The notes under the pieces were generated by a model. It ran no database searches. It was not told where the DNA came from and saw nothing but the letters and a program-made list of their open reading frames with translations. Below are positions 1 to 64,000 of a stretch of DNA of 64,000 nucleotides, piece by piece. Numbering within the stretch: position 1 is the stretch's first letter; every line of letters starts with the position of its first letter. Origin of the DNA: Sphingomonas alpina (GTDB lineage Bacteria > Pseudomonadota > Alphaproteobacteria > Sphingomonadales > Sphingomonadaceae); assembly GCF_014490665.1 (NCBI RefSeq), contig NZ_CP061038.1, positions 1,054,001 to 1,118,000 on the forward strand. The letters run 5' to 3'. The position numbers were made by a program, and so were the translations under genes.

Positions 1-540
1 CAGCGCGGGCTGGCCGGCGAAACCGAGGACGACCATAGTCGTTATCTGGAAGCTGAGGTGGATGGCGTGGTGATTGCGTCGATCTACTTACCCAACGGTA
101 ACCCGCAACCTGGGCCGAAATTCGATTACAAGCTGCGCTGGATCGATCGTCTCGCTGCGCGCGCGCGCGAATTGCTGGTTGAAGAAAAGCCGGTGGTGCT
201 GGCAGGCGACTATAATGTCATTCCCAATGACGACGACACGTTTTCGGTGCGCGCGATGCAGGATGATGCGCTGATGCAGCCCGAAAGCCGTGAAGGGTTC
301 CGGCGTCTCGTCGCGCAGGGCTGGACCGATGCGCTGCGCACCCGCCATCCCAGGGGCGGCGTGTGGACCTTCTGGGATTATCAGGCCGGCGCGTGGCAAC
401 GCGATGCGGGCTTTCGGATCGACCATTTGCTGCTGAGTCCTATGGCTGCCGACCGGCTGGTCGATGCCGGTGTCGACAAGGAGTATCGCGCACGCGAAAA
501 AGCGAGCGACCACGCGCCGACTTGGGCGCGGCTGCGCTGA
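1..540 (+). CDS. xthA: Exodeoxyribonuclease III, 3' part (start outside window)
   Basis: The reading frame is open from base 1, so the gene starts upstream; 179 residues are visible. It encodes the C-terminal two thirds of an Xth/AP-endonuclease (EEP fold), which cleaves DNA 5' of abasic sites and has 3'-5' exonuclease activity in base excision repair. Visible family motifs are the substrate-binding YLPNGNP, the catalytic GDYNVIP (Asp and Asn) and the terminal SDHAP with the catalytic Asp-His pair; FRIDHLLLSP precedes it as usual. It is followed 11 nt later by a small frameshifted gene on the same strand. The assignment is secure; only the N-terminus is missing because of the window edge. Confidence 0.95.
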   Translation, partial: QRGLAGETEDDHSRYLEAEVDGVVIASIYLPNGNPQPGPKFDYKLRWIDRLAARARELLVEEKPVVLAGDYNVIPNDDDTFSVRAMQDDALMQPESREGFRRLVAQGWTDALRTRHPRGGVWTFWDYQAGAWQRDAGFRIDHLLLSPMAADRLVDAGVDKEYRAREKASDHAPTWARLR

Positions 541-551
541 CCGGTGCCACG

Positions 552-804
552 GTGAGCTTCGACTTGCAGAAGATGCTCCACCGCAAGGGTGAATTCGAAA
601 CGGCCCGGCTCGACGATTTTGCGTTTCGCGCGCGGGCACGGACGATGCGGTTGCTGGCGACGGCAATTGAGCGGAGTCCGGAGGATCTCGTTGCGCTGAT
701 CGCGACGATGGACGATGACGCGATACTCGGTCGCCTGGCTGACGACGGCGGAAGCAGCGTTGCGACGCGAATTCGGCGATCCCACCCCGGTAAGATTGGC
801 GTGA
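552..804 (+). pseudogene. Small conserved sphingomonad protein, apparently frameshifted
   Basis: From a GTG at 552 the frame reads as a plausible cytoplasmic protein (MSFDLQKMLHRKGEFE...) through about residue 60. Near 725-750 the coding character moves to the +1 frame, which reads EAALRREFGDPTPVRLA and stops with TGA at 802-804. That stop overlaps the GTG start of the next gene (GTGA at 801-804), the classic coupling arrangement and a strong hint that this was the original end. The span of 253 bases is one over a multiple of three, so one extra base (or two missing) explains it. I recall similar short proteins after xthA in sphingomonads, but this is memory, not a search. It could be a real mutation or a sequencing error. 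Confidence 0.5.
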
Positions 805-1595
805 AATATTTACTGATCGCGGTTTCGATGGGTTTGCTGTCGGGCACCGCCCAGGCGGCGGAGCGCGATTATTGCCCCGAACGCCCGGGCATCGGCACGC
901 CCGCCTGCACGATCGCACCTGGACGCATCTCGCTTGAAACAGGGCTTGTCGACTGGACCCGCGAAGACGATTCGAGCACGCGTAGCGATACGATCCTGAT
1001 CGGCGATACGCTGGTCCGGATCGGCCTGACCGACACGATCGAAGCGCAGCTGGGCTGGACGCCGTTTGGCCATGCACGGACCCGCGACAAGAACAGCGCG
1101 GCGATCGATCGCGCCAATCGGGTCGGCGATGTGCTGCTTGGTTTCAAGGCGAATGTGCACAATCCCGACGGCAGCGGATTTTCGGTCGCGGTTCATCCGT
1201 TCGTGACCTTACCGGTCGGGCGCGGACCGGTCGGGGCAGGGGATTGGGGCGCCGGCCTGGTCGTACCGGTAACCTATGATTTGAGCGATGCGCTCAATCT
1301 TGAACTCTCGCCCGAACTGGATGCGGCTGTGGACCAGGATGGCAACGGCCGGCACCTGGCATTCAGCGGCACGATGGGGCTGGGGGTTGCGATCACCCCG
1401 GCGGTGACGGGCACGGTCGAATTCCAGGCCTTGCGCGATGACGATCCCTCCGGGGCGACGACGCAGGCCTTGGCTGGCCTGTCGTTGGGGTGGATGGCGA
1501 ATGACGCGCTGCAACTCGACATTGGCGGTGCGATTGGCCTCAATCATGCGAGTCCTGATAGCGAGATTTATCTCGGAATATCGCGTCGCTTTTAG
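801..1595 (+). CDS. Outer-membrane transporter-like beta-barrel protein (phenol MetA-type)
   Basis: 264 residues from a GTG at 801 that overlaps the preceding stop. The start is chosen because it begins a good signal peptide (MKYLLIAVSMGLLSGTAQAA, cleavage after AQA). The mature part has alternating short strands ending in Phe (ISRRF), as expected of an outer-membrane barrel recognised by the BAM complex. The pattern (GDTLVRIGLTDTIEAQLGW, FVTLPVGRG, a run of Gly/Asp turns) resembles the 'transporter' family linked to MetA of phenol degradation. Substrate unknown. The open frame extends upstream into the frameshifted small gene, so an automatic caller may give a longer, wrong N-terminus. Confidence 0.72.
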   Translation: MKYLLIAVSMGLLSGTAQAAERDYCPERPGIGTPACTIAPGRISLETGLVDWTREDDSSTRSDTILIGDTLVRIGLTDTIEAQLGWTPFGHARTRDKNSAAIDRANRVGDVLLGFKANVHNPDGSGFSVAVHPFVTLPVGRGPVGAGDWGAGLVVPVTYDLSDALNLELSPELDAAVDQDGNGRHLAFSGTMGLGVAITPAVTGTVEFQALRDDDPSGATTQALAGLSLGWMANDALQLDIGGAIGLNHASPDSEIYLGISRRF

Positions 1596-1682
1596 GAAGT
1601 CGGCCACGCGCGCGTTAAAAATTCACCGCATCTTTTGATCGACGCGCGGGTGGACTGAAACGGCGCTCGGATAAAATGCCAA

Positions 1683-1705
1683 TGATCAGCAAAAATTGCT
1701 GATCA
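1683..1705. repeat. Perfect 10-bp AT-rich hairpin
   Basis: TGATCAGCAA and its exact reverse complement flank a 3-nt loop (AAA), about 90 bases past the end of the beta-barrel gene. There is no run of T after it, so it is not a typical Rho-independent terminator. It could be a mRNA 3'-end structure or a protein-binding palindrome. Confidence 0.5.
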
Positions 1706-1841
1706 ACGGGATTATTTCGGACATCTTTCCGGCTGAAAATCAGCTAACTCATTGAAATTGCATCTGTAGAGTGTTTGGCATGGCTAATGCAGTAACACAG
1801 ATGCGGCCGGGAGTAACGGTCCGCACCAAGCGGAGGAAATG

Positions 1842-2090
1842 ATGACTAATTCTGTTCTTTTGGCCCTTGCAAGTGCCGTGCTGATGACTGCAACCCCTGC
1901 GCTCGCCGAAGGTCCGGTTGCGCCGGCCGTACCCGCTGCAAGCCCCACCCAGGCCGATCAGGCGAATGCCAAGCCCAAGACGGCCAAATATTGCGTGAAG
2001 GACACGCGTACCGGCAGCCGGCTGGAAACGACCCTGTGCCTGACCCGCGAGGATTGGCTGAAGCGTGGTTTCGATCCGCTCGAAAAGTGA
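1842..2090 (+). CDS. Small secreted protein of unknown function
   Basis: 82 residues from ATG at 1842; a GGAGG at 1832-1836 is better spaced for this codon than for the ATG at 1839. A signal peptide runs to about residue 22 (cleavage ALA|EG). It is followed by a Pro/Ala-rich linker and a compact C-terminal motif with two cysteines (KYCVKDTRTGSR...TLCLTREDW) ending GFDPLEK. The two cysteines in a periplasmic protein may form a disulfide. I recognise the KYC...GSR...C.TR.EW..GFDP pattern from many sphingomonad genomes, but no function is known to me. It stands alone between convergent or unrelated genes. Confidence 0.75.
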   Translation: MTNSVLLALASAVLMTATPALAEGPVAPAVPAASPTQADQANAKPKTAKYCVKDTRTGSRLETTLCLTREDWLKRGFDPLEK

Positions 2091-2148
2091 TCGGAGGCGG
2101 GAGCGGCCTGCGGTCCGGTTGCCGGACCGCGGGTTGCGCCCCCGAGCA

Positions 2149-3305
2149 TCACAGCGTCTTTTCGTAAATCTCGTAGCGCCTGTTGACCGTGCACTCGATG
2201 ATCTCGGCGATCGATCGCATTCCCTGGTTATCGTCGAGGATCCAGCCGATCTCGCCGCGTGACGCGCCGAAGTTCGCCACTGCATCGCGTCGGATATATT
2301 CGATCATCATCAGGGCGAGTTGACTGGCAAGGCGTGACGCCTGCAGCCGTTTGACCACACCCATCAAGGGCACGCGCATCGTGCGCACCTTCGGTGCGCG
2401 CAGCCAGAGCAGCAGCTTTGCCCAGCCGAACGGCAGCAAATTGCCGTTGAGCGGCTTGATCGCTTCATTGAGATCCGGAAGCGTGATCATGAACGCCACA
2501 GGTTCGCCATCGACCTCGGCGATGCGGATCAGATCCTCGAAAACGATCGGCTTCAGCTTCTTGCCGACATCGTCGATCTCGGGTTGAGTCAGCGGCACAA
2601 AGCCCCAATTGTCAGACCATGCGTCGTTGAGGATGGCCAGGATGGTCGCCGCCTCGTCGGCGAACTTCGCCTTGTTGACCTTGCGGATCACGATACGGCT
2701 ATTTTTCTCCCCGGCGGCGACGATGCGCCCCACGATCGGGGGAATTCTTTCGTGATGTCGAGCTCATAGGTATAGAGCGTCTTCACGCCCCTATAGCCGG
2801 CTTCCTCGATCCAAGCCTGATAATGCGGCTTGTGATGGCCCATCATGACCGTTGGCGGGTGATCATGCCCTTCCACCAGCAGGCCGGGCTCTTCCCAGAT
2901 CGACAGGCTGATCGGCCCCAGGGCGCGCGTCATGCCCTGTGCCTTGAGCCAGCCCTCGGCAGCCGCGATCAGCGCGCGCCAGGCGTTGTGATCCTCCGCC
3001 TCGATCATGCCCCAGCACCCCACGCCCGGGCCGAAGCCCTGTTCGGGCGGCAAGGTGAGCGCCAGCGTGTCGATATGCGCGGAAATGCGCCCGACCACCT
3101 GGTCGCCGCGCGTCGCGATGAACAATTGTCCGATTGCATGGCTGAACCAGCCATTCTTTTTGGGGTCGATCTTGCCCGCCTCTTCGGATTTCAGCGGCGG
3201 TACCCAATTGGGGTCGTCGCGGTTGAGCCGATAGGCGATGTCGATGAACGCCTTGCGGTCGCGCTTGGTGGCGACGGGGCGGATGGAGAGGGGCAGGGTG
3301 GCCAA
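2149..3305 (-). pseudogene. Acyltransferase-like (GNAT fold) protein of about 385 aa, one-base frameshift
   Basis: Two adjoining minus-strand frames form one protein. The N-terminal part (from a TTG at 3305, reading LATLPLSIRPVATKRDRK) runs through SLSIWEEPGLLVEGHDHPP and LYTYELDITKEFP. There the frame breaks in a run of five C at about 2741-2745 (minus strand), and the continuation IVGRIVAAGEKNSRI lies in the next frame and runs to EIYEKTL. One extra C would restore KEFPPIVGRIVAAG. The family is a GNAT-related 'N-acetyltransferase/dATP pyrophosphohydrolase-like' protein of about 380 aa whose substrate I do not know. A C-run indel suggests sequencing error or recent inactivation. The start is uncertain: no ATG fits. 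Confidence 0.7.
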
Positions 3306-3451
3306 GATGTGATCGCCTCTTTGCAGAAGGTGAGTGCAGTCCCGCTTGTGCATCATTCTGTCAAGCGGGCACCATGTCCGGACGCTCATGGACATGGGCT
3401 GCCACAGCGCCGCACCTGTTATTGCCACCATCCCGCCACTATCTTTGTGCA

Positions 3452-4564
3452 ATGCACGGCCCCATGGACACCTCGCTTACCATCGATCGGCGTGCGCCAG
3501 CGGCACGCCCGGCTGACGCGGCCCGCGTCCGTGCGCAGGACATTGCCGACGACAAGGCCATGCTGCGCACCGCGGCGGAGCTCACGCGCGATCTCAATGC
3601 GCCGCGGCCCTGGATCTACTGGTCCGACCTGCTTGCCTCGGTCGTGATCGGCTTCGGCGCACTCGCCGCGGCGATCCTGGTTGCCCCGACTGGCTGGGCG
3701 ATCGCGGCCGGCGTCGTTGCCGTGCTCGCTCTGTATCGTGCGGAAAGCTTCATTCACGAACTGACCCACTTCAAGCATGCGTCGCTGCCCGGCTTCCGTT
3801 TCGGCTGGAACGCACTGGCTGGTATCCCGCTGCTGGTGCCGTCCTTCATGTACGAAGGCGTGCACAATTTGCACCATGCGCGCACGCGCTACGGTACCGC
3901 CGAGGATCCCGAATATCTGCCGCTCGCGCTGATGAAGCCCTACACTCTGCCATTGTTCGTGCTGGCTGCCCTGCTCGCGCCGGTGGCGCTGCTGGTACGC
4001 TTCGCGATTCTGTCGCCGCTCTCGGCGATGTTCCCGGCCGTGCGGAAACTGGTGGTCGAGCGCTATTCGGCTTTGTCGATCAACCCCTCGTTCCGCCGTC
4101 GTGCACCCGAAGGCGCTGCCCGCAAGCAATGGCTGTGGCAGGAGGCTGCGGCGAGCGTCTGGGCGATTTCGCTGCTGACCATGGTTGCGACCGGGGTGGT
4201 GCCGCTGCGCGCCTTCCTGATCTTCCTCGCCGTCGCCTCCAGCGTCGCGGTGATCAACCAGATTCGCACCCTGGTTGCGCATCTGTGGGAGAATGAGGGT
4301 GAGGTGATGACCGTCACTGCTCAGTATCTCGATACGGTCAATGTGCCTCCGCCGGCGCTGCTGCCGATGCTGTGGGCGCCAGTCGGCCTGCGGTATCACG
4401 CGCTGCATCATTTGCTTCCCGGCGTGCCCTATCATGCGCTGGGTGAGGCGCATCGCCGCATCTCGGCGGCGCTGGATGCGCAGTCTCCCTATCACAAGGC
4501 GAGCTATCCCGGCCTTCCCGGCCTGGTTGCCAAGATCGCGCGCAGCACCATGGGTGTGCGCTAG
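3452..4564 (+). CDS. Membrane fatty acid desaturase family protein
   Basis: 370 residues from ATG 3452 (ATG 3464 is also possible; neither has a strong ribosome site). Three histidine boxes that would bind the di-iron centre are visible: FIHELTHFKH near residue 100, GVHNLHHARTRYG near 135, and LRYHALHHLLPGVPYH near 325. Hydrophobic segments at about 55-90, 110-125, 155-185 and 240-275 make it an integral inner-membrane enzyme. The family inserts double bonds into, or hydroxylates, acyl chains or carotenoids using O2. The exact substrate cannot be read from sequence. It is divergent from the acyltransferase-like gene across 146 bases. Confidence 0.85.
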   Translation: MHGPMDTSLTIDRRAPAARPADAARVRAQDIADDKAMLRTAAELTRDLNAPRPWIYWSDLLASVVIGFGALAAAILVAPTGWAIAAGVVAVLALYRAESFIHELTHFKHASLPGFRFGWNALAGIPLLVPSFMYEGVHNLHHARTRYGTAEDPEYLPLALMKPYTLPLFVLAALLAPVALLVRFAILSPLSAMFPAVRKLVVERYSALSINPSFRRRAPEGAARKQWLWQEAAASVWAISLLTMVATGVVPLRAFLIFLAVASSVAVINQIRTLVAHLWENEGEVMTVTAQYLDTVNVPPPALLPMLWAPVGLRYHALHHLLPGVPYHALGEAHRRISAALDAQSPYHKASYPGLPGLVAKIARSTMGVR

Positions 4565-5071
4565 GGCGCTGAGCGTTTAATCTGATCGGGTCGTGCCGGG
4601 CGGAGACCGCTTGGGCGACGCGACATCGAAATCTCAGGAGAAGAGCATCGGCGCGGGAGTCCCATCGGCGATCGATGGGCTTGATGTCCCAAATCTCCGC
4701 CGGTTCCGCGTGGGAGGGTGGTTCTCTTTATCTAAGTAGCTGATATATAATGAATTTTGAAGGAGCCTCGTCGAGGGGCTGGCAAGGAGATATGGGACAC
4801 GACCGGTGTCCCATATCTCCTTGCCAGCCCCTGTGGCCCCGTCCCCGGCAGCAAATTATAGGGATCATCTCATCGGGATCATGGCGAGAAGATATGGGAC
4901 ATATCCGGTGTCCCATATCTCCCCATCGCTCGTCCCCGCAGCCCCTGTCTCCGGTAGCGATTCAACCCTGCAACTGGATCCGGCATGTTCGCCCATGCCG
5001 GACTTATACCGGCACGCTCTTTCTCAGTGTCGAACACAGCCTGCTGTATTCCGGGTCAGCGTCGGTGGTTC
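4565..5071. other. Intergenic block with repeated hairpins, no gene seen
   Basis: 507 bases between the desaturase stop and the lptG stop (convergent genes). I see no convincing coding frame. It holds five copies of one 14-nt motif, four of them arranged as two hairpins (listed separately), and a short AT-rich stretch at 4728-4760. Confidence 0.7.
4685..4922. repeat. Five copies of TGTCCCATATCTCC, four forming hairpins
   Basis: Copies: 4685-4698 (plus, one change, AAA for ATA), 4786-4799 (minus), 4807-4820 (plus), 4888-4901 (minus, one change) and 4909-4922 (plus). The pair at 4786/4807 lies inside a perfect 27-bp inverted repeat (4774-4800 and 4806-4832) with a 5-nt loop. The pair at 4888/4909 has an 11-bp core stem (4891-4901 and 4909-4919) with a 7-nt loop. 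The repeated motif makes this look like a REP-type intergenic palindrome family or a multi-site operator, not a simple terminator. Confidence 0.85.
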
Positions 5072-6169
5072 CTATTCCTCGGTACGCACCAGCACCGCTT
5101 CGCCGATCAGCAGGAACAGGAAGAACGGTGCCCAGGCGGCGAGGAAGGGCGGATAGGCACCGAGATTGCCCATCGCCAGGGCGAAATTGTCCGCCACGAA
5201 GAAGGTGAAGCCAAGCATCATGCCGATCACGGCGCGCAGGAACAGCTTGCCCGACCGTGCCACGCCGAACGCCGCGACTGCGCCGAGCAGGGGCATCAGG
5301 ACCGACGATAACGGCCCCGACAATTTGTGCCATGCGGCGCCTTCCAGCGCCTGGGTCGGTCGTCCGGCGTCGGCCAGGTCGCTGATCGCCGATCGAAGCG
5401 ACCCGAACGACAGGCCGTCGGCGTCGACGCTCGCCAGCGTGAACTGATCGGGTCGGACGCCCTGCGCGACCACGATCGTGCCGAGACTGATCAGCTTGCC
5501 GGTCTGGACGTTGAAGCGCTTCGCACCTTCGATCCGCCAGGCCTTGCCGGTAAAGGTCCCGCGGACCGCCTCGATAATCCCGACCAGATTGCCCTTTTCG
5601 CGGTCGTACAGCCTCACGCCGCGCAATTGGGCGGTCGCGCCTCTGCCTCTGATCTGATCGACCTGGATCAGGTCGTCGCCGTCGCGCACCCACACATTCA
5701 TGCGGTCGCCACGATCGATCGGCAGCGGCCCGTAATCGACCTTTTGCCATTGATTGAGCGTGGCGGTAGCGCGCGAGACGATGCGGTCGTTGAAGGTGAA
5801 GGAAATGACCGCCACGGCAAAGCTGGCGATGATCAGCGGTGCCAGCACCTGGTGCGCCGACAGCCCCGATGCCTTGAGTGCGATGATTTCGCTATTCTGG
5901 TTCATCGTGGTCAGCGTCAGGATGGTGCCGAGCAGCACCGAGAAAGGCAGCACGAAGGCGATGATCTGCGGCGCGCGCAAGCTGACATATCGCCACACCT
6001 CGGCATCGCCATTGCCGGCATATTCGAGGATCTTGCCCGACTGGCCGAGCAGGTCGAGCGCCTGCAGCACCAGCACCATGGCGGCGAGGATCGCGAAGGT
6101 CCGGACCACGAACAGCCGCGCCATGTAGATGGCGACGACGCGTGACGGAAAGAATCGCAGGAAGCTCAT
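5072..6169 (-). CDS. lptG: LPS/glycolipid export ABC permease LptG
   Basis: 365 residues from ATG 6169, which overlaps the lptF stop by ATGA. YjgP/YjgQ permease family. LptF and LptG form the inner-membrane channel that, with LptB ATPase, pulls glycolipid out of the membrane and feeds the LptC/LptA bridge. Two N-terminal membrane helices (residues about 15-35 and 60-85), a third at about 100-125, a periplasmic beta-jellyroll (about 130-270) and three C-terminal helices (about 280-355) match the family. The LptG call rests on position after the LptF-like gene. In sphingomonads, whose outer leaflet carries glycosphingolipids, the cargo may not be classical LPS. It is downstream of sphingolipid genes on the same strand. 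Confidence 0.9.
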   Translation of the reverse strand: MSFLRFFPSRVVAIYMARLFVVRTFAILAAMVLVLQALDLLGQSGKILEYAGNGDAEVWRYVSLRAPQIIAFVLPFSVLLGTILTLTTMNQNSEIIALKASGLSAHQVLAPLIIASFAVAVISFTFNDRIVSRATATLNQWQKVDYGPLPIDRGDRMNVWVRDGDDLIQVDQIRGRGATAQLRGVRLYDREKGNLVGIIEAVRGTFTGKAWRIEGAKRFNVQTGKLISLGTIVVAQGVRPDQFTLASVDADGLSFGSLRSAISDLADAGRPTQALEGAAWHKLSGPLSSVLMPLLGAVAAFGVARSGKLFLRAVIGMMLGFTFFVADNFALAMGNLGAYPPFLAAWAPFFLFLLIGEAVLVRTEE

Positions 6170-7368
6170 GGCGCACTCGCCTCGGGAATGCGTCGTCCGG
6201 GCATCCACCGCCCGATCGCCTTGCCGATCTTGGAGAAGACGCGTTCGAGTGCGCCGATCGGCTGGCCATCGGGCACATAGGCGATGGTGTAGAACATCCA
6301 CAGCACCAGCGCCGCGAAGAACAGGAACGGCGTCCATAGCGCGATCAGCGGATCGATCCGGCCCAGGCCCCCGATCGCCTCGGCATACTGGTTCACCTTG
6401 TGATAGGTCACCACCATCACGATCGCCAGGAACACGCCAAGTGCCGAGGATGACCGCTTCGGCGGTACGCCCAGCGCCAGCGCGAGCAATGGCAGCAGGA
6501 ACATCGTCGATACTTCGACCACGCGGAAATGGAACGCCGAGCGGCTGGTGTCGCGCAGTTCCGCATTGGATCCCGGGTCCCGGCCAATCCGCGCCAGTTC
6601 GGGCAGGGTCAGTTCCAGGTTGCGCTCACCGCGCCGGCGGAAGTTGCCATATTGGGGCAGCGGGATTGGCAAATTGTGCGTGCTGAAGGTCAGCACGCGC
6701 GGCGTGGCGATTCCCGGTGCTTCATTGACCAGCACGCCATTGCTGAGCTGGAAGACGATTTCCTCCGGATTGTCGGTGGCCAGGAACTTGCCGCTCTCCG
6801 CCGTCACGGCATAGGAACTGCCGGTTTTCGACACTGCCTTGACGAAGATGCCGGAGAGTTTGCGACCCTCGTCGCGGCTCTTCTCGATCCGGACCGTCAT
6901 CTTGTCGCTGAAATGCGTGAACTCGCCGACCTTGATCGAGGCGCCGAGCGCACCGGTGCGCAGTTCGAAGCGCAATCCTTCATAGGCATAGCGCGCATAG
7001 GGCTGGACGAAGCCGACGATCGCCAGGTTGATCGCAGCGAGGACGATCGCGAACATGTAGGGCACGCGCAGCAGCCGCCAATAGCTCATACCCACGCCGC
7101 GCATGACGTCGAGTTCCGAGGTCGTGGCCAGCTTGCGGAACGCAAGCAATACGCCGAGCAACAGGCCGATCGGGATGCCGAGCCCGAGATATTCGGGCAG
7201 CAGATTGGCCAGCATCTTCCATACCACGGCCACCGGCCCGCCTTCGGTCGCGACGAAGTCGAACAGCCGCAGCATGCGATCGAGCACCAGCAGCATCGCC
7301 GAAATGACGAGCGTGGAGATCAGCGGCACCGCGACAAGCCGGACCATGTAGCGATCGATGGATTTCAT
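6166..7368 (-). CDS. lptF: LPS/glycolipid export ABC permease LptF
   Basis: 400 residues, beginning MKSIDRYMVRLVAVPLI. It has the same YjgP/YjgQ architecture: N-terminal helices at about 12-35, 55-80 and 100-120, a periplasmic jellyroll at about 125-270, and C-terminal helices at about 275-365 followed by a basic cytoplasmic tail (KIGKAIGRWMPGRR). It forms an operon with lptG (4-nt overlap). The upstream gene on the same strand is a hybrid histidine kinase 95 bases away. The partner LptB/LptC genes are not in the window. Assignment to the family is secure; LptF versus LptG by order. Confidence 0.9.
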   Translation of the reverse strand: MKSIDRYMVRLVAVPLISTLVISAMLLVLDRMLRLFDFVATEGGPVAVVWKMLANLLPEYLGLGIPIGLLLGVLLAFRKLATTSELDVMRGVGMSYWRLLRVPYMFAIVLAAINLAIVGFVQPYARYAYEGLRFELRTGALGASIKVGEFTHFSDKMTVRIEKSRDEGRKLSGIFVKAVSKTGSSYAVTAESGKFLATDNPEEIVFQLSNGVLVNEAPGIATPRVLTFSTHNLPIPLPQYGNFRRRGERNLELTLPELARIGRDPGSNAELRDTSRSAFHFRVVEVSTMFLLPLLALALGVPPKRSSSALGVFLAIVMVVTYHKVNQYAEAIGGLGRIDPLIALWTPFLFFAALVLWMFYTIAYVPDGQPIGALERVFSKIGKAIGRWMPGRRIPEASAP

Positions 7369-7463
7369 CGGGCGGGGGACGGGCTTTCAAGAAAAGGCGG
7401 GCGAGAAGGGCGGAACCGTATCGACCGGCTATATCGGGGGCGCGACGCTACGTCACCGGAAAA

Positions 7464-9410
7464 TCATTCGGCCGCGATACTGTGCGGCGCGGCAGGGCGC
7501 TCGACTGCCATCGCCGCTACGATGCCACGCTCGAGCGCCGCCATGGTGAAGGGCTTGCGCAGGACATGATGGCCGCCGAATTCCGCTTCGCTCGCCTCGC
7601 CCGCAAAGCCGGTCACGAACAATACCGCGACATGGCGATAGTCCGGAGCCAGTGCGGCAATCATCTCCGGCCCGGTCTGACCGGGCATCAGCACGTCCGA
7701 CATGATCAGGTCGATATGCCCCGTGCTCTGCAGCAGTGCGGGCGCGGCCAGCGGGTCGCCACAGGCGATCGCGCGGTGACCGAGCTCCTCCAGCGCGCCC
7801 ATCGTCGCGGCGAGCACGCGCTCATCGTCTTCGACCACCAGGATATCGAGCGCCAAGGGCGCCACGGGCTCGGGCACTGCTGCAATCTGCTCGGCTTTCG
7901 ATACGGAAGCGGTTGCGTCCCGCGGCAGATAAAGGGTCACGGTCGTGCCCTTGCCGGGTTCGGACTGCAGGCCGATTTCACCCTCGGCCTGACGCACGAA
8001 CGCGAAAATCTGGCTCAGGCCCAGGCCGGTACCCTTGCCCACCGGCTTGGTGGTGAAGAAGGGTTCGAACACGCGCTCCATCACTTCCGGCGTCATGCCG
8101 CAGCCCGTGTCGGACACTGCGATCGTGACATATTCGCCTGCCGGGCAGCGCCCGACCGCATGTTCGGCCAGTGCCGTGCCGGACGTGACAATGGTCAGCG
8201 TACCGCGACCCTCCATCGCGTCGCGCGCATTGACCGCGAGATTGAGAATGACATTTTCAAGCTGATGGCGATCGGCATGAGTCAGCCATCCCCGGCCGAT
8301 ATCGCGCGCGACCACCGTAATCGCGTCGCCAAGCGTACGGTCGAGCAGGTCGGACATGCCCGTGATCAGCTCGCCGGCCGCGATCGGCTCGAGGCGAAGC
8401 GATTCCTCGCGCGAGAAGGCGAGCAATTGCCGGGTCAGCGCGGCGGCACGGTTCGCGCCCTCCATCGCGCTTTCGATATGACGCAGTGCCGGGCTGGAAT
8501 GATTGTGCAATTGCCGCTTGGCGAGTTCCAGTCCACCGAGAACTACCGCAAGCATATTATTGAAATCATGCGCGATACCGCCGGTAAGTTGGCCCACGGC
8601 TTCCATCTTCTGGACCTGGCGGAGCTTGCCTTCCTGCTGGCGTAGTTCGGCGGTCGCCTGAGTCACCGCCTCTTCGAGTTCATGCGCGCGCTCGCGCTCG
8701 GCCTCGGCCTCGGCCCGGGCGCTGGCGCGCTGGCCGAGTGCTTCGACGGTCAGCCAGCCAAGTGCGATCGCGCCAAGCACGATCAAGATGCCGAATACCA
8801 CCAGCACCTTGGCAACGCTGTTCGATTGATCGACCGAGCGCATTGCCGCGCCGGTCCGGCGGTCGAGCAGCAGGCGTTCCTGGGCGATGATGCCGTCGAG
8901 CTGCTGGTTGATCTCGGTCAGCGAGATCGCCTTGCGCGCCTGATAATAGCGCGCGAGCGCCTGGTTGTTCTGGCCGTAATTGGTACTCAGCGCGGTCAGC
9001 GACAATTCGGCGCCGCGCGCATTATAGGCGCGGCGCAATGCGTCGATTCGCGCCTGTTGCGGGGGATTGTCATTGGTGACCTGGTCGAGCCGGGTGATCT
9101 GCTGCCCGGCCAATTGCCACTCGTCGAAATAGAGCCGCCCGAGCGACTTGTCGGCGCTGATCACGTAGCGGCCGAGCGACGCCTCGGACCGCGCGATCGT
9201 CCCCGACAAAGTGCGCGCCAGGATCATCACTTCATAGCTGTGCGACTGGGCGCGGATCGCCCGGTCGCGCTGGCGGTTCGCCTCGCCCAGGGTGACGATC
9301 AGCGCGACAAGCACGATCGCGCCCAGCAGCGCCACCACGACCAGCATGATGGTGCGCCAGGGTGTCGGCGGTTTTGCCGAAACCTCTATCTCGCCCTCGA
9401 TCCCACTCAT
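7464..9410 (-). CDS. Hybrid sensor histidine kinase with CHASE3-like sensor and receiver
   Basis: 648 residues from ATG 9410. Order: transmembrane helix (about 20-42), periplasmic helical sensor of CHASE3 type (about 45-200; NSYG/ARYY helices), second transmembrane helix (about 205-230), coiled coil rich in Ala/Glu (235-280), HisKA with phospho-acceptor His in GGIAHDFNNML (about 290), HATPase with NAVNARDAM and GKGTGLGLSQ, then a receiver domain with phospho-Asp in LIMSDVLMPG (about 590). Such kinases relay phosphate via their own receiver to an Hpt or act as a dead-end. No partner regulator is adjacent. It lies between spt and lptF on the same strand, so it may sense envelope state; that is inference. 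Confidence 0.88.
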   Translation of the reverse strand: MSGIEGEIEVSAKPPTPWRTIMLVVVALLGAIVLVALIVTLGEANRQRDRAIRAQSHSYEVMILARTLSGTIARSEASLGRYVISADKSLGRLYFDEWQLAGQQITRLDQVTNDNPPQQARIDALRRAYNARGAELSLTALSTNYGQNNQALARYYQARKAISLTEINQQLDGIIAQERLLLDRRTGAAMRSVDQSNSVAKVLVVFGILIVLGAIALGWLTVEALGQRASARAEAEAERERAHELEEAVTQATAELRQQEGKLRQVQKMEAVGQLTGGIAHDFNNMLAVVLGGLELAKRQLHNHSSPALRHIESAMEGANRAAALTRQLLAFSREESLRLEPIAAGELITGMSDLLDRTLGDAITVVARDIGRGWLTHADRHQLENVILNLAVNARDAMEGRGTLTIVTSGTALAEHAVGRCPAGEYVTIAVSDTGCGMTPEVMERVFEPFFTTKPVGKGTGLGLSQIFAFVRQAEGEIGLQSEPGKGTTVTLYLPRDATASVSKAEQIAAVPEPVAPLALDILVVEDDERVLAATMGALEELGHRAIACGDPLAAPALLQSTGHIDLIMSDVLMPGQTGPEMIAALAPDYRHVAVLFVTGFAGEASEAEFGGHHVLRKPFTMAALERGIVAAMAVERPAAPHSIAAE

Positions 9411-9461
9411 TACGTGCAAATCTACACTTTCACGCAACTCTAGGGAAGCCGCCGTTATCGT

Positions 9462-10724
9462 CTAGCGGATCACGCCCACGGCCTGGCCGGCTGCCTTGAA
9501 CATGCCGAGGATCGCATCGATTTGCTCGGTCGTATGTTCGGCGCAGAGCGAACAGCGCAGCAAATAGGTGCCGGCGGGCGTCGCTGGCGGGCGTGCCATG
9601 TTGACGTACAGGCCGCCGTGAAGCAGCGCCTGCCACATCGTCACCGCCTGCTCCTGATCCTCCAGGATCACCGCAATGATCGCGCTGTCGGGTTTTTCAG
9701 TGCCGAGCTTGAAACCCATCGCGGTCAGGCCGCCATGCAATTTACGAGCATTTTCCCATAGATGCTGGCGCTTGTTATGGGCGTAGCGCAGCTTGCGGAT
9801 CGACGCGGCGGCAGTGGCGACGACGGACGGCGGCAGTGAGGCCGTGAAGATATAGGGGCGGCAGGCGAGGCGGATCGCCTCGAACTTCGGGTGATTGGAG
9901 ACGCAGAAGCCGCCGACCGTTCCGACCGATTTGGAGAAGGTGCCGACGATGAAATCGACATCGCCTTCGCAGCCCTGCTCCTCATACACGCCGCGGCCAT
10001 TGGGGCCGTAAAAGCCCATCGAATGCGCCTCGTCGGACAGCACCATCGCGCCATGCTTCTTGGCAACCGCGACCATTTCCTTGAGCGGCGCGATATCGCC
10101 CAGCATCGAATAGACCCCCTCGAGCACGACCAGCTTGCCCGGCTCCTTGGGCAGGCGGCCGAGCCGTTTGTCGAGGTCCTCGACGCTGTTGTGGCGGAAA
10201 CGGACGATCTCGGCATTGCCCTGCTGGCAGCCGTCATAGATCGAGGCATGGCTGTCGGCGTCGAGGATGACATATTCGCCCTTGCCGGCGAGCGTCGAGA
10301 TCATGCCGAGATTGGCCATATAGCCGGTCGAGAAGACGATCGCTCCGGTCACGCCATAGAATTCGCGCAGCGCTTCCTCGACATCCATATGGTCGCGGAA
10401 CGTGCCGTTGAGCATGCGCGACCCGTTGGTGCCCGAGCCGAACTGGTCAAGCGCGTCCTTGCCCGCCTGGATCACGTCGGGATCGAAGGTCATGCCCATA
10501 TAATTATAGGTGCCGAGCAGGATCGTGTCCTTGCCGTTGATCACCGCTTCGGTCGGTGATTTCACCTTCTCCATCACGATCGCGAACGGATCGGTGACGC
10601 CGGTGTCGATCAGCGCCTGGCGTTCGGCGATCAGGCCGTCGAACTTCGACATCAGGTCGCGTTCCGGCGCGATCACGGCCGGATCGGCGGGCAGTTTCTC
10701 GGTGGTCTGGCCGGCATCGGTCAT
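9462..10724 (-). CDS. spt: Serine palmitoyltransferase
   Basis: 420 residues, the same length as the soluble Sphingomonas paucimobilis enzyme. It joins L-serine and an acyl thioester to give 3-ketosphinganine, the first step of sphingolipid synthesis. PLP alpha-oxoamine synthase fold. Counting from this ATG, the PLP lysine in GTFSKS is K265 and the ring-stacking histidine in DADSHAS is H159, the numbers known for the S. paucimobilis enzyme; D231 and H234 of SDEAHSMG are also in place. It starts 4 bases after an acyl carrier protein gene that probably supplies the acyl donor. Very secure. Confidence 0.96.
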   Translation of the reverse strand: MTDAGQTTEKLPADPAVIAPERDLMSKFDGLIAERQALIDTGVTDPFAIVMEKVKSPTEAVINGKDTILLGTYNYMGMTFDPDVIQAGKDALDQFGSGTNGSRMLNGTFRDHMDVEEALREFYGVTGAIVFSTGYMANLGMISTLAGKGEYVILDADSHASIYDGCQQGNAEIVRFRHNSVEDLDKRLGRLPKEPGKLVVLEGVYSMLGDIAPLKEMVAVAKKHGAMVLSDEAHSMGFYGPNGRGVYEEQGCEGDVDFIVGTFSKSVGTVGGFCVSNHPKFEAIRLACRPYIFTASLPPSVVATAAASIRKLRYAHNKRQHLWENARKLHGGLTAMGFKLGTEKPDSAIIAVILEDQEQAVTMWQALLHGGLYVNMARPPATPAGTYLLRCSLCAEHTTEQIDAILGMFKAAGQAVGVIR

Positions 10725-10728
10725 CGGG

Positions 10729-10971
10729 TCAGGCTTTCAGCTTCGCAACGGCATCGACGAGCTGGCCGACGGTCTCGATCTCGGCCTGCATGTTCATCGT
10801 GATGATGATTTCGAACTCGTCTTCGATCGCCGCGACGAAATCCATCACGGTCAGGCTGTCCCATTCGAGATCGCCCTGGAACGTCGTCGCGTCCGACAGT
10901 GCCGTGCCCTTTTTGTTGAACGGCTCGATCTGGGCGACGACGGTGTCGAAAATCTGGCTGCGGTCGCTCAT
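10729..10971 (-). CDS. acp: Acyl carrier protein dedicated to sphingolipid synthesis
   Basis: 80 residues from ATG 10971. It has an ACP four-helix signature with the 4'-phosphopantetheine serine in LEWDSLTVMDFV (about residue 39) and acidic helix II (AAIEDEFEI). It sits immediately upstream of spt (4-base gap), as in Caulobacter, where an ACP beside spt is needed for ceramide synthesis. It therefore probably presents the acyl chain to serine palmitoyltransferase instead of serving general fatty acid synthesis. A phosphopantetheinyl transferase is not in this window. Confidence 0.92.
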   Translation of the reverse strand: MSDRSQIFDTVVAQIEPFNKKGTALSDATTFQGDLEWDSLTVMDFVAAIEDEFEIIITMNMQAEIETVGQLVDAVAKLKA

Positions 10972-11050
10972 GATGTTCCTAACATGACATATCGGGTGTG
11001 ATGGATCGGCGCCATCCGTGACAAGCAAATGCGGCGGCTTTCCGGCGGTG

Positions 11051-11956
11051 TTATAGCAGTGAGTTGGCGCGATACCATGCCGCGGTCGCGGCAAGGCCCT
11101 GCGGTGTCGGGATCCGGGGCTGCCACAGGTCGGGTGACGGACGCCGCTCGGGATCGATTCGCCAGTCGGGATGGCTGAGATAGCCCACCCGGTCCGGCGT
11201 CAGCTTGGCCTTGTCGCGGCGAAGCAGCCGGTCGCCCCGCGCGGCGAGCGACAGCAGTGTCTTGGGCAGCGCCAGCGGCAGCACGCGCTGCCCGACCGCC
11301 GCACCGATCGCGCGAGCGAAGGCGTCATGCGTCCACCCGTCCTCGGCGCCGTCATCGGCTTCAAGGATGATCCGTCCAGGGTCGTGCGACACCAGAGCGA
11401 GCAGCAACCGGGCGAGATCGCTGACCTCGATCAGCGATATCTTGCCTGGTGGCGGAAGCAGTGCGATGCCGCGCTTCGCCACGCGAAACATGTCGAGCAT
11501 GTCCATATCGCCGGGACCATAAACGCCGGGCGGGCGAACGATCGTCCAGTCGAGGTCCGATTGCAGCACCTCCGCCTCGGCGCGTTCCTTCGAATGGCCA
11601 TAATTGGATAGCTGCGGTTCGCGCGCGGCGAGTGAGGAAACATGCACGAAGCGACGAATGCCGAGCGTCGCCGCCGCCGCGAGCATGTTCGCCGTCCCCT
11701 CGACATTGCCTCTGATGAAGCCGGCCGGTGTGGCCGCATTTACCACGCCGGCGACATGGACCACGGCATCCGCACCGGTCGCCAGTTGAAACAGCGCATC
11801 GGTATCTTCGAGTGATCCGGCGATCCAGGTCAGGCCGTCTCGCGCCGGCTGATCGCGGCGCGCAAGGGCACGCACCGGGTGCCCGGCGGCGAGCGCGAGG
11901 TCGATCAGCACCCCGCCGACAAAGCCGGTCCCGCCGGTGATCGCGATGATGCTCAT
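11051..11956 (-). CDS. NAD(P)-dependent extended SDR, CerR-like reductase
   Basis: 301 residues with an N-terminal Rossmann motif TGGTGFVGG (residues 7-15), the catalytic YxxxK (YGHSK, about 143-147) and a Ser in HVSSLAAR upstream of it. In Caulobacter the corresponding gene next to spt and acp (cerR) reduces the keto group of the sphingolipid precursor. Position next to acp-spt on the same strand (79-base gap) supports the same role here. Its start codon overlaps the proB stop (ATGA), so it is co-transcribed with proB. An alternative is a general NAD-dependent epimerase, but the context favours the sphingolipid role. Confidence 0.82.
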   Translation of the reverse strand: MSIIAITGGTGFVGGVLIDLALAAGHPVRALARRDQPARDGLTWIAGSLEDTDALFQLATGADAVVHVAGVVNAATPAGFIRGNVEGTANMLAAAATLGIRRFVHVSSLAAREPQLSNYGHSKERAEAEVLQSDLDWTIVRPPGVYGPGDMDMLDMFRVAKRGIALLPPPGKISLIEVSDLARLLLALVSHDPGRIILEADDGAEDGWTHDAFARAIGAAVGQRVLPLALPKTLLSLAARGDRLLRRDKAKLTPDRVGYLSHPDWRIDPERRPSPDLWQPRIPTPQGLAATAAWYRANSLL

Positions 11957-13059
11957 AGCAGCGCCATATGGTTGCGATGAACCAGCGCGGCGCGCGGCGC
12001 ATAGCCGAGGATCGCGCCAAGCTCGTCACTGCGCTTGCCGGTAATGCGAACCGCATCGGCCGCGTCATATTCGCTCAGACCGCGCGCGAAGGGTGCGCCA
12101 TCGGGGCCGGAGATGGCGATCAGGTCGCCACGCGCGAAGCTGCCCTCGATTCGCGTCGCTCCCGCTGCGAGCAGGCTCTTTCCGCCCGCCAACGCCTTGG
12201 CCGCACCCGCATCGATATGGATCATGCCCTTCGCGGTCAGTCCGCCGGCGAGCCATGCCTTGCGTGCCGGGGCGCTTTTCTCCGCGACGAACAAGGTATG
12301 TCGCGCTTCGCTCGACAGCGGGCGATCGACGCGCCCGCTCGCAATTGCAAGGTGCGCGCCCGCCGCGTTGGCGATGCGGGCCGCGGCAATCTTGGAAACC
12401 ATGCCCCCCGACCCCATGCCCGAAGCGGAGCCACGATCGGCCATTGCCTCGATCGCCGCATCGATCCGTTCGACTCGCGCAATATGAACGGCGCCGGGGA
12501 GGGCGGGATTGCGGTCGTACAGCCCGTCGATATCCGACAACAGCACCACGCCCTGTGCGCCGGCGGCTTGCGCGACACGTGCCGCGAGCCGGTCATTGTC
12601 GCCAAAACGGATCTCCTCGGTCGCGACGCTGTCATTCTCGTTGAGGATCGGCACGACCTTGAGGCCCAGCAGCCGATCGAGCGTGGCAGCGGCATTGAGG
12701 TAGCGACGGCGATCCTCGAGGTCATCCAGTGTTACCAGCATCTGCGCCGCGGTCAGCCCTTCGGCGCCAAGCATTTCGGCCCAGACCTGGCTGAGCGCGA
12801 TTTGCCCCACGGCGGCCGCGGCCTGCGCGTCTTCAAGGCTCGCGCGTCCGCCCTTGGTGAGCTTCAACCGTCGCGCGCCAAGCGCGATCGCCCCCGACGA
12901 CACGACTGCGATCTGCTGCCCGGCGCCGACACGCTCGGCAATATCGGCGGCAATACCCGCGAGCCAGTCCCGCCGTACCCCGCCATCGGGGTCGACCAGC
13001 AGCGCCGACCCGATCTTGACGGTCAGCCTGGGGCAGGAAAGGGGCGGGAAGAGAGTCAT
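11953..13059 (-). CDS. proB: Glutamate 5-kinase
   Basis: 368 residues. It phosphorylates L-glutamate to glutamyl-5-phosphate, the first step of proline synthesis. The amino-acid kinase domain (about 1-250) shows the ATP/substrate motifs VKIGSALL, VVSSGAIALGARRL, NENDSVATEEIRFGDNDRLAA and SGMGSGGMVSK. A C-terminal PUA domain (about 275-355; GSFARGDLIAISG) is present, as in full-length enterobacterial enzymes. It is 105 bases downstream of obgE on the same strand and coupled by overlap to the CerR-like gene. proA is not in the window. Confidence 0.95.
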   Translation of the reverse strand: MTLFPPLSCPRLTVKIGSALLVDPDGGVRRDWLAGIAADIAERVGAGQQIAVVSSGAIALGARRLKLTKGGRASLEDAQAAAAVGQIALSQVWAEMLGAEGLTAAQMLVTLDDLEDRRRYLNAAATLDRLLGLKVVPILNENDSVATEEIRFGDNDRLAARVAQAAGAQGVVLLSDIDGLYDRNPALPGAVHIARVERIDAAIEAMADRGSASGMGSGGMVSKIAAARIANAAGAHLAIASGRVDRPLSSEARHTLFVAEKSAPARKAWLAGGLTAKGMIHIDAGAAKALAGGKSLLAAGATRIEGSFARGDLIAISGPDGAPFARGLSEYDAADAVRITGKRSDELGAILGYAPRAALVHRNHMALL

Positions 13060-13163
13060 CGGCGTGCGTTAGCGTGCCGTCACCTCCGCGCCAATGCGCA
13101 ACTTCGTGATCCGCGCCTCGGTATCAGGCCATCAGCGATTCGACCGCGAACGCGTCGGCGTCG

Positions 13164-14210
13164 TCACAATGGCGACCATTCGATGGCATCCTCGCCTTCA
13201 TCGTCCTCGCCGACCCGGCCCGGACCCGGTCCGATCACTTCCAGTAGCTTGTCGAGCACCCAGTCGACGCCGGTGCCGGCGGCGCCCGAGATTGGAATCA
13301 CTTCCGCACCGCTTGCTTCCTCGAGTTCAGCCGACAGGGCGGCGATCAACTCGTCATCGAGCGTATCGATCTTGTTGAGTGCGACGACCACCGGCTTGTC
13401 GATCAGCCCGCCGCCATAGGCTTCGAGTTCGTCGCGGACGATGCGATAGCTTTCCGCGACATCCTTGTCGTTCGCGTCGACCAGATGCAGCAGCACCTGG
13501 CAGCGCTCGATATGCCCCAGAAAACGGTCGCCGATCCCGGCGCCGTCGGCTGCGCCCTCGATCAGGCCTGGGATGTCGGCAACGACGAACTCGTTATGTT
13601 TGTGGCGCACCACGCCCAGTTGCGGGCGGGTGGTGGTGAAGGCATAGGCCGCAACCTTGGCCTGAGCGTTGGTGACCGCGTTGATGAAGGTCGATTTGCC
13701 CGCATTGGGCATGCCGACCAGCCCGGCATCCGCAAGGAGCTTCAGCCGCAACCAGACCCACATCTCATCACCCGGCCAGCCGGTGCCGTGCTGGCGCGGT
13801 GTACGGTTGGTCGATGTCTTGTAGCTGGCATTGCCGCGTCCACCATCGCCGCCGCGCAGGAACACGACGCGTTCACCGGGTGCGGTGAAGTCGGCCAGTA
13901 CCTGCTCCTTGTCTTCGGACAGGACCTGAGTGCCGACCGGGACGCGGATGATGATGTCATCGCCGCCGCCGCCGGTCATGTTCTGGCCCGATCCGCCCGC
14001 GCCGCGCGGGGCGCGGAAATGCTGGGTATAACGGAAATCGATCAGCGTGTTCAGCCCGGCAACCGCTTCGAAGATGATATCGCCGCCTTTGCCGCCATTG
14101 CCGCCATTGGGGCCGCCATATTCGATGAACTTTTCACGTCGGAACGCAACGGCGCCGGCGCCGCCCGCGCCCGATCGGACGAAGATCTTTGCTTGGTCGA
14201 GAAAATGCAT
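13164..14210 (-). CDS. obgE: Obg family GTPase
   Basis: 348 residues. An essential GTPase that associates with the 50S ribosomal subunit. It starts with the glycine-rich Obg fold (about 1-157; FRREKFIEYGGPNGGNGG), then the G domain with G1 GMPNAGKST (about 166-174), G3 DIPGLIEGA and G4 NKID, and a short acidic tail. Obg is commonly encoded near rplU/rpmA and proB in alphaproteobacteria, as here (rpmA is 2.3 kb upstream). Assignment secure. Confidence 0.96.
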   Translation of the reverse strand: MHFLDQAKIFVRSGAGGAGAVAFRREKFIEYGGPNGGNGGKGGDIIFEAVAGLNTLIDFRYTQHFRAPRGAGGSGQNMTGGGGDDIIIRVPVGTQVLSEDKEQVLADFTAPGERVVFLRGGDGGRGNASYKTSTNRTPRQHGTGWPGDEMWVWLRLKLLADAGLVGMPNAGKSTFINAVTNAQAKVAAYAFTTTRPQLGVVRHKHNEFVVADIPGLIEGAADGAGIGDRFLGHIERCQVLLHLVDANDKDVAESYRIVRDELEAYGGGLIDKPVVVALNKIDTLDDELIAALSAELEEASGAEVIPISGAAGTGVDWVLDKLLEVIGPGPGRVGEDDEGEDAIEWSPL

Positions 14211-14256
14211 GGGCGCCCCTTAGCTCGAAAGGCGCACAATCGCCAGCTTGGCGACG

Positions 14257-14844
14257 TCAGGCGACCGGAACGCCCGTGTGCGAGGCGATCAGCGCCTTCA
14301 CAGCCAGCTCGCGAGCCGCCGTCCGAGGCAGGCCCAGCGCCTTCGCCATCGGTCCGCCGAGCAGCGCGTCGCCGAGCGCGGTCAGCACCAACTGCAGCGT
14401 TTCTTCATGGATCGACGGGCCGGGGTGGGTATGATCTTCAGCCAGGTCGTCGACCAGGCGATGGATTGCCTCGAGGATCGGGTCGAGCGCATCTTCGTTG
14501 CCGGTCAGGATCATCCAGCTCGCCATCGCGCCGGCGCCGCGTGCAAAGGCATCGAAGGTCATGTCGACGACTTCGCGCGGATTCTGATCGCTGGCGCGGG
14601 CGCGCTTTGCTGCCTCGCCGATCTGGGCGGTGATCGTACCCGCAAGGTGCGCGATCAGCGCCTTTTGCAGGTCGGCCGCCGAGCCGAAATGATGCAGCAG
14701 ATTGGCATGTGTTCGCCCGATCCGTGCCGCAACCGCCTTGAGCGTGACCGCCTGGGGTCCTGCCTCGACGAGTAGCGCACGCGCGGCCTCGATCGCGGCG
14801 TCGCGTGATTCTTCCGGGCTGAGGCGTCTGCGAGTTATTGACAC
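14257..14844 (-). CDS. TetR family transcriptional regulator
   Basis: 195 residues from a GTG at 14844. The N-terminal helix-turn-helix spans about residues 10-55 (SRDAAIEAARALLVEAGPQ...IGRTHANLLHHFG), followed by an all-helical ligand/dimer domain. It is transcribed away from the metal-dependent hydrolase gene across 67 bases. Two direct copies of ATTGACA (14837-14843 and 14862-14868, 25 bases apart) flank this interval and could be its operator or overlapping -35 elements. It probably controls itself and the divergent gene; the ligand is unknown. Confidence 0.85.
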   Translation of the reverse strand: MSITRRRLSPEESRDAAIEAARALLVEAGPQAVTLKAVAARIGRTHANLLHHFGSAADLQKALIAHLAGTITAQIGEAAKRARASDQNPREVVDMTFDAFARGAGAMASWMILTGNEDALDPILEAIHRLVDDLAEDHTHPGPSIHEETLQLVLTALGDALLGGPMAKALGLPRTAARELAVKALIASHTGVPVA

Positions 14845-14911
14845 GAGTGTAGATATGTCCTATTGACAGTGATGTAAGTTGAACCGTCGACATTCCTGTT
14901 TGGAGGTTTTC

Positions 14912-15772
14912 GTGGCGAAAGCAACAACTCCCGCCGATCTGACCATCACGCCGCGCGATCTGCGCTTCGGTCGCGGTCGATCGATCAAGCGCTGGTGGCT
15001 CAACAACGACCCGTTCGCCACGGCCTTTTACAATGCCCTGTCGGTCACCTTTCCCAAGGGCGAGGGGTTCTTCGTCGACAGCGTGCGCAACTTTCGCGAC
15101 GGCGCGTCGCCGCGGCTTACCGCGGAGATTCAGGCCTTCATTAAGCAGGAAGTGATCCACACCCGCGAGCATGTCGCCTTCAATCGGCACGTCACCGACC
15201 AGGGATATGATGTGTCGAAGCTCGAACGGCATATCGATGAAGCCCTGGCGATGACCAAGGGGCGTCCGGCGATCGCCAGCCTTGCCGCGACCATGGCGCT
15301 CGAGCATTTCACCGCGATGCTGGCGCACGAGCTGATCGCCAATCCGCGACATCTGGCCGGCGGTGACGAGCAGGCGGCCGCGCTGTGGCGCTGGCACGCC
15401 GCGGAGGAGATCGAGCATAAGGGTGTCGCCTATGACACCTGGCTCCATGCGACGAGGGATTGGTCGCGCTTGAGGCGTTGGTACATCAAGGCGCTCGTCA
15501 TGCTCGGCACCACGTTCAAATTCTTCGAAGGCCGGTATCGCGGCATGCTCGAACTGCTGCGTCAGGACGGCATCACGGGCTGGCGCGCGCATCGCGGGAT
15601 CATCTGGTATGCGCTGGGCCGCCCCGGCATGGCGCGCAAGATCCTCGGCGCGTGGTTGTCCTTTTTCCTGCCCGGCTTTCACCCATGGAATCATGACGAT
15701 CGCAAGCTGATAGCGCTCGCCGAAAGCGATTATGCCGACGCAATATTGCCGCGCCAAGCCGTAGCGGCCTGA
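14912..15772 (+). CDS. Predicted metal-dependent hydrolase (PF10118 type)
   Basis: 286 residues from GTG 14912, chosen because GGAGG lies 9 bases upstream; a TTG at 14879 in the same frame lacks a ribosome site. The PF10118-type helical domain (about 20-260) shows conserved Glu/His pairs suitable for a metal site: FIKQEVIHTREH, LEHFTAMLAHELI and WHAAEEIEHKGVAYD. The pattern resembles di-iron carboxylate proteins, so an oxygenase-like activity is possible; the family name is only predictive. Divergent TetR control is likely. Its stop codon sits within a hairpin shared with the convergent GNAT gene. Confidence 0.82.
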   Translation: MAKATTPADLTITPRDLRFGRGRSIKRWWLNNDPFATAFYNALSVTFPKGEGFFVDSVRNFRDGASPRLTAEIQAFIKQEVIHTREHVAFNRHVTDQGYDVSKLERHIDEALAMTKGRPAIASLAATMALEHFTAMLAHELIANPRHLAGGDEQAAALWRWHAAEEIEHKGVAYDTWLHATRDWSRLRRWYIKALVMLGTTFKFFEGRYRGMLELLRQDGITGWRAHRGIIWYALGRPGMARKILGAWLSFFLPGFHPWNHDDRKLIALAESDYADAILPRQAVAA

Positions 15773-15790
15773 TCGGGGATCAGGCCGCTA
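15762..15790. terminator. Hairpin spanning both convergent stop codons
   Basis: A perfect 13-bp stem (15762-15774 with 15778-15790) and a GGG loop lie exactly across the end of the hydrolase gene (TGA 15770-15772) and of the opposing GNAT gene (stop at 15780). No T-run follows on either side. It probably separates the two convergent transcripts. Confidence 0.6.
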
Positions 15791-16325
15791 GGCACATGTC
15801 CGCGCCTCGGTCGTCTTCGCTCAGGTCGCGCTCCATCTTGACGCTCGCCACCTCGCGCCCGCGAGCGAGGCAGAAGAGGGGCGCCCGCCCGATTTCGCGG
15901 AAGCCAAGCTTGTGCAGCACCTGGCCCGATGCCGGGTTGTCGACGAAATGGCCCGAGGTCAGCCGCTTCAGTCCCAGCGCATGCCGCGCCATGTGCAGCA
16001 CGGCACGCCCGGCTTCGGTCGCGTAACCGCGTCCCCAGGCATCCGGCGTCAGCCAGTAGCCGAGGTTGAACAGCCCGTTCTCTTCTTCGTGCAGGCCGAT
16101 GCCGCCGACGATGCCATGGCCATGCTCATGGCTGACGATGACGAATTCCGTGCTGGTGGCGGTGCGCGGTCGTGCCAGCCAGTCGGCGGCATGATCCTGG
16201 TGATAGGGCCAGGGCACGCGGGCAAGCTTCATCGCCACGCTTTCATGGGCGATGGCCTGGGCCAGTTCGGGGGCTTCTTCCGGCCAGCCGGGCCGCAGCG
16301 TCAATCTCTTGGTCCGAGCGAACAT
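15780..16325 (-). CDS. GNAT family N-acetyltransferase (RimJ/RimL-like)
   Basis: 181 residues. Starts FARTKRLTLRPGWPEEA, a typical RimJ/RimL beginning, with the acetyl-CoA-binding segment around YWLTPDAWGRGYATEAGRAVL (about 85-105) and a C-terminal NPASGQVLHKLGFREIG motif. The family acetylates protein N-termini or small amines; the substrate is not predictable. It lies downstream of rpmA on the same strand but after a strong terminator, so it probably has its own promoter. Confidence 0.85.
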   Translation of the reverse strand: MFARTKRLTLRPGWPEEAPELAQAIAHESVAMKLARVPWPYHQDHAADWLARPRTATSTEFVIVSHEHGHGIVGGIGLHEEENGLFNLGYWLTPDAWGRGYATEAGRAVLHMARHALGLKRLTSGHFVDNPASGQVLHKLGFREIGRAPLFCLARGREVASVKMERDLSEDDRGADMCLAA

Positions 16326-16402
16326 CGATACTCTCCTCGTCGCGCCGCCGCTGCCACGTCTGCGTGACGTGCCAGCGACAATGGTTGGGGAGGGAGCATG
16401 AA

Positions 16403-16434
16403 AAAAGGGAGGCGGGGCGACCCGTCTCCCTTTT
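16403..16434. terminator. Bidirectional Rho-independent terminator after rpmA
   Basis: AAAAGGGAG and CTCCCTTTT arms, extended inward by GCGGG/CCCGT pairing, give a stem of about 14 bp (one G-T pair) flanked by A- and T-runs, so it can act on both strands. It lies about 60 bases past the rpmA stop. A second, tighter hairpin (GGGCAACC/GGTTGCCC, 16470-16485) lies between it and rpmA. Confidence 0.8.
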
Positions 16435-16492
16435 CAAGGTTTCCTGTCGGAAACCCGGGTCGCCCTGCTGGGCAACCCGATCGGTTGCCCGT

Positions 16493-16762
16493 TTATTCGG
16501 CCGCGGCCGCCATAATTTCTACCGAGCAGAATTTACGTCCGAGCTTGCCTTCCTTGAAAGTCACTCGGCCGCCGGTCAGCGCGAACAGGGTATGATCCTT
16601 GCCCATGCCGACATTGGTGCCCGGGTAGAATTTGGTGCCGCGTTGACGCACGAGGATGTTGCCCGGGACGACCGCTTCGCCACCGAACTTCTTCACGCCA
16701 AGGCGACGACCGGCCGAATCGCGACCGTTGCGCGATGAACCGCCTGCTTTCTTATGTGCCAT
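16493..16762 (-). CDS. rpmA: 50S ribosomal protein L27
   Basis: 89 residues, the expected length. Starts [20 protein letters not shown], the flexible N-terminal arm that reaches the peptidyl-transferase centre, and continues LGVKKFGGE and the [10 protein letters not shown] motif. It is 13 bases downstream of rplU in the usual rplU-rpmA operon. No N-terminal extension needing protease cleavage is present, unlike in some Firmicutes. Confidence 0.98.
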
Positions 16763-16775
16763 CTCGAATTACTCC

Positions 16776-17153
16776 TTACGCCTGAGCTGCCGGCGCTTCC
16801 GCACCAGCTGCTTCCGGGGCCGCATCGGCCTTCTTTGCCTTCGCCTTCTTCTCGGCGGCGCCGATCGCGGTGATCTTCAGGATCGTGTGCTGCTGGCGAT
16901 GGCCGTTCTTGCGGCGGTAATTGTGCCGGCGCTTCTTCTTGAAGACGATAACCTTGTCGGCCTTCGCCTGAGCGATGATCTCGGCGGAGACGGTCAGCCC
17001 CTCGACCGACTTCAGCTCGCTGCCTTCGCCGGCGAGCAGAATGTCGCTGAACGAAATCGACGAACCTGCTTCACCATCGAGCTTCTCGACGACGATTTTG
17101 TCTCCGGCGGCGACGCGATACTGCTTGCCGCCCGTGCGCACGACTGCGAACAT
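16776..17153 (-). CDS. rplU: 50S ribosomal protein L21
   Basis: 125 residues. Starts [20 protein letters not shown], and carries the RNA-binding [18 protein letters not shown] segment (about 74-91). The C-terminus is extended by an Ala/Lys/Pro-rich tail of about 25 residues, common in alphaproteobacterial L21. First gene of the rplU-rpmA operon; the promoter should lie in the 241 bases to the divergent TonB receptor gene. Confidence 0.97.
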
Positions 17154-17394
17154 GGCCTACATCACTTTCAAAACGATAATGACCCACGTCGAGCAAGCCC
17201 GACGCGGGAAAGAGTGGCCAGCTAGGCGAGGAGGGCGCTGCTGTCAACCGCGAAGCGCCGTTTTTGGGCTGTGGCTGCATGGCAACACTCATGCAATTCA
17301 TTGTCTTTGGATCAGTTTCCGCATTGTGACATGAAAATGACCGCATAAGCTAGTTCCGATTCGGACATATGTCCGTTTTATCGGGGGAAAACAG

Positions 17395-20166
17395 ATGCGT
17401 CGTTCAATGATAGCCTTGCTGTCGGTGTCGGCTTCCACGCTGGCACTGGGCCTTCCAGCCTATGCCCAGACCACGCCCGCTACGGTCGACGATGCCGCGC
17501 AGGCGGCGGTGCCCGATGACATCGACGATCCGATCATTGTCACCGGTACGCGTGTCGCGAATCGCACCGCGTCGGACAGCGCCGTTCCGATCGATGTGAT
17601 CTCGTCCGAAGCATTGTCGTCGTCGGGCCTGGGTGAAACCAACAAGATTCTCAATCAGCTCGTGCCCTCGTTCAATTTCCCGCAGCCGTCGATCTCCGAC
17701 GGATCCGACGTGCTCCGCCCGGCAACGCTGCGCGGCCTTAGCCCCGATCAGACGCTGGTGCTGGTCAATGGCAAGCGCCGCCACGTCTCGGCATTGCTCA
17801 ACGTCAACGGCACGATCGGGCGCGGTTCGGCGGCGGTCGATCTCAACACCATTCCGGCGCTGGCGATCGAGCGGGTCGAGGTCCTTCGCGACGGCGCCTC
17901 CTCGCAATATGGCTCTGATGCCATTGCCGGCGTGATCAACATCCAGCTCAAGCGCGGCAGCAAGGGTGGACGGGCGCAGGCGAGCTTCGGCAAGTACATC
18001 ACCACCGTCGATGGCGTGCAGAATGTCACCGGGCTCCAGACGGTCGGCGGGCAACCCTTTCTCGACAGCGCCGACCCCCGCACCTTCGCGGTGAATACCA
18101 ATGGCGAGCGCAAGGCGCGCGATGGTGAGTTCACGACCTTTGCCGCCAATATCGGTATTCCGATCGGTGAGGGGTTCATCAACCTGACCGGAGAATATCG
18201 CGACCGCAATGCGACCAATCGCTCGGCGGCGGATATCCGCCCCAATTACAACCGCCCCACCGCTGCGTTCGACCCGCGCGAGTTGACCTTCAACCGTCTG
18301 AGCTTCCGCTATGGCGACGCGAAGACCGAGGATTACAATGTCTTCGTCAACGCCAGCATTCCGGTCGGCGATTTCGACGCCTATGCGTTCGGGTCGTACA
18401 GCCATCGTGATGGCCTGAGCGCGGCCAATTATCGCCAGGCCAACAATGCCGGCAACCGCGACTATTCGACTATCACCCCGGACACCGCCCCGATCGCGGC
18501 GAATTTCACCGCGCTGCGTCCCGATGGCTTCCTGCCGCTCATCAATACCAACCTGGACGATTATGCCGGCACGCTGGGCGTCAAGGGTGATGTCGCTGGC
18601 TGGGCCACCGATTTGTCGGTTGGCTATGGCCGCAACTCCTTCGATTACCGCGTCGAGAACAGCCTCAACACCTCATTCGGCACGGCCAGCCAGAGCGATT
18701 TCGACGCCGGCGGGTTGGCCTTCCGGCAAGTCGTCGCCAATCTCGATTTCAGCAAGGCGTTCGAGGTCGGTTTTGCAGGGCCGCTGACCGTCGCGGCAGG
18801 CGCCGAATATCGCAACGAGAATTTCAAGATTCGCGCCGGCGACACGCAATCCTATGCCGCCGGTCCGCTCTTCCGCCCGTCGGTCGTGACCACCGCAGCA
18901 AACTGCATCACGCTGGTCGGGGTGTTCAATGCCGGCAACGGGGTGTGCAGCTTCCCCGGTCGGGCCGCGGCAGCCGGCGCGCAGGGCTTTCCCGGCATTC
19001 CGGTCTCGGCAATTACCAATCGCAGCCGCGACAGCTATGCCGGCTATCTCGAGCTCGACACCGAGCTGGTCGACGGGCTCACCACAACATTGGCTGGCCG
19101 GTATGAGCATTTCAGCGACTTTGGCAGCACCACCAACGTCAAATTCGCGGCGCGCTACGAATTCGCGCCCGGTTTCGCATTTCGCGGATCGGTATCGAAC
19201 GGCTTTCGCGCGCCGTCGTTGCAGCAGCAATATTTCACCACCACCTCGACCAACTTCATCGGCGGTCTGCCGGTGGATATCAGCACGCTCGCGGTCGACA
19301 GTCCGGTCGCCCGTGCGCTGGGCGCCAAACCGCTCAAGCCCGAAAAGTCGGTCAATCTGAGCATCGGTGCCACGGCCAACCCGTTGCGCGGGCTGAACCT
19401 GACGGTCGATTACTACAACATCAAGATTCGCGACCGGGTCGTGCTGACCGAGAATCTCGGCGCGGCGGGCAGTGGCACAGCGGCGGTGAACGCAGCGGTA
19501 AAGGCGATCCTCGACGCCAATGGCTTCCAGAGCGTTGGTGCAGCGCGCTTCTTCATCAATGGCCTCGACACCACTACCAAAGGTGTCGATGCGGTGATCA
19601 GCTACCGCACCAACATCTCGGGCCTCGGCAACTGGAACTTCACGGCTGCTTATAATCATAGTGACAACAAGATCGACCGTCGCCTCAACACGCTCGGGCC
19701 GGTCGCGGCGATCCCCAATATCGTTCTGTTCGGTCGGGTCGAAGGCATTCGCTTCACCGATGGCCAGCCATCGTCGAAGCTGGTGCTCAGCGCGGACGGC
19801 AATATCGGTGACTTCGGCATTACCGCACGCACCACGCGTTATGGTGAGGTCATCTCGCCCGATGCGGCTTTGCCGCTCGGTGCCGCCTCGACCAGCCTGA
19901 CTGCGCTTGGCCCGGATGACCAGATCCTCAGCGCCAAGTTCGTGACCGACCTCGAAATCCGCTACACCTTCGCCAAGCGCTTCACCCTGGCGGTCGGGTC
20001 GGACAATATCCTCGACGTCTATCCTGATCGCCGCCCGACCGGCGCGCGGCCGGCATCGGTGGGCGGGGTCTATCCGGCGAATTTCCAGTACCTGCCTTAT
20101 ACGGGGCTTGCGCCGTTCGGCTTCAACGGGCGATTCGTCTACGCCCGGGTTGCGGTCAATTTCTGA
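17395..20166 (+). CDS. TonB-dependent outer-membrane receptor
   Basis: 923 residues from ATG 17395, preceded by GGGGGA. Signal peptide (about 1-24, ending AYAQ), TonB-box region DDPIIVTGTRV (about 46-56), plug domain to about 190 (LVNGKRRHVS, RVEVLRDGASSQYGSDAIAGVIN), then a 22-strand barrel ending YARVAVNF with a terminal Phe. It takes up a large or scarce substrate (siderophore, carbohydrate, cobalamin or plant-derived compound) using proton-motive force through TonB. No adjacent degradative genes reveal the substrate. It resembles the large sphingomonad receptors with Asn/Ala-rich loops. Confidence 0.93.
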   Translation: MRRSMIALLSVSASTLALGLPAYAQTTPATVDDAAQAAVPDDIDDPIIVTGTRVANRTASDSAVPIDVISSEALSSSGLGETNKILNQLVPSFNFPQPSISDGSDVLRPATLRGLSPDQTLVLVNGKRRHVSALLNVNGTIGRGSAAVDLNTIPALAIERVEVLRDGASSQYGSDAIAGVINIQLKRGSKGGRAQASFGKYITTVDGVQNVTGLQTVGGQPFLDSADPRTFAVNTNGERKARDGEFTTFAANIGIPIGEGFINLTGEYRDRNATNRSAADIRPNYNRPTAAFDPRELTFNRLSFRYGDAKTEDYNVFVNASIPVGDFDAYAFGSYSHRDGLSAANYRQANNAGNRDYSTITPDTAPIAANFTALRPDGFLPLINTNLDDYAGTLGVKGDVAGWATDLSVGYGRNSFDYRVENSLNTSFGTASQSDFDAGGLAFRQVVANLDFSKAFEVGFAGPLTVAAGAEYRNENFKIRAGDTQSYAAGPLFRPSVVTTAANCITLVGVFNAGNGVCSFPGRAAAAGAQGFPGIPVSAITNRSRDSYAGYLELDTELVDGLTTTLAGRYEHFSDFGSTTNVKFAARYEFAPGFAFRGSVSNGFRAPSLQQQYFTTTSTNFIGGLPVDISTLAVDSPVARALGAKPLKPEKSVNLSIGATANPLRGLNLTVDYYNIKIRDRVVLTENLGAAGSGTAAVNAAVKAILDANGFQSVGAARFFINGLDTTTKGVDAVISYRTNISGLGNWNFTAAYNHSDNKIDRRLNTLGPVAAIPNIVLFGRVEGIRFTDGQPSSKLVLSADGNIGDFGITARTTRYGEVISPDAALPLGAASTSLTALGPDDQILSAKFVTDLEIRYTFAKRFTLAVGSDNILDVYPDRRPTGARPASVGGVYPANFQYLPYTGLAPFGFNGRFVYARVAVNF

Positions 20167-20194
20167 TCATACCCCGGCATGTCGCCAGAAAGAA

Positions 20195-20221
20195 AAGAGG
20201 GAGCCTCGGCTCCCCCTTTTT
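20195..20221. terminator. Rho-independent terminator between convergent TonB receptor and hspQ
   Basis: GGGAGCC and GGCTCCC arms around a two-base loop, followed by CCTTTTTT on the plus strand and preceded by AAAAGA, so it can stop transcription from both sides. It lies about 30 bases after the receptor stop. Confidence 0.85.
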
Positions 20222-20244
20222 CGATCCATGCAGGCTGGCGCGAC

Positions 20245-20631
20245 TCAGTGTCGGTGTTCGCGCCGCAATGTGTAGCGCCCATCGGCATAGTCCGTGAACA
20301 GCCCGGCGATTGCTGGATGGTCGATCGGCTCGTCGCTTTCATCGGGGATCAGATTCTGCTGGCTGACATAAGCGACGTAGCTCGACTCCATATTCTCGGC
20401 GAGCAGATGATAGAAAGGCTGGTCCTTGCGCGGACGGATGTCCTCGGGAATCGCCTCATACCATTCCTCGCTATTGGCGAAGATCGGGTCGACGTCGAAG
20501 ATCACGCCGCGGAAATCGAACACGCGGTGGCGCACGACATCGCCGATCGTGAAGCGGGCATGCGCGACGGGGGGCATGGCGACATTGCTGTCGGCCGGCG
20601 TCATCGGGATATGTGAGCGGGGCATGGTCAC
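20245..20631 (-). CDS. hspQ: Heat shock protein HspQ (YccV-like, hemimethylated-DNA-binding fold)
   Basis: 128 residues. The core (about 25-115) has FTIGDVVRHRVFDFRGVIFDVDP, EEWYEAIPEDIRPRKDQPFYHLL and SSYVAYVSQQNL, all hallmarks of HspQ. In E. coli HspQ adjusts Lon protease specificity; related proteins bind hemimethylated DNA. The N-terminus from ATG 20631 is about 20 residues longer than E. coli HspQ; ATGs at 20625 or 20604 may be the real start. It is convergent to the TonB receptor gene. Confidence 0.9.
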   Translation of the reverse strand: MTMPRSHIPMTPADSNVAMPPVAHARFTIGDVVRHRVFDFRGVIFDVDPIFANSEEWYEAIPEDIRPRKDQPFYHLLAENMESSYVAYVSQQNLIPDESDEPIDHPAIAGLFTDYADGRYTLRREHRH

Positions 20632-20772
20632 AATCTAGTCACTGTTTTGCTCCGCACAAGCGATGATACGGTTACACCAGCTTGTCAGCCAATGCGTGGT
20701 GCGTTAGAGGCCCGCCTTCATCGACCGGTATCGCTTCGGACTTTTGTCCGGAGAGGCATCAAAAGACCTCGC

Positions 20773-20862
<90 letters not shown>

Positions 20863-21037
20863 TGGGGCCCTCCACAGGGGTTCCCCACTGGTCCATTGGG
20901 ATCGACTTTTTCCTACTGAAAACCGACGCTTGGTCGATCAGTTCGGCCGCGCCCGTTCGCGCCCGTTTCGGCAAATTCGGGTACTCCAGCGCGGTGCGCG
21001 CGGTCGGAAAATCGTGCTACTTTCCAGGAGACCGGCA

Positions 21038-21090
21038 TTGCTCACCGACGCGAAGGTTCGTGCCGCCAAGCCCCGGGCAAACCGGCCATT
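21038..21090 (+). pseudogene. Tyrosine integrase gene, N-terminal stub only
   Basis: From TTG 21038, with AGGAG 7 bases upstream, the frame reads LTDAKVRAAKPRANRP, the standard opening of P4-type integrases (arm-DNA-binding DUF4102: LTDxxVRAAKPR). After about 17 codons similarity stops and the sequence changes to a relaxase C-terminus. Its location, 176 bases beyond the tRNA-Ser 3' end and reading away from it, is the usual place for such an integrase. All catalytic regions are gone. Confidence 0.75.
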
Positions 21091-21093
21091 ACC

Positions 21094-21240
21094 GATCTCG
21101 TGCCTCTCAGGATCGAGAAATCGCGCGAGTTCACGCTCGTGCCGTGGCGGCCGGTGCTGGAGCGGCAGATCGGCAAGCCGGTGTCGGGCATCCTGCGCGA
21201 CGACGGCGTCAGCTTGTCGATCGGGCGCGGTCGTGAGGGC
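21094..21240 (+). pseudogene. Relaxase (DUF3363-type) gene, C-terminal fragment
   Basis: The frame from 21094 reads DLVPLRIEKSREFTLVPWRP, then VLERQIGKPVSGILRDDG and VSLSIGRGR. I recognise the SREFTLVPWRPVLE...G.PVSGI.R..G.......GR pattern as the end of the DUF3363 relaxase found in alphaproteobacterial conjugative elements. No start and no N-terminal nicking domain is present; the left border abuts the integrase stub. It is evidence for a lost conjugation module. Confidence 0.7.
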
Positions 21241-21361
21241 CGAGCATGTCGTGATCCGCATCCGACATCGCCAGCGGGATCGTTAGCGGCCCAGATTCCG
21301 ACATTGCGCTCAGCCGACACGGCCTGTTTTGTTAAGTGAATGGTGTTGGCTGAGTGCTGAG

Positions 21362-24244
21362 CTAGACTGTTCCGGCCGCGCCTCCTTGAGACAATAGCGA
21401 CTCCAATAGCCGGCGAGCGCGCTGTGCTGCAGCGTCGTCCGACGAACTTTCCGAACAGACCGTCCCCAGCAAGGCGACCGCTTCCTGCCTTCTTTGCCCG
21501 GCGTCGAGAGTTTCGGCGAGATCGACGGCAATTCTCATTTCCCAGGCGCGAGCCCCCTGTTCCCGGCTGAGCGTGAGCGCTTCGTCAAGGACGGCGAGGC
21601 TCTCACTCGCATCTTGGCCGGACAATCGCAGTAGCTGCGCCCTGAGCCGGAGTAGTTCCGGCACCGCAAACCGTTCGCCATTCGTGTTGCAGCGGGCGAG
21701 CGTGGCGGCGATGAGTTCCTGCGCTTCATCCAGCCGCGCGCTCAGGATGAGGCCACGCGCAAGCGCGATCGAGAATGGGGTTGTCAGTAGCTCATAATGT
21801 GCGGCGCGTAGCCGGGCGAGGCTTTCCTCCAATGCAAGCAACGCGTCGCCGGCGTGCCCGCGCTGGATCGCCAGTTCACCGCGAAAGCCTGCCGCGGCCG
21901 CGACGTAAGGTCCCAGCGCGTTAAGCTCCGCGCATTCGGTAAAGGTCGCAAGATCCCTTTCCGCCGTGGCGATATCCTCCATCCAGAGAAAGACGGACAG
22001 CGACCAGATCAGCGCGATGCAATGGGTCACGGAATGGGCGAGCGCCGCAGCCTCGCGGACAGTCTGCCGCGCGAGGTGGCCGGCCTGTTCGGAATGACCA
22101 GTGAGCCACAAGGTGCGCGCTAGCGCGATGCCGGAGCGGTTTCGGTGGTCGAAGCCATAATGGATCGTCCGGCTGCGTGTCGAAGGCGGGCTCTTTTGCA
22201 AGGAAAGTTCGAGCTCGCGCCGCGCTCGCTTCTGGTCGCCGCGCAGATGGTGCGAGATACCGGACAGCGAATAAGCGATGCCGATCGCCTCGGGCACGCC
22301 GAGGATATCGGAGATTTCCACGGCTCGCTCGGCATGACGCAGCGCGGCCTCATATTCGCCGATACGCTCGTGAAAGATGTGAAGGCGGCCGAGCAGGCGC
22401 AGCTGGTTCCATTTGTCATCGAGGCTCGTCGCGATCTCCAGCGCGCGGTCAAGCGCCTGTCCCGCTGCCTCGCTATTGCCCCTGGTGAACATCAGCGTGA
22501 TACCGAGTGCTGCCTGGAGCTCGAGCTCGAGCGCGGTACCGCGCTCCGGCTCGTCGATCTCCGCGAGCGCGCGGGCGCACCACGAGCGGCATTCGATCAT
22601 GTGCGAAAGCGTGAGGAAGACCGGCGCGCTGGCCGCGGCCAGGCGCACGGCGATCCCGCGCTCGCTGCCATGCGCGAAACTCCAGTCAAGCGCGCTGCGG
22701 ATATTGCCGAGCTGCTGGCGCAGAGGTTTCGTGTCCTGCAGCCAGCCATCGTCCTGCTCCGCCACTTCGAGCTCGGCGAGGAAGAAGGCGGCGTGGCGGC
22801 GCGCAACTGCATTCTGCTCGGCTGGTCCGCGCGCGAGCAGCTTCTCCCGGCCATAGGCGCGGGTCATATCGAGGAGCCGGTAGCTGACCGTACGGCGTGT
22901 ACGGTCTGGAGCGATCAGCGATTTTGAGGTGAGTTCGTCCAGGGCAATGGCGACCTCGTCCGACCCGATGCCGACATCCGCTGCTACCTCCACCGCAGCG
23001 TCGATCGAGAACGGGCCAACAAAGACCGAAACGCGTTCGAACACGGTGCGTTCGGCATCGGAGAGCAGATCGTAGCTCCAATCGAGCATTGCCCGCAGCG
23101 TCTGCTGCCGCGGCTGGGCGGTGCGCCGCCCCGGCCAGGCAAGGCTGAGCCGCTCGCCCAACTGGCGCGCGGCGGCGGCCACGCCATGCGTCGCCACGCG
23201 CGTCGCGGCCAGCTCGATCGGCAGCGCCATCCCTCCGAGACGCTGGCACATCTCGGCAATCAGGCGCGCTGCCTCCTCGTCGATGACGAGCGCGCTGTCG
23301 GCGGCGGTGGCGCGCTCGCACAGCAGCTGCACTGCGGGATAGGAAAGGATCTGGTCAAGCGTCAGCCCGGCCAGCTCCTCGGGATATCCCAGCGCATCGA
23401 GGCGCAGCACATGCTCGGCGCGCACGCGCAACGGCTCGCGCGAGGTGGTGAGTACGCGCGCCAGGGGCGCATCCTCGACGATCCGTTCGACGATGCTGGC
23501 GACCGGCTCGATGACATGCTCGCAATTGTCGAGGATGAGCAGATAAGGCCGTTCGCGCAAATGGCCGAGGATCACCGCGAGCGGATCCCCGCTCTGGACC
23601 GCGATCCCCATTGCGCCGGCGATCATCGAGGGCACGACCGCCTCGTTTTCGAGCATGCCGAAATCGACAAAAGCGACCTGGTCCTCGAATGCGGCGGTGA
23701 GCCTGTGGCCGACCTCGACCGCGAGCGAGGTCTTGCCGACGCCTGCCGCGCCGACGATCGAAAAGAGCGGTGTATCGACGACGCGCTCCACCAGAAAGGC
23801 GATGTCGCGTTCCCGCCCGATCAGATGGGCGAGGCGCGCGGGCAGATTGGTGCTGCTCGCGGGCGCCCTGGCATTCTCTTCCACCAGGCGGCGCAGGGGG
23901 GTATCGCCTTGCCGCTCGACCGGCGCGACAAAGGCATAACCGACGCCGACCTGGGTCGCGATATAGCGCGCACCGTCGATGCCGTCGCCGAGCAGCTTGC
24001 GCAGGCTGGCCATGTGGAAGCGGAGACTGCCGTCCTCGACGACGACATCGGACCAGACGCGCTTGAGAAGATCACGCTTGGAGTAGACCCGGCCAGGCTG
24101 CTCGGTCAGCACCACAAGCAGATCGAAGGAACGGCCGCCGATCTCGACAGGTTCGCCGTCCCTGGTCAACAGGCGCTCGCCCGGCGACAGGCGGAACGGC
24201 CCGAAGCATATGGGCGCGCCAGCCTGCTGATCCAAATCTGCCAC
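21362..24244 (-). CDS. Winged-helix STAND-type ATPase transcriptional regulator
   Basis: 960 residues. An OmpR/PhoB-type winged helix (about 13-107; GPFRLSPGERLLTRDGEPVEIGG, SLRFHMASLRKLLGD) is fused to an NB-ARC/STAND ATPase with Walker A GAAGVGKTS (165-173) and Walker B LLILDNCEHV (about 235), then a long helical TPR-like sensor region (about 480-950). Such proteins (AfsR/SARP-like layout) switch on promoters when ligand or partner releases the ATPase. It is the last gene of a minus-strand run with the thioredoxin-like and SDR genes (72-base gap) and probably controls this detoxification cluster. Confidence 0.85.
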   Translation of the reverse strand: MADLDQQAGAPICFGPFRLSPGERLLTRDGEPVEIGGRSFDLLVVLTEQPGRVYSKRDLLKRVWSDVVVEDGSLRFHMASLRKLLGDGIDGARYIATQVGVGYAFVAPVERQGDTPLRRLVEENARAPASSTNLPARLAHLIGRERDIAFLVERVVDTPLFSIVGAAGVGKTSLAVEVGHRLTAAFEDQVAFVDFGMLENEAVVPSMIAGAMGIAVQSGDPLAVILGHLRERPYLLILDNCEHVIEPVASIVERIVEDAPLARVLTTSREPLRVRAEHVLRLDALGYPEELAGLTLDQILSYPAVQLLCERATAADSALVIDEEAARLIAEMCQRLGGMALPIELAATRVATHGVAAAARQLGERLSLAWPGRRTAQPRQQTLRAMLDWSYDLLSDAERTVFERVSVFVGPFSIDAAVEVAADVGIGSDEVAIALDELTSKSLIAPDRTRRTVSYRLLDMTRAYGREKLLARGPAEQNAVARRHAAFFLAELEVAEQDDGWLQDTKPLRQQLGNIRSALDWSFAHGSERGIAVRLAAASAPVFLTLSHMIECRSWCARALAEIDEPERGTALELELQAALGITLMFTRGNSEAAGQALDRALEIATSLDDKWNQLRLLGRLHIFHERIGEYEAALRHAERAVEISDILGVPEAIGIAYSLSGISHHLRGDQKRARRELELSLQKSPPSTRSRTIHYGFDHRNRSGIALARTLWLTGHSEQAGHLARQTVREAAALAHSVTHCIALIWSLSVFLWMEDIATAERDLATFTECAELNALGPYVAAAAGFRGELAIQRGHAGDALLALEESLARLRAAHYELLTTPFSIALARGLILSARLDEAQELIAATLARCNTNGERFAVPELLRLRAQLLRLSGQDASESLAVLDEALTLSREQGARAWEMRIAVDLAETLDAGQRRQEAVALLGTVCSESSSDDAAAQRARRLLESLLSQGGAAGTV

Positions 24245-24315
24245 GATCCCCCGAATCCCTGTCCGTTCGGCCGGACCATGCCGCGAGCGGCGCTGCGCCT
24301 CAATCCCGCGATCTC

Positions 24316-25149
24316 CTATCCTTGCGGAAAATCGGTCGAAATGCTGAGCGCGCGCCAGCGGTTCAGCTCGTCGAGCCGGGCCTCGTCGCTGCGCTCGATT
24401 GCCGCGACTGCGTCACTTCCGAGGGGGAGACGAAGCGGTGATGCTTCGGCCGCAACGATTTCGAGGATTGCTTTTGCACCGCGATGCGGATCGCCAGGCT
24501 GCCTGCCGTGATAGGCGGCCTGCATCCGCGCGGCATTGCCGACGACCGCGTCATACTCGGCGCGGCCAGCGTCGAGCGTCGTCGAGGCGCCGGCGAAATC
24601 GGTGCGGAAGCCGCCGGGTTCGACGATCGTCACCCGAACGCCGACCAGTCGCATCTCCTGCGCGAGCACTTCCGAGAAACCCTCGACGCCCCATTTCGCC
24701 GCCGAATAGGGCGCGCGCCCTGGAGCGCCGACGCGGCCGCCAACTGAGGAGAACTGGACGATGTGGCCGCTGCGCCGCTGCCGCATGTGCGGGATCACCG
24801 CCTTGGTCATGATGATCGTGCCGAACAGGTTGGTGGCGATCTGGCGACGGAACGAATTGATCGACGTGTCCTCGACCGAACCGACGTCACCATAGCCCGC
24901 GTTGTTGACCAGTACGTCCAGCGTGCCGAACTCGGCGATCGCGGCGGCCACCGCGGCTGCGGCATCATCCTCGGATGTGACATCCAGCCGCGCGGTGGCG
25001 AGCCTGCCCGGGCGACCGTCACCGAGCCGGGCGAGTTGGGCCGGGTCGCGCGCCGTCGCCAGCAGGTTGTCGCCCGCATCGAGAATCGCCTCGCACAGCG
25101 CACGTCCGAAGCCGCGCGAACTGCCGGTCACCAGCCAGGTTCTAGTCAT
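24316..25149 (-). CDS. Short-chain dehydrogenase/reductase
   Basis: 277 residues from ATG 25149, preceded by GGGAGCAAC. Classical SDR: cofactor motif TGSSRGFG (about 7-14), NNAGYG (about 79), catalytic Ser in QFSSVGG and YSAAK (about 148-152). The sequence (QEMRLVGVRVTIVEPGGFRTDFAG, then R..EYD) matches the group of oxidoreductases annotated as 'oxidoreductase/SDR' with unknown small carbonyl substrates. It starts 14 bases after the thioredoxin-like gene and is followed by the STAND regulator, so the three are probably co-transcribed. Confidence 0.87.
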   Translation of the reverse strand: MTRTWLVTGSSRGFGRALCEAILDAGDNLLATARDPAQLARLGDGRPGRLATARLDVTSEDDAAAAVAAAIAEFGTLDVLVNNAGYGDVGSVEDTSINSFRRQIATNLFGTIIMTKAVIPHMRQRRSGHIVQFSSVGGRVGAPGRAPYSAAKWGVEGFSEVLAQEMRLVGVRVTIVEPGGFRTDFAGASTTLDAGRAEYDAVVGNAARMQAAYHGRQPGDPHRGAKAILEIVAAEASPLRLPLGSDAVAAIERSDEARLDELNRWRALSISTDFPQG

Positions 25150-25162
25150 GATGTTGCTCCCA

Positions 25163-26269
25163 TCAGCCGAAGGTGAAGACATAAGCGCGCACGCCCGGGC
25201 GCGAGAACTCGACCGTGACGGTGCGGTCGGCGATCGCGCCGGGCTGGCGGACGAGCTGATATAGCCGGTCCTCCTTCACCTCGCCCCAACCGGCAGCGTC
25301 GACGTCAGTGCCGTGATTGCTCCCGGGCGCCCGGCCATCGATCGTCACGCGGAATCGGACCGGCCGGCCATCGGCCGCCCCGCCAAGCACAAGATGGACG
25401 TCCCGGGCATGGAAGCGGAAACGGATCGCGCCGGGGCCGCCGTTCAGTGTCGCATGCTCGCCGCCGACGCTCCAGCGGCCTGCCAGATCCCATTGGTTGA
25501 GCGAGAGCGTGGCGGCGCTGGCATAGGTTCGCGCCGTATCCTTCCCGAAACCGCCTGGAGAGGTAAAGTTAGCGGCCTTGTCATAGCCGATATAGGCTTC
25601 GGGCGAACGGAGGTCGGCCCAATCGGCCTGTGCCTCAATGCCCCCGGCCTCGACCGGGATGAGGGGAATGTCGGAGACATCGGCACCCGTCTCCGTCAGC
25701 AGCTTGCGGATCAGCTGCTCGGCTTCGTCATATTTGCCCTCGCCCAGCTGATAGCCGCGAACCTTGCCCGTCGCATCGATGAAGTAGAATCCGGGCCATC
25801 CCTGGTTGGCGAATGCGCGCCACACGGCATAGTCATTGTCCCGAAGGTTCGGATAGCGGACATCAAGCTGGTTCATGGCGAGGCGGACCCTCGCTGGATC
25901 CTTCTCGAAAGCGAACTCCGGCGCGTGGACGCCGATCACCTGTAGACCCTTGGTCCCGTAGCGTGCGTTCCAGGCGCGCAGATAGGGAAGGGCGCGCAGC
26001 GAGTTGATGCAGGAATAGGTCCAGAAATTGACCACAACGACCTTGCCGCCGAGCGCCTTGGTGCCATCCGCAACGGGCACGAGCCAGGGCTTGCCCTGCA
26101 GCACCTCGATCGGGTGCGAGGTAGTGCCGATGGGCGCGGCGGCCGTCGCTTCGCTGTCGGTGGCCGCAGACCGTGCGAGACCGAGCGCGTCGCCAAAGCA
26201 GATTGCGGTGGTTGCGGCCCCGGCGATGATGGCAGCGGCCGCAAAGCCGATGGAGCGTTTCTGGATCAT
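25163..26269 (-). CDS. Thioredoxin-like protein with DipZ-type C-terminus, CXXS active site
   Basis: 368 residues, with an N-terminal membrane anchor or signal (about 8-30). The thioredoxin/TlpA-like domain (about 55-190) reads FWTYSCINSLRALPYLRAWN. In the family the motif is usually WTYSCINCLR, so the second (resolving) cysteine is serine here (TCG at that codon). The C-terminal carbohydrate-binding-like beta domain (about 225-365) is that of DipZ-type proteins. It is probably a periplasmic thiol protein; with CXXS it would favour isomerase or mixed-disulfide chemistry over simple oxidoreduction. First gene of the run ending in the STAND regulator; divergent from the epoxide hydrolase. Confidence 0.85.
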   Translation of the reverse strand: MIQKRSIGFAAAAIIAGAATTAICFGDALGLARSAATDSEATAAAPIGTTSHPIEVLQGKPWLVPVADGTKALGGKVVVVNFWTYSCINSLRALPYLRAWNARYGTKGLQVIGVHAPEFAFEKDPARVRLAMNQLDVRYPNLRDNDYAVWRAFANQGWPGFYFIDATGKVRGYQLGEGKYDEAEQLIRKLLTETGADVSDIPLIPVEAGGIEAQADWADLRSPEAYIGYDKAANFTSPGGFGKDTARTYASAATLSLNQWDLAGRWSVGGEHATLNGGPGAIRFRFHARDVHLVLGGAADGRPVRFRVTIDGRAPGSNHGTDVDAAGWGEVKEDRLYQLVRQPGAIADRTVTVEFSRPGVRAYVFTFG

Positions 26270-26323
26270 GGGGAGCCCTTATGCGTGCGGTTCCCGGCAG
26301 ATGTAGGGCGCAAGCGCGCCGCT

Positions 26324-26388
26324 GCCTGTTAGTCCGCGCCTGACGGGTGTTAGTTCCTGAGAGAAGATATCGCACGCGAACGCTAACA
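26324..26388. promoter_or_regulatory. TGTTAG/CTAACA sites in the divergent promoter region
   Basis: TGTTAG occurs at 26327-26332 and 26348-26353, exactly 21 bases (two helical turns) apart, and inverted as CTAACA at 26383-26388, all in the 194 bases between the thioredoxin-like and epoxide hydrolase genes. The same motif recurs in the 30.84-30.91 kb gap. Spaced direct repeats suit a winged-helix regulator such as the neighbouring STAND protein; binding is inference. Confidence 0.45.
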
Positions 26389-26463
26389 GCGCATCACGCC
26401 ACTTAACGGGTGCCGGGCCGTCGCTCCCTCTAGATCTGGCCGCGACCAGATCAGGAGAAGCCA

Positions 26464-27738
26464 ATGTTCGCCGATATCAGGGCGTCGCGCCGCCAGTTCG
26501 TGGCCGGCACCGCGATCGCCGCCGCCGCGAGTGCCATTCCAGCCCGCCTGTTGGCCGAGACGAGCAGCAGCCGTGCGATCCGCCCGTTCAAGGTCGCTGT
26601 GCCCACAGCAGAAATCCAGGCGATGCAGCGCCGGATCGCCGGCACGCGCTGGGCGGACGCGCAGCCGGTACCCGATGACAGCCAGGGGGTACGGCGGCAA
26701 ACGCTCGAGACGCTGATGCGGTATTGGGCGCGCGGTTATGACTGGCGCGGGATCGAGGCCAGGCTCAACGCGTTGCCGATGTTCATGACCGAGATCGACA
26801 GTCTCGACATTCATTTCATCCATGTTCGCTCGCGGCACGAAAATGCCATGCCGATGATCCTGACCCATGGCTGGCCGGGCTCTGTCCTCGAGTTCCTCAA
26901 GGTCATCGATCCGCTCACCGATCCGACTGCGCATGGCGGGAAGGCGGAAGATGCGTTTCACCTGGTGATCCCCTCGATTCCGGGTTTCGGATTCTCTGCC
27001 AAGCCGACAACGCCCGGCTGGGGCTCGGACCATATCGGCCGTGCCTGGGGCCTGCTCATGCACCGCCTTGGCTACGACCGCTATGTCAGCCAGGGCGGAG
27101 ACTGCGGCTCGGTCATCTCCCAGCGCATGGCGCTTCAGCATGTACCCGGCCTGCTCGGCATCCACCTCAACATGCCCGCGGTTGTCCCTGCGGACGTCGC
27201 CAGAATCCTCGCCGCCGGCGACCCCGCCCCGGCAGACCTTTCAGCAAAGGAGCGCCGTGCATTCGATCAGCTGGAAGCCTTTTACCGCGACAATGCCGCC
27301 TATGCCGCGATGATGAATACGCGGCCCCAGACCATTGGCTATTCGCTCGTCGACTCCCCGGTCGGCATGGCGGCCTGGATGTACGAGAAAATCGCGCAAT
27401 GGACCGACAGCGGCGGCGAGCCCGAACGGGTTCTCGGCCGTGATGCGATCCTCGACGATATCTCGCTTTACTGGCTGACCGGGACAGGCGCGTCCGCCGC
27501 GCGGATCTATTGGGAGGATCATTCCAACAATTTCAACGCGCGCGGTATCATCGACATGCCGGTCGCGGTGAGCGTGTTCCCAGGCGAGATCTTTCGCGCG
27601 CCCCGAACCTGGGCGGAGCGTTGCTACAAGAATCTCTTCTACTTCAACGAGGCGGGCAAAGGCGGCCATTTCGCCGCCTGGGAACAGCCCAAAGCTTTTA
27701 CCGAGGAAGTGCGCGCCGCTTTCCGCACGCTGCGCTGA
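26464..27738 (+). CDS. Epoxide hydrolase family protein (alpha/beta, EHN domain), Tat-exported
   Basis: 424 residues. The N-terminus has a twin-arginine signal (ASRRQFVAG then a hydrophobic run to ARLLA), pointing to a folded periplasmic enzyme. The EHN domain (about 40-145; IRPFKVAVPTAEIQAMQRRI) leads into the alpha/beta hydrolase core with oxyanion HGWPGS (about 139), nucleophile elbow GGDCGS (Asp about 219) and a late GGHFAAWEQP with the catalytic His. An Asp nucleophile opens epoxides to diols in this family. It is the first of three plus-strand genes (with Ohr and an alpha/beta hydrolase) in the detoxification cluster. Confidence 0.88.
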   Translation: MFADIRASRRQFVAGTAIAAAASAIPARLLAETSSSRAIRPFKVAVPTAEIQAMQRRIAGTRWADAQPVPDDSQGVRRQTLETLMRYWARGYDWRGIEARLNALPMFMTEIDSLDIHFIHVRSRHENAMPMILTHGWPGSVLEFLKVIDPLTDPTAHGGKAEDAFHLVIPSIPGFGFSAKPTTPGWGSDHIGRAWGLLMHRLGYDRYVSQGGDCGSVISQRMALQHVPGLLGIHLNMPAVVPADVARILAAGDPAPADLSAKERRAFDQLEAFYRDNAAYAAMMNTRPQTIGYSLVDSPVGMAAWMYEKIAQWTDSGGEPERVLGRDAILDDISLYWLTGTGASAARIYWEDHSNNFNARGIIDMPVAVSVFPGEIFRAPRTWAERCYKNLFYFNEAGKGGHFAAWEQPKAFTEEVRAAFRTLR

Positions 27739-27766
27739 GATCCCTAAAAACCCAAGGAGCAGACCG

Positions 27767-28180
27767 ATGTCCGACACCAAGACTCTTTATAGTGCGCACG
27801 TGCATGTGACTGGCGGCCGCGACGGCGTTGCACGCGCTTCGGACGGCCGCCTCGACGTCAAGCTTGCCACCCCTGGCGGCACCGGCCCCGGCACCAACCC
27901 CGAGCAGTTGTTCGCCGCCGGCTGGTCCGCCTGTTTCGAAGGCGCAATGGCGATCGCGGCCAAGGCCAAAGGCGTTATTCTGCCGGCCGACCTCGCGATC
28001 GATGCCACGGTCGATCTGCGGCACGGCGAGGACGGCTATTCGCTCGCCGCCCGGCTGAACGTGAGCGTTCCCGGCGTGGATGCGGAAATGGCCCGCCAGC
28101 TGATCGAGGCCGCGCATCGTACCTGCCCGTACTCGAAGGCGATCAAGGGCAATATCGACGCGGTCGTCGCGCTTGTCTGA
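27767..28180 (+). CDS. ohr: Organic hydroperoxide resistance protein, Ohr/OsmC family
   Basis: 137 residues, the usual Ohr size. Reduces organic hydroperoxides with a reactive cysteine pair; both cysteines are visible, in GWSACFEGA (about residue 50) and HRTCPYSKA (about 115), spaced as in Ohr. The N-terminal LYSAHVHVTGGRDG and LDVKLATPGG match Ohr more than OsmC. It lies 28 bases after the epoxide hydrolase and just before an alpha/beta hydrolase, presumably one operon. No OhrR-type MarR regulator is nearby. Confidence 0.92.
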   Translation: MSDTKTLYSAHVHVTGGRDGVARASDGRLDVKLATPGGTGPGTNPEQLFAAGWSACFEGAMAIAAKAKGVILPADLAIDATVDLRHGEDGYSLAARLNVSVPGVDAEMARQLIEAAHRTCPYSKAIKGNIDAVVALV

Positions 28181-28205
28181 CCATTATCCCACCAGGAGAT
28201 CGACT

Positions 28206-28985
28206 ATGAATAGACTGCTCGCCGGCGGGCTGCTGCTCGTCGCCTCTGCACTCGCCGCACCGGCACTGGCCCAGACCGCCAAGCCGACGGTCGTGCTTGT
28301 CCATGGCGCATTTGCGGACTCGTCGAGCTGGAACGGCGTGATCGCAGTTCTTGAGCGCGACGGCTACTCCGTCGTTGCGGCGCCCAATCCGTTGCGCGGC
28401 GTGCGCGCCGACGCCGATGTCGTCAGCGACCTCGTGAAGAGCATAAAGGGCCCGGTCGTCCTGGTCGGCCATAGCTATGGCGGCTCGGTGATCAGTGAGG
28501 CAGCCGAAGGCGCGTCGAACGTCAGGGCACTGGTCTATGTCGCGGCCTTTGCGCCGGACACAGGCGAGACGGCGCTGGGGCTTACTGGCAAGTTCCCCGG
28601 CAGCACGCTTGCGCCGACCCTGGCCCCGCCGGTCAGGCTCACGAACGGCGGCAACGATCTCTACATCCTTCAGGCGCGCTTCCATGATCAGTTCGCGGCG
28701 GACCTGCCCTTGGCGGAGGCGCGGCTGATGGCCGCGGGCCAGCGCCCGGTCGCCGAGGCGGCGCTGGGCGAGGCTTCGACCGCGCCGGCCTGGAAGCACA
28801 TCCCGTCCTGGTTCGTCTATGGCGACAAGGATCGCAACATCCCGCCTGTCGCCCTCAAGTTCATGGCGGATCGGGCCCAGTCGCGGGGGACGCTCGTGGT
28901 CAAGGGCGCGTCGCACGTGGTGATGGTGTCGAACGCGGCCGCGGTGGCTGGCCTGATCGAAAAGGCTGCCGCCGCCGCCCGATGA
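28206..28985 (+). CDS. Alpha/beta hydrolase, secreted
   Basis: 259 residues from ATG 28206 with AGGAG upstream. Signal peptide to about residue 22 (APALAQ). The alpha/beta fold has VVLVHGAFADSSSWNG (oxyanion region, about 29-44), nucleophile GHSYGGSV (Ser about 89) and a late GASHVVMVS with the catalytic His (about 239). It resembles small esterase/hydroxynitrile-lyase-like hydrolases often found in stress or xenobiotic clusters; the substrate is unknown. Last gene of the plus-strand trio. Confidence 0.85.
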   Translation: MNRLLAGGLLLVASALAAPALAQTAKPTVVLVHGAFADSSSWNGVIAVLERDGYSVVAAPNPLRGVRADADVVSDLVKSIKGPVVLVGHSYGGSVISEAAEGASNVRALVYVAAFAPDTGETALGLTGKFPGSTLAPTLAPPVRLTNGGNDLYILQARFHDQFAADLPLAEARLMAAGQRPVAEAALGEASTAPAWKHIPSWFVYGDKDRNIPPVALKFMADRAQSRGTLVVKGASHVVMVSNAAAVAGLIEKAAAAAR

Positions 28986-29027
28986 TACGAGCGCCGGCGG
29001 TCCAAGCCCCCTTGCCCCAGCGCCTCG

Positions 29028-29068
29028 TGCCCACGACCGGCTTCGCTCCCCCCTTTGCCGGTCGTGGG
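29028..29068. terminator. Strong hairpin between convergent genes
   Basis: A perfect 13-bp GC-rich stem (29028-29040 with 29056-29068) and a 15-nt loop lie between the convergent alpha/beta hydrolase and cytochrome P460 genes. The T-run after it is short (CTCTTT), so termination efficiency is uncertain. Confidence 0.6.
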
Positions 29069-29144
29069 CGCCTCTTTCGCTGTAACGGTACGAACAGGCC
29101 TGCAGCAGGGCAGTGGCCGCATGCATCAACGCGTTCGTCGCCTG

Positions 29145-29678
29145 CTATTGGGAATAGGCCGTGAAAACGAGATCCGCGTTCTTCTCGAGCGCATCCAGCT
29201 TCACGTGGCAGGCGAAGCAGGACTGTGTGAGCATCGTATCCTGGTTCGCCATACCATTCTCGAACTGCCCATAGCCCCAGCCGCCGCTCGCGGCGTAGCG
29301 CTTCGAGTCCTTCACGCTGACCTGGATGTTGGTTGGCGGGCCGGCGACGAAGGACTGCGGTGCGGGAAACACCGTGTCGTTGCGCGACGATGATTGATAC
29401 TGCCAGGCAAGCCTCACGATCACCGAGCCGTCGGGAAAGGGGCGCTTTCCCGCGCGAAACGCCTTCACTGCGATGTCGTTGCCCAGGATGGCGCGGATGT
29501 CGTTGTTCCTGCCCGCTTCGTGCGCGACGCTGATCAGCGTCCAGTCGCGGTAATCCTCGGGCAATTTCACGCCATATACCGGCGAGCGCTGATCCTCGGG
29601 GCGTTGGGCGGCGAAGACCGCCGATACCCCGAACGACAAGATCGCGAACGCAAGACTGGAGATGGAAAGGCGCTTCAT
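29145..29678 (-). CDS. Cytochrome P460-type haem protein
   Basis: 177 residues from ATG 29678 with GAGGAG upstream. Signal peptide (about 1-23, ending VFAAQ) and a single c-type haem site CFACH (about 159-163) near the C-terminus. The body LPEDYRDWTLISVAHE...NDIRAILGNDIAVKAFRAGK is typical of cytochrome P460, periplasmic proteins with a cross-linked haem that in nitrifiers oxidise hydroxylamine and elsewhere have unknown detoxifying roles. It follows an alpha/beta hydrolase on the same strand (58-base gap). Confidence 0.88.
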   Translation of the reverse strand: MKRLSISSLAFAILSFGVSAVFAAQRPEDQRSPVYGVKLPEDYRDWTLISVAHEAGRNNDIRAILGNDIAVKAFRAGKRPFPDGSVIVRLAWQYQSSSRNDTVFPAPQSFVAGPPTNIQVSVKDSKRYAASGGWGYGQFENGMANQDTMLTQSCFACHVKLDALEKNADLVFTAYSQ

Positions 29679-29735
29679 GCTATTCTCCTCGAACGATCGC
29701 CGGGTGCGCCGCAAGGACGCGCCCGGCCAGGGCGT

Positions 29736-30782
29736 TCAGCGCGAGAGCTTCGCCACGTCGAGCACTGCCTTGGCAAAGGCAACCGGCGCTTCTTGCGGCA
29801 GATTGTGACCGATACCGCCGCTGATCAACCGATGCTCATAGGGTCCAGTGAACTTGGCGCGATATTGCGAGGGATCGGGATGGGGCGCGCCATTCGCGTC
29901 GCCTTCCATGGTGATCGACGGGATCGTCACCGGCGGTGCGGCGGCCAGCCTCGCCTCGATTGCATCATAGTGCGGTTCGCCTTGGGCGAGGCCCAGCCGC
30001 CAGCGATAATTGTGGATTACGATCGCGACATGGTCGGGATTGACGAACGAGGCAGCCGAACGGTCATAGATCGCAGCATCGAAAATCCATTTGGGCGAAG
30101 CCAATTCCCAAATCAGCTTGTTGAACGCCTTGGTGTTCGCGGCATAGCCAGCTTTGCCGCGCTCGGTCGCGAAATAGAATTGATACCACCATTGCAGCTC
30201 GGCCTGTGGCGGCAGCGGCTTGACGTTGCCTGCCTGGCTGCCGATCAGATAGCCGCTGACCGAGACGAGCGCGGTACAGCGCTCGGGCCAGAGCACCGCC
30301 ATGATGTCCGCGGTGCGGGCGCCCCAGTCGAACCCCGCGACGATCGCCTTATCGATGGCGAGCGCGTCCATCAGCGCGAGTCCGTCCGCCGCCAGGGCGG
30401 CCTGCTGCGCGTTTCGCGGTGTTTCGCCCGAGCGGATGATGGTGGTGCCATAGCCGCGCAGATGCGGCACGATCACGCGATAGCCGCGCTCGGCGAGCAA
30501 GGGCGCGACCTCGGCAAAGGCGTTGATGTCATAGGGCCAGCCATGGAACAGCAGTACCGCTGGGCCGGCCGCCGGACCCATCTCGACATAGCCGATGCTG
30601 AGAACGCCGGCATCGATTTGCTTTACCGGCCCGAAGGGCGTCGAGGTCGAGCCCGCGGAGCGCGGCGTCATGGTTGCCTGCACCGGACTGGCGCCGCCCA
30701 CCACTGCGGCGGCGATCGCGGCAGCGCCGTGAAGGAAGCCGCGGCGATCGGACGCATACGGTTCGGGCAAGAGCTTCGGCAT
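29736..30782 (-). CDS. Alpha/beta hydrolase with Asp nucleophile, Tat-exported
   Basis: 348 residues. Twin-arginine signal (SDRRGFLHGAAAIAAAVVGG). Alpha/beta hydrolase with HGWP oxyanion motif (about 81), nucleophile elbow GFDWGA (Asp about 150) and late GIGHNLPQE with catalytic His. An Asp nucleophile with HGWP places it with epoxide hydrolases or haloalkane dehalogenases instead of Ser esterases. It is probably co-transcribed with cytochrome P460. TGTTAR/CTAACA motifs occur just upstream, as in front of the epoxide hydrolase gene. Confidence 0.85.
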   Translation of the reverse strand: MPKLLPEPYASDRRGFLHGAAAIAAAVVGGASPVQATMTPRSAGSTSTPFGPVKQIDAGVLSIGYVEMGPAAGPAVLLFHGWPYDINAFAEVAPLLAERGYRVIVPHLRGYGTTIIRSGETPRNAQQAALAADGLALMDALAIDKAIVAGFDWGARTADIMAVLWPERCTALVSVSGYLIGSQAGNVKPLPPQAELQWWYQFYFATERGKAGYAANTKAFNKLIWELASPKWIFDAAIYDRSAASFVNPDHVAIVIHNYRWRLGLAQGEPHYDAIEARLAAAPPVTIPSITMEGDANGAPHPDPSQYRAKFTGPYEHRLISGGIGHNLPQEAPVAFAKAVLDVAKLSR

Positions 30783-30846
30783 GACATAATCCTTCCAGGC
30801 GAAATGGGGTCGGCATGGGAGATAGCCTCGCGCGCAACGGAAGGCC

Positions 30847-30910
30847 TGTTAATCGCTGTGATCTGTTGTGAGGAACACGCGGCCCGCCTGCGGCCTAACA
30901 ACGGCTAACA
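30847..30910. promoter_or_regulatory. Second cluster of TGTTAR/CTAACA sites
   Basis: TGTTAA at 30847-30852, and CTAACA at 30895-30900 and 30905-30910 (10 bases, one helical turn apart), lie in the 139 bases between the alpha/beta hydrolase start and the MFS stop. Shared with the 26.3 kb divergent region, they suggest common control of both Asp-nucleophile hydrolases. Confidence 0.4.
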
Positions 30911-30921
30911 GGCGAGCGCAG

Positions 30922-32157
30922 TCAAGCTGCCGCCGGGGCAGCCATGAAATCCATGCCTTTCGTCTCGTGCAGCAATGCCGCTGCGATCAGCACCAGCACA
31001 TAGGCGACGGATACGTAGATGCCGATCGAATGGGCAATGCCGAAGGCTGAGATACTACCGCCCACGCCAAGGGGCGTGAAGCCGGCCACGCCGCGGCCAA
31101 CATTATAGCAAAAGCCCAGGCCCGATCCGCGCAGCCGCGTCGGATAGAGTTCGTTGAGCACCGGCCCGATCGCGCTGTAGAGCCCCATGGCAAACACACC
31201 GAGCGGCACGCCGAGCGCCAGCAGTACGGAAGCCGAAACCGGTAGTTCGGTAGCGACCAGCACGGTGGCGATGCCGCCGAGCGCGAACAGGGCGAGGGTG
31301 GCACGGCGCCCGATCCGGTCGGCGAGCGAGGCGCCGAGCATATAGCCGGCGAGGGACCCCGAGACGAGGACGGCCATGTGCGTTGCGGTCTCGGCCGGGC
31401 TCATGCCGCGCTCGAGCCGCAGCATCGTCGGCCACCAGGTCGCGAGCGCCCAATAGCCGCCATGCGTACCGATCGCGAGCAGGCAGCCGCGGGCGGTGTT
31501 GCCGCACATACCGGACGAGAAAATCCGGTGCCAGACATCGACACCTGGGCTCGCCAGGAACGTGGCGGATTCCTGGAGTCGCGTGCGGACCAGGAAGATC
31601 GCGGCGACAGGCGGCAGACTCACGAAGAAGGCCGCACGCCATCCGAGCTCGGGCGGCAGCACGGCGATGGCGACGAGAGAGATCGCAGCAGCGAGGCCCC
31701 AGCCGACCGCCCAGGCGCTCTGTGCGGTCCCGACCAGGCGGCCGCGCGTCGCAGCGTTGGCGATCTCACCCATGAGCACCGCGCCGACCGCCCATTCGGC
31801 ACCAAAACCGAAACCCTGAAGCATTCGCGCAATGAGCAGTTGCTCGTAATTCTGCGCCAGTCCGCATAGCATGGTGGAAACGGCCATCCAAAGGATGGTT
31901 ACCTGCAGAACGCGCACCCGGCCCAGTCGATCTGACAGCAAACCCGCGAGCCAGCCGCCGGCGGCCGACGCGACGAGCGTTACGGTCGCAAGCAATCCAC
32001 CGGCCGAAGGAGAGAAGTGCCAAAGCGTCAGCAGCACCGGCAGGATAAACGAATAGAGCTGGACGTTCATCGCATCGACGCTGAATCCGGCATAGGTACT
32101 GCGGAACGCGCGGCGGCTGTTTGGGTCGAGGTGACGGTACCAGGTTGGAGTGATCAT
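30922..32157 (-). CDS. MFS transporter (aromatic acid/metabolite type)
   Basis: 411 residues from ATG 32157 (an upstream in-frame ATG at 32199 would run into the operator). Twelve hydrophobic segments, with the MFS loop 2-3 motif GLLSDRLGRVRVLQ (about 75) and its second-half copy GASLADRIGRRATL (about 265). The start SRRAFRSTYAGFSVDAMNVQLYSF resembles AAHS-type carriers of aromatic or organic acids. It is divergent from a TetR gene across 79 bases, with a TetR-type operator in between, so TetR probably represses it. Confidence 0.88.
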   Translation of the reverse strand: MITPTWYRHLDPNSRRAFRSTYAGFSVDAMNVQLYSFILPVLLTLWHFSPSAGGLLATVTLVASAAGGWLAGLLSDRLGRVRVLQVTILWMAVSTMLCGLAQNYEQLLIARMLQGFGFGAEWAVGAVLMGEIANAATRGRLVGTAQSAWAVGWGLAAAISLVAIAVLPPELGWRAAFFVSLPPVAAIFLVRTRLQESATFLASPGVDVWHRIFSSGMCGNTARGCLLAIGTHGGYWALATWWPTMLRLERGMSPAETATHMAVLVSGSLAGYMLGASLADRIGRRATLALFALGGIATVLVATELPVSASVLLALGVPLGVFAMGLYSAIGPVLNELYPTRLRGSGLGFCYNVGRGVAGFTPLGVGGSISAFGIAHSIGIYVSVAYVLVLIAAALLHETKGMDFMAAPAAA

Positions 32158-32199
32158 CAGGAAGCTGCCGCAAAGAAATTGATCAAGGCCTTCAATCAC

Positions 32200-32215
32200 A
32201 TCTTGAATGATCGTT
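32200..32215. promoter_or_regulatory. TetR operator copy 1 (MFS/tetR divergent region)
   Basis: The 16-mer TTGAATGATCGTTCCA lies between the MFS and TetR starts. It contains an imperfect palindrome (GAA.GATC.TTC type), as expected for a TetR dimer. An exact copy in reverse orientation lies downstream of tetR, before the oxidoreductase gene. Confidence 0.72.
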
Positions 32216-32236
32216 CCAGCATATTATCTGAGCGAT

Positions 32237-32803
32237 ATGGCACGACCCAAGCAATTCGACGTCGAGACGGCCGTGGAGGCTGCGGTGGAGGTGTTCCGCG
32301 AGCATGGCTATGAAGGCACCTCGGCGCAGAGGCTCGTCGATGGGATGGGGATCGGCCGGCAGAGCTTGTACGACACGTTCGGCGACAAATGGGGCATTTA
32401 CCGAGCGGCGGTGCAGCACTATTCGCAAAATGAAGTGCGCACGCATGCCGAGACGCTGGCGAGCCGTGAACGTGCCATCGACGGCATCCGCGCGATGCTC
32501 GACCGGGTGGTAGCGGAGGCAAGCAAGTCGTGCCTCGGCCTGAGCGCCACCGTCGAGTTCGGCTGCACCAAGCCCGAACTCGTGAAGCTTCGTGAGGCTT
32601 CTAGCGGGACGCTTAACAAGGCCGTGAAGGATGCCCTAGCCCTTGCTCAGGCGCAAGGCGATGTCGCCGTCGATCTCGATCTCGACAGCCTTTCGACCTT
32701 TGTCATCGCGACGATTTCCAGCATCCGCCTCGCTGCGCGGGCTGGCGCAGGTCGGGAGCAGGTCGCCGCTCTTGGGGATCTCGCGTTGCGCGCCCTGCGC
32801 TGA
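32237..32803 (+). CDS. TetR family transcriptional regulator
   Basis: 188 residues from ATG 32237. The HTH spans about residues 8-52 (DVETAVEAAVEVFREHGYEGTSAQRLVDGMGIGRQSLYDTFGDKWGI), with the rest an all-helical C-terminal domain (CLGLSATVEFG). It sits between the divergent MFS gene and a downstream quinone oxidoreductase gene, and identical 16-nt operator-like sequences occur on both sides of it. It therefore probably controls itself, the transporter and the oxidoreductase together. Confidence 0.9.
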   Translation: MARPKQFDVETAVEAAVEVFREHGYEGTSAQRLVDGMGIGRQSLYDTFGDKWGIYRAAVQHYSQNEVRTHAETLASRERAIDGIRAMLDRVVAEASKSCLGLSATVEFGCTKPELVKLREASSGTLNKAVKDALALAQAQGDVAVDLDLDSLSTFVIATISSIRLAARAGAGREQVAALGDLALRALR

Positions 32804-32822
32804 CCTTTATTTGCCTAATTTT

Positions 32823-32838
32823 GGAACGATCATTCAAC
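32823..32838. promoter_or_regulatory. TetR operator copy 2 (before quinone oxidoreductase)
   Basis: TGGAACGATCATTCAA, the exact reverse complement of the 16-mer in the MFS/tetR region, lies 14 bases before the oxidoreductase start. Two identical 16-mers flanking one tetR gene are very unlikely by chance and mark this as its operator. Confidence 0.75.
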
Positions 32839-32851
32839 AAGGAGTTTGACT

Positions 32852-33820
32852 ATGAAGACAGTGGTGATGACGGCGATCGGCGGGACCGAGGTGTTGGAAC
32901 TGATGGATCTCCCCGAACCTGTCGCAGGGCCCGGTGAAGTGCTGATCGAAATCGCGGCTAGCGGCGTCAACTTCATGGACATTGGCGTGCGTCAGGGCAT
33001 GGCCTGGCACGAAATGCCGCTGCCCCGGGCGTTAGGCGTCGAAGGTGTAGGGCGCGTCGTTGCGCTGGGGGATGGCGTAGCGGACCTTGTGATCGGGCAG
33101 CGCGTCGCTTGGGTCTATGCGCCGGGCAGTTATGCCGAACGGATTGTGATTCCGACAGCGTCGCTGGTGCCGGTTCCCGACGATATCGACGATCGCACTG
33201 CCGCCTCGCTGATGATGCAGGGTCTCACCGCCAGCCACTTTGCGACTGACTTCTATCCGGTCCAGCCGGGGGACGTCGCGCTCGTGCATGCGGCCGCGGG
33301 TGGACTGGGGCAATTGCTCACCCAGATTATCAAGCTGCGCGGCGGCACGGTCATCGGCCGGGTCTCGAGTGCCGCCAAGGTGGAAGCCGCGAGAGCTGCC
33401 GGCACCGATCATGTCATTGTAGACGCTAAGGGCGATTTCGCGCCGGAGGTGCTCCGTCTCACGTCGGGCGGGGGCGTACACGTCGTTTATGACGGGTCGG
33501 GGCCTGCAACCTTTGACGGCTCGATCGCATCGCTACGCCGCTCGGGTACGTTCTGCTGGTTCGGTCCAGTATTGGGTAGCCCGGGCCAGATCGACATCAT
33601 GAGCCTGCCGCGCAGCATCAAGCTCGGATACGCGGTCTTCTCCGATCACATTCATACCCCCGAGCTTCTGCTAGCGCACACAACTCGCCTGTTTGAATGG
33701 GTCCGCGAGGGCAAGCTACAGGTGCGAACCGCGACGGGCTTCGCATTGTCGGAGGCCGCTAAGGCACACCAGGCGATGGAGAACCGCGCGACTACGGGCA
33801 AGCTGCTGCTCTTCCCGTGA
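32852..33820 (+). CDS. NADPH:quinone oxidoreductase, MDR family
   Basis: 322 residues from ATG 32852, with AAGGAG upstream. Zinc-free medium-chain dehydrogenase: GVNFMDIGVRQG (about 38-49), ALGVEGVGRV, nucleotide-binding AAAGGLGQLLTQ (about 149-160) and a terminal GKLLLFP, all typical of QOR/zeta-crystallin enzymes that reduce quinones or enones with NADPH. The catalytic zinc ligands of alcohol dehydrogenases are absent. Controlled by the upstream TetR through the operator directly before it. Confidence 0.92.
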   Translation: MKTVVMTAIGGTEVLELMDLPEPVAGPGEVLIEIAASGVNFMDIGVRQGMAWHEMPLPRALGVEGVGRVVALGDGVADLVIGQRVAWVYAPGSYAERIVIPTASLVPVPDDIDDRTAASLMMQGLTASHFATDFYPVQPGDVALVHAAAGGLGQLLTQIIKLRGGTVIGRVSSAAKVEAARAAGTDHVIVDAKGDFAPEVLRLTSGGGVHVVYDGSGPATFDGSIASLRRSGTFCWFGPVLGSPGQIDIMSLPRSIKLGYAVFSDHIHTPELLLAHTTRLFEWVREGKLQVRTATGFALSEAAKAHQAMENRATTGKLLLFP

Positions 33821-34174
33821 ACGCGGACACGGCCAATCCGACGATGGGCCTTTGTGAGGGTTGATAGGGTATTTCTCCGGGTGCCCGTCCATCGAGTGGG
33901 TCTGCTTTCTCTGGAACGGCGCGGACTCAGCTTTGGCGGATCGTTCAGCCAAGAGCCGTCAATCCGCAGCCGACCCATGCCCGCTGGTCCGGTAAAAAGC
34001 AGCTACGCGCGTCTCAGTATCGGTCATTGCCGATCACCGGTTAGCGCAGCGATGCTGTGCTAACCGGCTTCCGTCAAAAGTCCGTCATTACATGGGTGTC
34101 GTTGGTCGCCGCCGCTGCCGTGTTGACCCTGTCGTACCAATCCTGGGCCGGCACCGACATTGGCTGCTGAATGG
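33821..34174. other. 354-base intergenic region, one stem-loop, no gene seen
   Basis: Between the convergent quinone oxidoreductase and secreted-protein genes. No frame shows a recognisable product. It contains an inverted repeat CCGGTTAGC (34037-34045) / GCTAACCGG (34059-34067); the interior CAGC/GCTG can extend the stem with one mismatch. No T-run follows. The base composition is less GC-rich than the flanks, which may reflect decayed sequence of the island. Confidence 0.55.
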
Positions 34175-34852
34175 TCAACGAGTCGGTGCTTTGGCGAAAA
34201 CCACAGGGTCGATCAGCACATCGGTGAGGACCAAGTCGAGGGCCCACTGCGTATCCGGCCCGCTTCCGTCATCTGTGTAGCTCGACCTAGCCACGATCAG
34301 ATCCTTACTGAGATCCTCCTGCAAAGAATAGCAGATGGTGGATCCTACCAGGCCGTCTCCCAGGTCGGTGCATTGCGTGTTGACGCTGGCGATTATTCTC
34401 GTCCAGCAGCGACTGAAGCGTGAGCAGGGCGGATGTTGATTGATCCATTCTGATGTCCGGATTTCCGACCATGGGCCGGATTTCGCTGTGACGCTGCGGG
34501 ACAGCGTTATCTTGGCCGAGCATGCTTGGCGATCCACCTTGATGGTCGGCGTATCTTCGAAGACCGCCACGTTCGCATGACTTCGGTAGATTGCGTGCTT
34601 TCCCTTCCAGAGCAGGTCGCGTCCCTCGACCCGCGCGTCGACGCCGCGGGTCTTGCACTCGGTTTCAAGTGCCTCAAGGTCGTCCCTGACATCGATGCGC
34701 CCGAATCCGGCCTCGGCGTACAGCCCTTGAACCATCGCTTCTTTCGATGGCGCGATGCCCGCCGGCAGGGGCGCGGTCCGGTCTTGCGCCTGCGCGAAGG
34801 AGCAAGCGAATGGCAGCAGAACAAGTGGTAGGACGATTGCCAGAGCTTTCAT
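34175..34852 (-). CDS. Hypothetical secreted protein
   Basis: 225 residues from ATG 34852. Signal peptide (MKALAIVLPLVLLPFACSFAQAQ, cleavage about 23). The mature part has several cysteines and no motif I recognise. Residues about 130-165 (EWINQHPPCSRFSRCWTRIIA) have an odd, Trp/Cys/Arg-rich composition that may mark a small compensated frameshift. It sits beside the TraG fragment, in the most scrambled part of the island, and its stop is followed by a gene-poor stretch. Function unknown; it may be degenerating. Confidence 0.5.
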   Translation of the reverse strand: MKALAIVLPLVLLPFACSFAQAQDRTAPLPAGIAPSKEAMVQGLYAEAGFGRIDVRDDLEALETECKTRGVDARVEGRDLLWKGKHAIYRSHANVAVFEDTPTIKVDRQACSAKITLSRSVTAKSGPWSEIRTSEWINQHPPCSRFSRCWTRIIASVNTQCTDLGDGLVGSTICYSLQEDLSKDLIVARSSYTDDGSGPDTQWALDLVLTDVLIDPVVFAKAPTR

Positions 34853-35015
34853 GATCAGCGCAGCCTTTAGCCTCCTGGATCGACTGTCTCCCGACACGTC
34901 GACCGGGTTCGGAAAGTAAGGGGCTGAAGCCTGGCGTCAATGGCGGGGTGGGTTCGGGGCGCACCTGCGCCATGACTCTTGCTGCATCGCCGAACGGCCG
35001 CCGCGAAAACCCTTT

Positions 35016-35228
35016 CGGCCGCCCTCGAACATCGGCCGGACCAAACCGCTGGTGCGCCTCGTGCTCAACCAGATCGGCGGCCGCATGACCGAACGGCTCG
35101 AGCAGCCCGGCGCCACGGCGCGCCGGCACCAGCTGCCGATGATGCTCGACGAGTTTCCGGCGTTCGGCCGCCTCGACTTCTTCGAGACCAGCCAGCTGCA
35201 TGCAATCAGGCGGGCATCGGCGGTCTGA
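35016..35228 (+). pseudogene. TraG/VirD4 coupling protein gene, internal fragment
   Basis: The frame reads RPPSNIGRTKPLVRLVLNQI, then GGRMTERLEQPG and RRHQLPMMLDEFPAFGRLDF, then FFET before leaving the family and stopping with TGA at 35226. This is the segment around the Walker B (MMLDEFP) of conjugative coupling proteins, which pump DNA into the type IV secretion channel. There is no start and no Walker A. It is inserted exactly where the maiA gene breaks off on the other strand. It shows that conjugation genes once lay here. Confidence 0.75.
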
Positions 35229-35241
35229 TTGTAGATGGGAG

Positions 35242-35308
35242 TCTTCAGATTGAGCGCGACCCGCACCCGATAGGAAGTGCTCGAGCGCCAATAATCATGC
35301 AGCAGCAT
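35242..35308 (-). pseudogene. maiA: Maleylacetoacetate isomerase gene, first ~22 codons only
   Basis: ATG at 35308 overlaps the fahA stop (TGATG), the usual operon coupling. It reads [20 protein letters not shown] then LK, the beginning of the zeta-class glutathione transferase MaiA, including the SSTSYRVR active-site loop. At about 35242 similarity ends and the sequence continues into antisense of the TraG fragment. The enzyme isomerises maleylacetoacetate to fumarylacetoacetate with glutathione; this copy cannot work. Confidence 0.75.
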
Positions 35309-36627
35309 CAGCCGGCACGGGCTGGCACCACGAGTCCCGTGCAGGTGCCGAAGCCGATGCTGACCCGGCCGTCGGCTTCCATCCGGCCGGATAGTGAGAG
35401 CATGTCGCCGTCTTCGAGGAACGTGCGTGTCTCACCCGTCGGTAGCGTCACCGGCTCGGCGCCGCCGCGCGATAGCTCCAGCAGGCTGCCATAGGCGTCG
35501 CGGGTCGGCCCTGAAATAGTGCCGGTACCGAACAGGTCGCCGGGATTCAGATCGCAGCCATTGACGCTATGATGAGCGACCAGTTGAGCGATCGTCCAAT
35601 ACATGTTCGATGCTGGCCCCCGGCTCAGTCGTAGCGGTGCATGCCCATCGGCGCGCATACGTTCGGACATGATCGTGACCTCGAGCGTGATGGCGAGCGC
35701 GCCTTGTGCCTGGTCATCGGCATCGAGCAGATAGGGGAGGGGCGCCGGATCGCCCTCGGGCCGTGGCGGCTGGGCGATCCGGAAGGGCATCAGCGCCTCG
35801 GCGGTCACGATCCAGGGGGACACGGTGGTCAAGAAATTCTTGGCGAGGAACGGACCCAGCGGTTGATATTCCCAGGCTTGGACGTCGCGTGCCGACCAGT
35901 CGTTGAGCAGGCCGATCCCGGCGATATGCTGGCCCGCTTCCTCGATCGAGATCGCCGATCCCGGCACATTGCCGGGCCCGATCCAGACACCCAGTTCGAG
36001 CTCATAGTCTAGCCTGCGCGTGGCAGCTAGCGCAGGGGTCGAGGCGTCCGGCACCTTGAGCTGACCGTGCGGCCGGAGAACAGGCGTGCCCGACACGCGC
36101 ACCGACGACGCACGTCCATGATAGCCAATCGGCACATGCTTGTAATTGGGCAGGAGCGGATTGTCGGGGCGGAACAGCAGCCCGACATTGGTGGCGTGAT
36201 GAATGCCGACATAGAAATCGGTATAGTCACCGATCCGCGCTGGCACGTGCAATGTGCAAGTACTCGCTGGATGCAGCATCGGCATGACCGCATCGCGATA
36301 GTCGAGGTCATTGTCGAGCAGCGCCGATACGGCACGTCGCAGCGCGCGGCGCGGGCCGGCGCCGAGCGCCAGCAGCGGATTGAGCGAGTCGCCTGACGCG
36401 GCTTGCGCCGCCTGGCGCGCGGTATCGTCCAGAAGCGCGCTTTGCGCCAGCGCGGCAAGGTCGAGGATAAAGTCGCCGATCGCAACGCCGCCGCGCGGGG
36501 CGCCGCCGCTGCCGTCCGAAAACATGCCCAACGGCAGGTTCTGGATCGGGAAATCAGGGTGGCCTTGCGCGCTCGCAATCCAGCTGGCGCGCTGCGGATC
36601 GTGAGTCTCGTCGATGAAGGAGGTCAT
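35308..36627 (-). CDS. fahA: Fumarylacetoacetase
   Basis: 439 residues from ATG 36627, overlapping the hmgA stop (ATGA). Hydrolyses fumarylacetoacetate to fumarate and acetoacetate, the last step of homogentisate catabolism. It shows an N-terminal SH3-like domain (about 1-120; [22 protein letters not shown]) and the catalytic FAH fold with [26 protein letters not shown], a Glu-rich metal site in [12 protein letters not shown], and [24 protein letters not shown]. The gene is intact although the neighbours hmgA and maiA are not. Confidence 0.94.
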
Positions 36628-37007
36628 TTGCGCCGCGCCGCAGTTGGGAAATTGGCCCGGCAATCGTCATAGTCCGGCTGCAGTGCGGGGCTCTCGATCG
36701 CCCAGCGGGTTGAACAAAGCCTGCTCTGGAATTTCTGGATCCGCTCGAACGGCGCGCAGGCGCAGGGCACAAAGGCGTCGTGACTGGCGGCGAGCCTCAC
36801 CCGGTAGAGCCATGAGCGCCGGTTCCCACAGTGGGGCGCGGTGAACACATTGCCCGAGACCTGCGCGGCATAGAGCCCAAACGGCACCTGCCACGGCGAG
36901 TTACGGCCGATCGGCGGTGCGCCGGCGACGGTTTCGGTCGCAACATCGTTGCCGAAACCCGGGACATAGCCGGTATCGGTGCTCACAATCGGGGTTGGGA
37001 TGTTCAC
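36624..37007 (-). pseudogene. hmgA: Homogentisate 1,2-dioxygenase gene with large internal deletion
   Basis: From GTG 37007 the frame encodes 127 residues where the family has about 430. Residues about 13-85 ([40 protein letters not shown]) are a normal HmgA N-terminus. Residues about 95-127 ([20 protein letters not shown]) look like the HmgA C-terminal end. The roughly 300 codons between, including the iron-binding His/Glu residues, are missing while the frame stays open. The enzyme would open the ring of homogentisate; this product cannot. The gene keeps its overlap with fahA. Confidence 0.82.
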
Positions 37008-37013
37008 GTCTTT

Positions 37014-38225
37014 TCAGCAGTGCGGAAGATGCGGCGTAAGCGACTCGACGAACGGTGCGACGGTCTCGCTGCGGAGCCCGGCGATGTTGATGCGGCCAGC
37101 ATCGGGCATATAAATGCCGTGCGCCGCGCGCAGCGCCGCGACCGCGTCGCGGTTGATCGGCAGCAGCGCGAACAGGCCCTGCTGCCCTGCAATCGGCGCG
37201 AGTGCCGGATGCGCCTGGCCAAGTGCGGTGCGCAGGTCATTGATCCGCGTGCGCATCTCGGTGAGCTCGGCCCGCCAATCGCGGGCAAGTTCGGCGTCTT
37301 CGAGTATCAGTCGCACTACCGCCGCGCCGTGATCGGGCGGCATCGACCACAGGCTGCGCGCAAGCACCAGCATCGTTTCGCGCACGGGTACCGCCGCCGC
37401 CGGCGTCGCGGCCTGCACCCACAACGCGCCGACCCGCTCGCGATAGAGCGCGAAATTCTTGTCGCAACTATAGGCGAGCAGTGCTTCCGGCACGGCCGCG
37501 AGCATCCCGCGCATGCCCGCCGCATCCTCGTCCAGCCCGTGGCCAAGCCCCTGATAGGCAAGGTCGATGAGCGGAACGAGCCCGCGCGCCACGGCCAGCG
37601 CCGTCAGAATCTGCCACTGCTCCTCGGAAAAGGCAGTGCCCGTCGGGTTGTGGCAGCAGCCGTGCAGCAGCAGCACATCGCCCGCCCTGGCCTCGGCCAG
37701 GCCCGCGACATATGCCTCGAAATCGAGATCGGAGCGTGCGGCATCGAAATAAGCATGGGTGCGGACCGTCAGCTTGGCCTCGCGAAAGATCGGCCCGTGA
37801 TTGGGCCAGGTCGGCGTGCCGATCCAGATCGTCGGCGCCTTGCCCGACCGCGCGATCAGCTCTGCCGCCAGCCGCAATGCGCCGGTACCGCCCGGTGTCT
37901 GGATGCCGGTGATCCGTGTATCCGCCGCCAAGGTGCCGCCGAGCGCGATGGTAGCAAGCTGGTCGGTGTAACCCTGGTCGCCCTCGGCCCCCAAATAGCT
38001 TTTGCTGTCCTGTCCCGCGAGCAGCCGCGTCTCGGCCATTTTGACCGCGCGCATTACCGGCGTCGTGCCGGTGGCGTCGCGATAGACCCCGACGCCCACA
38101 TCGATCTTGTCGGGCCGTGGATCGGCGCGATGCATGCCGATCACCGCGAGCAGGGCGTCCGCCGGTTGACGATCCAGCGTATCGAACAGGGCGGCGGCCG
38201 ACCACCGGTCGAGGATGAGCGTCAT
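37014..38225 (-). CDS. Aromatic amino acid aminotransferase (class I PLP)
   Basis: 403 residues. Fold-type I aspartate/tyrosine aminotransferase: GVGVYRDATGTTPV (about 43), SYLGAEGDQGY (about 75), PLP-contact HNPTGT (about 193), DLAYQGLGHG (about 222) and the PLP lysine in YSCDKNFALYRERVG (Lys about 256). In this operon, after phhA and before hmgA-fahA, it should transaminate tyrosine or phenylalanine to the keto acid. The 4-hydroxyphenylpyruvate dioxygenase gene needed next is not in the window. The stop of phhA overlaps its start by 4 bases. Confidence 0.9.
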   Translation of the reverse strand: MTLILDRWSAAALFDTLDRQPADALLAVIGMHRADPRPDKIDVGVGVYRDATGTTPVMRAVKMAETRLLAGQDSKSYLGAEGDQGYTDQLATIALGGTLAADTRITGIQTPGGTGALRLAAELIARSGKAPTIWIGTPTWPNHGPIFREAKLTVRTHAYFDAARSDLDFEAYVAGLAEARAGDVLLLHGCCHNPTGTAFSEEQWQILTALAVARGLVPLIDLAYQGLGHGLDEDAAGMRGMLAAVPEALLAYSCDKNFALYRERVGALWVQAATPAAAVPVRETMLVLARSLWSMPPDHGAAVVRLILEDAELARDWRAELTEMRTRINDLRTALGQAHPALAPIAGQQGLFALLPINRDAVAALRAAHGIYMPDAGRINIAGLRSETVAPFVESLTPHLPHC

Positions 38226-39085
38226 GCCGCCACCTTTGCGCGAGCATAGGCCTGCGTGCCCTCGGTATAGACGCGGTCAGCCGGCAGGATCGTCTCGATC
38301 TCGATATCGGGTTGGCCTGTGAGCTCGGTATAAAGCGGTCCGAAATCGGTGTTGAGAGTCTGGTCGAGCAGGTCCTCGAAACTGTCGATGACGAAATAAT
38401 TCTGCTGGAAATCGTCGATGCGGTATTTCGTGCGCATCAGACGCTTGAGGTCGAAGCCGATACGGTTGGGCGAAGGATCGTCGAGCGCGAAGGCCGACTC
38501 CGTGAACGACGAGACGATTCCCGCGCCATAGAGCCGGAGGCCTTCGCCCGAGCGCACCAGCCCGAACTCGACCGTATACCAATAGAGCCGCGACAGCCGA
38601 TCGATCGCCCCGAGCCCGGCGGCGCGCTGACCGCCGACGCCATAGGCCTGCATATAGTCCGCGAAGACCGGGTGAACGAGCAGGGGGACGTGCCCGAACA
38701 CGTCGTGGAACACATCTGGCTCCTGCAGATAGTCGAGCTGCGCGGGCGTGCGGATAAAGTTGCCGGCGACGAAGCGGCGGTTGGCCAGATGATCGAAGAA
38801 CACCTCGTCCGGCACCAGCCCGGGCACCGCCACGACCTGCCAGCCGGTCGCCTTCATCAGCCGATCCGACAATTCCCCGAAATCCGGGATGCCCGGTTTC
38901 GACAGGCGCAAAACGTCGAGACCATCGAGGAACTCCGGGGTCACGCGTCCGGGCAACATGCGCACCTGGCGGTCGAACAGCCTGTCCCAGGTGGCGTGCT
39001 CCTCGGCGGTATAGGCGGCCCAATCCTGTGGAATGGTCCAGTCTTTGGCAGCCCCCTCGGGGCGGGTCAGTTCTGCATGAGCCAT
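38222..39085 (-). CDS. phhA: Phenylalanine 4-monooxygenase
   Basis: 287 residues from ATG 39085. The iron- and pterin-dependent enzyme hydroxylates phenylalanine to tyrosine. Iron ligands lie in VFHDVFGHVPLL (two His about 132 and 137) and a downstream Glu in YTVEFGL (about 177). QEPDVFHD and the bacterial-size single catalytic domain fit the family. First gene of the aromatic amino acid operon (phhA-aminotransferase-hmgA-fahA-maiA) and divergent from an Lrp-type regulator across 96 bases. A pterin dehydratase gene (phhB) is not seen here. Confidence 0.95.
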   Translation of the reverse strand: MAHAELTRPEGAAKDWTIPQDWAAYTAEEHATWDRLFDRQVRMLPGRVTPEFLDGLDVLRLSKPGIPDFGELSDRLMKATGWQVVAVPGLVPDEVFFDHLANRRFVAGNFIRTPAQLDYLQEPDVFHDVFGHVPLLVHPVFADYMQAYGVGGQRAAGLGAIDRLSRLYWYTVEFGLVRSGEGLRLYGAGIVSSFTESAFALDDPSPNRIGFDLKRLMRTKYRIDDFQQNYFVIDSFEDLLDQTLNTDFGPLYTELTGQPDIEIETILPADRVYTEGTQAYARAKVAA

Positions 39086-39181
39086 GTAGTGCAAGATCGC
39101 ATCATCTCAGCGCATAATGCCTATCTTATTTTCGAGGTTTCAGCCTAAAATAGAAATGAATCTCACCAAGAATGGAAAAAT

Positions 39182-39652
39182 ATGAAAGATATTCATCGCT
39201 TCGATGCCATCGATGCGCGAATCGTTACGTTGCTGCAGGACAATGCGACGCTCAGTCATGCCGATCTGGCTGATCGCGTCGGCGCGTCATCCGCATCGTG
39301 CTGGCGACGGGTCAAGGCGCTGGAAGCGAATGGCGTCTTGCGTCGCACGGTGCGGTTGGTCGACCCGGTAGCGGTGGGCCGCGGGGTCAATGTGCTGTGC
39401 AACATCCGCATGCGCAGCCATGCGATCGAGGCGCGGCAGGCGTTCGAGCAGTTCGTCGATGGCCGGCCTGAAATCATCGAGTGCTTCTCGATGTCGGGCG
39501 ATTGGGACTATCTGCTGCGGATCGTCGCCGCCGACGTCACCGACTATAATGACTTTTTGATGCTGACCCTGCTTGCCCACACCTCAGTGGCGGGTGCCTC
39601 ATCGCATTTCGCGTTGTCGATGACGAAATACACCACCGCCTTGCCAATCTAG
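39182..39652 (+). CDS. Lrp/AsnC family regulator, probable phhA operon activator
   Basis: 156 residues. N-terminal HTH (about 8-55; DAIDARIVTLLQDNATLSHADLADRVGASSASCWRRVKALE) and C-terminal RAM ligand-binding domain (about 70-150; IIECFSMSGDWDYLLRIVA). Lrp-type proteins bind amino acids as octamers. Its divergent position 96 bases from phhA fits local control of phenylalanine/tyrosine degradation, with an aromatic amino acid as effector (inference). Confidence 0.9.
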   Translation: MKDIHRFDAIDARIVTLLQDNATLSHADLADRVGASSASCWRRVKALEANGVLRRTVRLVDPVAVGRGVNVLCNIRMRSHAIEARQAFEQFVDGRPEIIECFSMSGDWDYLLRIVAADVTDYNDFLMLTLLAHTSVAGASSHFALSMTKYTTALPI

Positions 39653-39893
39653 GAAGCACGATACCCTCGCTGCGCGGCGTAGCGCGATGCGGCAGTTCGC
39701 AGCCGTGCAGTGACCGGCCATTCGACGCCCTTGCGTGATCGTGCATAAATTGTCCTGGCTCGTCGATTACCTCGTACTCGTATCGACGAAGCCGCTCTTC
39801 CCGGTCCGACTGAGGTCGGCGTTGAGGCGCTTGCCCAAAATCTCGTCAAAGCCGCTAGAAAGCTGAGCGACCCCCCTCAATTGCTGGTAAAAG
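39653..39893. other. Intergenic region between two Lrp genes
   Basis: 241 bases between convergent lrp genes. A 10-bp inverted repeat (AAAGCCGCTA 39848-39857 and TAGCGGCTTT 39898-39907) straddles the second lrp stop and may help end transcription. No recognisable gene. Short arginine-rich frames on both strands look like chance. Confidence 0.5.
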
Positions 39894-40373
39894 CTAGTAG
39901 CGGCTTTTGCGCACCGGGATCGCCGTTGTTCGCTTGATCTCGGTCAATGTCACCGTCGATTGGACGTCCTGAACCCCGGGAAGTTTGAGGATCACCCGAA
40001 AGATGAACCGCTGATACCATTCAAGCGATTCAGCGATGATCTTCAGGATAATGTCGCGTTCGCCGAAAATGGTGTGGCATTCCATGACCTCGGGCGTCGT
40101 CTCGATCCTGCGGTTGAACTCGGCGCGCTGTTCATCGCTCAGCGTCACCATTTTCAAGGTGGCGAAGATGTAAAGGCTTTCACCGAATTTCGTGCGGTCG
40201 AGCAGCGCGACCTGGCCGACGATATAGCCCTCCTCGCGTAGTCGCTGCAGCCGACGCCAGCAGGGCGACTGCGAGAGGCCGACACGCTCGGCGAGCTCGC
40301 TCGTCGAGAGCGAGGCGTCTTTCTGAAGCTGCTCGAGGATCTTCAGATCGATCGAAGTGAGCGGGTCGGTCAT
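39894..40373 (-). CDS. Lrp/AsnC family regulator of the peptide cluster
   Basis: 159 residues. HTH about 7-55 (SIDLKILEQLQKDASLSTSELAERVGLSQSPCWRRLQRL), RAM domain about 70-150 (VMECHTIFGERDIILKIIAES). It is divergent from the first S10 carboxypeptidase gene, with 225 bases of AT-rich DNA between them that contain TTATGC motifs in inverted orientation. It probably senses an amino acid released by the peptidases and controls the cluster at 40.6-53.7 kb; this is inference from position. Confidence 0.9.
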   Translation of the reverse strand: MTDPLTSIDLKILEQLQKDASLSTSELAERVGLSQSPCWRRLQRLREEGYIVGQVALLDRTKFGESLYIFATLKMVTLSDEQRAEFNRRIETTPEVMECHTIFGERDIILKIIAESLEWYQRFIFRVILKLPGVQDVQSTVTLTEIKRTTAIPVRKSRY

Positions 40374-40504
40374 GGGCGATATTCCTGTCGGGCGCTGTTG
40401 TGATGGCGCGAGGCGTGCCGGTGCAACATAACTTTACCGGCCCTTCGAGCAATCCGCGACTAAACATATCCGCGAAATACCGAGTCTATCCGGGCGGCCC
40501 GAGA

Positions 40505-40550
40505 AAATTTTATGCAACCTCCGGGCGATGACATCAAAGTTCGCATAATC
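40505..40550. promoter_or_regulatory. Inverted TTATGC pair in lrp/carboxypeptidase promoter region
   Basis: TTATGC (40510-40515) and GCATAA (40543-40548) form an inverted pair within an AT-rich stretch between the Lrp gene and the S10 carboxypeptidase gene. Single copies occur before the aminotransferase (48012 region) and the TonB receptor (49336 region) of the same cluster. Candidate Lrp sites. Confidence 0.35.
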
Positions 40551-40598
40551 ATTTCTTCGGGGTGACTCTAAGGTGCGAGGATTGGAGGCCGATCCCGC

Positions 40599-42092
40599 AT
40601 GACGTTGAAGTCCGCCTTTGCCCGCTCACTGTCTTGCGCGGTGCTGGCCATCTCACTTTCCTGCCCGGCTTGGGCACAGCCGGCCGCGCCGGTCGCGGTT
40701 CACGACCAGGTCGATCACCCCGACGTCGTCACGCATCACAAGGGGCAGTTCGGCGGCCGGAACATCGCCTATACCGCAACGGTCGAAGGGCTGCCGGTCT
40801 CGACCGGCCCCGATAGCGAAGGCGCGCGGATCGTCAGCTTCGCCTATACGCGCGACAAGGCCGATCCCGTGCGCCGGCCAGTGATGTTCCTGTTCAACGG
40901 CGGACCGATCGTCCCATCCCAATATCTGCACATCGGCGGTATCGGGCCGAAACGGGTCGCCTATCCGGATGACGTCAAGGCCGACCCGTCGACCTTCAAG
41001 CTGGTCGACAATCTCTATTCACCGCTCGATGCGGTCGACCTGGTTTTCGTCGACCCCGCTTCGACCGGCTTCAGCCGCGCCGCGCCGGGCACCGATCCGA
41101 AAGTATATTTCTCCGTGCAGGCCGATGCGCGTCAGTTCGCCGCCTTCATCCGCGCCTGGCTGAAGAAGCACGGCCGCGAGGGTGCGCCCGTGTATCTCAC
41201 CGGCGAAAGCTACGGCACCAACCGCGCGGCTGAGATTGCCGGCCAGCTGGCCGACAGCCCCGATCCGCTGCCGCTTGCGGGTGTCTTCCTTTATGGGCAG
41301 GCCGCCAACATCGTCGAATATTCGCAGCGGCCGGCCAACGTCACCAGCTACATCGCTTCGCTGCCGACGATCGCCGCAATCGGCTGGTATCATGGCAAGG
41401 CCGATCGCAAGGGGCGCTCGCTCGACGCGTTCCTCGCCGAGGCGCGCAGCTTCGCCAAGGGAGACTATCTGACCGTCCTTTACCAGGGCAGCGCTGCATC
41501 GGATGCCGACAAGCGGCGGGTCGCTGCGCGGCTGGCCGAGCTTAGTGGCATTCCGGCAGACTGGTATCTGGCGAATGATCTCAAGATCACCAAGGAACGC
41601 TACCGGGCCGAACTGCTCAAGGACCAGGGTCTGCTGCTCGGTCGTACCGATGCGCGCTACACCGCGCCGATCACCGACAAGGGCAATGCGCCCGATCCTT
41701 CCGATGTGCTGATGCAGGGCGTACAGAAATTCTTCCCCGGCTATATCCGCGACGATCTCAAGGTCGACTGGACGGATCCCTATGTTCCGGCCGTGGAGAT
41801 TGCGGGCCTGGAAGACTGGGGCTGGGGCGACGCCAAGAGCCCGTTCGGCGACTGGCCCTATTACAAGGGTATCGGCAAGATGATGAAGCTCAATCCGAGC
41901 TTCCGTCTCCTCGTCGGTAACGGCATCTACGACACCCAGACGACGATGGGCGCGGCCGAACTGCTGTCGACCCAGTCGGGCTGGGATCCTGCCCGCGTGA
42001 CGCTGCGCTACTATGACGGCGGCCATACCGGCTATTCGGTGGCGGCGACGGCCAGGGCGATCGGCGACGATATCCGAAGCCTGGTCCGCTGA
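40599..42092 (+). CDS. Secreted S10 serine carboxypeptidase-like protein
   Basis: 497 residues. Signal peptide to about 26 (SCPAWAQ). The S10 triad is visible: Ser in TGESYGTNRA (about 204), Asp in GNGIYDTQT (about 443) and His in DGGHTGYS (about 477). The oxyanion motif, normally FNGGPGSASxWLH, reads FNGGPIVPSQYLH here, so the usual second glycine is lost. S10 enzymes remove C-terminal residues from peptides at acidic pH. First gene of the peptide cluster; the next gene follows after 13 bases. Confidence 0.88.
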   Translation: MTLKSAFARSLSCAVLAISLSCPAWAQPAAPVAVHDQVDHPDVVTHHKGQFGGRNIAYTATVEGLPVSTGPDSEGARIVSFAYTRDKADPVRRPVMFLFNGGPIVPSQYLHIGGIGPKRVAYPDDVKADPSTFKLVDNLYSPLDAVDLVFVDPASTGFSRAAPGTDPKVYFSVQADARQFAAFIRAWLKKHGREGAPVYLTGESYGTNRAAEIAGQLADSPDPLPLAGVFLYGQAANIVEYSQRPANVTSYIASLPTIAAIGWYHGKADRKGRSLDAFLAEARSFAKGDYLTVLYQGSAASDADKRRVAARLAELSGIPADWYLANDLKITKERYRAELLKDQGLLLGRTDARYTAPITDKGNAPDPSDVLMQGVQKFFPGYIRDDLKVDWTDPYVPAVEIAGLEDWGWGDAKSPFGDWPYYKGIGKMMKLNPSFRLLVGNGIYDTQTTMGAAELLSTQSGWDPARVTLRYYDGGHTGYSVAATARAIGDDIRSLVR

Positions 42093-42105
42093 TTGGGGCG
42101 CCGGA

Positions 42106-43074
42106 ATGACGATCGCCTTTTACGACGCCGCGCAGGTCGAACATCTGCTTGATTATCCGGGCTGCATCGCGGCGATGCGCCGCGCGATGCAGGCCTTGTC
42201 CGAAAGCGGCAAGGCGCAGCCGCTGCGCCAGATCGTAAAGATTGCCGACAACGCGCTGTTCGGCGTGATGCCGGGCGATCTGGCGGCGATCGACAGCTTC
42301 GGTGCCAAGCTGGTCAGCGTCGCCGAGGATCCTGTGCGGCCCGGCCGATCGCGGCATCGCGGCGTGGTGGTGGCCTTTGCGGCCGGCACTGGCGAGATCG
42401 CATGCATCGCCGACGCCGAAGCCGTGACCAGCATCCGCACCGCTTGCGCGACGGCGGCGGCGACCGATGCGCTGGCCCGGCCCGAGGCCAGGACCTTGGC
42501 GATCTTCGGCGCGGGAACCCAGGCCGAAACCCATATCCGCGCGCTGCGCCATGTCCGTGCCTTTGACCGCATCCTGCTGTGGAGCCGATCGATTGGCACT
42601 TCGACTGCGCTCGCGGCGCGGCTGTCGGCCGAGCTGGGGCTGACCATCGAGGCCATGACCGATGGCGAACGAGCCGCCGCCGAGGCCGACGTGATCTGCA
42701 CCGTCAGCGGATCGGCGGAGCCGATCCTGTTCCGCTCCTGGGTCGGTGATGGCACCCATGTGAATCTAGTCGGGTCAAGCTTCCTCGGCCCGGTCGAGGT
42801 TGACAGCGCGCTGGTCGCGGCCGGCCGCTACATCGCCGACTATCGGCCCGGCGTGCTCGCCCAGGCGGCCGAACTGGCGGTCGCGCGCGACGCGGGCCTG
42901 GTCGGTGACGACCATGTCGTCGGCGAGATCGGCGAGGTCCATGCAGGCACGCTCGTCGGGCGCGAACGGCCGGAGCAGATCACGATCTACAAATCGCTTG
43001 GCCATGTCGTGCAGGATCTCGCCGCCGTGGCGTATCTGCATGCCCGCGCCGCCTCGAAAGGCATCATCGCGTGA
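42106..43074 (+). CDS. Ornithine cyclodeaminase/mu-crystallin family enzyme
   Basis: 322 residues from ATG 42106. NAD(P)-dependent family that includes ornithine cyclodeaminase, alanine dehydrogenase and delta1-pyrroline/ketimine reductases. It shows the Rossmann motif IFGAGTQAETHIRAL (about 143-157), an N-terminal substrate region with KLVSVAEDP, and VGSSFLGPVEVD. The exact substrate (ornithine to proline, or cyclic ketimine reduction) cannot be read, but within a peptide cluster it probably processes a released amino acid. Its TGA overlaps the GTG of the amidohydrolase. Confidence 0.88.
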   Translation: MTIAFYDAAQVEHLLDYPGCIAAMRRAMQALSESGKAQPLRQIVKIADNALFGVMPGDLAAIDSFGAKLVSVAEDPVRPGRSRHRGVVVAFAAGTGEIACIADAEAVTSIRTACATAAATDALARPEARTLAIFGAGTQAETHIRALRHVRAFDRILLWSRSIGTSTALAARLSAELGLTIEAMTDGERAAAEADVICTVSGSAEPILFRSWVGDGTHVNLVGSSFLGPVEVDSALVAAGRYIADYRPGVLAQAAELAVARDAGLVGDDHVVGEIGEVHAGTLVGRERPEQITIYKSLGHVVQDLAAVAYLHARAASKGIIA

Positions 43075-45176
43075 AGAAACTCCTCCTCGAGAGTCTCGCC
43101 GCCTCGCTGCTGCTCGCTGTGCCGGCATCCGCTTTCGCGGCGACCGAAAGACTGTCGATCCTGTCCAATGGCGAGAAGGTCGGCACGGTCGTCGTCGAGA
43201 CCGAGGGCGATCATGCGGTGGTCGATTATCGGGTCGACAATAATGGCCGCGGCCCGAAGCATCGCGAAGACCTGACCTTTGGCGAAGGCGGCGTTCCGAT
43301 CGCCTGGACGATCAAGGGCACGTCGCTAATGGGCGGCACCGTCGACGAAAGCTACCGCTGGTCGGCCGGCCGCGCGCAGTGGATCAGCCAGGCCGATACG
43401 GGCAGCGCCAGGGCGAAGCGCCCACCGCTCTATGTCGTCAATGACGACAGCCCCTATGCGATCTGGGTCTATGCCCAGGCCGCGCTGGCGCAGCCCGATC
43501 ACAGCATTGCGGTGCTGCCATCGGGCAAAATCTCGCTCGAGAAGCTGCAGACGCTCACGCTGGGCGACGGCGCCGCCGCGACAAAGGTCACCGCCTGGCG
43601 GCTGAACGGCGTGCAGCTCAACCCCAGTTATCTGCTGCTCGACAAGGACCAGAAGCTGTTCGCGCTGTTCGGGCCGTCGGCTGACGGCATCACGATCCGC
43701 GAGGGCTATGAGGCATCGGTGCCGATGCTTGCCCGGCTCGGCGGTGAACTGGAGACCGGGCGCGCGCTCGATCTGCAGCGCAAACTCGCGCACCGCTTCG
43801 ATGTGCCGGTCCGTATCCGCAACGTCCGCATCTTCGATCCGGAGACGGGCAGGCTGTCACCGCTATCGACGGTCGTCGTCATGCGCGACACGATCACCCA
43901 GGTGATCGCTGACGACAGGCTGCCGGCACCCGAGGACGAAGTGCTGATCGATGGCGAGGGCGGCACCGTCTATCCGGGCCTGCACGACATGCATTCGCAT
44001 GCCACCCTACCGTCGGGCCTGATGTATCTCGCCGCTGGCGTCACCGCGACCCGCGACATGGGCAATGACAACAGCTTCCTGCAGAACCTGCTATCGCAGA
44101 TCGACAGCGGCCAGGTGGCGTGGCCGCGCATCGTGCCGAACGGCTTTATCGAAGGACGCAGCGCTTATTCGGCGCGCTACGGCTTCATCCCGTCCTCGAT
44201 CGACGAAGCGCTGAAGGATGTCCGCTGGTACGCCGATCGTGGCTATGCCGAGATCAAGATCTACAATTCGATGAACCCCGACTGGGTGAAGCCGATCGCC
44301 GCCGAAGCGCACCGGCTTGGCCTGAGGGTGACCGGCCATGTCCCTGCCTTCGACACGCCCGACCGGGTGATCGCTGACGGCTATGACTCGATCGCCCATC
44401 TCAACCAGCTGATGCTTGGCTGGATATTGCGGCCCGAGGAGGACAGCCGCACGCCGCTGCGCCTGACCGCGATGTCGCGCGCGGGATCGCTCGATCTGAA
44501 TTCGGAAGCCGTGCAGAAGACGGTGCGGCTGATGAAGCAGCGCGGCGTCGCGCTCGACACCACGGTGGTGATCCTCGAGCAACTTATGATGAGCCGCGCG
44601 GGGCAGGTGCCGATGGGGCAGGAGGATTTCCTGTCGCACATGCCGATCGGCTTCCAACGCTACCGCAAGCGGTCGTTCGTGACGATCGCCGATAAGGCGC
44701 AGGAGGCCGCCTATCAGTCGGGCTATGACAAGATGCTCGAGACGGTCGGCATGCTCCACAAGGCCGGCATCCGCCTGTTGCCGGGCACGGACGACGCGAC
44801 GGGCTTTTCGGTACAGCGCGAGATCGAGCTCTATGTGAAGGCGGGCCTTACCCCGGCCGAAGCGCTGCGTGCCGGCACGCTGGGGGCTGAGGAATTCTTC
44901 GGCCGGACCGACCGGCTGGGCAGCATCGCGCAGGGCAAGCTGGCCGACTTCGTGCTGGTGCCGGGCGATCCGACCAAGGACATCGCCGCGATCCGGCGCC
45001 CGCGCATGGTGATCCGGGGCGGGGCGATCTATTTTCCGTCGGAGATCTACAGCGCGCTGGGCATTACGCCGTTCACCACCGCGCCCACCATCCGCGCGGC
45101 CACCAAGGTCGCCGAGCGCGACGGTGGCGGCGACGCGGTCGGCTTCGGATATGGAGAGCATGTCGATGAGGATTGA
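43071..45176 (+). CDS. Secreted amidohydrolase with large N-terminal domain
   Basis: 701 residues from GTG 43071 (GTGA overlap). Signal peptide (about 1-24, ASAFA|AT). Residues about 25-260 form a beta-rich domain of unknown role (LSILSNGEKVGTVVVETEGDH). The amidohydrolase core (about 265-670) keeps all metal ligands: HDMHSHA (about 305), the candidate bridging Lys in EIKIYNS (about 401), VTGHVPA, SIAHLNQ and LPGTDDA (Asp about 570). It resembles imidazolonepropionase- or prolidase-like amidohydrolases acting on dipeptides. Its periplasmic or surface location beside carboxypeptidases fits a peptide-degradation role. Confidence 0.87.
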   Translation: MKKLLLESLAASLLLAVPASAFAATERLSILSNGEKVGTVVVETEGDHAVVDYRVDNNGRGPKHREDLTFGEGGVPIAWTIKGTSLMGGTVDESYRWSAGRAQWISQADTGSARAKRPPLYVVNDDSPYAIWVYAQAALAQPDHSIAVLPSGKISLEKLQTLTLGDGAAATKVTAWRLNGVQLNPSYLLLDKDQKLFALFGPSADGITIREGYEASVPMLARLGGELETGRALDLQRKLAHRFDVPVRIRNVRIFDPETGRLSPLSTVVVMRDTITQVIADDRLPAPEDEVLIDGEGGTVYPGLHDMHSHATLPSGLMYLAAGVTATRDMGNDNSFLQNLLSQIDSGQVAWPRIVPNGFIEGRSAYSARYGFIPSSIDEALKDVRWYADRGYAEIKIYNSMNPDWVKPIAAEAHRLGLRVTGHVPAFDTPDRVIADGYDSIAHLNQLMLGWILRPEEDSRTPLRLTAMSRAGSLDLNSEAVQKTVRLMKQRGVALDTTVVILEQLMMSRAGQVPMGQEDFLSHMPIGFQRYRKRSFVTIADKAQEAAYQSGYDKMLETVGMLHKAGIRLLPGTDDATGFSVQREIELYVKAGLTPAEALRAGTLGAEEFFGRTDRLGSIAQGKLADFVLVPGDPTKDIAAIRRPRMVIRGGAIYFPSEIYSALGITPFTTAPTIRAATKVAERDGGGDAVGFGYGEHVDED

Positions 45177-46665
45177 TCGTGCGCTGATCGGCCTGGGGCT
45201 GGCGTTCGCCGCGCTACTCGCCGGTCCGGCCCTCGCGGCCCCCGCGCCGGCCGCGCGCGAAACGCCGCAGCCGCGCATCTTCCGATCGGAAGGCCAAGGC
45301 AGCTTCGGTGGGGTTCGGCTTCGCTATGCGGCGGCGGTGGAAGAATATCTGCTGCCCGGCGCGAGCATCTTCCTCACCAGTTATATCCGCAGCGACGTGA
45401 AGGCGCCCCTCACGCGCCCAGTGATCTTCGCCTTCAACGGCGGGCCTGGTTCCGCCTCGATCTGGCTGCACATGGGGCTTATGGGCCCGCGCCGTGTCGA
45501 TTTCGACGATCCGGCCACGGCGCGCACGGTCGCTCCCTTCGCCACCGTCGCCAATCCCGACAGCCCGCTCGACGTCGCCGACATCGTCCTGATCGATCCG
45601 CCGAGCACCGGCTACAGCCGGATCCTGCCGGACGGAAAGGCCGAACAATTCTACGGCACGCAGCAGGACGCGCAGGCGATGGTCGATGTGATGCAGCAAT
45701 GGCTGCGCCGCCACGGCCGGCTTAACGCACCCCGGTACCTGATCTCCGAAAGCTATGGCACGATCCGCGCGGCGGTGATGGCGAAGCTGATGGCCGGCGG
45801 CCCGACCCAGACCGGTGGAATGGACGGCCTGACTCTCAACGGCGTGATCCTGCTCGGCCAGGCGCTGGACATGGGGCGCGGTACCGAGGGCGATGATCGC
45901 CCCTATCTGGGCCTGCTGCCATCACAGGCCGCGACCGCTTGCTATTTCCGCAAGGTCGCGGCCGGCTGTACGCCGCAAGGACAGGCCGAGGCGGCCCGGC
46001 GGTTCATCGACGCAAGCTATCTGCCGGCGCTCTACGCCGGATCGCGGTTGCCCGCCGACCGCAAGGCCGAGGTCGCACGCCAGATGTCGGCGCTGATCGG
46101 CATATCCGAAAGGGACATCCTTGCCAGCGACCTGCGGATTTCGGGCGCGGCCTTCGCAAAACTGCTGCTCGCCGATCGTGGCCAGCGGGTCGGTCTCTAT
46201 GACGCGCGCTTCGTACTGCCGTTGCAGGGGGCGGGCAGTGATCCGGTCGCCGACGATCCGGCGATGGGACAATATGTCCCGGGCTTTGCCGCGGCCTGGA
46301 ACGACTATGCCGTGACGACGCTCAAGGTCGATCTCGATACGCCCTATCAGCCGATCGCCTTTCGCGACGTCAACGCACGCTGGGATTATGGCTCCGGCGC
46401 GGGCGTGCCGCTGGGCCGGAATTTCGCGGTGGATCTCGCCGCGGCGATGAACCGCAACCCGGCGATGCGGCTGATGGTCGGCACGGGTTATTACGACCTC
46501 GTCACGCCGCTCGGCACCGCCGAATATACGCTGACCCATGCCGGAGTGCCGCTGGGCGCCACCAGCTTCCATGCCTATCCGTCGGGGCATATGCCTTATC
46601 TCGGCGCCGAGGCGCGCACCGCGCTGATCCGCGATATCCGCGCCTTTGTCGGCGGCGGCAAGTGA
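45166..46665 (+). CDS. Second secreted S10 serine carboxypeptidase-like protein
   Basis: 499 residues from ATG 45166 (GGAG 9 bases upstream; ATG 45160 is an alternative); it overlaps the amidohydrolase end. Signal peptide to about 26 (GPALAAP). Oxyanion FNGGPGSASIWLH is canonical here. The nucleophile is in ISESYGTIRA (Ser about 200), where the usual first Gly is Ser; Asp in GTGYYDLVTP (about 446) and His in YPSGHMPY (about 479). It differs enough from the 40.6 kb copy to suggest different specificity, not recent duplication. Confidence 0.9.
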   Translation: MRIDRALIGLGLAFAALLAGPALAAPAPAARETPQPRIFRSEGQGSFGGVRLRYAAAVEEYLLPGASIFLTSYIRSDVKAPLTRPVIFAFNGGPGSASIWLHMGLMGPRRVDFDDPATARTVAPFATVANPDSPLDVADIVLIDPPSTGYSRILPDGKAEQFYGTQQDAQAMVDVMQQWLRRHGRLNAPRYLISESYGTIRAAVMAKLMAGGPTQTGGMDGLTLNGVILLGQALDMGRGTEGDDRPYLGLLPSQAATACYFRKVAAGCTPQGQAEAARRFIDASYLPALYAGSRLPADRKAEVARQMSALIGISERDILASDLRISGAAFAKLLLADRGQRVGLYDARFVLPLQGAGSDPVADDPAMGQYVPGFAAAWNDYAVTTLKVDLDTPYQPIAFRDVNARWDYGSGAGVPLGRNFAVDLAAAMNRNPAMRLMVGTGYYDLVTPLGTAEYTLTHAGVPLGATSFHAYPSGHMPYLGAEARTALIRDIRAFVGGGK

Positions 46666-47996
46666 GCTCCGCGATCGAACGTGCCACCCTGCGCAAGAGC
46701 GTCGGGCTGGTCGGCGTCGTCACCTTCGGCGCCGGTACTGCGATCGGCGTCTCGATCTTCTCGATCCTCCAGCCGACCGCGCAGGTCGCCGGGTCGGGCC
46801 TGCTCGCCGCGATCGGCGTGGCGGCACTGCCGATGCTCGTGTTCGCGGCGGTCTATGCCTATCTCGGTTCGGCGCTGCCGGTGTCGGGGGCGTCCTATGA
46901 ATGGCCGACCCGTTTCATCCATCCCGGCGTCGGTTTCATCATCGCCTGGCTGCGGATCATCTCCAATGTCGGGGCGTTGACCATCCTGTCGCAAGTGATG
47001 GTCAGTTATCTCGCGATGGTCGTTCCCCTGCCGGTGAAGCCCGTCATGGCGGTGGCGATCACGGCGATCTTCGCGCTCAACTATATCGGCGTATCGATAG
47101 CTGCGAAGGTGCAGACGCAATTGATGGCGCTGCTGCTGATCATCCTCGCGATCTTCGTCGCAACCGGCCTGCCACATTTCGATGCCGCGTTGGTCGGCAA
47201 TCCGCTCGATACGCAGCCGCTGGCGATCCTCGCGGTCGTACCGCTGATGATCAGCCTGTTTCTGGGCATCGAATCCGCCGTCGAGATCGGCGAAGAGGTG
47301 CGCGACGCGCGGCGCAACGTGCCGCTGGGTATCGCGCTGGCGATCGGCCTGACCGCCATCGTCTACGGCCTTGTCGCCGTCACCGCGCTCGGTCTGGTCG
47401 GGCCGGAAAAGCTTGCCGCGAGCCAGGCGCCGCTGCTCGACGCATCGAAAGTCGTACTGGGCGATCTGGCGATCCCCCTGATCGTCGGGGCGGCATTCTT
47501 CTCGATCATCAAGTCGATGAACGCGGCGGCGCTCACTTTCTCGCGCAGCCTGTTCGCCATGGGCCGCAACGGTGCGCTGCCGCGCGCGATCGGCGCGGTG
47601 CATCCGCGCTTCGGCACACCGCACGGGGCGATCCTGTTCGGCTATGTCTGCGCGATGTTCGGCCTGTTGCTGCCGCCGAGCCTCATCTTCCTGCTGCTCG
47701 CGGTCAATATCCCGACGATGCTCAAATATATGGCCTGCTCCTATTCGGCGACCGTCGTGGCGCGGCGCCATCCCGACATCCACGCCCGCTCGACGATCCC
47801 GCTGTCGCGCAGGGCGGTCGTGGTGCTGGGCTATGCCGGCATGGTCTGCGCGCTGCTGGTCGGGATATTCGGGATCGAGGCCGATCCGCGCCCCTATCTG
47901 CTGGTCGGTGGCTGGCTGGTCATCGGCCTGGCCTATTGGTTCCTGAAAGGCCGCAAGGGCGGTTCGGGCAATACCAAGCGCGATTTGGCCGAATAA
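46662..47996 (+). CDS. APC family amino acid permease
   Basis: 444 residues from GTG 46662, overlapping the carboxypeptidase stop (GTGA). Twelve predicted helices; TM1 holds the unwound substrate motif GVVTFGAGTAIGVSIFS (about 17-33) and the family Glu-rich loop GIESAVEIGEEVRDARRNVP (about 205). It imports an amino acid with H+ or Na+. Placed after extracellular peptidases and before an aminotransferase, it is the likely uptake route for their product. Confidence 0.9.
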   Translation: MSSAIERATLRKSVGLVGVVTFGAGTAIGVSIFSILQPTAQVAGSGLLAAIGVAALPMLVFAAVYAYLGSALPVSGASYEWPTRFIHPGVGFIIAWLRIISNVGALTILSQVMVSYLAMVVPLPVKPVMAVAITAIFALNYIGVSIAAKVQTQLMALLLIILAIFVATGLPHFDAALVGNPLDTQPLAILAVVPLMISLFLGIESAVEIGEEVRDARRNVPLGIALAIGLTAIVYGLVAVTALGLVGPEKLAASQAPLLDASKVVLGDLAIPLIVGAAFFSIIKSMNAAALTFSRSLFAMGRNGALPRAIGAVHPRFGTPHGAILFGYVCAMFGLLLPPSLIFLLLAVNIPTMLKYMACSYSATVVARRHPDIHARSTIPLSRRAVVVLGYAGMVCALLVGIFGIEADPRPYLLVGGWLVIGLAYWFLKGRKGGSGNTKRDLAE

Positions 47997-48077
47997 GCGA
48001 TCAAATTATGCGGAATGGCGATCCAGTCGTCCGAGATAGAATAATTAGTGCCTGCCGCCGCCGGTAGAGAGGACGCC

Positions 48078-49268
48078 ATGTCTGGAGAAGAAAATATGCC
48101 GGCGTCGGTGACGACACTTCCCGAAGATGGAAGCTATGCGCAATGGGTCCGCGGCGCACTCGCCAAGGCCCGCGCTCATGACGGGCAAACCGTCAGCCTG
48201 TTCGAAAGTTCGGTGCCCGAACCGCGCGAATTGTTGCGCACCACCGTGCTGGCAGCGGTCGAGCCGACCTTCTCACGCTATTATGTCAGTGCCTTTGGCG
48301 ACGGCAATCCTCTCGTTCGCGACATGCTGGCTGAACGCTATGCGGTTGAGCGCGATCAGGTGCTGTGCACGACCGGCGCCACCGGCGGACTTTCGCTGAT
48401 CTACCGTGCCTTCGTCCGGCCGGGCGACCATGTACTCGTCGAGACGCCGGGCTTCGATCTGTTCCGTCACCTTGCCGAAGCGTCCGGGGCTGTGGTCGAC
48501 ACCTTCCAGCGCAGCGGCGATCGCTTCGCCATCGATGTGGCCGAGGTCGAGGCCCGGCTGCGGCCCGACACCCGGCTGATCGTGCTGTCCGATCTGCACA
48601 ACCCATCGGGCATGGCGATTTCCGAGGACAGGATGCGCGCTCTGGCGGCGCTGGCCGAACGGCGCGGCGTCCTGCTCGTGGTCGACGAAGTCTATCGCGA
48701 CTATATCCCGGAGCAGCGACGCCCTCAGGCGGCCGCCGCGCTGTCCCCGGCGGTCATCAGCCTTTCGAGCCTCACCAAGATCTACGGCCTGGGCGTATTG
48801 CGCTGCGGCTGGATCGTCGGCGCGATGGACGTGATGGAGCGGCTTCGCCAGCTGAACGGCCGCATCGAATTCGGCATGTCGACGCTGTCGCACGCCGTTG
48901 CCGCGCATGTGCTGGCGGACAGCAGCGCCTTTGATCAGCATTCACGAGACTATGTCGCGCAGTGCCGTCCGCGCTTCCAGTCGTGGTTCGATGGCATGGT
49001 CGCCGAGGGGCTGATGGCTGGCGTGCTGCCCCAGGACGGCTGCATCTGCTTTCCGTCGCTGCCCGGCGTCGCGGACACCCGTGCCTTTTCCGAATGGCTG
49101 ATCGCACGGTCGGGTGTGATCGTCGCGCCGGGTGAATATTTCGGAGCGCCGGGTCATGTCCGGATCGGCTTCTGCCAGGAGGGCGACAAGCTGGACGCCG
49201 GCTTGCGCGGCCTGGAGGAAGGCCTGCGCGCATATGTCCGGCAGCCCCAGGCCGTCGGCGCGAATTGA
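48078..49268 (+). CDS. Class I/II PLP aminotransferase
   Basis: 396 residues from ATG 48078 (GAGAGG upstream); ATG 48096 with GGAGAAG is also possible. Fold-type I: SRYYVSAFGDGNPLVRDMLAERY (about 66-88), TTGATGGLSLIYRAF, HNPSGMAIS (about 174), DEVYRDYI (about 205), and the PLP lysine in SLSSLTKIYGLGVLRCGW (about 239). It resembles kynurenine/valine-pyruvate-type aminotransferases of broad range. It is separated from the permease by 81 bases that hold a TTATGC motif, so it may start a new transcript within the cluster. Confidence 0.88.
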   Translation: MSGEENMPASVTTLPEDGSYAQWVRGALAKARAHDGQTVSLFESSVPEPRELLRTTVLAAVEPTFSRYYVSAFGDGNPLVRDMLAERYAVERDQVLCTTGATGGLSLIYRAFVRPGDHVLVETPGFDLFRHLAEASGAVVDTFQRSGDRFAIDVAEVEARLRPDTRLIVLSDLHNPSGMAISEDRMRALAALAERRGVLLVVDEVYRDYIPEQRRPQAAAALSPAVISLSSLTKIYGLGVLRCGWIVGAMDVMERLRQLNGRIEFGMSTLSHAVAAHVLADSSAFDQHSRDYVAQCRPRFQSWFDGMVAEGLMAGVLPQDGCICFPSLPGVADTRAFSEWLIARSGVIVAPGEYFGAPGHVRIGFCQEGDKLDAGLRGLEEGLRAYVRQPQAVGAN

Positions 49269-49539
49269 CCGGCCTGAGCAGAGGCCGGCGCGGTCGGGCA
49301 AACTTGATCCAACTCGGTCGTAATCGGCGAAAGTTTATGCACGAAGCCGCCCGGCGACCTCGAATCAGAATAAATATGACGGCGGTGCACGGGTAATCTG
49401 CGGATGTCTTGATGAGGGATGTTCGCCGGAAGCGACGATGACAATCGCGTTTCGGGTGGGCGGCAAAAAGAGGCTTCGGAACCGGATGTAGACGGTCTCA
49501 CCAGGGACCCGGATCCGCGGATTTAGGGGGATACGAAGA
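49269..49539. other. Promoter region before the TonB receptor
   Basis: 271 bases without a gene. It holds a TTTATGCA copy of the motif seen before the carboxypeptidase and aminotransferase genes (about 49334-49341), and an AT-rich patch at 49364-49378. The receptor promoter should be here. Confidence 0.4.
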
Positions 49540-51813
49540 ATGAAAGATGTGAAACACACCATCTCCATCTCGGCGGCGGTCATCGCGCTGGCGGTGTCGA
49601 TGCCGGCGGTCGCCCAGGAGGCGCCGCCCGCCGACGACAATTCGGCCGGCGATATCATCGTCACCGCACAGAAGCGCGCCGAGCGCCTGATCGACGTGCC
49701 GGTCGCCATCTCCGCGATCTCGGCGGACACGCTGACCTCGCAGAACATCAATCGTCTGTCGGAATATTTCGACCGTGTGCCGGGTCTCCAATATTCGAAC
49801 CAGCGCGTGTCGGGCCTGGCGCTGCGCGGCGTCACCACCGGCGGCGCGACCGCGCCGACCGTCGCGCTGCTCGTCGACGACATCCAGTTCGGCGGCACCA
49901 CCGGTACCGGCCAGCCGCCGCTTCCCGATTTCGATGCCAGCGCGGTCAGCCGGGTCGAAGTGCTGCGCGGCCCACAGGGTACGCTCTATGGCGCGTCGAG
50001 CCTTGGCGGCCTGATCAAATATGTGCTCAAGGAACCCGATACCAACGCGTTCTCCGGCCGCATCGAGCTTGGCGGCACCTCCATCGCGCATGGCGGCACC
50101 GGCTATGCGGCACGCGGCTCGGTCAACATCCCGGTCACCGACTGGCTGGCGATTGCTGGCAGCGGCTTCAAGCGTGAAGACGCACCCTATCTGGACAACG
50201 CCAATCCCGCCGCGCTGAAGGCGAAGGACGTCAACACCCGTGACGTCTGGGGCTTTCGTGGCGCCGCGCTGATCAAACCGGCCGATAATTTCCGCATCAT
50301 ATTGTCGGCGCTCCACCAGAAGCAGGACGCGATGAACAGCGACCTGGCGATCACCGCGGGCGGTGTTCCGGTCTGCAGAGCATGCACGCTTGCCACCTCG
50401 CCCACGCGAGCGACGGCGGTGACGACATTCGAGCCGGTCTATGGCGACCTGACGATCAACTCGCTCGATTCGATCAACAACTCGAAATTCCAGCTCTACT
50501 CGGCGCGCGGCGAGCTCGAACTCGGTGGTGTGACCATCACCTCGATCAGCGCTTGGAGCCGTGCGGACAATGTCATTACCAGCGATGTGACCAACGTCTT
50601 CGGCGGTCTGTTGCGGGCAGTCTATGGTCTATCGACGGCACCGACCGTGCAGATCGCCAATGCCGACCAGACGCATAAATTCTCGCAGGAACTGCGTTTC
50701 GGCGGCGATTTCGGCACCAGCTTCAGCTGGCTCGCCGGCGGCTTCTACACCGTCGAACATGCCGCGACCAACCAGACGCTGATCGCGACGGGCAGTCTCA
50801 ATGCAACGCCCTATGTCGGCACCGGTCCCGGCACCTATCGCGAATATGCCGGTTTCGCCGATCTCACCTGGCACGCGACCGACAAGCTCGATGTCCAGGT
50901 TGGCGGCCGTTATGCGCACAACAAGCAGCACAATGAGTCGACCCTCGACACCTCGCCGCAGACCGCTCCGGTCTTCGGTTCGGGCACGACGATCGCCGAT
51001 TCGAGCGACAGTGCCTTCACCTGGCTGATCTCGCCGAGCTATCATTTCTCGCGCGACATCATCGCTTATATCCGCGTCGCGAGCGGCTATCGTCCGGGCG
51101 GCCCAAACATCGCGGCGCCGCCATCGGTGCCGCAGTCCTTCGGCTCGGATACGGTCGTGAACTATGAATTCGGCTTCAAGGGCAAGGTCATTCCCGGCGT
51201 CCTGACGCTTGATGCCTCGCTGTTCCAGATCGACTGGAAAAATATCCAGCTGCAGGGCACCGATTCGATCAGTTCGCTCACCTTCCTTGCCAATGGCAGC
51301 AAGGCACGCAGCCGGGGCCTGGAATTCGCGGCAAACCTCACGCCCTGGCGGGGCATGGCCATCGATGCGAGCCTGACGTTTACCGATGCGACCCTGACCC
51401 AGGATCTGCCGACGCTCGCCGGTGCCACCGGGCTGAGCGGGCTGGCGGGTGACCGCCTGCCATTCTCGGCAAAGGTCGCGGGTAACGTCAACGTGCAGCA
51501 GACGTTCGATCTGTCCGACTCGCTCGAAGGCACCCTGGGCCTCACGGCCATCTATCTCGGTGATCGTGCCAGCACCTTCGTGACGAACGCCGCGAACGCG
51601 ACCCGTCCGCGCATCCTGATGCCTGAATACACCACGGTCGATATCCGTGCCGGTCTGACCTATGATCGGGTCTGGAGCGTCAACCTCTACACCCGCAACC
51701 TGTTCGACAAGCGCGGCGTCGCCGCTGCGGACAATCGCAACGGCGTCAATGTGCCGACCGCGCTGTTCATCCAGCCGCGCACCATCGGCATAACCCTGGC
51801 GCGATCGTTCTGA
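49540..51813 (+). CDS. TonB-dependent receptor of the peptide cluster
   Basis: 757 residues. Signal peptide to about 26 (MPAVAQE), TonB box DIIVTAQKRAERLIDVPVAIS (about 38-58), plug to about 180 (FDRVPGLQYSNQRVSGLALRG, RVEVLRGPQGTLYGASSLGG), then the barrel ending TIGITLARSF with a terminal Phe. The AQKRAERL..VPVAISAI start is typical of sphingomonad receptors placed with catabolic clusters. Given its neighbours it probably brings oligopeptides or a peptide-derived compound into the periplasm; the substrate is not proven. Confidence 0.93.
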   Translation: MKDVKHTISISAAVIALAVSMPAVAQEAPPADDNSAGDIIVTAQKRAERLIDVPVAISAISADTLTSQNINRLSEYFDRVPGLQYSNQRVSGLALRGVTTGGATAPTVALLVDDIQFGGTTGTGQPPLPDFDASAVSRVEVLRGPQGTLYGASSLGGLIKYVLKEPDTNAFSGRIELGGTSIAHGGTGYAARGSVNIPVTDWLAIAGSGFKREDAPYLDNANPAALKAKDVNTRDVWGFRGAALIKPADNFRIILSALHQKQDAMNSDLAITAGGVPVCRACTLATSPTRATAVTTFEPVYGDLTINSLDSINNSKFQLYSARGELELGGVTITSISAWSRADNVITSDVTNVFGGLLRAVYGLSTAPTVQIANADQTHKFSQELRFGGDFGTSFSWLAGGFYTVEHAATNQTLIATGSLNATPYVGTGPGTYREYAGFADLTWHATDKLDVQVGGRYAHNKQHNESTLDTSPQTAPVFGSGTTIADSSDSAFTWLISPSYHFSRDIIAYIRVASGYRPGGPNIAAPPSVPQSFGSDTVVNYEFGFKGKVIPGVLTLDASLFQIDWKNIQLQGTDSISSLTFLANGSKARSRGLEFAANLTPWRGMAIDASLTFTDATLTQDLPTLAGATGLSGLAGDRLPFSAKVAGNVNVQQTFDLSDSLEGTLGLTAIYLGDRASTFVTNAANATRPRILMPEYTTVDIRAGLTYDRVWSVNLYTRNLFDKRGVAAADNRNGVNVPTALFIQPRTIGITLARSF

Positions 51814-51848
51814 TCATGGCGGGCGGCGATCGCGCTTCATGATATCGA

Positions 51849-51883
51849 GATGCGCAGGGCCCCCGGTCCTGCGCATCTTTTTT
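51849..51883 (+). terminator. Rho-independent terminator after the TonB receptor
   Basis: GATGCGCAGG (51849-51858) pairs with CCTGCGCATC (51868-51877) around a 9-nt loop, followed by a run of T to 51883. It lies 36 bases past the receptor stop and only 27 bases before the metallopeptidase start, so that gene depends on read-through or a promoter overlapping the hairpin. Confidence 0.85.
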
Positions 51884-51909
51884 GGTACGGATATGATCGA
51901 GGTGGACCG

Positions 51910-53682
51910 ATGCGACCGGCGTTGATCAGTTATGCTCTGACGGGCCTCGTGCTGGCGTTCGCACCCGCGACACCGTCCATCGCCGGTGCGGCGGAGCGAA
52001 GCACCTCCCTTGCCGTGACGCTGGCGCCGATCGCAGCACCCGCCGCCCGGACGCGGATCGGCACCGTCCGGATCACCTTGCGCTTCGGCGGTATCGCTGC
52101 CGGCCGGGGCGACGCGTTGCTCCGCCTTCCAATGGTCGCCAGCAACGTCGACACGGTGGCCACCACGATCTCCGCCATCACCGCGCGCGACGCGAAGGGT
52201 GTGCTGCATCTCACCGCGCGTGACATCGACCTGCCCGAGACGAGTATGCGCGACGCGGTCGGCGGCGGACCGTCACGCGAATGGCTGGTCGACCGCGCGG
52301 TGCAGGGCGCGGTCACCATTCAGTACAGCGTGCCGGCCGAGGCGACCCTGCCGCCCCGCGGCCCGGCGCCGCCCTTCTCCTTCACTGCCGATGGCGGCGG
52401 GGTGTCAGCGGCGGGCCATGTCTTCCTGCTGCTGCCCCCCGGCGACAACCGGTATCGCACGACCTTCGGCTGGGATCTGACCCGCGCGCCCAAGGGGAGC
52501 CGGGGCGTCAGCTCACTCGGCGAGGGTAGCGTCACCGCCGCCGAGCCGCTCGATGGCGCGCAGTTGCGGATGAGCTTCTTCATGGCCGGGCGGATCGGCA
52601 CCTGGCCGCCCAGCACTCCCGCCGGCGGTTTCTTCGGCGCATGGCAGGGCGATCCCCGCTTCGATGCCGGCGCGCTGCTCGCCTGGACCGGTACGCTCTA
52701 CGATCATTATGCGCACATGTTCGGCCAGAAGGACTCGCCGCCTTATGGCGTCTTCCTGCGCTACAATCCGATCAATGCGGGCGGCGGCGTCGGTCTCTAC
52801 CGGTCATTCGTGACCACCTTCGGCACGGGGCGCGGTTCGGATGTCGCCAGGATCCGGCTGACGCTCGCGCATGAGATGTTCCACACCTTCCAGCCCTATA
52901 TCGCCAGCCCCGCCGGCCTCGAATCCTCGTGGTTCGGCGAGGGGCTTGCCACCTTCTACCAGGCGCGGCTGCCGTTCCGCTTCGGGATGCTGACCCCTGA
53001 GGAATATCTGGCCGACATCAACTGGACCGCGGCGCGGTATTACACCAGCAGCATGGCCCGCGCCCCGAACAGCCAGGTGCCCCTGCGCTTCTGGGCCGAC
53101 ACCCGCGTGCGAACGCTGCCCTATGACCGGGGCATGCTCTATTTCGTCACGGTCGACGATGCGCTGCGCAAGGCCAGCGGCGGCAAGACCTCGCTCGACG
53201 ATCTGATGCTCGCCATGCTGGCGATCGAAAAGACCGGCAAGGTGACCGGCAATGCCGATTGGGAAGCGTTGCTGGCACAGCATCTTGGACCGGGAGCCGT
53301 CGACGATTTTCGCGCGTTCCTGGACGGGGCGATGCCGGTGCCCGCTTCGGATGCCTTCGGCGCCTGCTTCCGTCGGACCACCCGCCCGCTACGGCGCTAT
53401 GAACTGGGCTTTGCAACCGATGTCCTTGCCCAGCCGAAGCGCGTGGTAAGCGGGCTGGTTCCGGGATCCGCTGCGGACAAGGCGGGATTGCGCAATGGCG
53501 ACGAGATTGTCGATCCGGTGCCGCAGGACGGGATCCAGGGCGAGCAGACCGAACTGATCCGTCTCAAGGTGCGGCGCGGGCAGGGCGTTCTGCCAATCTC
53601 CTATTTGCCGCGCGGCGAGACCGTCGACGCCTATCAGTGGGAGTTCGTGCCCGGTGCCGCGCGACAAGGTTGCGCACTTTGA
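51910..53682 (+). CDS. Secreted metallopeptidase (HExxH, M61-like) with PDZ domain
   Basis: 590 residues from ATG 51910 with GAGG upstream. Signal peptide to about 27. An N-terminal beta domain (about 30-230) precedes the zinc site LAHEMFHTFQP (about 318-328) and the third ligand in SSWFGEGLATFYQ (Glu about 344). A C-terminal PDZ-like segment (about 500-560; VVSGLVPGSAADKAGLRNGDEIVD) gives the order seen in M61 glycyl aminopeptidase-like proteins. M61 enzymes prefer N-terminal Gly/Ala. It fits the peptide-use theme of the cluster. Confidence 0.85.
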   Translation: MRPALISYALTGLVLAFAPATPSIAGAAERSTSLAVTLAPIAAPAARTRIGTVRITLRFGGIAAGRGDALLRLPMVASNVDTVATTISAITARDAKGVLHLTARDIDLPETSMRDAVGGGPSREWLVDRAVQGAVTIQYSVPAEATLPPRGPAPPFSFTADGGGVSAAGHVFLLLPPGDNRYRTTFGWDLTRAPKGSRGVSSLGEGSVTAAEPLDGAQLRMSFFMAGRIGTWPPSTPAGGFFGAWQGDPRFDAGALLAWTGTLYDHYAHMFGQKDSPPYGVFLRYNPINAGGGVGLYRSFVTTFGTGRGSDVARIRLTLAHEMFHTFQPYIASPAGLESSWFGEGLATFYQARLPFRFGMLTPEEYLADINWTAARYYTSSMARAPNSQVPLRFWADTRVRTLPYDRGMLYFVTVDDALRKASGGKTSLDDLMLAMLAIEKTGKVTGNADWEALLAQHLGPGAVDDFRAFLDGAMPVPASDAFGACFRRTTRPLRRYELGFATDVLAQPKRVVSGLVPGSAADKAGLRNGDEIVDPVPQDGIQGEQTELIRLKVRRGQGVLPISYLPRGETVDAYQWEFVPGAARQGCAL

Positions 53683-54039
53683 CGAACCTGTCCCGGTCGC
53701 TTGGCGCCCCTTTTGAATAGCGTTCGTGTTTCACCGTAAGAGGGTGATTTCAACGCTTTCTCCGCGCGAGCCACGAAGCGCCTCGCTGCGCTTCGGAAGC
53801 CGCACCGCGGGCGGCTCCCGCTTGACCATGTACCCTGAGTTCGATAGAGGCGCACGGAGTCGAACTGGGGCGCCAAGCTCCGGTTTTCAGGCGAAAACTT
53901 TTTGTGGTTCATTTCATGGTACCACGAAAGATTCGTCGATCGGAAAGTTGGGAAGAACAATGGCTTGTCGCCTGAGTTCGAATCCACCCTCTCCGCCAGT
54001 TTTCATGATATAGACGCGCCCGAAAGGCACCGACACCGC
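53683..54039. other. Gene-free region at the right end of the putative island
   Basis: 357 bases between the metallopeptidase and the DUF6481 gene. No recognisable gene. It contains a 23-nt copy of the tRNA-Ser 3' end at 53976-53998 (listed separately) and, before it, disordered sequence with short inverted repeats near 53765-53820. Confidence 0.65.
53976..53998 (+). repeat. tRNA-Ser 3'-end copy, candidate right attachment site
   Basis: 23 bases read GTTCGAATCC then ACCCTCTCCGCCA. They equal the tRNA-Ser 3' end (20839-20862) except for one missing C in a C-run, and lie in the same orientation. The rest of a tRNA is absent upstream. With the integrase stub beside the intact tRNA, this is the expected far-end repeat of an element integrated at the tRNA 3' end, 33 kb away. 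Confidence 0.7.
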
Positions 54040-54372
54040 ATGGCATACAAGGAACCGAGCTTTCAGGACCGGGCGGCGCTCTCCGCGCAAGCCAAGCAGA
54101 AGGCCCTGGAGAAACTGAAGGCTCAGCCGCCGATCGATCCGGCGGTTGCCGAGGCGCGCGCTGCCGCACGTGCCGCAAAGGAAGTGGCCGATGCCAAGCG
54201 CCGCGCCGACAAGCTTGCCGCCGCCGAACAGGCGAAGCTCGACAAGATCGCCCGCGCTGAAGCGGCGCTCGCCGAAGCCGCTGCTGCAGTCGAGCGCGCG
54301 CAACTGACCGAGGCCGAGAAGAAGGCGGCGCGCGACGCGCGCTACGCCGCACGCAAGAAGGGCAAGCGCTGA
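54040..54372 (+). CDS. DUF6481 family protein (charged coiled-coil)
   Basis: 110 residues from ATG 54040. The N-terminus YKEPSFQDRAALSAQAKQKALEKLKAQPPIDP matches the DUF6481 family known from sphingomonads. The remainder is an almost pure Ala/Lys/Glu/Arg helix (about 40-105) likely to form a coiled coil, ending RKKGKR. No signal peptide or enzyme motif. Function unknown; the basic helix could bind nucleic acid. First gene outside the putative island. Confidence 0.82.
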   Translation: MAYKEPSFQDRAALSAQAKQKALEKLKAQPPIDPAVAEARAAARAAKEVADAKRRADKLAAAEQAKLDKIARAEAALAEAAAAVERAQLTEAEKKAARDARYAARKKGKR

Positions 54373-54579
54373 CCGCCTGACCTCCATCGGAGGTTTGTCA
54401 CGGCCCGCAGCGATTAAAATCTCCGTAAATTCGACCTGCAGGCCCATGCCCTGCATCGCGTTGGCGTGAGCCGATCCGGCCTGGAATCATTTCCGCGCCG
54501 CTATTGCGATATCAGCCTGAACTCAATCGACCGCCCAACCGGCGCGGTTTGACGCTTCCCGGCCCCTGCCTTCTCGTGC

Positions 54580-54600
54580 TAACGAGAATTACTCGCATTA
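54580..54600. promoter_or_regulatory. Fur-box-like palindrome before the DUF6607 gene
   Basis: TAACGAGAAT T ACTCGCATTA is an imperfect inverted repeat (7 of 10 positions) resembling iron-responsive Fur boxes (NATAATNATTATC-like, AATGCGA..ATTCTC forms). It ends 20 bases before the start codon, where a repressor would block transcription. Iron control is inference. Confidence 0.45.
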
Positions 54601-54620
54601 GTGAAGATCGGGGACGTGGA

Positions 54621-55604
54621 ATGATTCGCTTCAGGGAAGCCCGCTTGCTGGGCGCGCTTTTGGCGCTGCCGTTTTCCGGACCTGTCTTTGCAGAGACGAT
54701 TGTCACCGGACCCCGGCCGGTATTGTTCGGGCCCTCATTGGCCGCTGACCGTGCCGCGATCCTCGCCATGGCGGGCGATTACAAGGTGACGTTCGATTTC
54801 CGCGAAACCACGCCGTGGCGCGCCGATTATACGCCGATCCAGTCCAAGCTTTCCGGTGGCCATGAAAGCGTGCGCGTGGTCGAGGACAGCCCGACGCACA
54901 TCGTCCTGCAGCATCTCTTGGTCGTCGGGACGACCGGCAGCGACCCGATGGTGATCAAGCATTGGCGGCAGGACTGGACCTATGAGCCCGCCACGGTGCT
55001 GACCTATGAAGGGCAGGGGAAATGGGGGCTGACGGACGTGCCGGCCGACCAGCGCAAGGGCAGCTGGTCGCAGACCGTGTGGCAGACCGATGATTCCCCG
55101 CGCTATGGCGGCTGGGGTAAATGGACCAGCGAGGGCGGGATACCGCGCTGGCAGAGCGACTGGTCATGGCGCCCGCTCGCGCGCCGCGATGCGGTGCGCA
55201 AGCCGCCCTATGACCGCTATTTCAGCATCAACCGCCACTCGCCGTCACCCAATGGCTGGATCCACTGGCAGGACAATATCAAGATGGGGTTGGTCGGCGG
55301 AAAGCTCGTGCCCTTCGTCCAGGAATCGGTCCTCAACACCTATGTGAAGGACAGCGACTATGACGTCGACTCCGCCGACGCCTATTGGACCGCGACCAAA
55401 GATTATTGGGCTGCGGTACGCGCCGCCTGGGATGCGGCGATTGTCGCGAACAAGGGCGTAGTTGTGGCCGAGGTCGCCGACACCGGCTCCGCCTCGGGCG
55501 AGCGCCTGATGGGCTATGCCGACGACATCAAGGCCGGCAAGCTGAAGACCGCCGATGCGGTTGTGAAGGCGAGGGCGGTAATTGCCGAGGTCACCAGGCG
55601 CTAG
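54621..55604 (+). CDS. DUF6607 family secreted protein
   Basis: 327 residues from ATG 54621 (GGGGACGTGGA upstream). Signal peptide to about 24 (PVFAET). The mature protein is Trp-rich (KHWRQDWTYEP, GSWSQTVWQTDDSPRYGGWGKW, WQSDWSWRPLARRD, NGWIHWQDN), a pattern I associate with DUF6607. Biochemical role unknown; a Fur-like palindrome directly upstream points to iron-limited expression, which would agree with a role near haem or iron uptake. It stands alone, 183 bases from the convergent L,D-transpeptidase gene. Confidence 0.75.
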   Translation: MIRFREARLLGALLALPFSGPVFAETIVTGPRPVLFGPSLAADRAAILAMAGDYKVTFDFRETTPWRADYTPIQSKLSGGHESVRVVEDSPTHIVLQHLLVVGTTGSDPMVIKHWRQDWTYEPATVLTYEGQGKWGLTDVPADQRKGSWSQTVWQTDDSPRYGGWGKWTSEGGIPRWQSDWSWRPLARRDAVRKPPYDRYFSINRHSPSPNGWIHWQDNIKMGLVGGKLVPFVQESVLNTYVKDSDYDVDSADAYWTATKDYWAAVRAAWDAAIVANKGVVVAEVADTGSASGERLMGYADDIKAGKLKTADAVVKARAVIAEVTRR

Positions 55605-55787
55605 GGTTCGATGAATTTAGACGGCTTCCTGTCGTCATCTCCGCTTTCTTGGAGGCACCGATGGTGTGACTCGCTGGAGGTCGCCATTTGAATCTTCTGG
55701 GTGACGAAGAAAATGGCAGCTTTGTACCTGATCTCGGTCGCTGTTGCCGTTTTGAGACTCTTCGCAAAGCGGACTTTTACAGCCGAC

Positions 55788-56768
55788 TTAAGGAGCTGCA
55801 GTGTCGCCGACCGCCAGCACAACGATATTCGTGCCGGTCCCACTGCTGCGGAGTGAGTCGCGCGTGACCAGCAACGTGGTGCCTGGGCTCAGGATGCCGT
55901 CGAGCAGAACGCGAAAAGTCTCGGGAAGGTGCGCCCGGGCCCGCTCGATCGGGGTAAGTTCCGGCGCAATCGGCTTTGGGTTGCCGGGCAGCGGCAGCCT
56001 CAGCCAGTGGATGCCGGCTGGATCGATGCTTTTCAGCGTGAAGGCCTCGGTCCTCTCAACCGGACCATCGATGGTGATCGCCGCGGATCCGATCTCTATG
56101 CCATTTCGCAGTACAACGACGCGACGGTCTCGCCCGCTGACGACGATCGATATCGGACCGGCGGGAGACCTGTCCGGCCGCCAGATATAATCTTCGGGCG
56201 GTTGATGCATGTCATCCGGCCCAGCGGCGATGATCCCCGGTGTGGGCGATATCTCCGGTGCCTCAGCGTCATCGGTGATGATGACGGTGAGACCCAGGCG
56301 GGTGACGCCGAACAACAATTTGGCGAACGCCAAGGGCAGCCGCACACAGCCGTGAGAATCGGGATAACCGGGCAAATGGCCGGCGTGCAATGCGATCCCG
56401 CCCCAGGTCAGCCGCTGCATGAACGGCATCGGTGCATCCTTGTAGAGATTGGATGTGTGGTCCGCGTCTTTCTGCAGGATCGTAAATATGCCGGTCGGGG
56501 TTTGATAACCAGGCCGACCGCTCGATATCGTCGAAACGCCGATCGGGAGGCCATTGCGATAAAGATAGGCGCGCTGCGTCTTGAGACCGACGATCATCGT
56601 CACTGGCCCGGCCGGCGCGATGTCCGGTGCCCACAGGAACTCGCCGGGCTTGAGCGCCTCGACTGCGCCATCGGTCGATGCTGGCGGCGTTTGCGCGGTC
56701 GCGGCTGTATTCATTCCCATCAGCGCAACCATGGCCGCGCACCGCAACAACACATGTTTTCCGATCAC
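55788..56768 (-). CDS. L,D-transpeptidase (YkuD) with degenerate second copy
   Basis: 326 residues. Signal peptide to about 25 (TAATAQ). The YkuD domain (about 42-170) keeps the catalytic HAGHLPGYPDSHGCVRLP (Cys about 140), which forms 3-3 peptidoglycan cross-links or attaches proteins. Residues about 193-250 repeat the start of this domain (WRPDRSPAGPISIVVSG against WAPDIAPAGPVTMIVGL; LRNGIEIGSA against YRNGLPIGVS) but lack the His-Gly-Cys motif. It lies 3 bases after the GNAT gene, so one operon, and under the same FixJ-like promoter region. Confidence 0.88.
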   Translation of the reverse strand: MIGKHVLLRCAAMVALMGMNTAATAQTPPASTDGAVEALKPGEFLWAPDIAPAGPVTMIVGLKTQRAYLYRNGLPIGVSTISSGRPGYQTPTGIFTILQKDADHTSNLYKDAPMPFMQRLTWGGIALHAGHLPGYPDSHGCVRLPLAFAKLLFGVTRLGLTVIITDDAEAPEISPTPGIIAAGPDDMHQPPEDYIWRPDRSPAGPISIVVSGRDRRVVVLRNGIEIGSAAITIDGPVERTEAFTLKSIDPAGIHWLRLPLPGNPKPIAPELTPIERARAHLPETFRVLLDGILSPGTTLLVTRDSLRSSGTGTNIVVLAVGDTAAP

Positions 56769-56771
56769 CGA

Positions 56772-57296
56772 TCAGCGCCGGTCGAGCTGGCGGCTGACGA
56801 GCATCAGGGTCGGGTCGCCCGGGTAAGGCGCGACGGTGAAGCCCATGTCGCGTTCCAGTTCGATCGCCTGGTGATTGTCGCGGCTTTCGATCGCTTCGAG
56901 TGTGTGCACGCCCTTCGACTCCGCATAGCGGGCGATATAGGCGAGCAATTCCCAGCTGATCCCCAGACGCTTGTGATCCTCGCGGATCGCGATCGCGACC
57001 TCGCCATGCTCGAACGCCGCATCACATGCGAGCATGCCGGTCGCGATCATCATCGATCCATCGGCAGTGAAGGCGAGAAAGTTTTCCGCATGATCATGGT
57101 CGAGGTGCGTGAGGGCGGTGATCTGGCTCGTGCCGACTTCGTTCAGGCCAGTCAGGAAACGGAAGCGCAGATCGGCGCGAGTGACATGCGAGAAGAAATC
57201 CTTCAGCGTTCCATCATCTTCATACAAAGCAGGCCGGACGTGGAAGCGGAAGCCGGTTCGCGTGGTGAGCATATCACCTGTCTTGGTCTGATTCAC
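56772..57296 (-). CDS. GNAT family acetyltransferase, probably oxygen-regulated
   Basis: 174 residues from GTG 57296, chosen for the GAGGATAT sequence just upstream; ATG 57272 is a later alternative. The GNAT fold shows FHVRPALYEDDGTLKDFF, RFRFLTGL and the acetyl-CoA loop in VAIAIREDHKRLGISWELLAY (about 112-132), then GVHTLEAIESRDNHQAIELERDMGF. It resembles the acetyltransferase half of Pat-type protein acetyltransferases (PALYEDD..L..FF..VT..DL..RF). Upstream lie two FixJ-like motifs shared with the divergent small gene. Confidence 0.85.
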   Translation of the reverse strand: MNQTKTGDMLTTRTGFRFHVRPALYEDDGTLKDFFSHVTRADLRFRFLTGLNEVGTSQITALTHLDHDHAENFLAFTADGSMMIATGMLACDAAFEHGEVAIAIREDHKRLGISWELLAYIARYAESKGVHTLEAIESRDNHQAIELERDMGFTVAPYPGDPTLMLVSRQLDRR

Positions 57297-57364
57297 GCTG
57301 GATATCCTCGATCGGAATGGCTTTCCCGAGAAGGATGTAGCCAATGCAGCCGGGTCCGATCAGC

Positions 57365-57380
57365 GTCGGAAACCACGTAG
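57365..57380 (+). promoter_or_regulatory. FixJ-like site A
   Basis: GTCGGAAACCACGTAG lies in the divergent region between the GNAT and small-protein genes. It matches the site before xfp (GTCGGAAACTACGCAG) at 14 of 16 positions. The reverse complement CTACGTGGTTTCCGAC resembles the Sinorhizobium FixJ recognition sequence GTAMGTAGTTTCC. Confidence 0.6.
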
Positions 57381-57409
57381 ATCGAGCGGGCAGGTGCAGA
57401 GGCTGGACC

Positions 57410-57425
57410 CTAAGTAGATTCCGAC
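57410..57425 (-). promoter_or_regulatory. FixJ-like site B (opposite orientation)
   Basis: On the minus strand GTCGGAATCTACTTAG; on the plus strand CTAAGTAGATTCCGAC, matching the FixJ consensus core TAAGTAG.TTCC. It points toward the small-protein gene, as site A points toward the GNAT operon. Confidence 0.62.
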
Positions 57426-57487
57426 CCGGCCGGTCCGCAACCAAACCAGCTAGAGCCTGCTCATCGCTCAACGATGAGGAGGTCGCC

Positions 57488-57670
57488 ATGCCGAAGCGCC
57501 ACAATGAAATTACCTATATCGAAACCCGTCTTGCCAAGACGCTGCGCCAGGCCGAACATTCTTCGGGCGAATGCGACCGGGCATCGCATGAGGGCTTGGC
57601 CGATCTCTATCGTTCCCAATTGGCCGAGCTGCGCAAAAACCTGACGATGCCGAACCGGGCGCTCATCTAG
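57488..57670 (+). CDS. Small conserved hypothetical protein
   Basis: 60 residues from ATG 57488 with GAGGAGGTCG upstream, a strong ribosome site. Soluble, charged and helical (ITYIETRLAKTLRQAEHSSGECDRASHEGLADLYRSQLAELRK). No known motif. Its promoter region carries two FixJ-like sites. The stop shares CTAG with the fixJ stop on the other strand (convergent). Possibly a small effector of the oxygen response; function unknown. Confidence 0.72.
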   Translation: MPKRHNEITYIETRLAKTLRQAEHSSGECDRASHEGLADLYRSQLAELRKNLTMPNRALI

Positions 57671-58296
57671 CCGTCGGCGGGTGGGCCGCCGAAACCGGCG
57701 ACGAACGCGATCCGCAACACGTCAGAAATACTGCGGACACCGAGCTTGTGCGTCAGGTTCGATCGATGGACTTCCACGGTACGGGTGGCGATGCCGAGCT
57801 TATAGGCGGTGATCTTGTTGGCCTGTCCGCGCACCATGCCGTCAAGTACTTCGCGCTCGCGCGGCGTCAGCACAGCGAGGCGCAACGTCGCCGCGGCAAC
57901 GCTCATCTGCCCGGTCTGTGCGGCGCCGAGCCGCTCGAAGGCTTCCTCGACGGCGCGCAGCAGAACGACCTTTTCGAACGGTTTTTCGAGAAAATCGATC
58001 GCACCGGCCTTGATCGCGCGCACCGACAAGGCGATGTCGCCATGGCCGGTCAGCATCACGATCGGCAGGGCGATCCCACGCTCGCCGAGCAATCTCTGTA
58101 CTTCCAGCCCGTCGAGTTCGGGCATGCGGATGTCGAGCAGCACACAGCCTGGCTCCACCTCGGCGGCAACCGCGAGGAATGCGACGCCGGAGGCATAGGT
58201 TTCGACCCGGAACCCGCTCATGCGCAGCAGGAAACTGGCCGAGCGGCGGATCGCGTCTTCGTCATCGATCAGATGGATAAGCCGCTCATCCGCCAT
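57667..58296 (-). CDS. fixJ: Oxygen-response regulator FixJ
   Basis: 209 residues from ATG 58296. Receiver domain (about 1-120) with acidic pocket IDDED (about 10-13), phospho-Asp in LLDIRMPELDG (about 52), Thr in MLTGHGD and Lys in EKPF; then a LuxR-type HTH (about 140-200; LTPREREVLDGMVRGQANKITAYKLGIATRTVEVHRSNL). The long linker and NK.IAY.L.I..RTVEVHR pattern are those of FixJ. The start overlaps the fixL end by 11 bases. It should be phosphorylated by FixL under low oxygen. Confidence 0.93.
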   Translation of the reverse strand: MADERLIHLIDDEDAIRRSASFLLRMSGFRVETYASGVAFLAVAAEVEPGCVLLDIRMPELDGLEVQRLLGERGIALPIVMLTGHGDIALSVRAIKAGAIDFLEKPFEKVVLLRAVEEAFERLGAAQTGQMSVAAATLRLAVLTPREREVLDGMVRGQANKITAYKLGIATRTVEVHRSNLTHKLGVRSISDVLRIAFVAGFGGPPADG

Positions 58297-59812
58297 CGAT
58301 GTCGTCCAAATCCGCGCGCAAGAGCGTGAAGTGGAATTCGGTACCGTCCGGCAGCGCGGTCGCCCAGATCGCGCCGCCATGTGCCTCGACGATTGTGCGG
58401 CAGATCGACAGGCCCAACCCCATTCCCTCCGGCTTGCTCGAGGCAAATGCCTGGAACAGCCGGTCGGCGACGCCGGGTGCGATACCGCCGCCGGTGTCGG
58501 TGATGGTGACCTGCATATGATCGTCGACAGGGCATGTCGCGATCGTCAGGATGCGGCGTGGGGTGTCCGCCATCGCCTGGATCGCATTGCGGATAAGGTT
58601 GACCAGCACTTGCTGGATCTGAACGCGGTCAGCCCGCACCATCGCGTCCGTACTGGAATAGTCCGTCACCACCCGGACTCCGGCCGCACGCGCGCCGATC
58701 AACGCGAGGTGCGCGGCTTCTTCGACCATCAGGTTCAGCGGCTCAGGTCGCTGGCTGACCGCGCCATGAGCGACGAAATCGCGCAACCGGCGGATGATAT
58801 GGCCGGCGCGGATCGACTGCGCCGTTGCATCCTCCATCGCCTCACGTGCCAGCGCCAATGTTTCGGGTGTCGGATCATCGAGCAGGCCGCGCGCGCCTTC
58901 GAGATAGTTGGTGACGGCGGTCAATGGCTGGTTGAGCTCATGCGCCAGCGTGGAGGCCATGGTGCCCATTGCGCTCAGCCGTGAGACGTGGATCAGTTCG
59001 GATTGCAGGTCCTGCAAACGCAGTTCGGTACGCCGCCGTTCGGTGAGGTCGCGGATGAAGCCGGTGAAGATGCGCCGGTCGCCGACCAATGCCTCCCCGA
59101 CCGCGAGTTCGAGCGGGAATGTCTCGCCGTTGCGGCGCAGGCCGGTGACCAGCCGCACCCGCCCAATCACCTTGCGTTCACCACCGCCCATATAGTCGGC
59201 GAGATAGCCGTCATGCCGGCCACGATCCGGTTCGGGCATCAGCACCGAGACGTTGCGGCCGATCACATCCGCTTCGACATGGCCGAACAAGCGCTCCGCC
59301 GCCGCGCTGAACGAGGATATGGTACCGGCTTCGTCGATGATGATCATCGCGTCGGGCACGGTTTCCAGAATGGAGCGCAGATGCTCTTCACGCCGTGCCA
59401 GCGCGGTTTCCGCCGCTTTCTGTTCGGTAAGGTCGCGCACGACCTTGCCGAAGCCGCGCAACGCGCCGGTCTCGTCATGCAGTGCCGTCATCGTGACGCA
59501 GGCGAAGAATTCCGAGCCGTCGCGGCGGACGCGCCAGCTTTCCTCCTCCAGCCTGCCCTCGGCAGCGGCGCGCACCAGATCGGCGGCGGGTTTGTCCGCC
59601 GCGATATCGCGCGGCTGATAGAAAACGGAGAAATGCCGGCCGACGATCTCAGCCTGGGTCCACCCCTTGATACGCTCCGCGCCGCGGTTCCAGATCGTCA
59701 CATACCCTTGGGGATCGAGCATGTAGATCGCGTAGTTGGTCGCCCCGTCGATCAACAGGCCGAGCTCCTCCGCCAGGGTGCCGGGTTTCAGGGGGATCGC
59801 GCAAATCCTCAT
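58286..59812 (-). CDS. fixL: Haem-PAS oxygen sensor histidine kinase FixL
   Basis: 508 residues from ATG 59812. Order: PAS1 (about 15-130; IYMLDPQGYVTIWNRGAERIKGW), haem PAS2 (about 145-260), HisKA (about 275-340) and HATPase (about 390-505). With this start the haem-ligand His in PDRGRHDGY is residue 200, the oxygen-sensing Arg in VRLVTG is 220 and the phospho-His in LAHELNQPL is 291, the numbers known for Bradyrhizobium FixL. So this is a true haem oxygen sensor and not only a FixL-like PAS kinase. No membrane helices: cytosolic. Downstream of ackA by 62 bases on the same strand. Confidence 0.94.
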   Translation of the reverse strand: MRICAIPLKPGTLAEELGLLIDGATNYAIYMLDPQGYVTIWNRGAERIKGWTQAEIVGRHFSVFYQPRDIAADKPAADLVRAAAEGRLEEESWRVRRDGSEFFACVTMTALHDETGALRGFGKVVRDLTEQKAAETALARREEHLRSILETVPDAMIIIDEAGTISSFSAAAERLFGHVEADVIGRNVSVLMPEPDRGRHDGYLADYMGGGERKVIGRVRLVTGLRRNGETFPLELAVGEALVGDRRIFTGFIRDLTERRRTELRLQDLQSELIHVSRLSAMGTMASTLAHELNQPLTAVTNYLEGARGLLDDPTPETLALAREAMEDATAQSIRAGHIIRRLRDFVAHGAVSQRPEPLNLMVEEAAHLALIGARAAGVRVVTDYSSTDAMVRADRVQIQQVLVNLIRNAIQAMADTPRRILTIATCPVDDHMQVTITDTGGGIAPGVADRLFQAFASSKPEGMGLGLSICRTIVEAHGGAIWATALPDGTEFHFTLLRADLDDIDGG

Positions 59813-59874
59813 ATCGGGCGATGCAGCACAACGCCGGGCCGATCGCGTACCACCTCCACGCCGGGAAATGCCTA

Positions 59875-60930
59875 TCAAATCGGCGACTTGCCCGACGCTG
59901 CAACGAGCACAGCACGAGCGTCGGACGCGATTCTATGCCCCTCTTGCGACGGCATCACGCGGACGGCGATCGTCGCGGGACAGGAATCGCTTGCGGCTGG
60001 CACGTTGGCCCAGGTCAGGTCGCGGCAGATATCGGCCCGGGCTTCCGCATCATTTTCGCCGATTCCGCCGGTGAAGACGATCATATCCGCCCCACCAAGG
60101 GCCGCCATCATTGCCGCGATCTGTTTTGCTACCGAGCGGCAGAAGATCGCGATGGCGAGCCTGGCTTCCTCACTCGCTGCCGCGCGCAATTCGCGGATGT
60201 CGCCGGATATGCCCGATATGCCGCGCATTCCCGATTGACGATCGATCAGTGTCTCCAGCGCCGCCGCATCCAGCCCGTGCCGGCGCATCAGGTATAGCAA
60301 CACGCCCGGATCGAGATCTCCGGTGCGCGTCGCCATTACGATCCCGCCCGACGGGGTAAGGCCCATGCTGGTGTCGACCGATTGGCCGTTCCGCACCGCC
60401 GTGACGCTGGCGCCGCTACCGAGATGCGCGATGATCAGCCGCGGCGGCCGCTCCGCACCGAGCTGATCGAGGATCGACTGGCAGGACAGGCCATGAAAAC
60501 CGTATCGACGGATGCCCGCCGCGCGAAGCGTGCCGGGCAGCGGCAGAGTCGCGGCGATATCAGGAAGGCCGGCATGAAAACCGGTGTCGAAGCATGCGAT
60601 ATGCGGACGGTCCGGCCAACGCGCCTGCGCGGCCGCGATCAATGCCAGCGATGCGGGGCCGTGCAGGGGCGCGAAAGCGGTGGCCCGTTCAAGCCGGGCG
60701 ATGATCCCGGTGTCGATCAGGACAGGGGCGAACAGATCCGGCCCGCCATGCACGATGCGATGGCCGATCGCGTCTGGCCGATTGCCACCCAGCGCATCGG
60801 TGATCGTATCGAGTGTCGTGTCGGCGGGGTCGGCGGTGCCAGCCGCGATTTGCGCCGTCGTGCCCGATCCGGCCTCGTACAATCCGAACTTCAGCGACGA
60901 CGATCCCTCGTTCAGCGTCAGGATCTTCAT
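59875..60930 (-). CDS. ackA: Acetate kinase
   Basis: 351 residues from ATG 60930, overlapping the xfp stop (ATGA). Makes ATP and acetate from acetyl phosphate. Motifs: NEGSSSLKF (about 7-15), GHRIVHGG (about 56-63), [40 protein letters not shown] (about 195-215) and FTGGIGEND. It is somewhat shorter than E. coli AckA (400 aa) owing to trimmed loops. Directly after phosphoketolase it recovers ATP from the acetyl phosphate that enzyme makes. Confidence 0.95.
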
Positions 60931-63326
60931 CGGATCCAGCGCCAGTCGTTGATCTCCGGCAGGTCGTCGCCATGCTCGGCGATGTACAGTTTGTGGCGTT
61001 CGATCGCCGTCCAATATTGCGCGCGCGCATTGGGGATCAGATGGCGCAGCCGCGGCACGCGTTCGACCGCGTCGAGCGCCAGCCGATAACGATCGAGATC
61101 GTTGAGCACGACCATGTCGAACGGCGTGGTGGTGGTGCCTTCCTCCTTGAACCCGCGAACATGGATATTGGCGTGGTTGGGCCGTTTATAGGTCAGCTTG
61201 TGGACCAGTGACGGATAGCCGTGAAACGCGAAGATCACCGGGCGGTCGACCGTGAACAGCGCCTCGAACGCGCGATCGTCGAGGCCGTGCGGATGTTCGG
61301 ACTGTGGTTGCAGCACCATCAGGTCGACCACGTTCACGACGCGGATGCGGATATTCGGAATGTTTTCGCGCAGCAGCATCACCGCCGCCATCGTTTCCAG
61401 CGTCGGCACATCGCCGGCGCAGGCCATCACCACATCGGGCTCGCCGGCATCGCTCGCGAAATTCCACACACCGGCGCCCGCAGTACAATGGCGCACCGCG
61501 TCGTCGATGCCGAGCCACTGCCATTCGGGTTGCTTGCCCGCGACGATGACGTTCACATAATTGCGGCTGCGCAGGCAATGGTCCGCCACCGACAACAGGC
61601 AATTGGCGTCGGGCGGTAAGTAGATCCGCGCCACGCCCGCCGTCTTGTTGGCGACATGATCGATGAAGCCGGGATCCTGATGCGACAGCCCGTTATGATC
61701 CTGCCGCCAGACATGCGAGGTGAGCAGATAGTTGAGCGATGCGATCGGCCGCCGCCACGGGATTCCGTCCGAGACCTTCAACCATTTGGCATGTTGGTTG
61801 AGCATCGAATCGACGATGTGGACGAACGCCTCATAGCATGAGAACAACCCGTGCCGCCCGGTGAGGAGATACCCCTCCAGCCAACCCTGGCAGAGATGCT
61901 CGCTCAGCACCTCCATGACGCGGCCGTTGCGGTCGAGATGCTCGTCCACCGCCGCGGTTTCCGCCATCCACGCCTTGCCGGTGACATCATATACCGCCTG
62001 CAGACGGTTCGACGCGGTCTCGTCGGGTCCGAACAGCCGGAAATTCGCGGCATCGAGGTTGAGCGCCATGGTCTCGCGGAGAAAATCGCCCAGCACCGCG
62101 GTCGCCGCCGCCTTCACACCGCCCGCCTCCGGTACGGTCACCGCGTGATCGCGAAAGTCGGGCAGGGCCAGCGGCCGGAGCAGCGCACCGCCATTGGCGT
62201 GCGGGTTCGAGCCCATTCGCCGATGCCCGGTCGGCGCGAGCGAAGCATACTCCTCACGGAACTTGCCGCTGGGGTCGAACAGCTCATCCGCACGATAGCT
62301 GAGCAGCCATTGCTCGAGCTGACGAAGATGTTCGGGATCGGTGAAATCGGCGATCGGCACCTGATGCGCGCGCCATGTGCCCTGGACGGGTTTGCCGTCG
62401 ACGACCTTCGGCCCGGTCCAGCCCTTGGGCGTTTCCAGCACGATCATCGGCCAGCGTGGGCGTCCATTGTCCGGCAGGCCATTGCGCGCAGTAGCCTGAA
62501 TCGCGCGGATCCGCTCCAGCACCGTATCGAGCGTCGCCGCGAGCGACTGATGCACGATATCGGGATCGTCGCCCGTGACGAAGAAGGGTTCGTGCCCATA
62601 ACCATGCATCAATTCAGTCAGCTCCTCGCGCCCGATGCGCGCCAGCACGGTCGGATTGGCGATCTTGAAGCCGTTGAGATGCAGGATCGGCAGGACTGCG
62701 CCGTCGCGCGGGGGGTTGAGGAACTTGTTGCTGTGCCAGCTCGCTGCGAGCGCACCCGTCTCGGCCTCGCCATCGCCGATGACGCAGGCGACGATCAGGT
62801 CGGGATTGTCGAACGCCGCGCCATAGGCATGGGCGAGCGAATAACCCAGTTCGCCACCTTCATGGATCGACCCGGGTGTTTCCGGAGCGACGTGGCTGGG
62901 GATGCCGCCCGGCCAGGAGAATTGCCGGAATAGCCGGTCCATGCCGCCCCGGCTGCGCTCGATCGCGGGATAGGTTTCGGTGTACGACCCCTCGAGATAG
63001 GTGTTGGCAACGATCCCCGGCCCGCCATGTCCCGGGCCGATGACCGCGATCATGTCGAGATCATGCTCGACGATAAGCCGGTTGAGATGGACATAGATCA
63101 GGTTGAGCCCCGGCGTCGTGCCCCAATGGCCGAGCAGCCGCGTTTTCACGTCGCCGATCTCCAGTGGCCGATCGAGCAGCGGGTTGGCGCGGAGGTAAAT
63201 CTGCCCGACCGAAAGATAGTTCGCTGCGCGCCAATACCCGTGCATGCGCCGCAGCATGTCGGGCGACAGCGGGCCGGCGGCACCTTTTCCAGACCGCTCG
63301 ATCGCGGCTATCATCATGTCGGTCAT
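60927..63326 (-). CDS. xfp: Xylulose-5-phosphate/fructose-6-phosphate phosphoketolase
   Basis: 799 residues from ATG 63326. A TPP enzyme that splits xylulose-5-P or fructose-6-P with phosphate into acetyl phosphate plus glyceraldehyde-3-P or erythrose-4-P. Motifs: [10 protein letters not shown] (about 67), GPGHGGPG (about 96), TPP/Mg site [13 protein letters not shown] (about 185), [11 protein letters not shown], and [11 protein letters not shown] (about 435). Full length for the family. With ackA it forms a bypass giving ATP without the TCA cycle. The promoter region carries two FixJ-like sites 21 bases apart. Confidence 0.96.
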
Positions 63327-63391
63327 ATCGGCTTCCCGTCGGGTCGTGGCGTGAAGCCCGGCCATAGGAGGGCCGCGCGCACGCGGTCAGC

Positions 63392-63407
63392 GTCGGAAAC
63401 TACGCAG
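63392..63407 (+). promoter_or_regulatory. FixJ-like site C (xfp/alternative oxidase region)
   Basis: GTCGGAAACTACGCAG; on the minus strand it reads CTGCGTAGTTTCCGAC, close to the Sinorhizobium FixJ site GTAAGTAGTTTCC. It lies 66 bases upstream of xfp and 94 upstream of the oxidase gene. Confidence 0.65.
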
Positions 63408-63412
63408 AAGAC

Positions 63413-63428
63413 CGCGCAATCTACGTAC
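63413..63428 (+). promoter_or_regulatory. FixJ-like site D (xfp/alternative oxidase region)
   Basis: CGCGCAATCTACGTAC; on the minus strand it begins GTACGTAG, an exact GTAMGTAG match. It is spaced 21 bases (two helical turns) from site C in the same orientation, as expected for two FixJ dimers on one face of the DNA. Confidence 0.62.
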
Positions 63429-63500
63429 TTTCCGTTGCTGCCCGCACCACCGCTCCCGCCCTAGGGATGTCCTCAATCGAACAGTGGAAAGACAGCTCAC

Positions 63501-64000
63501 ATGGTCAACGCCGTCCTAAAGCCCGATGCGCTCGCGCTCGCTATCGAACGCCAGGCGCAGCCCATCGTACATCACGAACCGAAAGGCTTTTCCGATCGCT
63601 TCGCGCTCGGCTTCACCAAGCTCCTCCGGTTCAGCGCCGACACGTTTTTCGCCAAGCGCTATGGCCACCGCGCGATCGTATTGGAGACCGTCGCGGCGGT
63701 GCCCGGGATGGTCGGCGCGATGTTCACCCACCTCAAATGCCTGCGCCGGATGCGCGACGATCAAGGCTGGATCCGCACCTTGATGGAAGAAGCAGAGAAT
63801 GAGCGCATGCATTTGATGACGTTCATCGAGATCGCCAAGCCGACCTGGTTCGAGCGCACGGTGATCCTGCTGGTGCAAGGCGTGTTTCTGATCGGCTTTT
63901 CGGTCCTTTATCTGCTCTCTGCGCGGACCGCGCACCGCGTCGTCGGCTATTTCGAGGAAGAGGCGGTGACCAGCTACACGTTGTACCTGAAGGAAATCGA
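63501..64000 (+). CDS. aox: Alternative oxidase (cyanide-resistant quinol oxidase), 5' part
   Basis: From ATG 63501 the frame is open to the window end (166 codons and two bases). Di-iron ligands are visible: Glu in [19 protein letters not shown] (about 55), Glu and His in [12 protein letters not shown] (about 94-97), and Glu in [11 protein letters not shown] (about 145-155). Two hydrophobic segments (about 50-70 and 115-140) place it in the membrane surface. It oxidises ubiquinol with O2 to water without pumping protons. AOX is known in Novosphingobium. It is divergent from xfp across 174 bases with FixJ-like sites between. Confidence 0.93.

Follow-up and report, generated by a model that had tools for sequence, protein, structure and literature searches.

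A Candidate FixLJ-Controlled Low-Oxygen Island Linking Phosphoketolase, Acetate Kinase, and Alternative Oxidase Genes in Sphingomonas alpina

Introduction

Sphingomonads are described as aerobic bacteria in which anaerobic growth is the exception (PMC7713065), and in a comparison of oxygen regulators (PMC4999443) FixLJ was reported for each of 4 Caulobacterales and for 15 of 20 Rhizobiales. At the end of a 64,000-nucleotide stretch of the Sphingomonas alpina contig NZ_CP061038.1 (positions 1,054,001 to 1,118,000, hereafter the window), genes for a FixLJ pair lie next to those for phosphoketolase, acetate kinase, and alternative oxidase (AOX). Does one oxygen signal switch both the way carbon yields ATP and the way quinol is oxidised, as a first-pass annotation of the window had proposed? 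We consider it probable that the locus is a FixLJ-controlled low-oxygen island in which FixJ drives the xfp operon and the AOX gene directly, without a FixK relay. A literature search by title and start of abstract, which scarcely covered subscription journals, gave no FixLJ-xfp-ackA-AOX combination in sphingomonads among the matches listed.

Results

The xfp-ackA-fixL-fixJ Operon and Its Products

The genes xfp, ackA, fixL, and fixJ form one operon on the minus strand with the AOX gene divergent from xfp, a layout already described in the first-pass annotation and confirmed in full by the gene calls and the Pfam matches. The phosphoketolase gene xfp (60927..63365, minus strand, with an alternative ATG at 63326) encodes a full-length protein with all three domains (PF09364, PF03894, and PF09363) that scores 1412 bits with the NCBIfam phosphoketolase model against a cut-off of 962. 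The next gene (59875..60930, minus strand) encodes an ackA-like acetate/propionate kinase that matches PF00871 but reaches 279.3 bits with TIGR00016, under the cut-off of 293.4. It is followed by fixL (58286..59878, minus strand, starting at TTG, or at ATG 59812), for a sensor kinase of PAS-PAS(haem)-HisKA-HATPase architecture according to Pfam, and by fixJ (57667..58296, minus strand). As the first-pass annotation had stated, reading frames overlap in two places, by ATGA at the xfp/ackA junction and by 11 nt at the fixL/fixJ junction; the ackA/fixL junction is a TTGA overlap with the TTG start of fixL and otherwise a gap of 62 bp, so that, depending on the start of fixL, a third overlap is possible beside the two that are certain.

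Residues His222, Arg242, and His313 of FixL correspond, at a constant offset of 22, to His200, Arg220, and His291 of the Bradyrhizobium protein in the numbering of the first-pass annotation, which had named them as the conserved haem residues and phospho-histidine. The assignment is borne out: the PDB 1dp6 haem domain, aligned over 123 amino acids, matches FixL at both His222 and Arg242, and His313 is the phospho-histidine of the HisKA domain (PF00512), which scores above its cut-off, as does HATPase (PF02518). In PDB 1y28, an Ala stands where FixL has Arg242. All three residues are kept in 39 of 40 FixL proteins, the S. alpina protein included, in a set from which the stretches L260 and L270, overlapping or repeating other loci, were left out. 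The best NCBIfam model is FixL at 497 bits, under the equivalog cut-off of 850; judged by its sequence the protein is a FixL-type kinase and not the rhizobial equivalog, and it would sense O2 through its haem. For FixJ, too, the best NCBIfam model is the namesake (226 bits, under the equivalog cut-off of 255); the protein joins a receiver (PF00072) to a LuxR-type DNA-binding domain (PF00196), its gene adjoins fixL, and its closest solved chain is the FixJ chain 5xso.

The AOX gene (63501..64000, plus strand, PF01786) is cut by the window end, the full 240 amino acids being encoded at L002:502-1224. The protein was aligned to the solved mitochondrial AOX chains 9kun and 3vv9, and in comparison with 9kun it keeps DEA-H and companion motifs, which we take to be the diiron motifs. 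Directly 3' of AOX, beyond the window, lies a quinone-reductase-like gene. On the other side of the operon are genes for a GNAT acetyltransferase (56772..57344, minus strand, PF00583, with an ATG at 57272) and a YkuD L,D-transpeptidase-like protein (55788..56768, minus strand, PF03734), both recurring FixLJ neighbours; the gene order here is that of the relative G180. A GNAT homologue was present in 12 of the 22 FixL loci that had been picked by FixL alone (L020-L041). Of the predicted sigma-70 promoters (4 versus 2.2 in shuffles) and terminators (3 versus 4.0 in shuffles), not one falls between xfp and AOX.

Paired FixJ-Like Boxes between xfp and AOX

Two FixJ-like boxes occupy the 135-bp intergenic region between the divergent genes. 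Box 1, CGGAAACTACGCAG (63394..63407, plus strand), on the xfp side, has 0 mismatches to the extended motif and is unchanged in G180, while box 2, CGGAAAGTACGTAG (63421..63434, minus strand), inverted and on the AOX side, has 3 mismatches to that motif and is altered in G180. The seed pattern CGGAAANTACGNAG has exactly two exact matches in the 5.2-Mb genome, both of them in this region; with one mismatch allowed there is no excess over the reversed form (17 versus 18). One of the 15 one-mismatch sites precedes the GNAT gene, 6 kb from the xfp/AOX region (57367..57380, plus strand, genome position 1111367), and has an inverted partner with 2 mismatches to the seed at 57410-57423. These weaker boxes, the paired boxes, and the quinone-reductase-like gene had been missed by the earlier reader. 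Sites like GTAGTTTCCC or TAAGTAATTTCCCTTA belong to the marks of a FixJ, and the box core GTAGTTTCCG agrees with GTAGTTTCCC, the published FixJ SELEX consensus (PMC4999443), at 9 of 10 positions. We infer that FixJ contacts the boxes.

Distribution of the Box

Across the genus, 17 of 151 genomes have exact CGGRAACTACGYAG, at 32 sites in all, and 16 genomes have the reversed pattern, at 16 sites. FixL is encoded in 16 of the 17 genomes with the box versus 60 of 151 overall (Fisher p about 1e-6, an optimistic value since the consensus was refined on loci from genomes scanned later, G239 = L030 and G090 = L036, and since the genomes are related), and in 1 of the 16 carrying the reversed pattern; 23 of the 32 exact sites have a FixL gene no more than 20 kb away. 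In the family set, 7 exact sites in 5 of 149 genomes stand against 9 of the reversed form, so that only the placement of the box is informative there, 5 of the sites being within 20 kb of a FixL.

The 41 island stretches hold 29 exact boxes versus 0 reversed ones and, at up to one mismatch, 56 boxes versus 4, and most of the 56 (50) lie close to the start of a gene; this count leaves out three stretches that overlap or repeat other loci (L259, part of which is not repeat, L260, and L270). At flanking positions outside the selection, T stands at 56 of 56 sites and A at 52 of 56. Boxes in FixLJ islands precede USP, BON, NQO, Xfp, and AOX genes, and Sphingomonas sp. PAMC 26605 (L020) has a pair of them separating ackA from AOX. 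Of 11 AOX genes that share at least 82% identity with that of S. alpina, 5 are preceded, within 300 bp, by a box with no more than 2 mismatches. In 15 of 28 FixL lineages (clusters at 80% identity), no box with up to one mismatch was found in the locus, nor was one found before AOX in any of the 23 divergent FixL/AOX pairs. The box was rejected as a family-wide FixJ site: the divergent pairs give only AOX-upstream matches with 2 or 3 mismatches (L101, L200, and L223), and 144 of the 149 family genomes have no exact match.

Association of FixL with xfp and AOX

Of the 33 Xfp-bearing genus genomes, 21 encode FixL no farther than 20 kb from Xfp (33 of the 37 with any match entered the count after 9 of 49 rows, weak or fragment matches, were dropped), and a divergent FixL-type kinase with the haem residues kept was found at 23 of 57 AOX loci, out of 59 AOX sites. 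These counts support the view that FixLJ, xfp, and AOX occur together more often than chance would give. Gene frequencies that include the 20 stretches picked for boxes, Xfp, or AOX near FixL are biased. The expectation that the arrangement extends beyond one strain thus holds for the association and fails for the exact compact layout, which among the genomes surveyed is present only in S. alpina itself. In the relative G180, whose FixL is 95% identical, operon and promoter recur while AOX is missing from this place.

FixK and FNR Sites

Of 14 PF13545 hits in the S. alpina genome, 4 are above the cut-off. Inspected by eye, three of these are CRP/FNR-like proteins that lack the FNR-type Glu/Ser/Arg helix and the fourth belongs to a different type; none of the four could be recognised as FixK or FnrN, and a FixK may yet lie among the 10 hits below the cut-off. 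No box at up to three mismatches was found in the four loci, so that a fixK placed as FixJ target, the mark of the FixLJ-FixK cascade, was not seen among them. FixK/FNR boxes were also considered as controlling sites and rejected for the S. alpina island, which has only two 1-mismatch sites, both intragenic by position. Across islands the FNR pattern gave 118 strand hits versus 28 for the reversed form, which is a poor composition control.

Discussion

In the scheme that we propose, loss of O2 from the FixL haem would lead FixL to phosphorylate FixJ, and FixJ~P would bind the pair of boxes in the xfp/AOX region and fire in both directions, acting on its target genes itself and not through FixK. 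Leftwards, phosphoketolase and acetate kinase would yield ATP from sugar phosphates without respiration, acetyl phosphate being the intermediate, and FixL and FixJ levels would rise in a positive feedback; rightwards, AOX and the quinone-reductase-like flavoprotein would be made. The weaker site may serve the neighbouring GNAT gene. The idea of one oxygen signal for both outputs gains from the clustering of FixLJ with xfp and AOX and from FixJ-like boxes exactly where it predicts them, between xfp and AOX, while activation as opposed to repression, the feedback, and the physiology of AOX are presumed. The island offers a candidate direct FixJ regulon in Sphingomonas, with a 14-bp site open to test and with outputs overlapping those that rhizobia reach through FixK. 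As a regulatory cascade it would lack its usual middle step and still have similar outputs. Its promoter would also allow ATP from sugar phosphates and AOX to be tested side by side, and so shed light on the role of a bacterial AOX at low oxygen.

Acetyl phosphate can phosphorylate many response regulators, so that sugar flux through Xfp could itself load FixJ, with AckA as the brake. An operon that makes the sensor, the regulator, the acetyl phosphate producer (Xfp), and its drain (AckA) might then be a self-amplifying switch, a bistable gate for low O2 and sugar phosphate together that short-circuits the FixK relay. Were this so, a single divergent promoter would commit the cell simultaneously to ATP made without respiration and to quinol oxidation without proton pumping; we regard this extension as distinctly unlikely.

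That the FixLJ cascade governs xfp-ackA is known from elsewhere. In Bradyrhizobium diazoefficiens, xfp-ackA (bll2518-bll2517) is a target of FixK2 (PMC9104804), and the phosphoketolase bll2518 is in a microoxia expression table (PMC6515984). In Rhodopseudomonas palustris, mutation of fixK brings a strong drop of the phosphoketolase Rpal_1869, but only under one condition out of six in the table (PMC3050613). The FixLJ-FixK2 system of B. diazoefficiens resembles the island in its haem FixL and in a low-oxygen regulon to which xfp-ackA belongs, along with genes for an oleate hydratase and a universal stress protein (PMC9104804). However, in Bradyrhizobium and R. palustris FixJ switches on fixK, and the metabolic genes carry FixK boxes, whereas here they carry FixJ-like boxes themselves; here, too, AOX would be an additional target and fixLJ lies inside the predicted target operon. 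The new elements are apparently direct control by FixJ, fixLJ within its own target operon, and AOX as a target.

We read the island as similar in kind to the lxa locus and to the DosR regulon. In the lxa locus of Burkholderia cenocepacia, low-oxygen genes are clustered, among them those for universal stress proteins, a protein with a BON domain, and one of the flavin/nitro-reductase type (PMC6127331, PMC9104464). The locus is from another bacterial class, a CRP/FNR protein has been suggested as its regulator, perhaps itself controlled by a FixLJ whose genes lie elsewhere, and the words "phosphoketolase" and "alternative oxidase" are absent from the main text of PMC6127331. The S. alpina island resembles lxa in kind only. 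DosR of Mycobacterium tuberculosis is part of a haem-sensing two-component system whose LuxR-type regulator acts directly on many stress and metabolic genes, as we propose for FixJ, but its sensors have GAF haem domains and its gene content is different. The DosR regulon has 10 USPs among 48 genes (PMC6127331).

To see AOX as a redox overflow is one reading only; sphingomonad AOX data and neighbourhoods point to nitric oxide as well. AOX might be an NO-insensitive oxidase induced through NsrR or a similar regulator, lying beside FixLJ as both suit micro-oxic niches; we hold this to be rather doubtful. In Sphingopyxis granuli TFA, another sphingomonad with an AOX strongly induced without oxygen, aox rises about 450-fold in anaerobiosis with nitrate, responds aerobically to an NO donor, and is only weakly induced without nitrate or nitrate reductase; the authors tie it to nitric oxide, and FixLJ is unmentioned in the available part of the paper (PMC6472365). 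Globin genes lie 3' of the FixL-paired AOX on plasmid p3 of S. xenophagum C1, and an 80% identical AOX of Polymorphobacter sits with an Rrf2 regulator and the flavohaemoprotein gene hmpA. Half sites of a motif that we take to be NsrR-like precede AOX in L120, L125, and L126, but the S. alpina AOX promoter (L103) has FixJ-like boxes and no such half site at up to one mismatch, and the divergent pairing at 23 of 57 loci also speaks for an oxygen switch, with which a role in NO defence is compatible. It is unlikely that only the xfp-ackA-fixLJ operon is a FixJ target and AOX a chance neighbour sharing the intergenic region. The poorer fit of the AOX-side box and the unchanged xfp-side box of G180, where AOX is absent, would agree with such a chance neighbour, but conservation in G180 reaches the AOX start position and then ends, which looks like the loss of an AOX once served, and boxes also precede other AOX genes (L201, L215, and L218, besides the L020 pair).

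An opposite polarity, with FixLJ repressing its targets when O2 is present or in another state, recalls the repression of nif genes by R. palustris FixLJ in response to oxygen (PMC13327599). We think it very unlikely, given that rhizobial FixJ is needed for nitrogen fixation with fixK as its conserved target (PMC4999443) and that xfp-ackA transcripts fall about tenfold in B. diazoefficiens without FixK2 (PMC9104804). Least probable to us is that the genes travel together as mobile-island cargo with no shared signal: a common promoter motif precedes different island genes, and the reading frames of the S. alpina operon overlap, even though FixL islands are found on conjugative plasmids in Sphingobium and Sphingomonas and their gene order is fluid. 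On plasmid p3, FixLJ is paired with AOX, and two plasmids have been reported to carry FixLJ in Sphingobium hydrophobicum C1 (PMC6783567), which is probably the same strain as S. xenophagum C1. A second plasmid record of the same species and source, NZ_CP022747.1, also carries AOX.

The operon and its products

At the end of the window (bases 1054001-1118000 of the single 5,197,460-bp contig), xfp, ackA, fixL and fixJ are transcribed in this order from the minus strand, where xfp and ackA meet at an ATGA, fixL overlaps fixJ by 11 nt and, on condition that the TTG start is used, ackA and fixL are joined by a TTGA. The plus strand carries the alternative oxidase (AOX) gene from 63501 onward, and its full length of 240 codons is completed in the adjoining genome stretch. 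Gene order and junctions confirm the first-pass annotation, which had placed the four genes side by side on one strand with AOX divergent from them. The gene 42 bp downstream of AOX encodes a Flavodoxin_2/FMN_red protein whose top NCBIfam match, NAD(P)H oxidoreductase, scored below the cut-off; we call it quinone-reductase-like (NQO).

FixL has the domain order PAS-PAS-HisKA-HATPase, and over its whole length the second PAS can be aligned to the haem domain of the Bradyrhizobium protein. The residues said to be kept, haem His200, Arg220 and phospho-His291, were found at a constant offset of 22 from those numbers: His222 and Arg242 occupy the positions of Bradyrhizobium His200 and Arg220, with His313 as the phospho-His. 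All three are conserved in 39 of 40 FixL proteins, the one in the window included. FixL and FixJ scored below the NCBIfam equivalog cut-offs and are therefore named FixL-type and FixJ-type. Xfp is full length and above its cut-off, AckA is slightly below the TIGR00016 cut-off, and AOX can be aligned to solved mitochondrial AOX chains.

A candidate FixJ box

The 135-bp xfp/AOX intergenic region holds two FixJ-like sites, box 1 on the xfp side (CGGAAACTACGCAG, 63394-63407, plus strand) and box 2 on the AOX side (CGGAAAGTACGTAG, 63421-63434, minus strand). The reverse complement of the box core, GTAGTTTCCG, agrees at 9 of 10 positions with GTAGTTTCCC, one of the two site classes that FixJ SELEX yields according to PMC4999443. 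The pattern covering both boxes has no other exact match in the genome; with one mismatch allowed there were 17 matches in all versus 18 for the pattern read backwards (the reversed control), which is no excess. One of the 17 precedes a GNAT gene 6 kb off and is accompanied by a second weak inverted box.

When 151 genus genomes were scanned, exact CGGRAACTACGYAG gave 32 sites in 17 genomes and the reversed pattern 16 sites in 16 genomes. FixL (E <= 1e-130) was present in 16/17 box genomes versus 60/151 overall (Fisher p ~1e-6, an optimistic value, as the genomes are related and the loci that refined the consensus partly overlap those scanned), and in 1/16 genomes with the reversed pattern. For 23 of the 32 sites, the distance to a FixL is at most 20 kb. 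The family set of 149 genomes gave 7 box sites in 5 genomes versus 9 reversed-pattern sites, so that box frequency is uninformative there, and 5 of the 7 are within 20 kb of FixL. For 15 of 28 FixL lineages, no box at up to one mismatch was found in their own locus.

Across 41 FixL island stretches, 29 exact boxes were found versus none for the reversed pattern, and 56 versus 4 at up to one mismatch. Fifty of these 56 are close to a gene start. The genes behind them, named from Pfam and counted such that a single box may serve two genes, encode BON-domain protein (16), universal stress protein (14), NQO (6), Xfp (5), AckA (5), AOX (4), Ca-type ATPase (3, the metal label being our own) and FixL (3). 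Outside the selected positions, a T directly precedes the box in 56/56 cases and an A stands four bases further up in 52/56. Inverted pairs (within 80 bp, up to two mismatches) occur in 12 stretches including the window, spaced 22 to 69 bp apart. On a Sphingomonas paeninsulae plasmid, an exact box lies 54 bp upstream of a universal stress protein gene adjoining FixLJ.

Distribution of the arrangement

In 22 named FixL loci (L020-L041), selected by FixL alone and covering up to 10 kb per side, often ended by contig ends, we found GNAT in 12, AOX in 8, AckA in 7, an NQO homologue in 5 and Xfp in 3, some of the matches being partial or distant. The grouping of fixLJ with xfp, ackA and aox that the first-pass annotation had treated as one unit recurs in the genus in part: Xfp is within 20 kb of FixL in 21 of the 33 genomes with Xfp, and AOX is equally close in 6 of the 26 with AOX. 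Xfp is rare in the wider family (strong matches in 4/149 genomes, that of S. alpina included). There, AOX lies within 6 kb of FixL in 13 of 31 AOX genomes, and most of the FixL matches concerned align from the haem PAS onward, not before. A divergent adjacent FixL-type haem kinase of this kind was found at 23 of 57 AOX loci (L098-L127, L199-L225), with haem His and Arg in 23/23. The AOX-FixL pairing is thus more widespread than the xfp-ackA-fixLJ operon of the window. No box at up to one mismatch was found upstream of AOX in these 23 pairs. Among the pairs inspected by eye, six (L100, L101, L104, L109, L110, L116) have in common an intergenic block, approximately CCTCCGGTAAAGCCCTTAGGGG..GTAGGG..ATCCAAATTT, which differs from the box of the window and may act as the site for a second type of FixJ.

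G180 is the only one of 295 genus genomes whose FixL is more than 90% identical to that of the window (95%; next best 71%). Its block matches in box, xfp, ackA, fixL, fixJ, GNAT and YkuD, and its promoter (L255) can be aligned to the window (63290-63560) as far as the AOX start position. The xfp-side box is identical, the AOX-side box is changed, and no AOX stands behind the promoter, the two AOX genes of G180 being elsewhere in its genome. The simplest reading of the retained promoter would be AOX loss, and this AOX-side promoter without AOX offers a natural test of the role of box 2. Sphingomonas sp. PAMC 26605 (L020) has paired boxes between ackA and AOX, a variant form of this divergent promoter.

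Proposed control and the role of AOX

The best-supported reading of these sites is that at low O2 FixJ~P would act directly on the xfp/AOX region in both directions; fixLJ, placed in the operon, would then amplify its own expression. A relay through FixK, the CRP/FNR-type regulator under FixJ, left no sign among the four of 14 HTH_Crp_2 matches in the genome that exceed the cut-off: inspected by eye, three are CRP/FNR-like without the Glu/Ser/Arg helix, the reader of FNR boxes (PMC7713065), one belongs to a different type, and no FixJ box was found in their loci.

A gene of the MCRA family, the family of oleate hydratases, is present in some sphingomonad islands. In Bradyrhizobium, the FixLJ cascade controls phosphoketolase and acetate kinase through FixK2, and the same control takes in oleate hydratase as well as a universal stress protein (PMC9104804). 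The Burkholderia lxa low-oxygen locus has USP and BON genes. Phosphoketolase/acetate kinase under FixLJ via FixK2 and USP/BON low-oxygen loci are therefore already known. Among the literature matches listed, we found no description of the sphingomonad island or its box, of fixLJ within an xfp-ackA operon, or of FixJ acting on AOX. The island, the candidate box, fixLJ inside the operon and AOX as a putative FixJ target thus appear to be new, as a variation on a known low-oxygen system and not a wholly new one.

The aox of Sphingopyxis granuli shows very strong anaerobic induction tied to NO (PMC6472365), and plasmid AOX neighbourhoods with globins or flavohaemoprotein point the same way. Because of both, AOX may serve as an oxidase that tolerates NO under micro-oxic conditions, as a quinol outlet, or as both.

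Other loci

On the conjugative S. xenophagum plasmid p3 (L291, 6745-12899), in a locus without a box at up to two mismatches, fixJ-fixL is divergent from AOX, followed by a group III truncated haemoglobin, a DUF1971 protein, a globin and two universal stress proteins. Behind fixJ, relatives often carry one more response-regulator gene, a shorter one that is absent from the window (L020, L022, L023, L026, L037, L292 and L294). Near second FixL islands in L256 (G180) and L272 (G178), phosphoketolase matches come in several pieces, apparently broken copies. On an S. panacis plasmid (L292, 2788-5411), a phosphate acetyltransferase fusion and acetate kinase lie beside FixLJ and USP genes, where they would replace Xfp and AckA as an alternative acetyl phosphate route.
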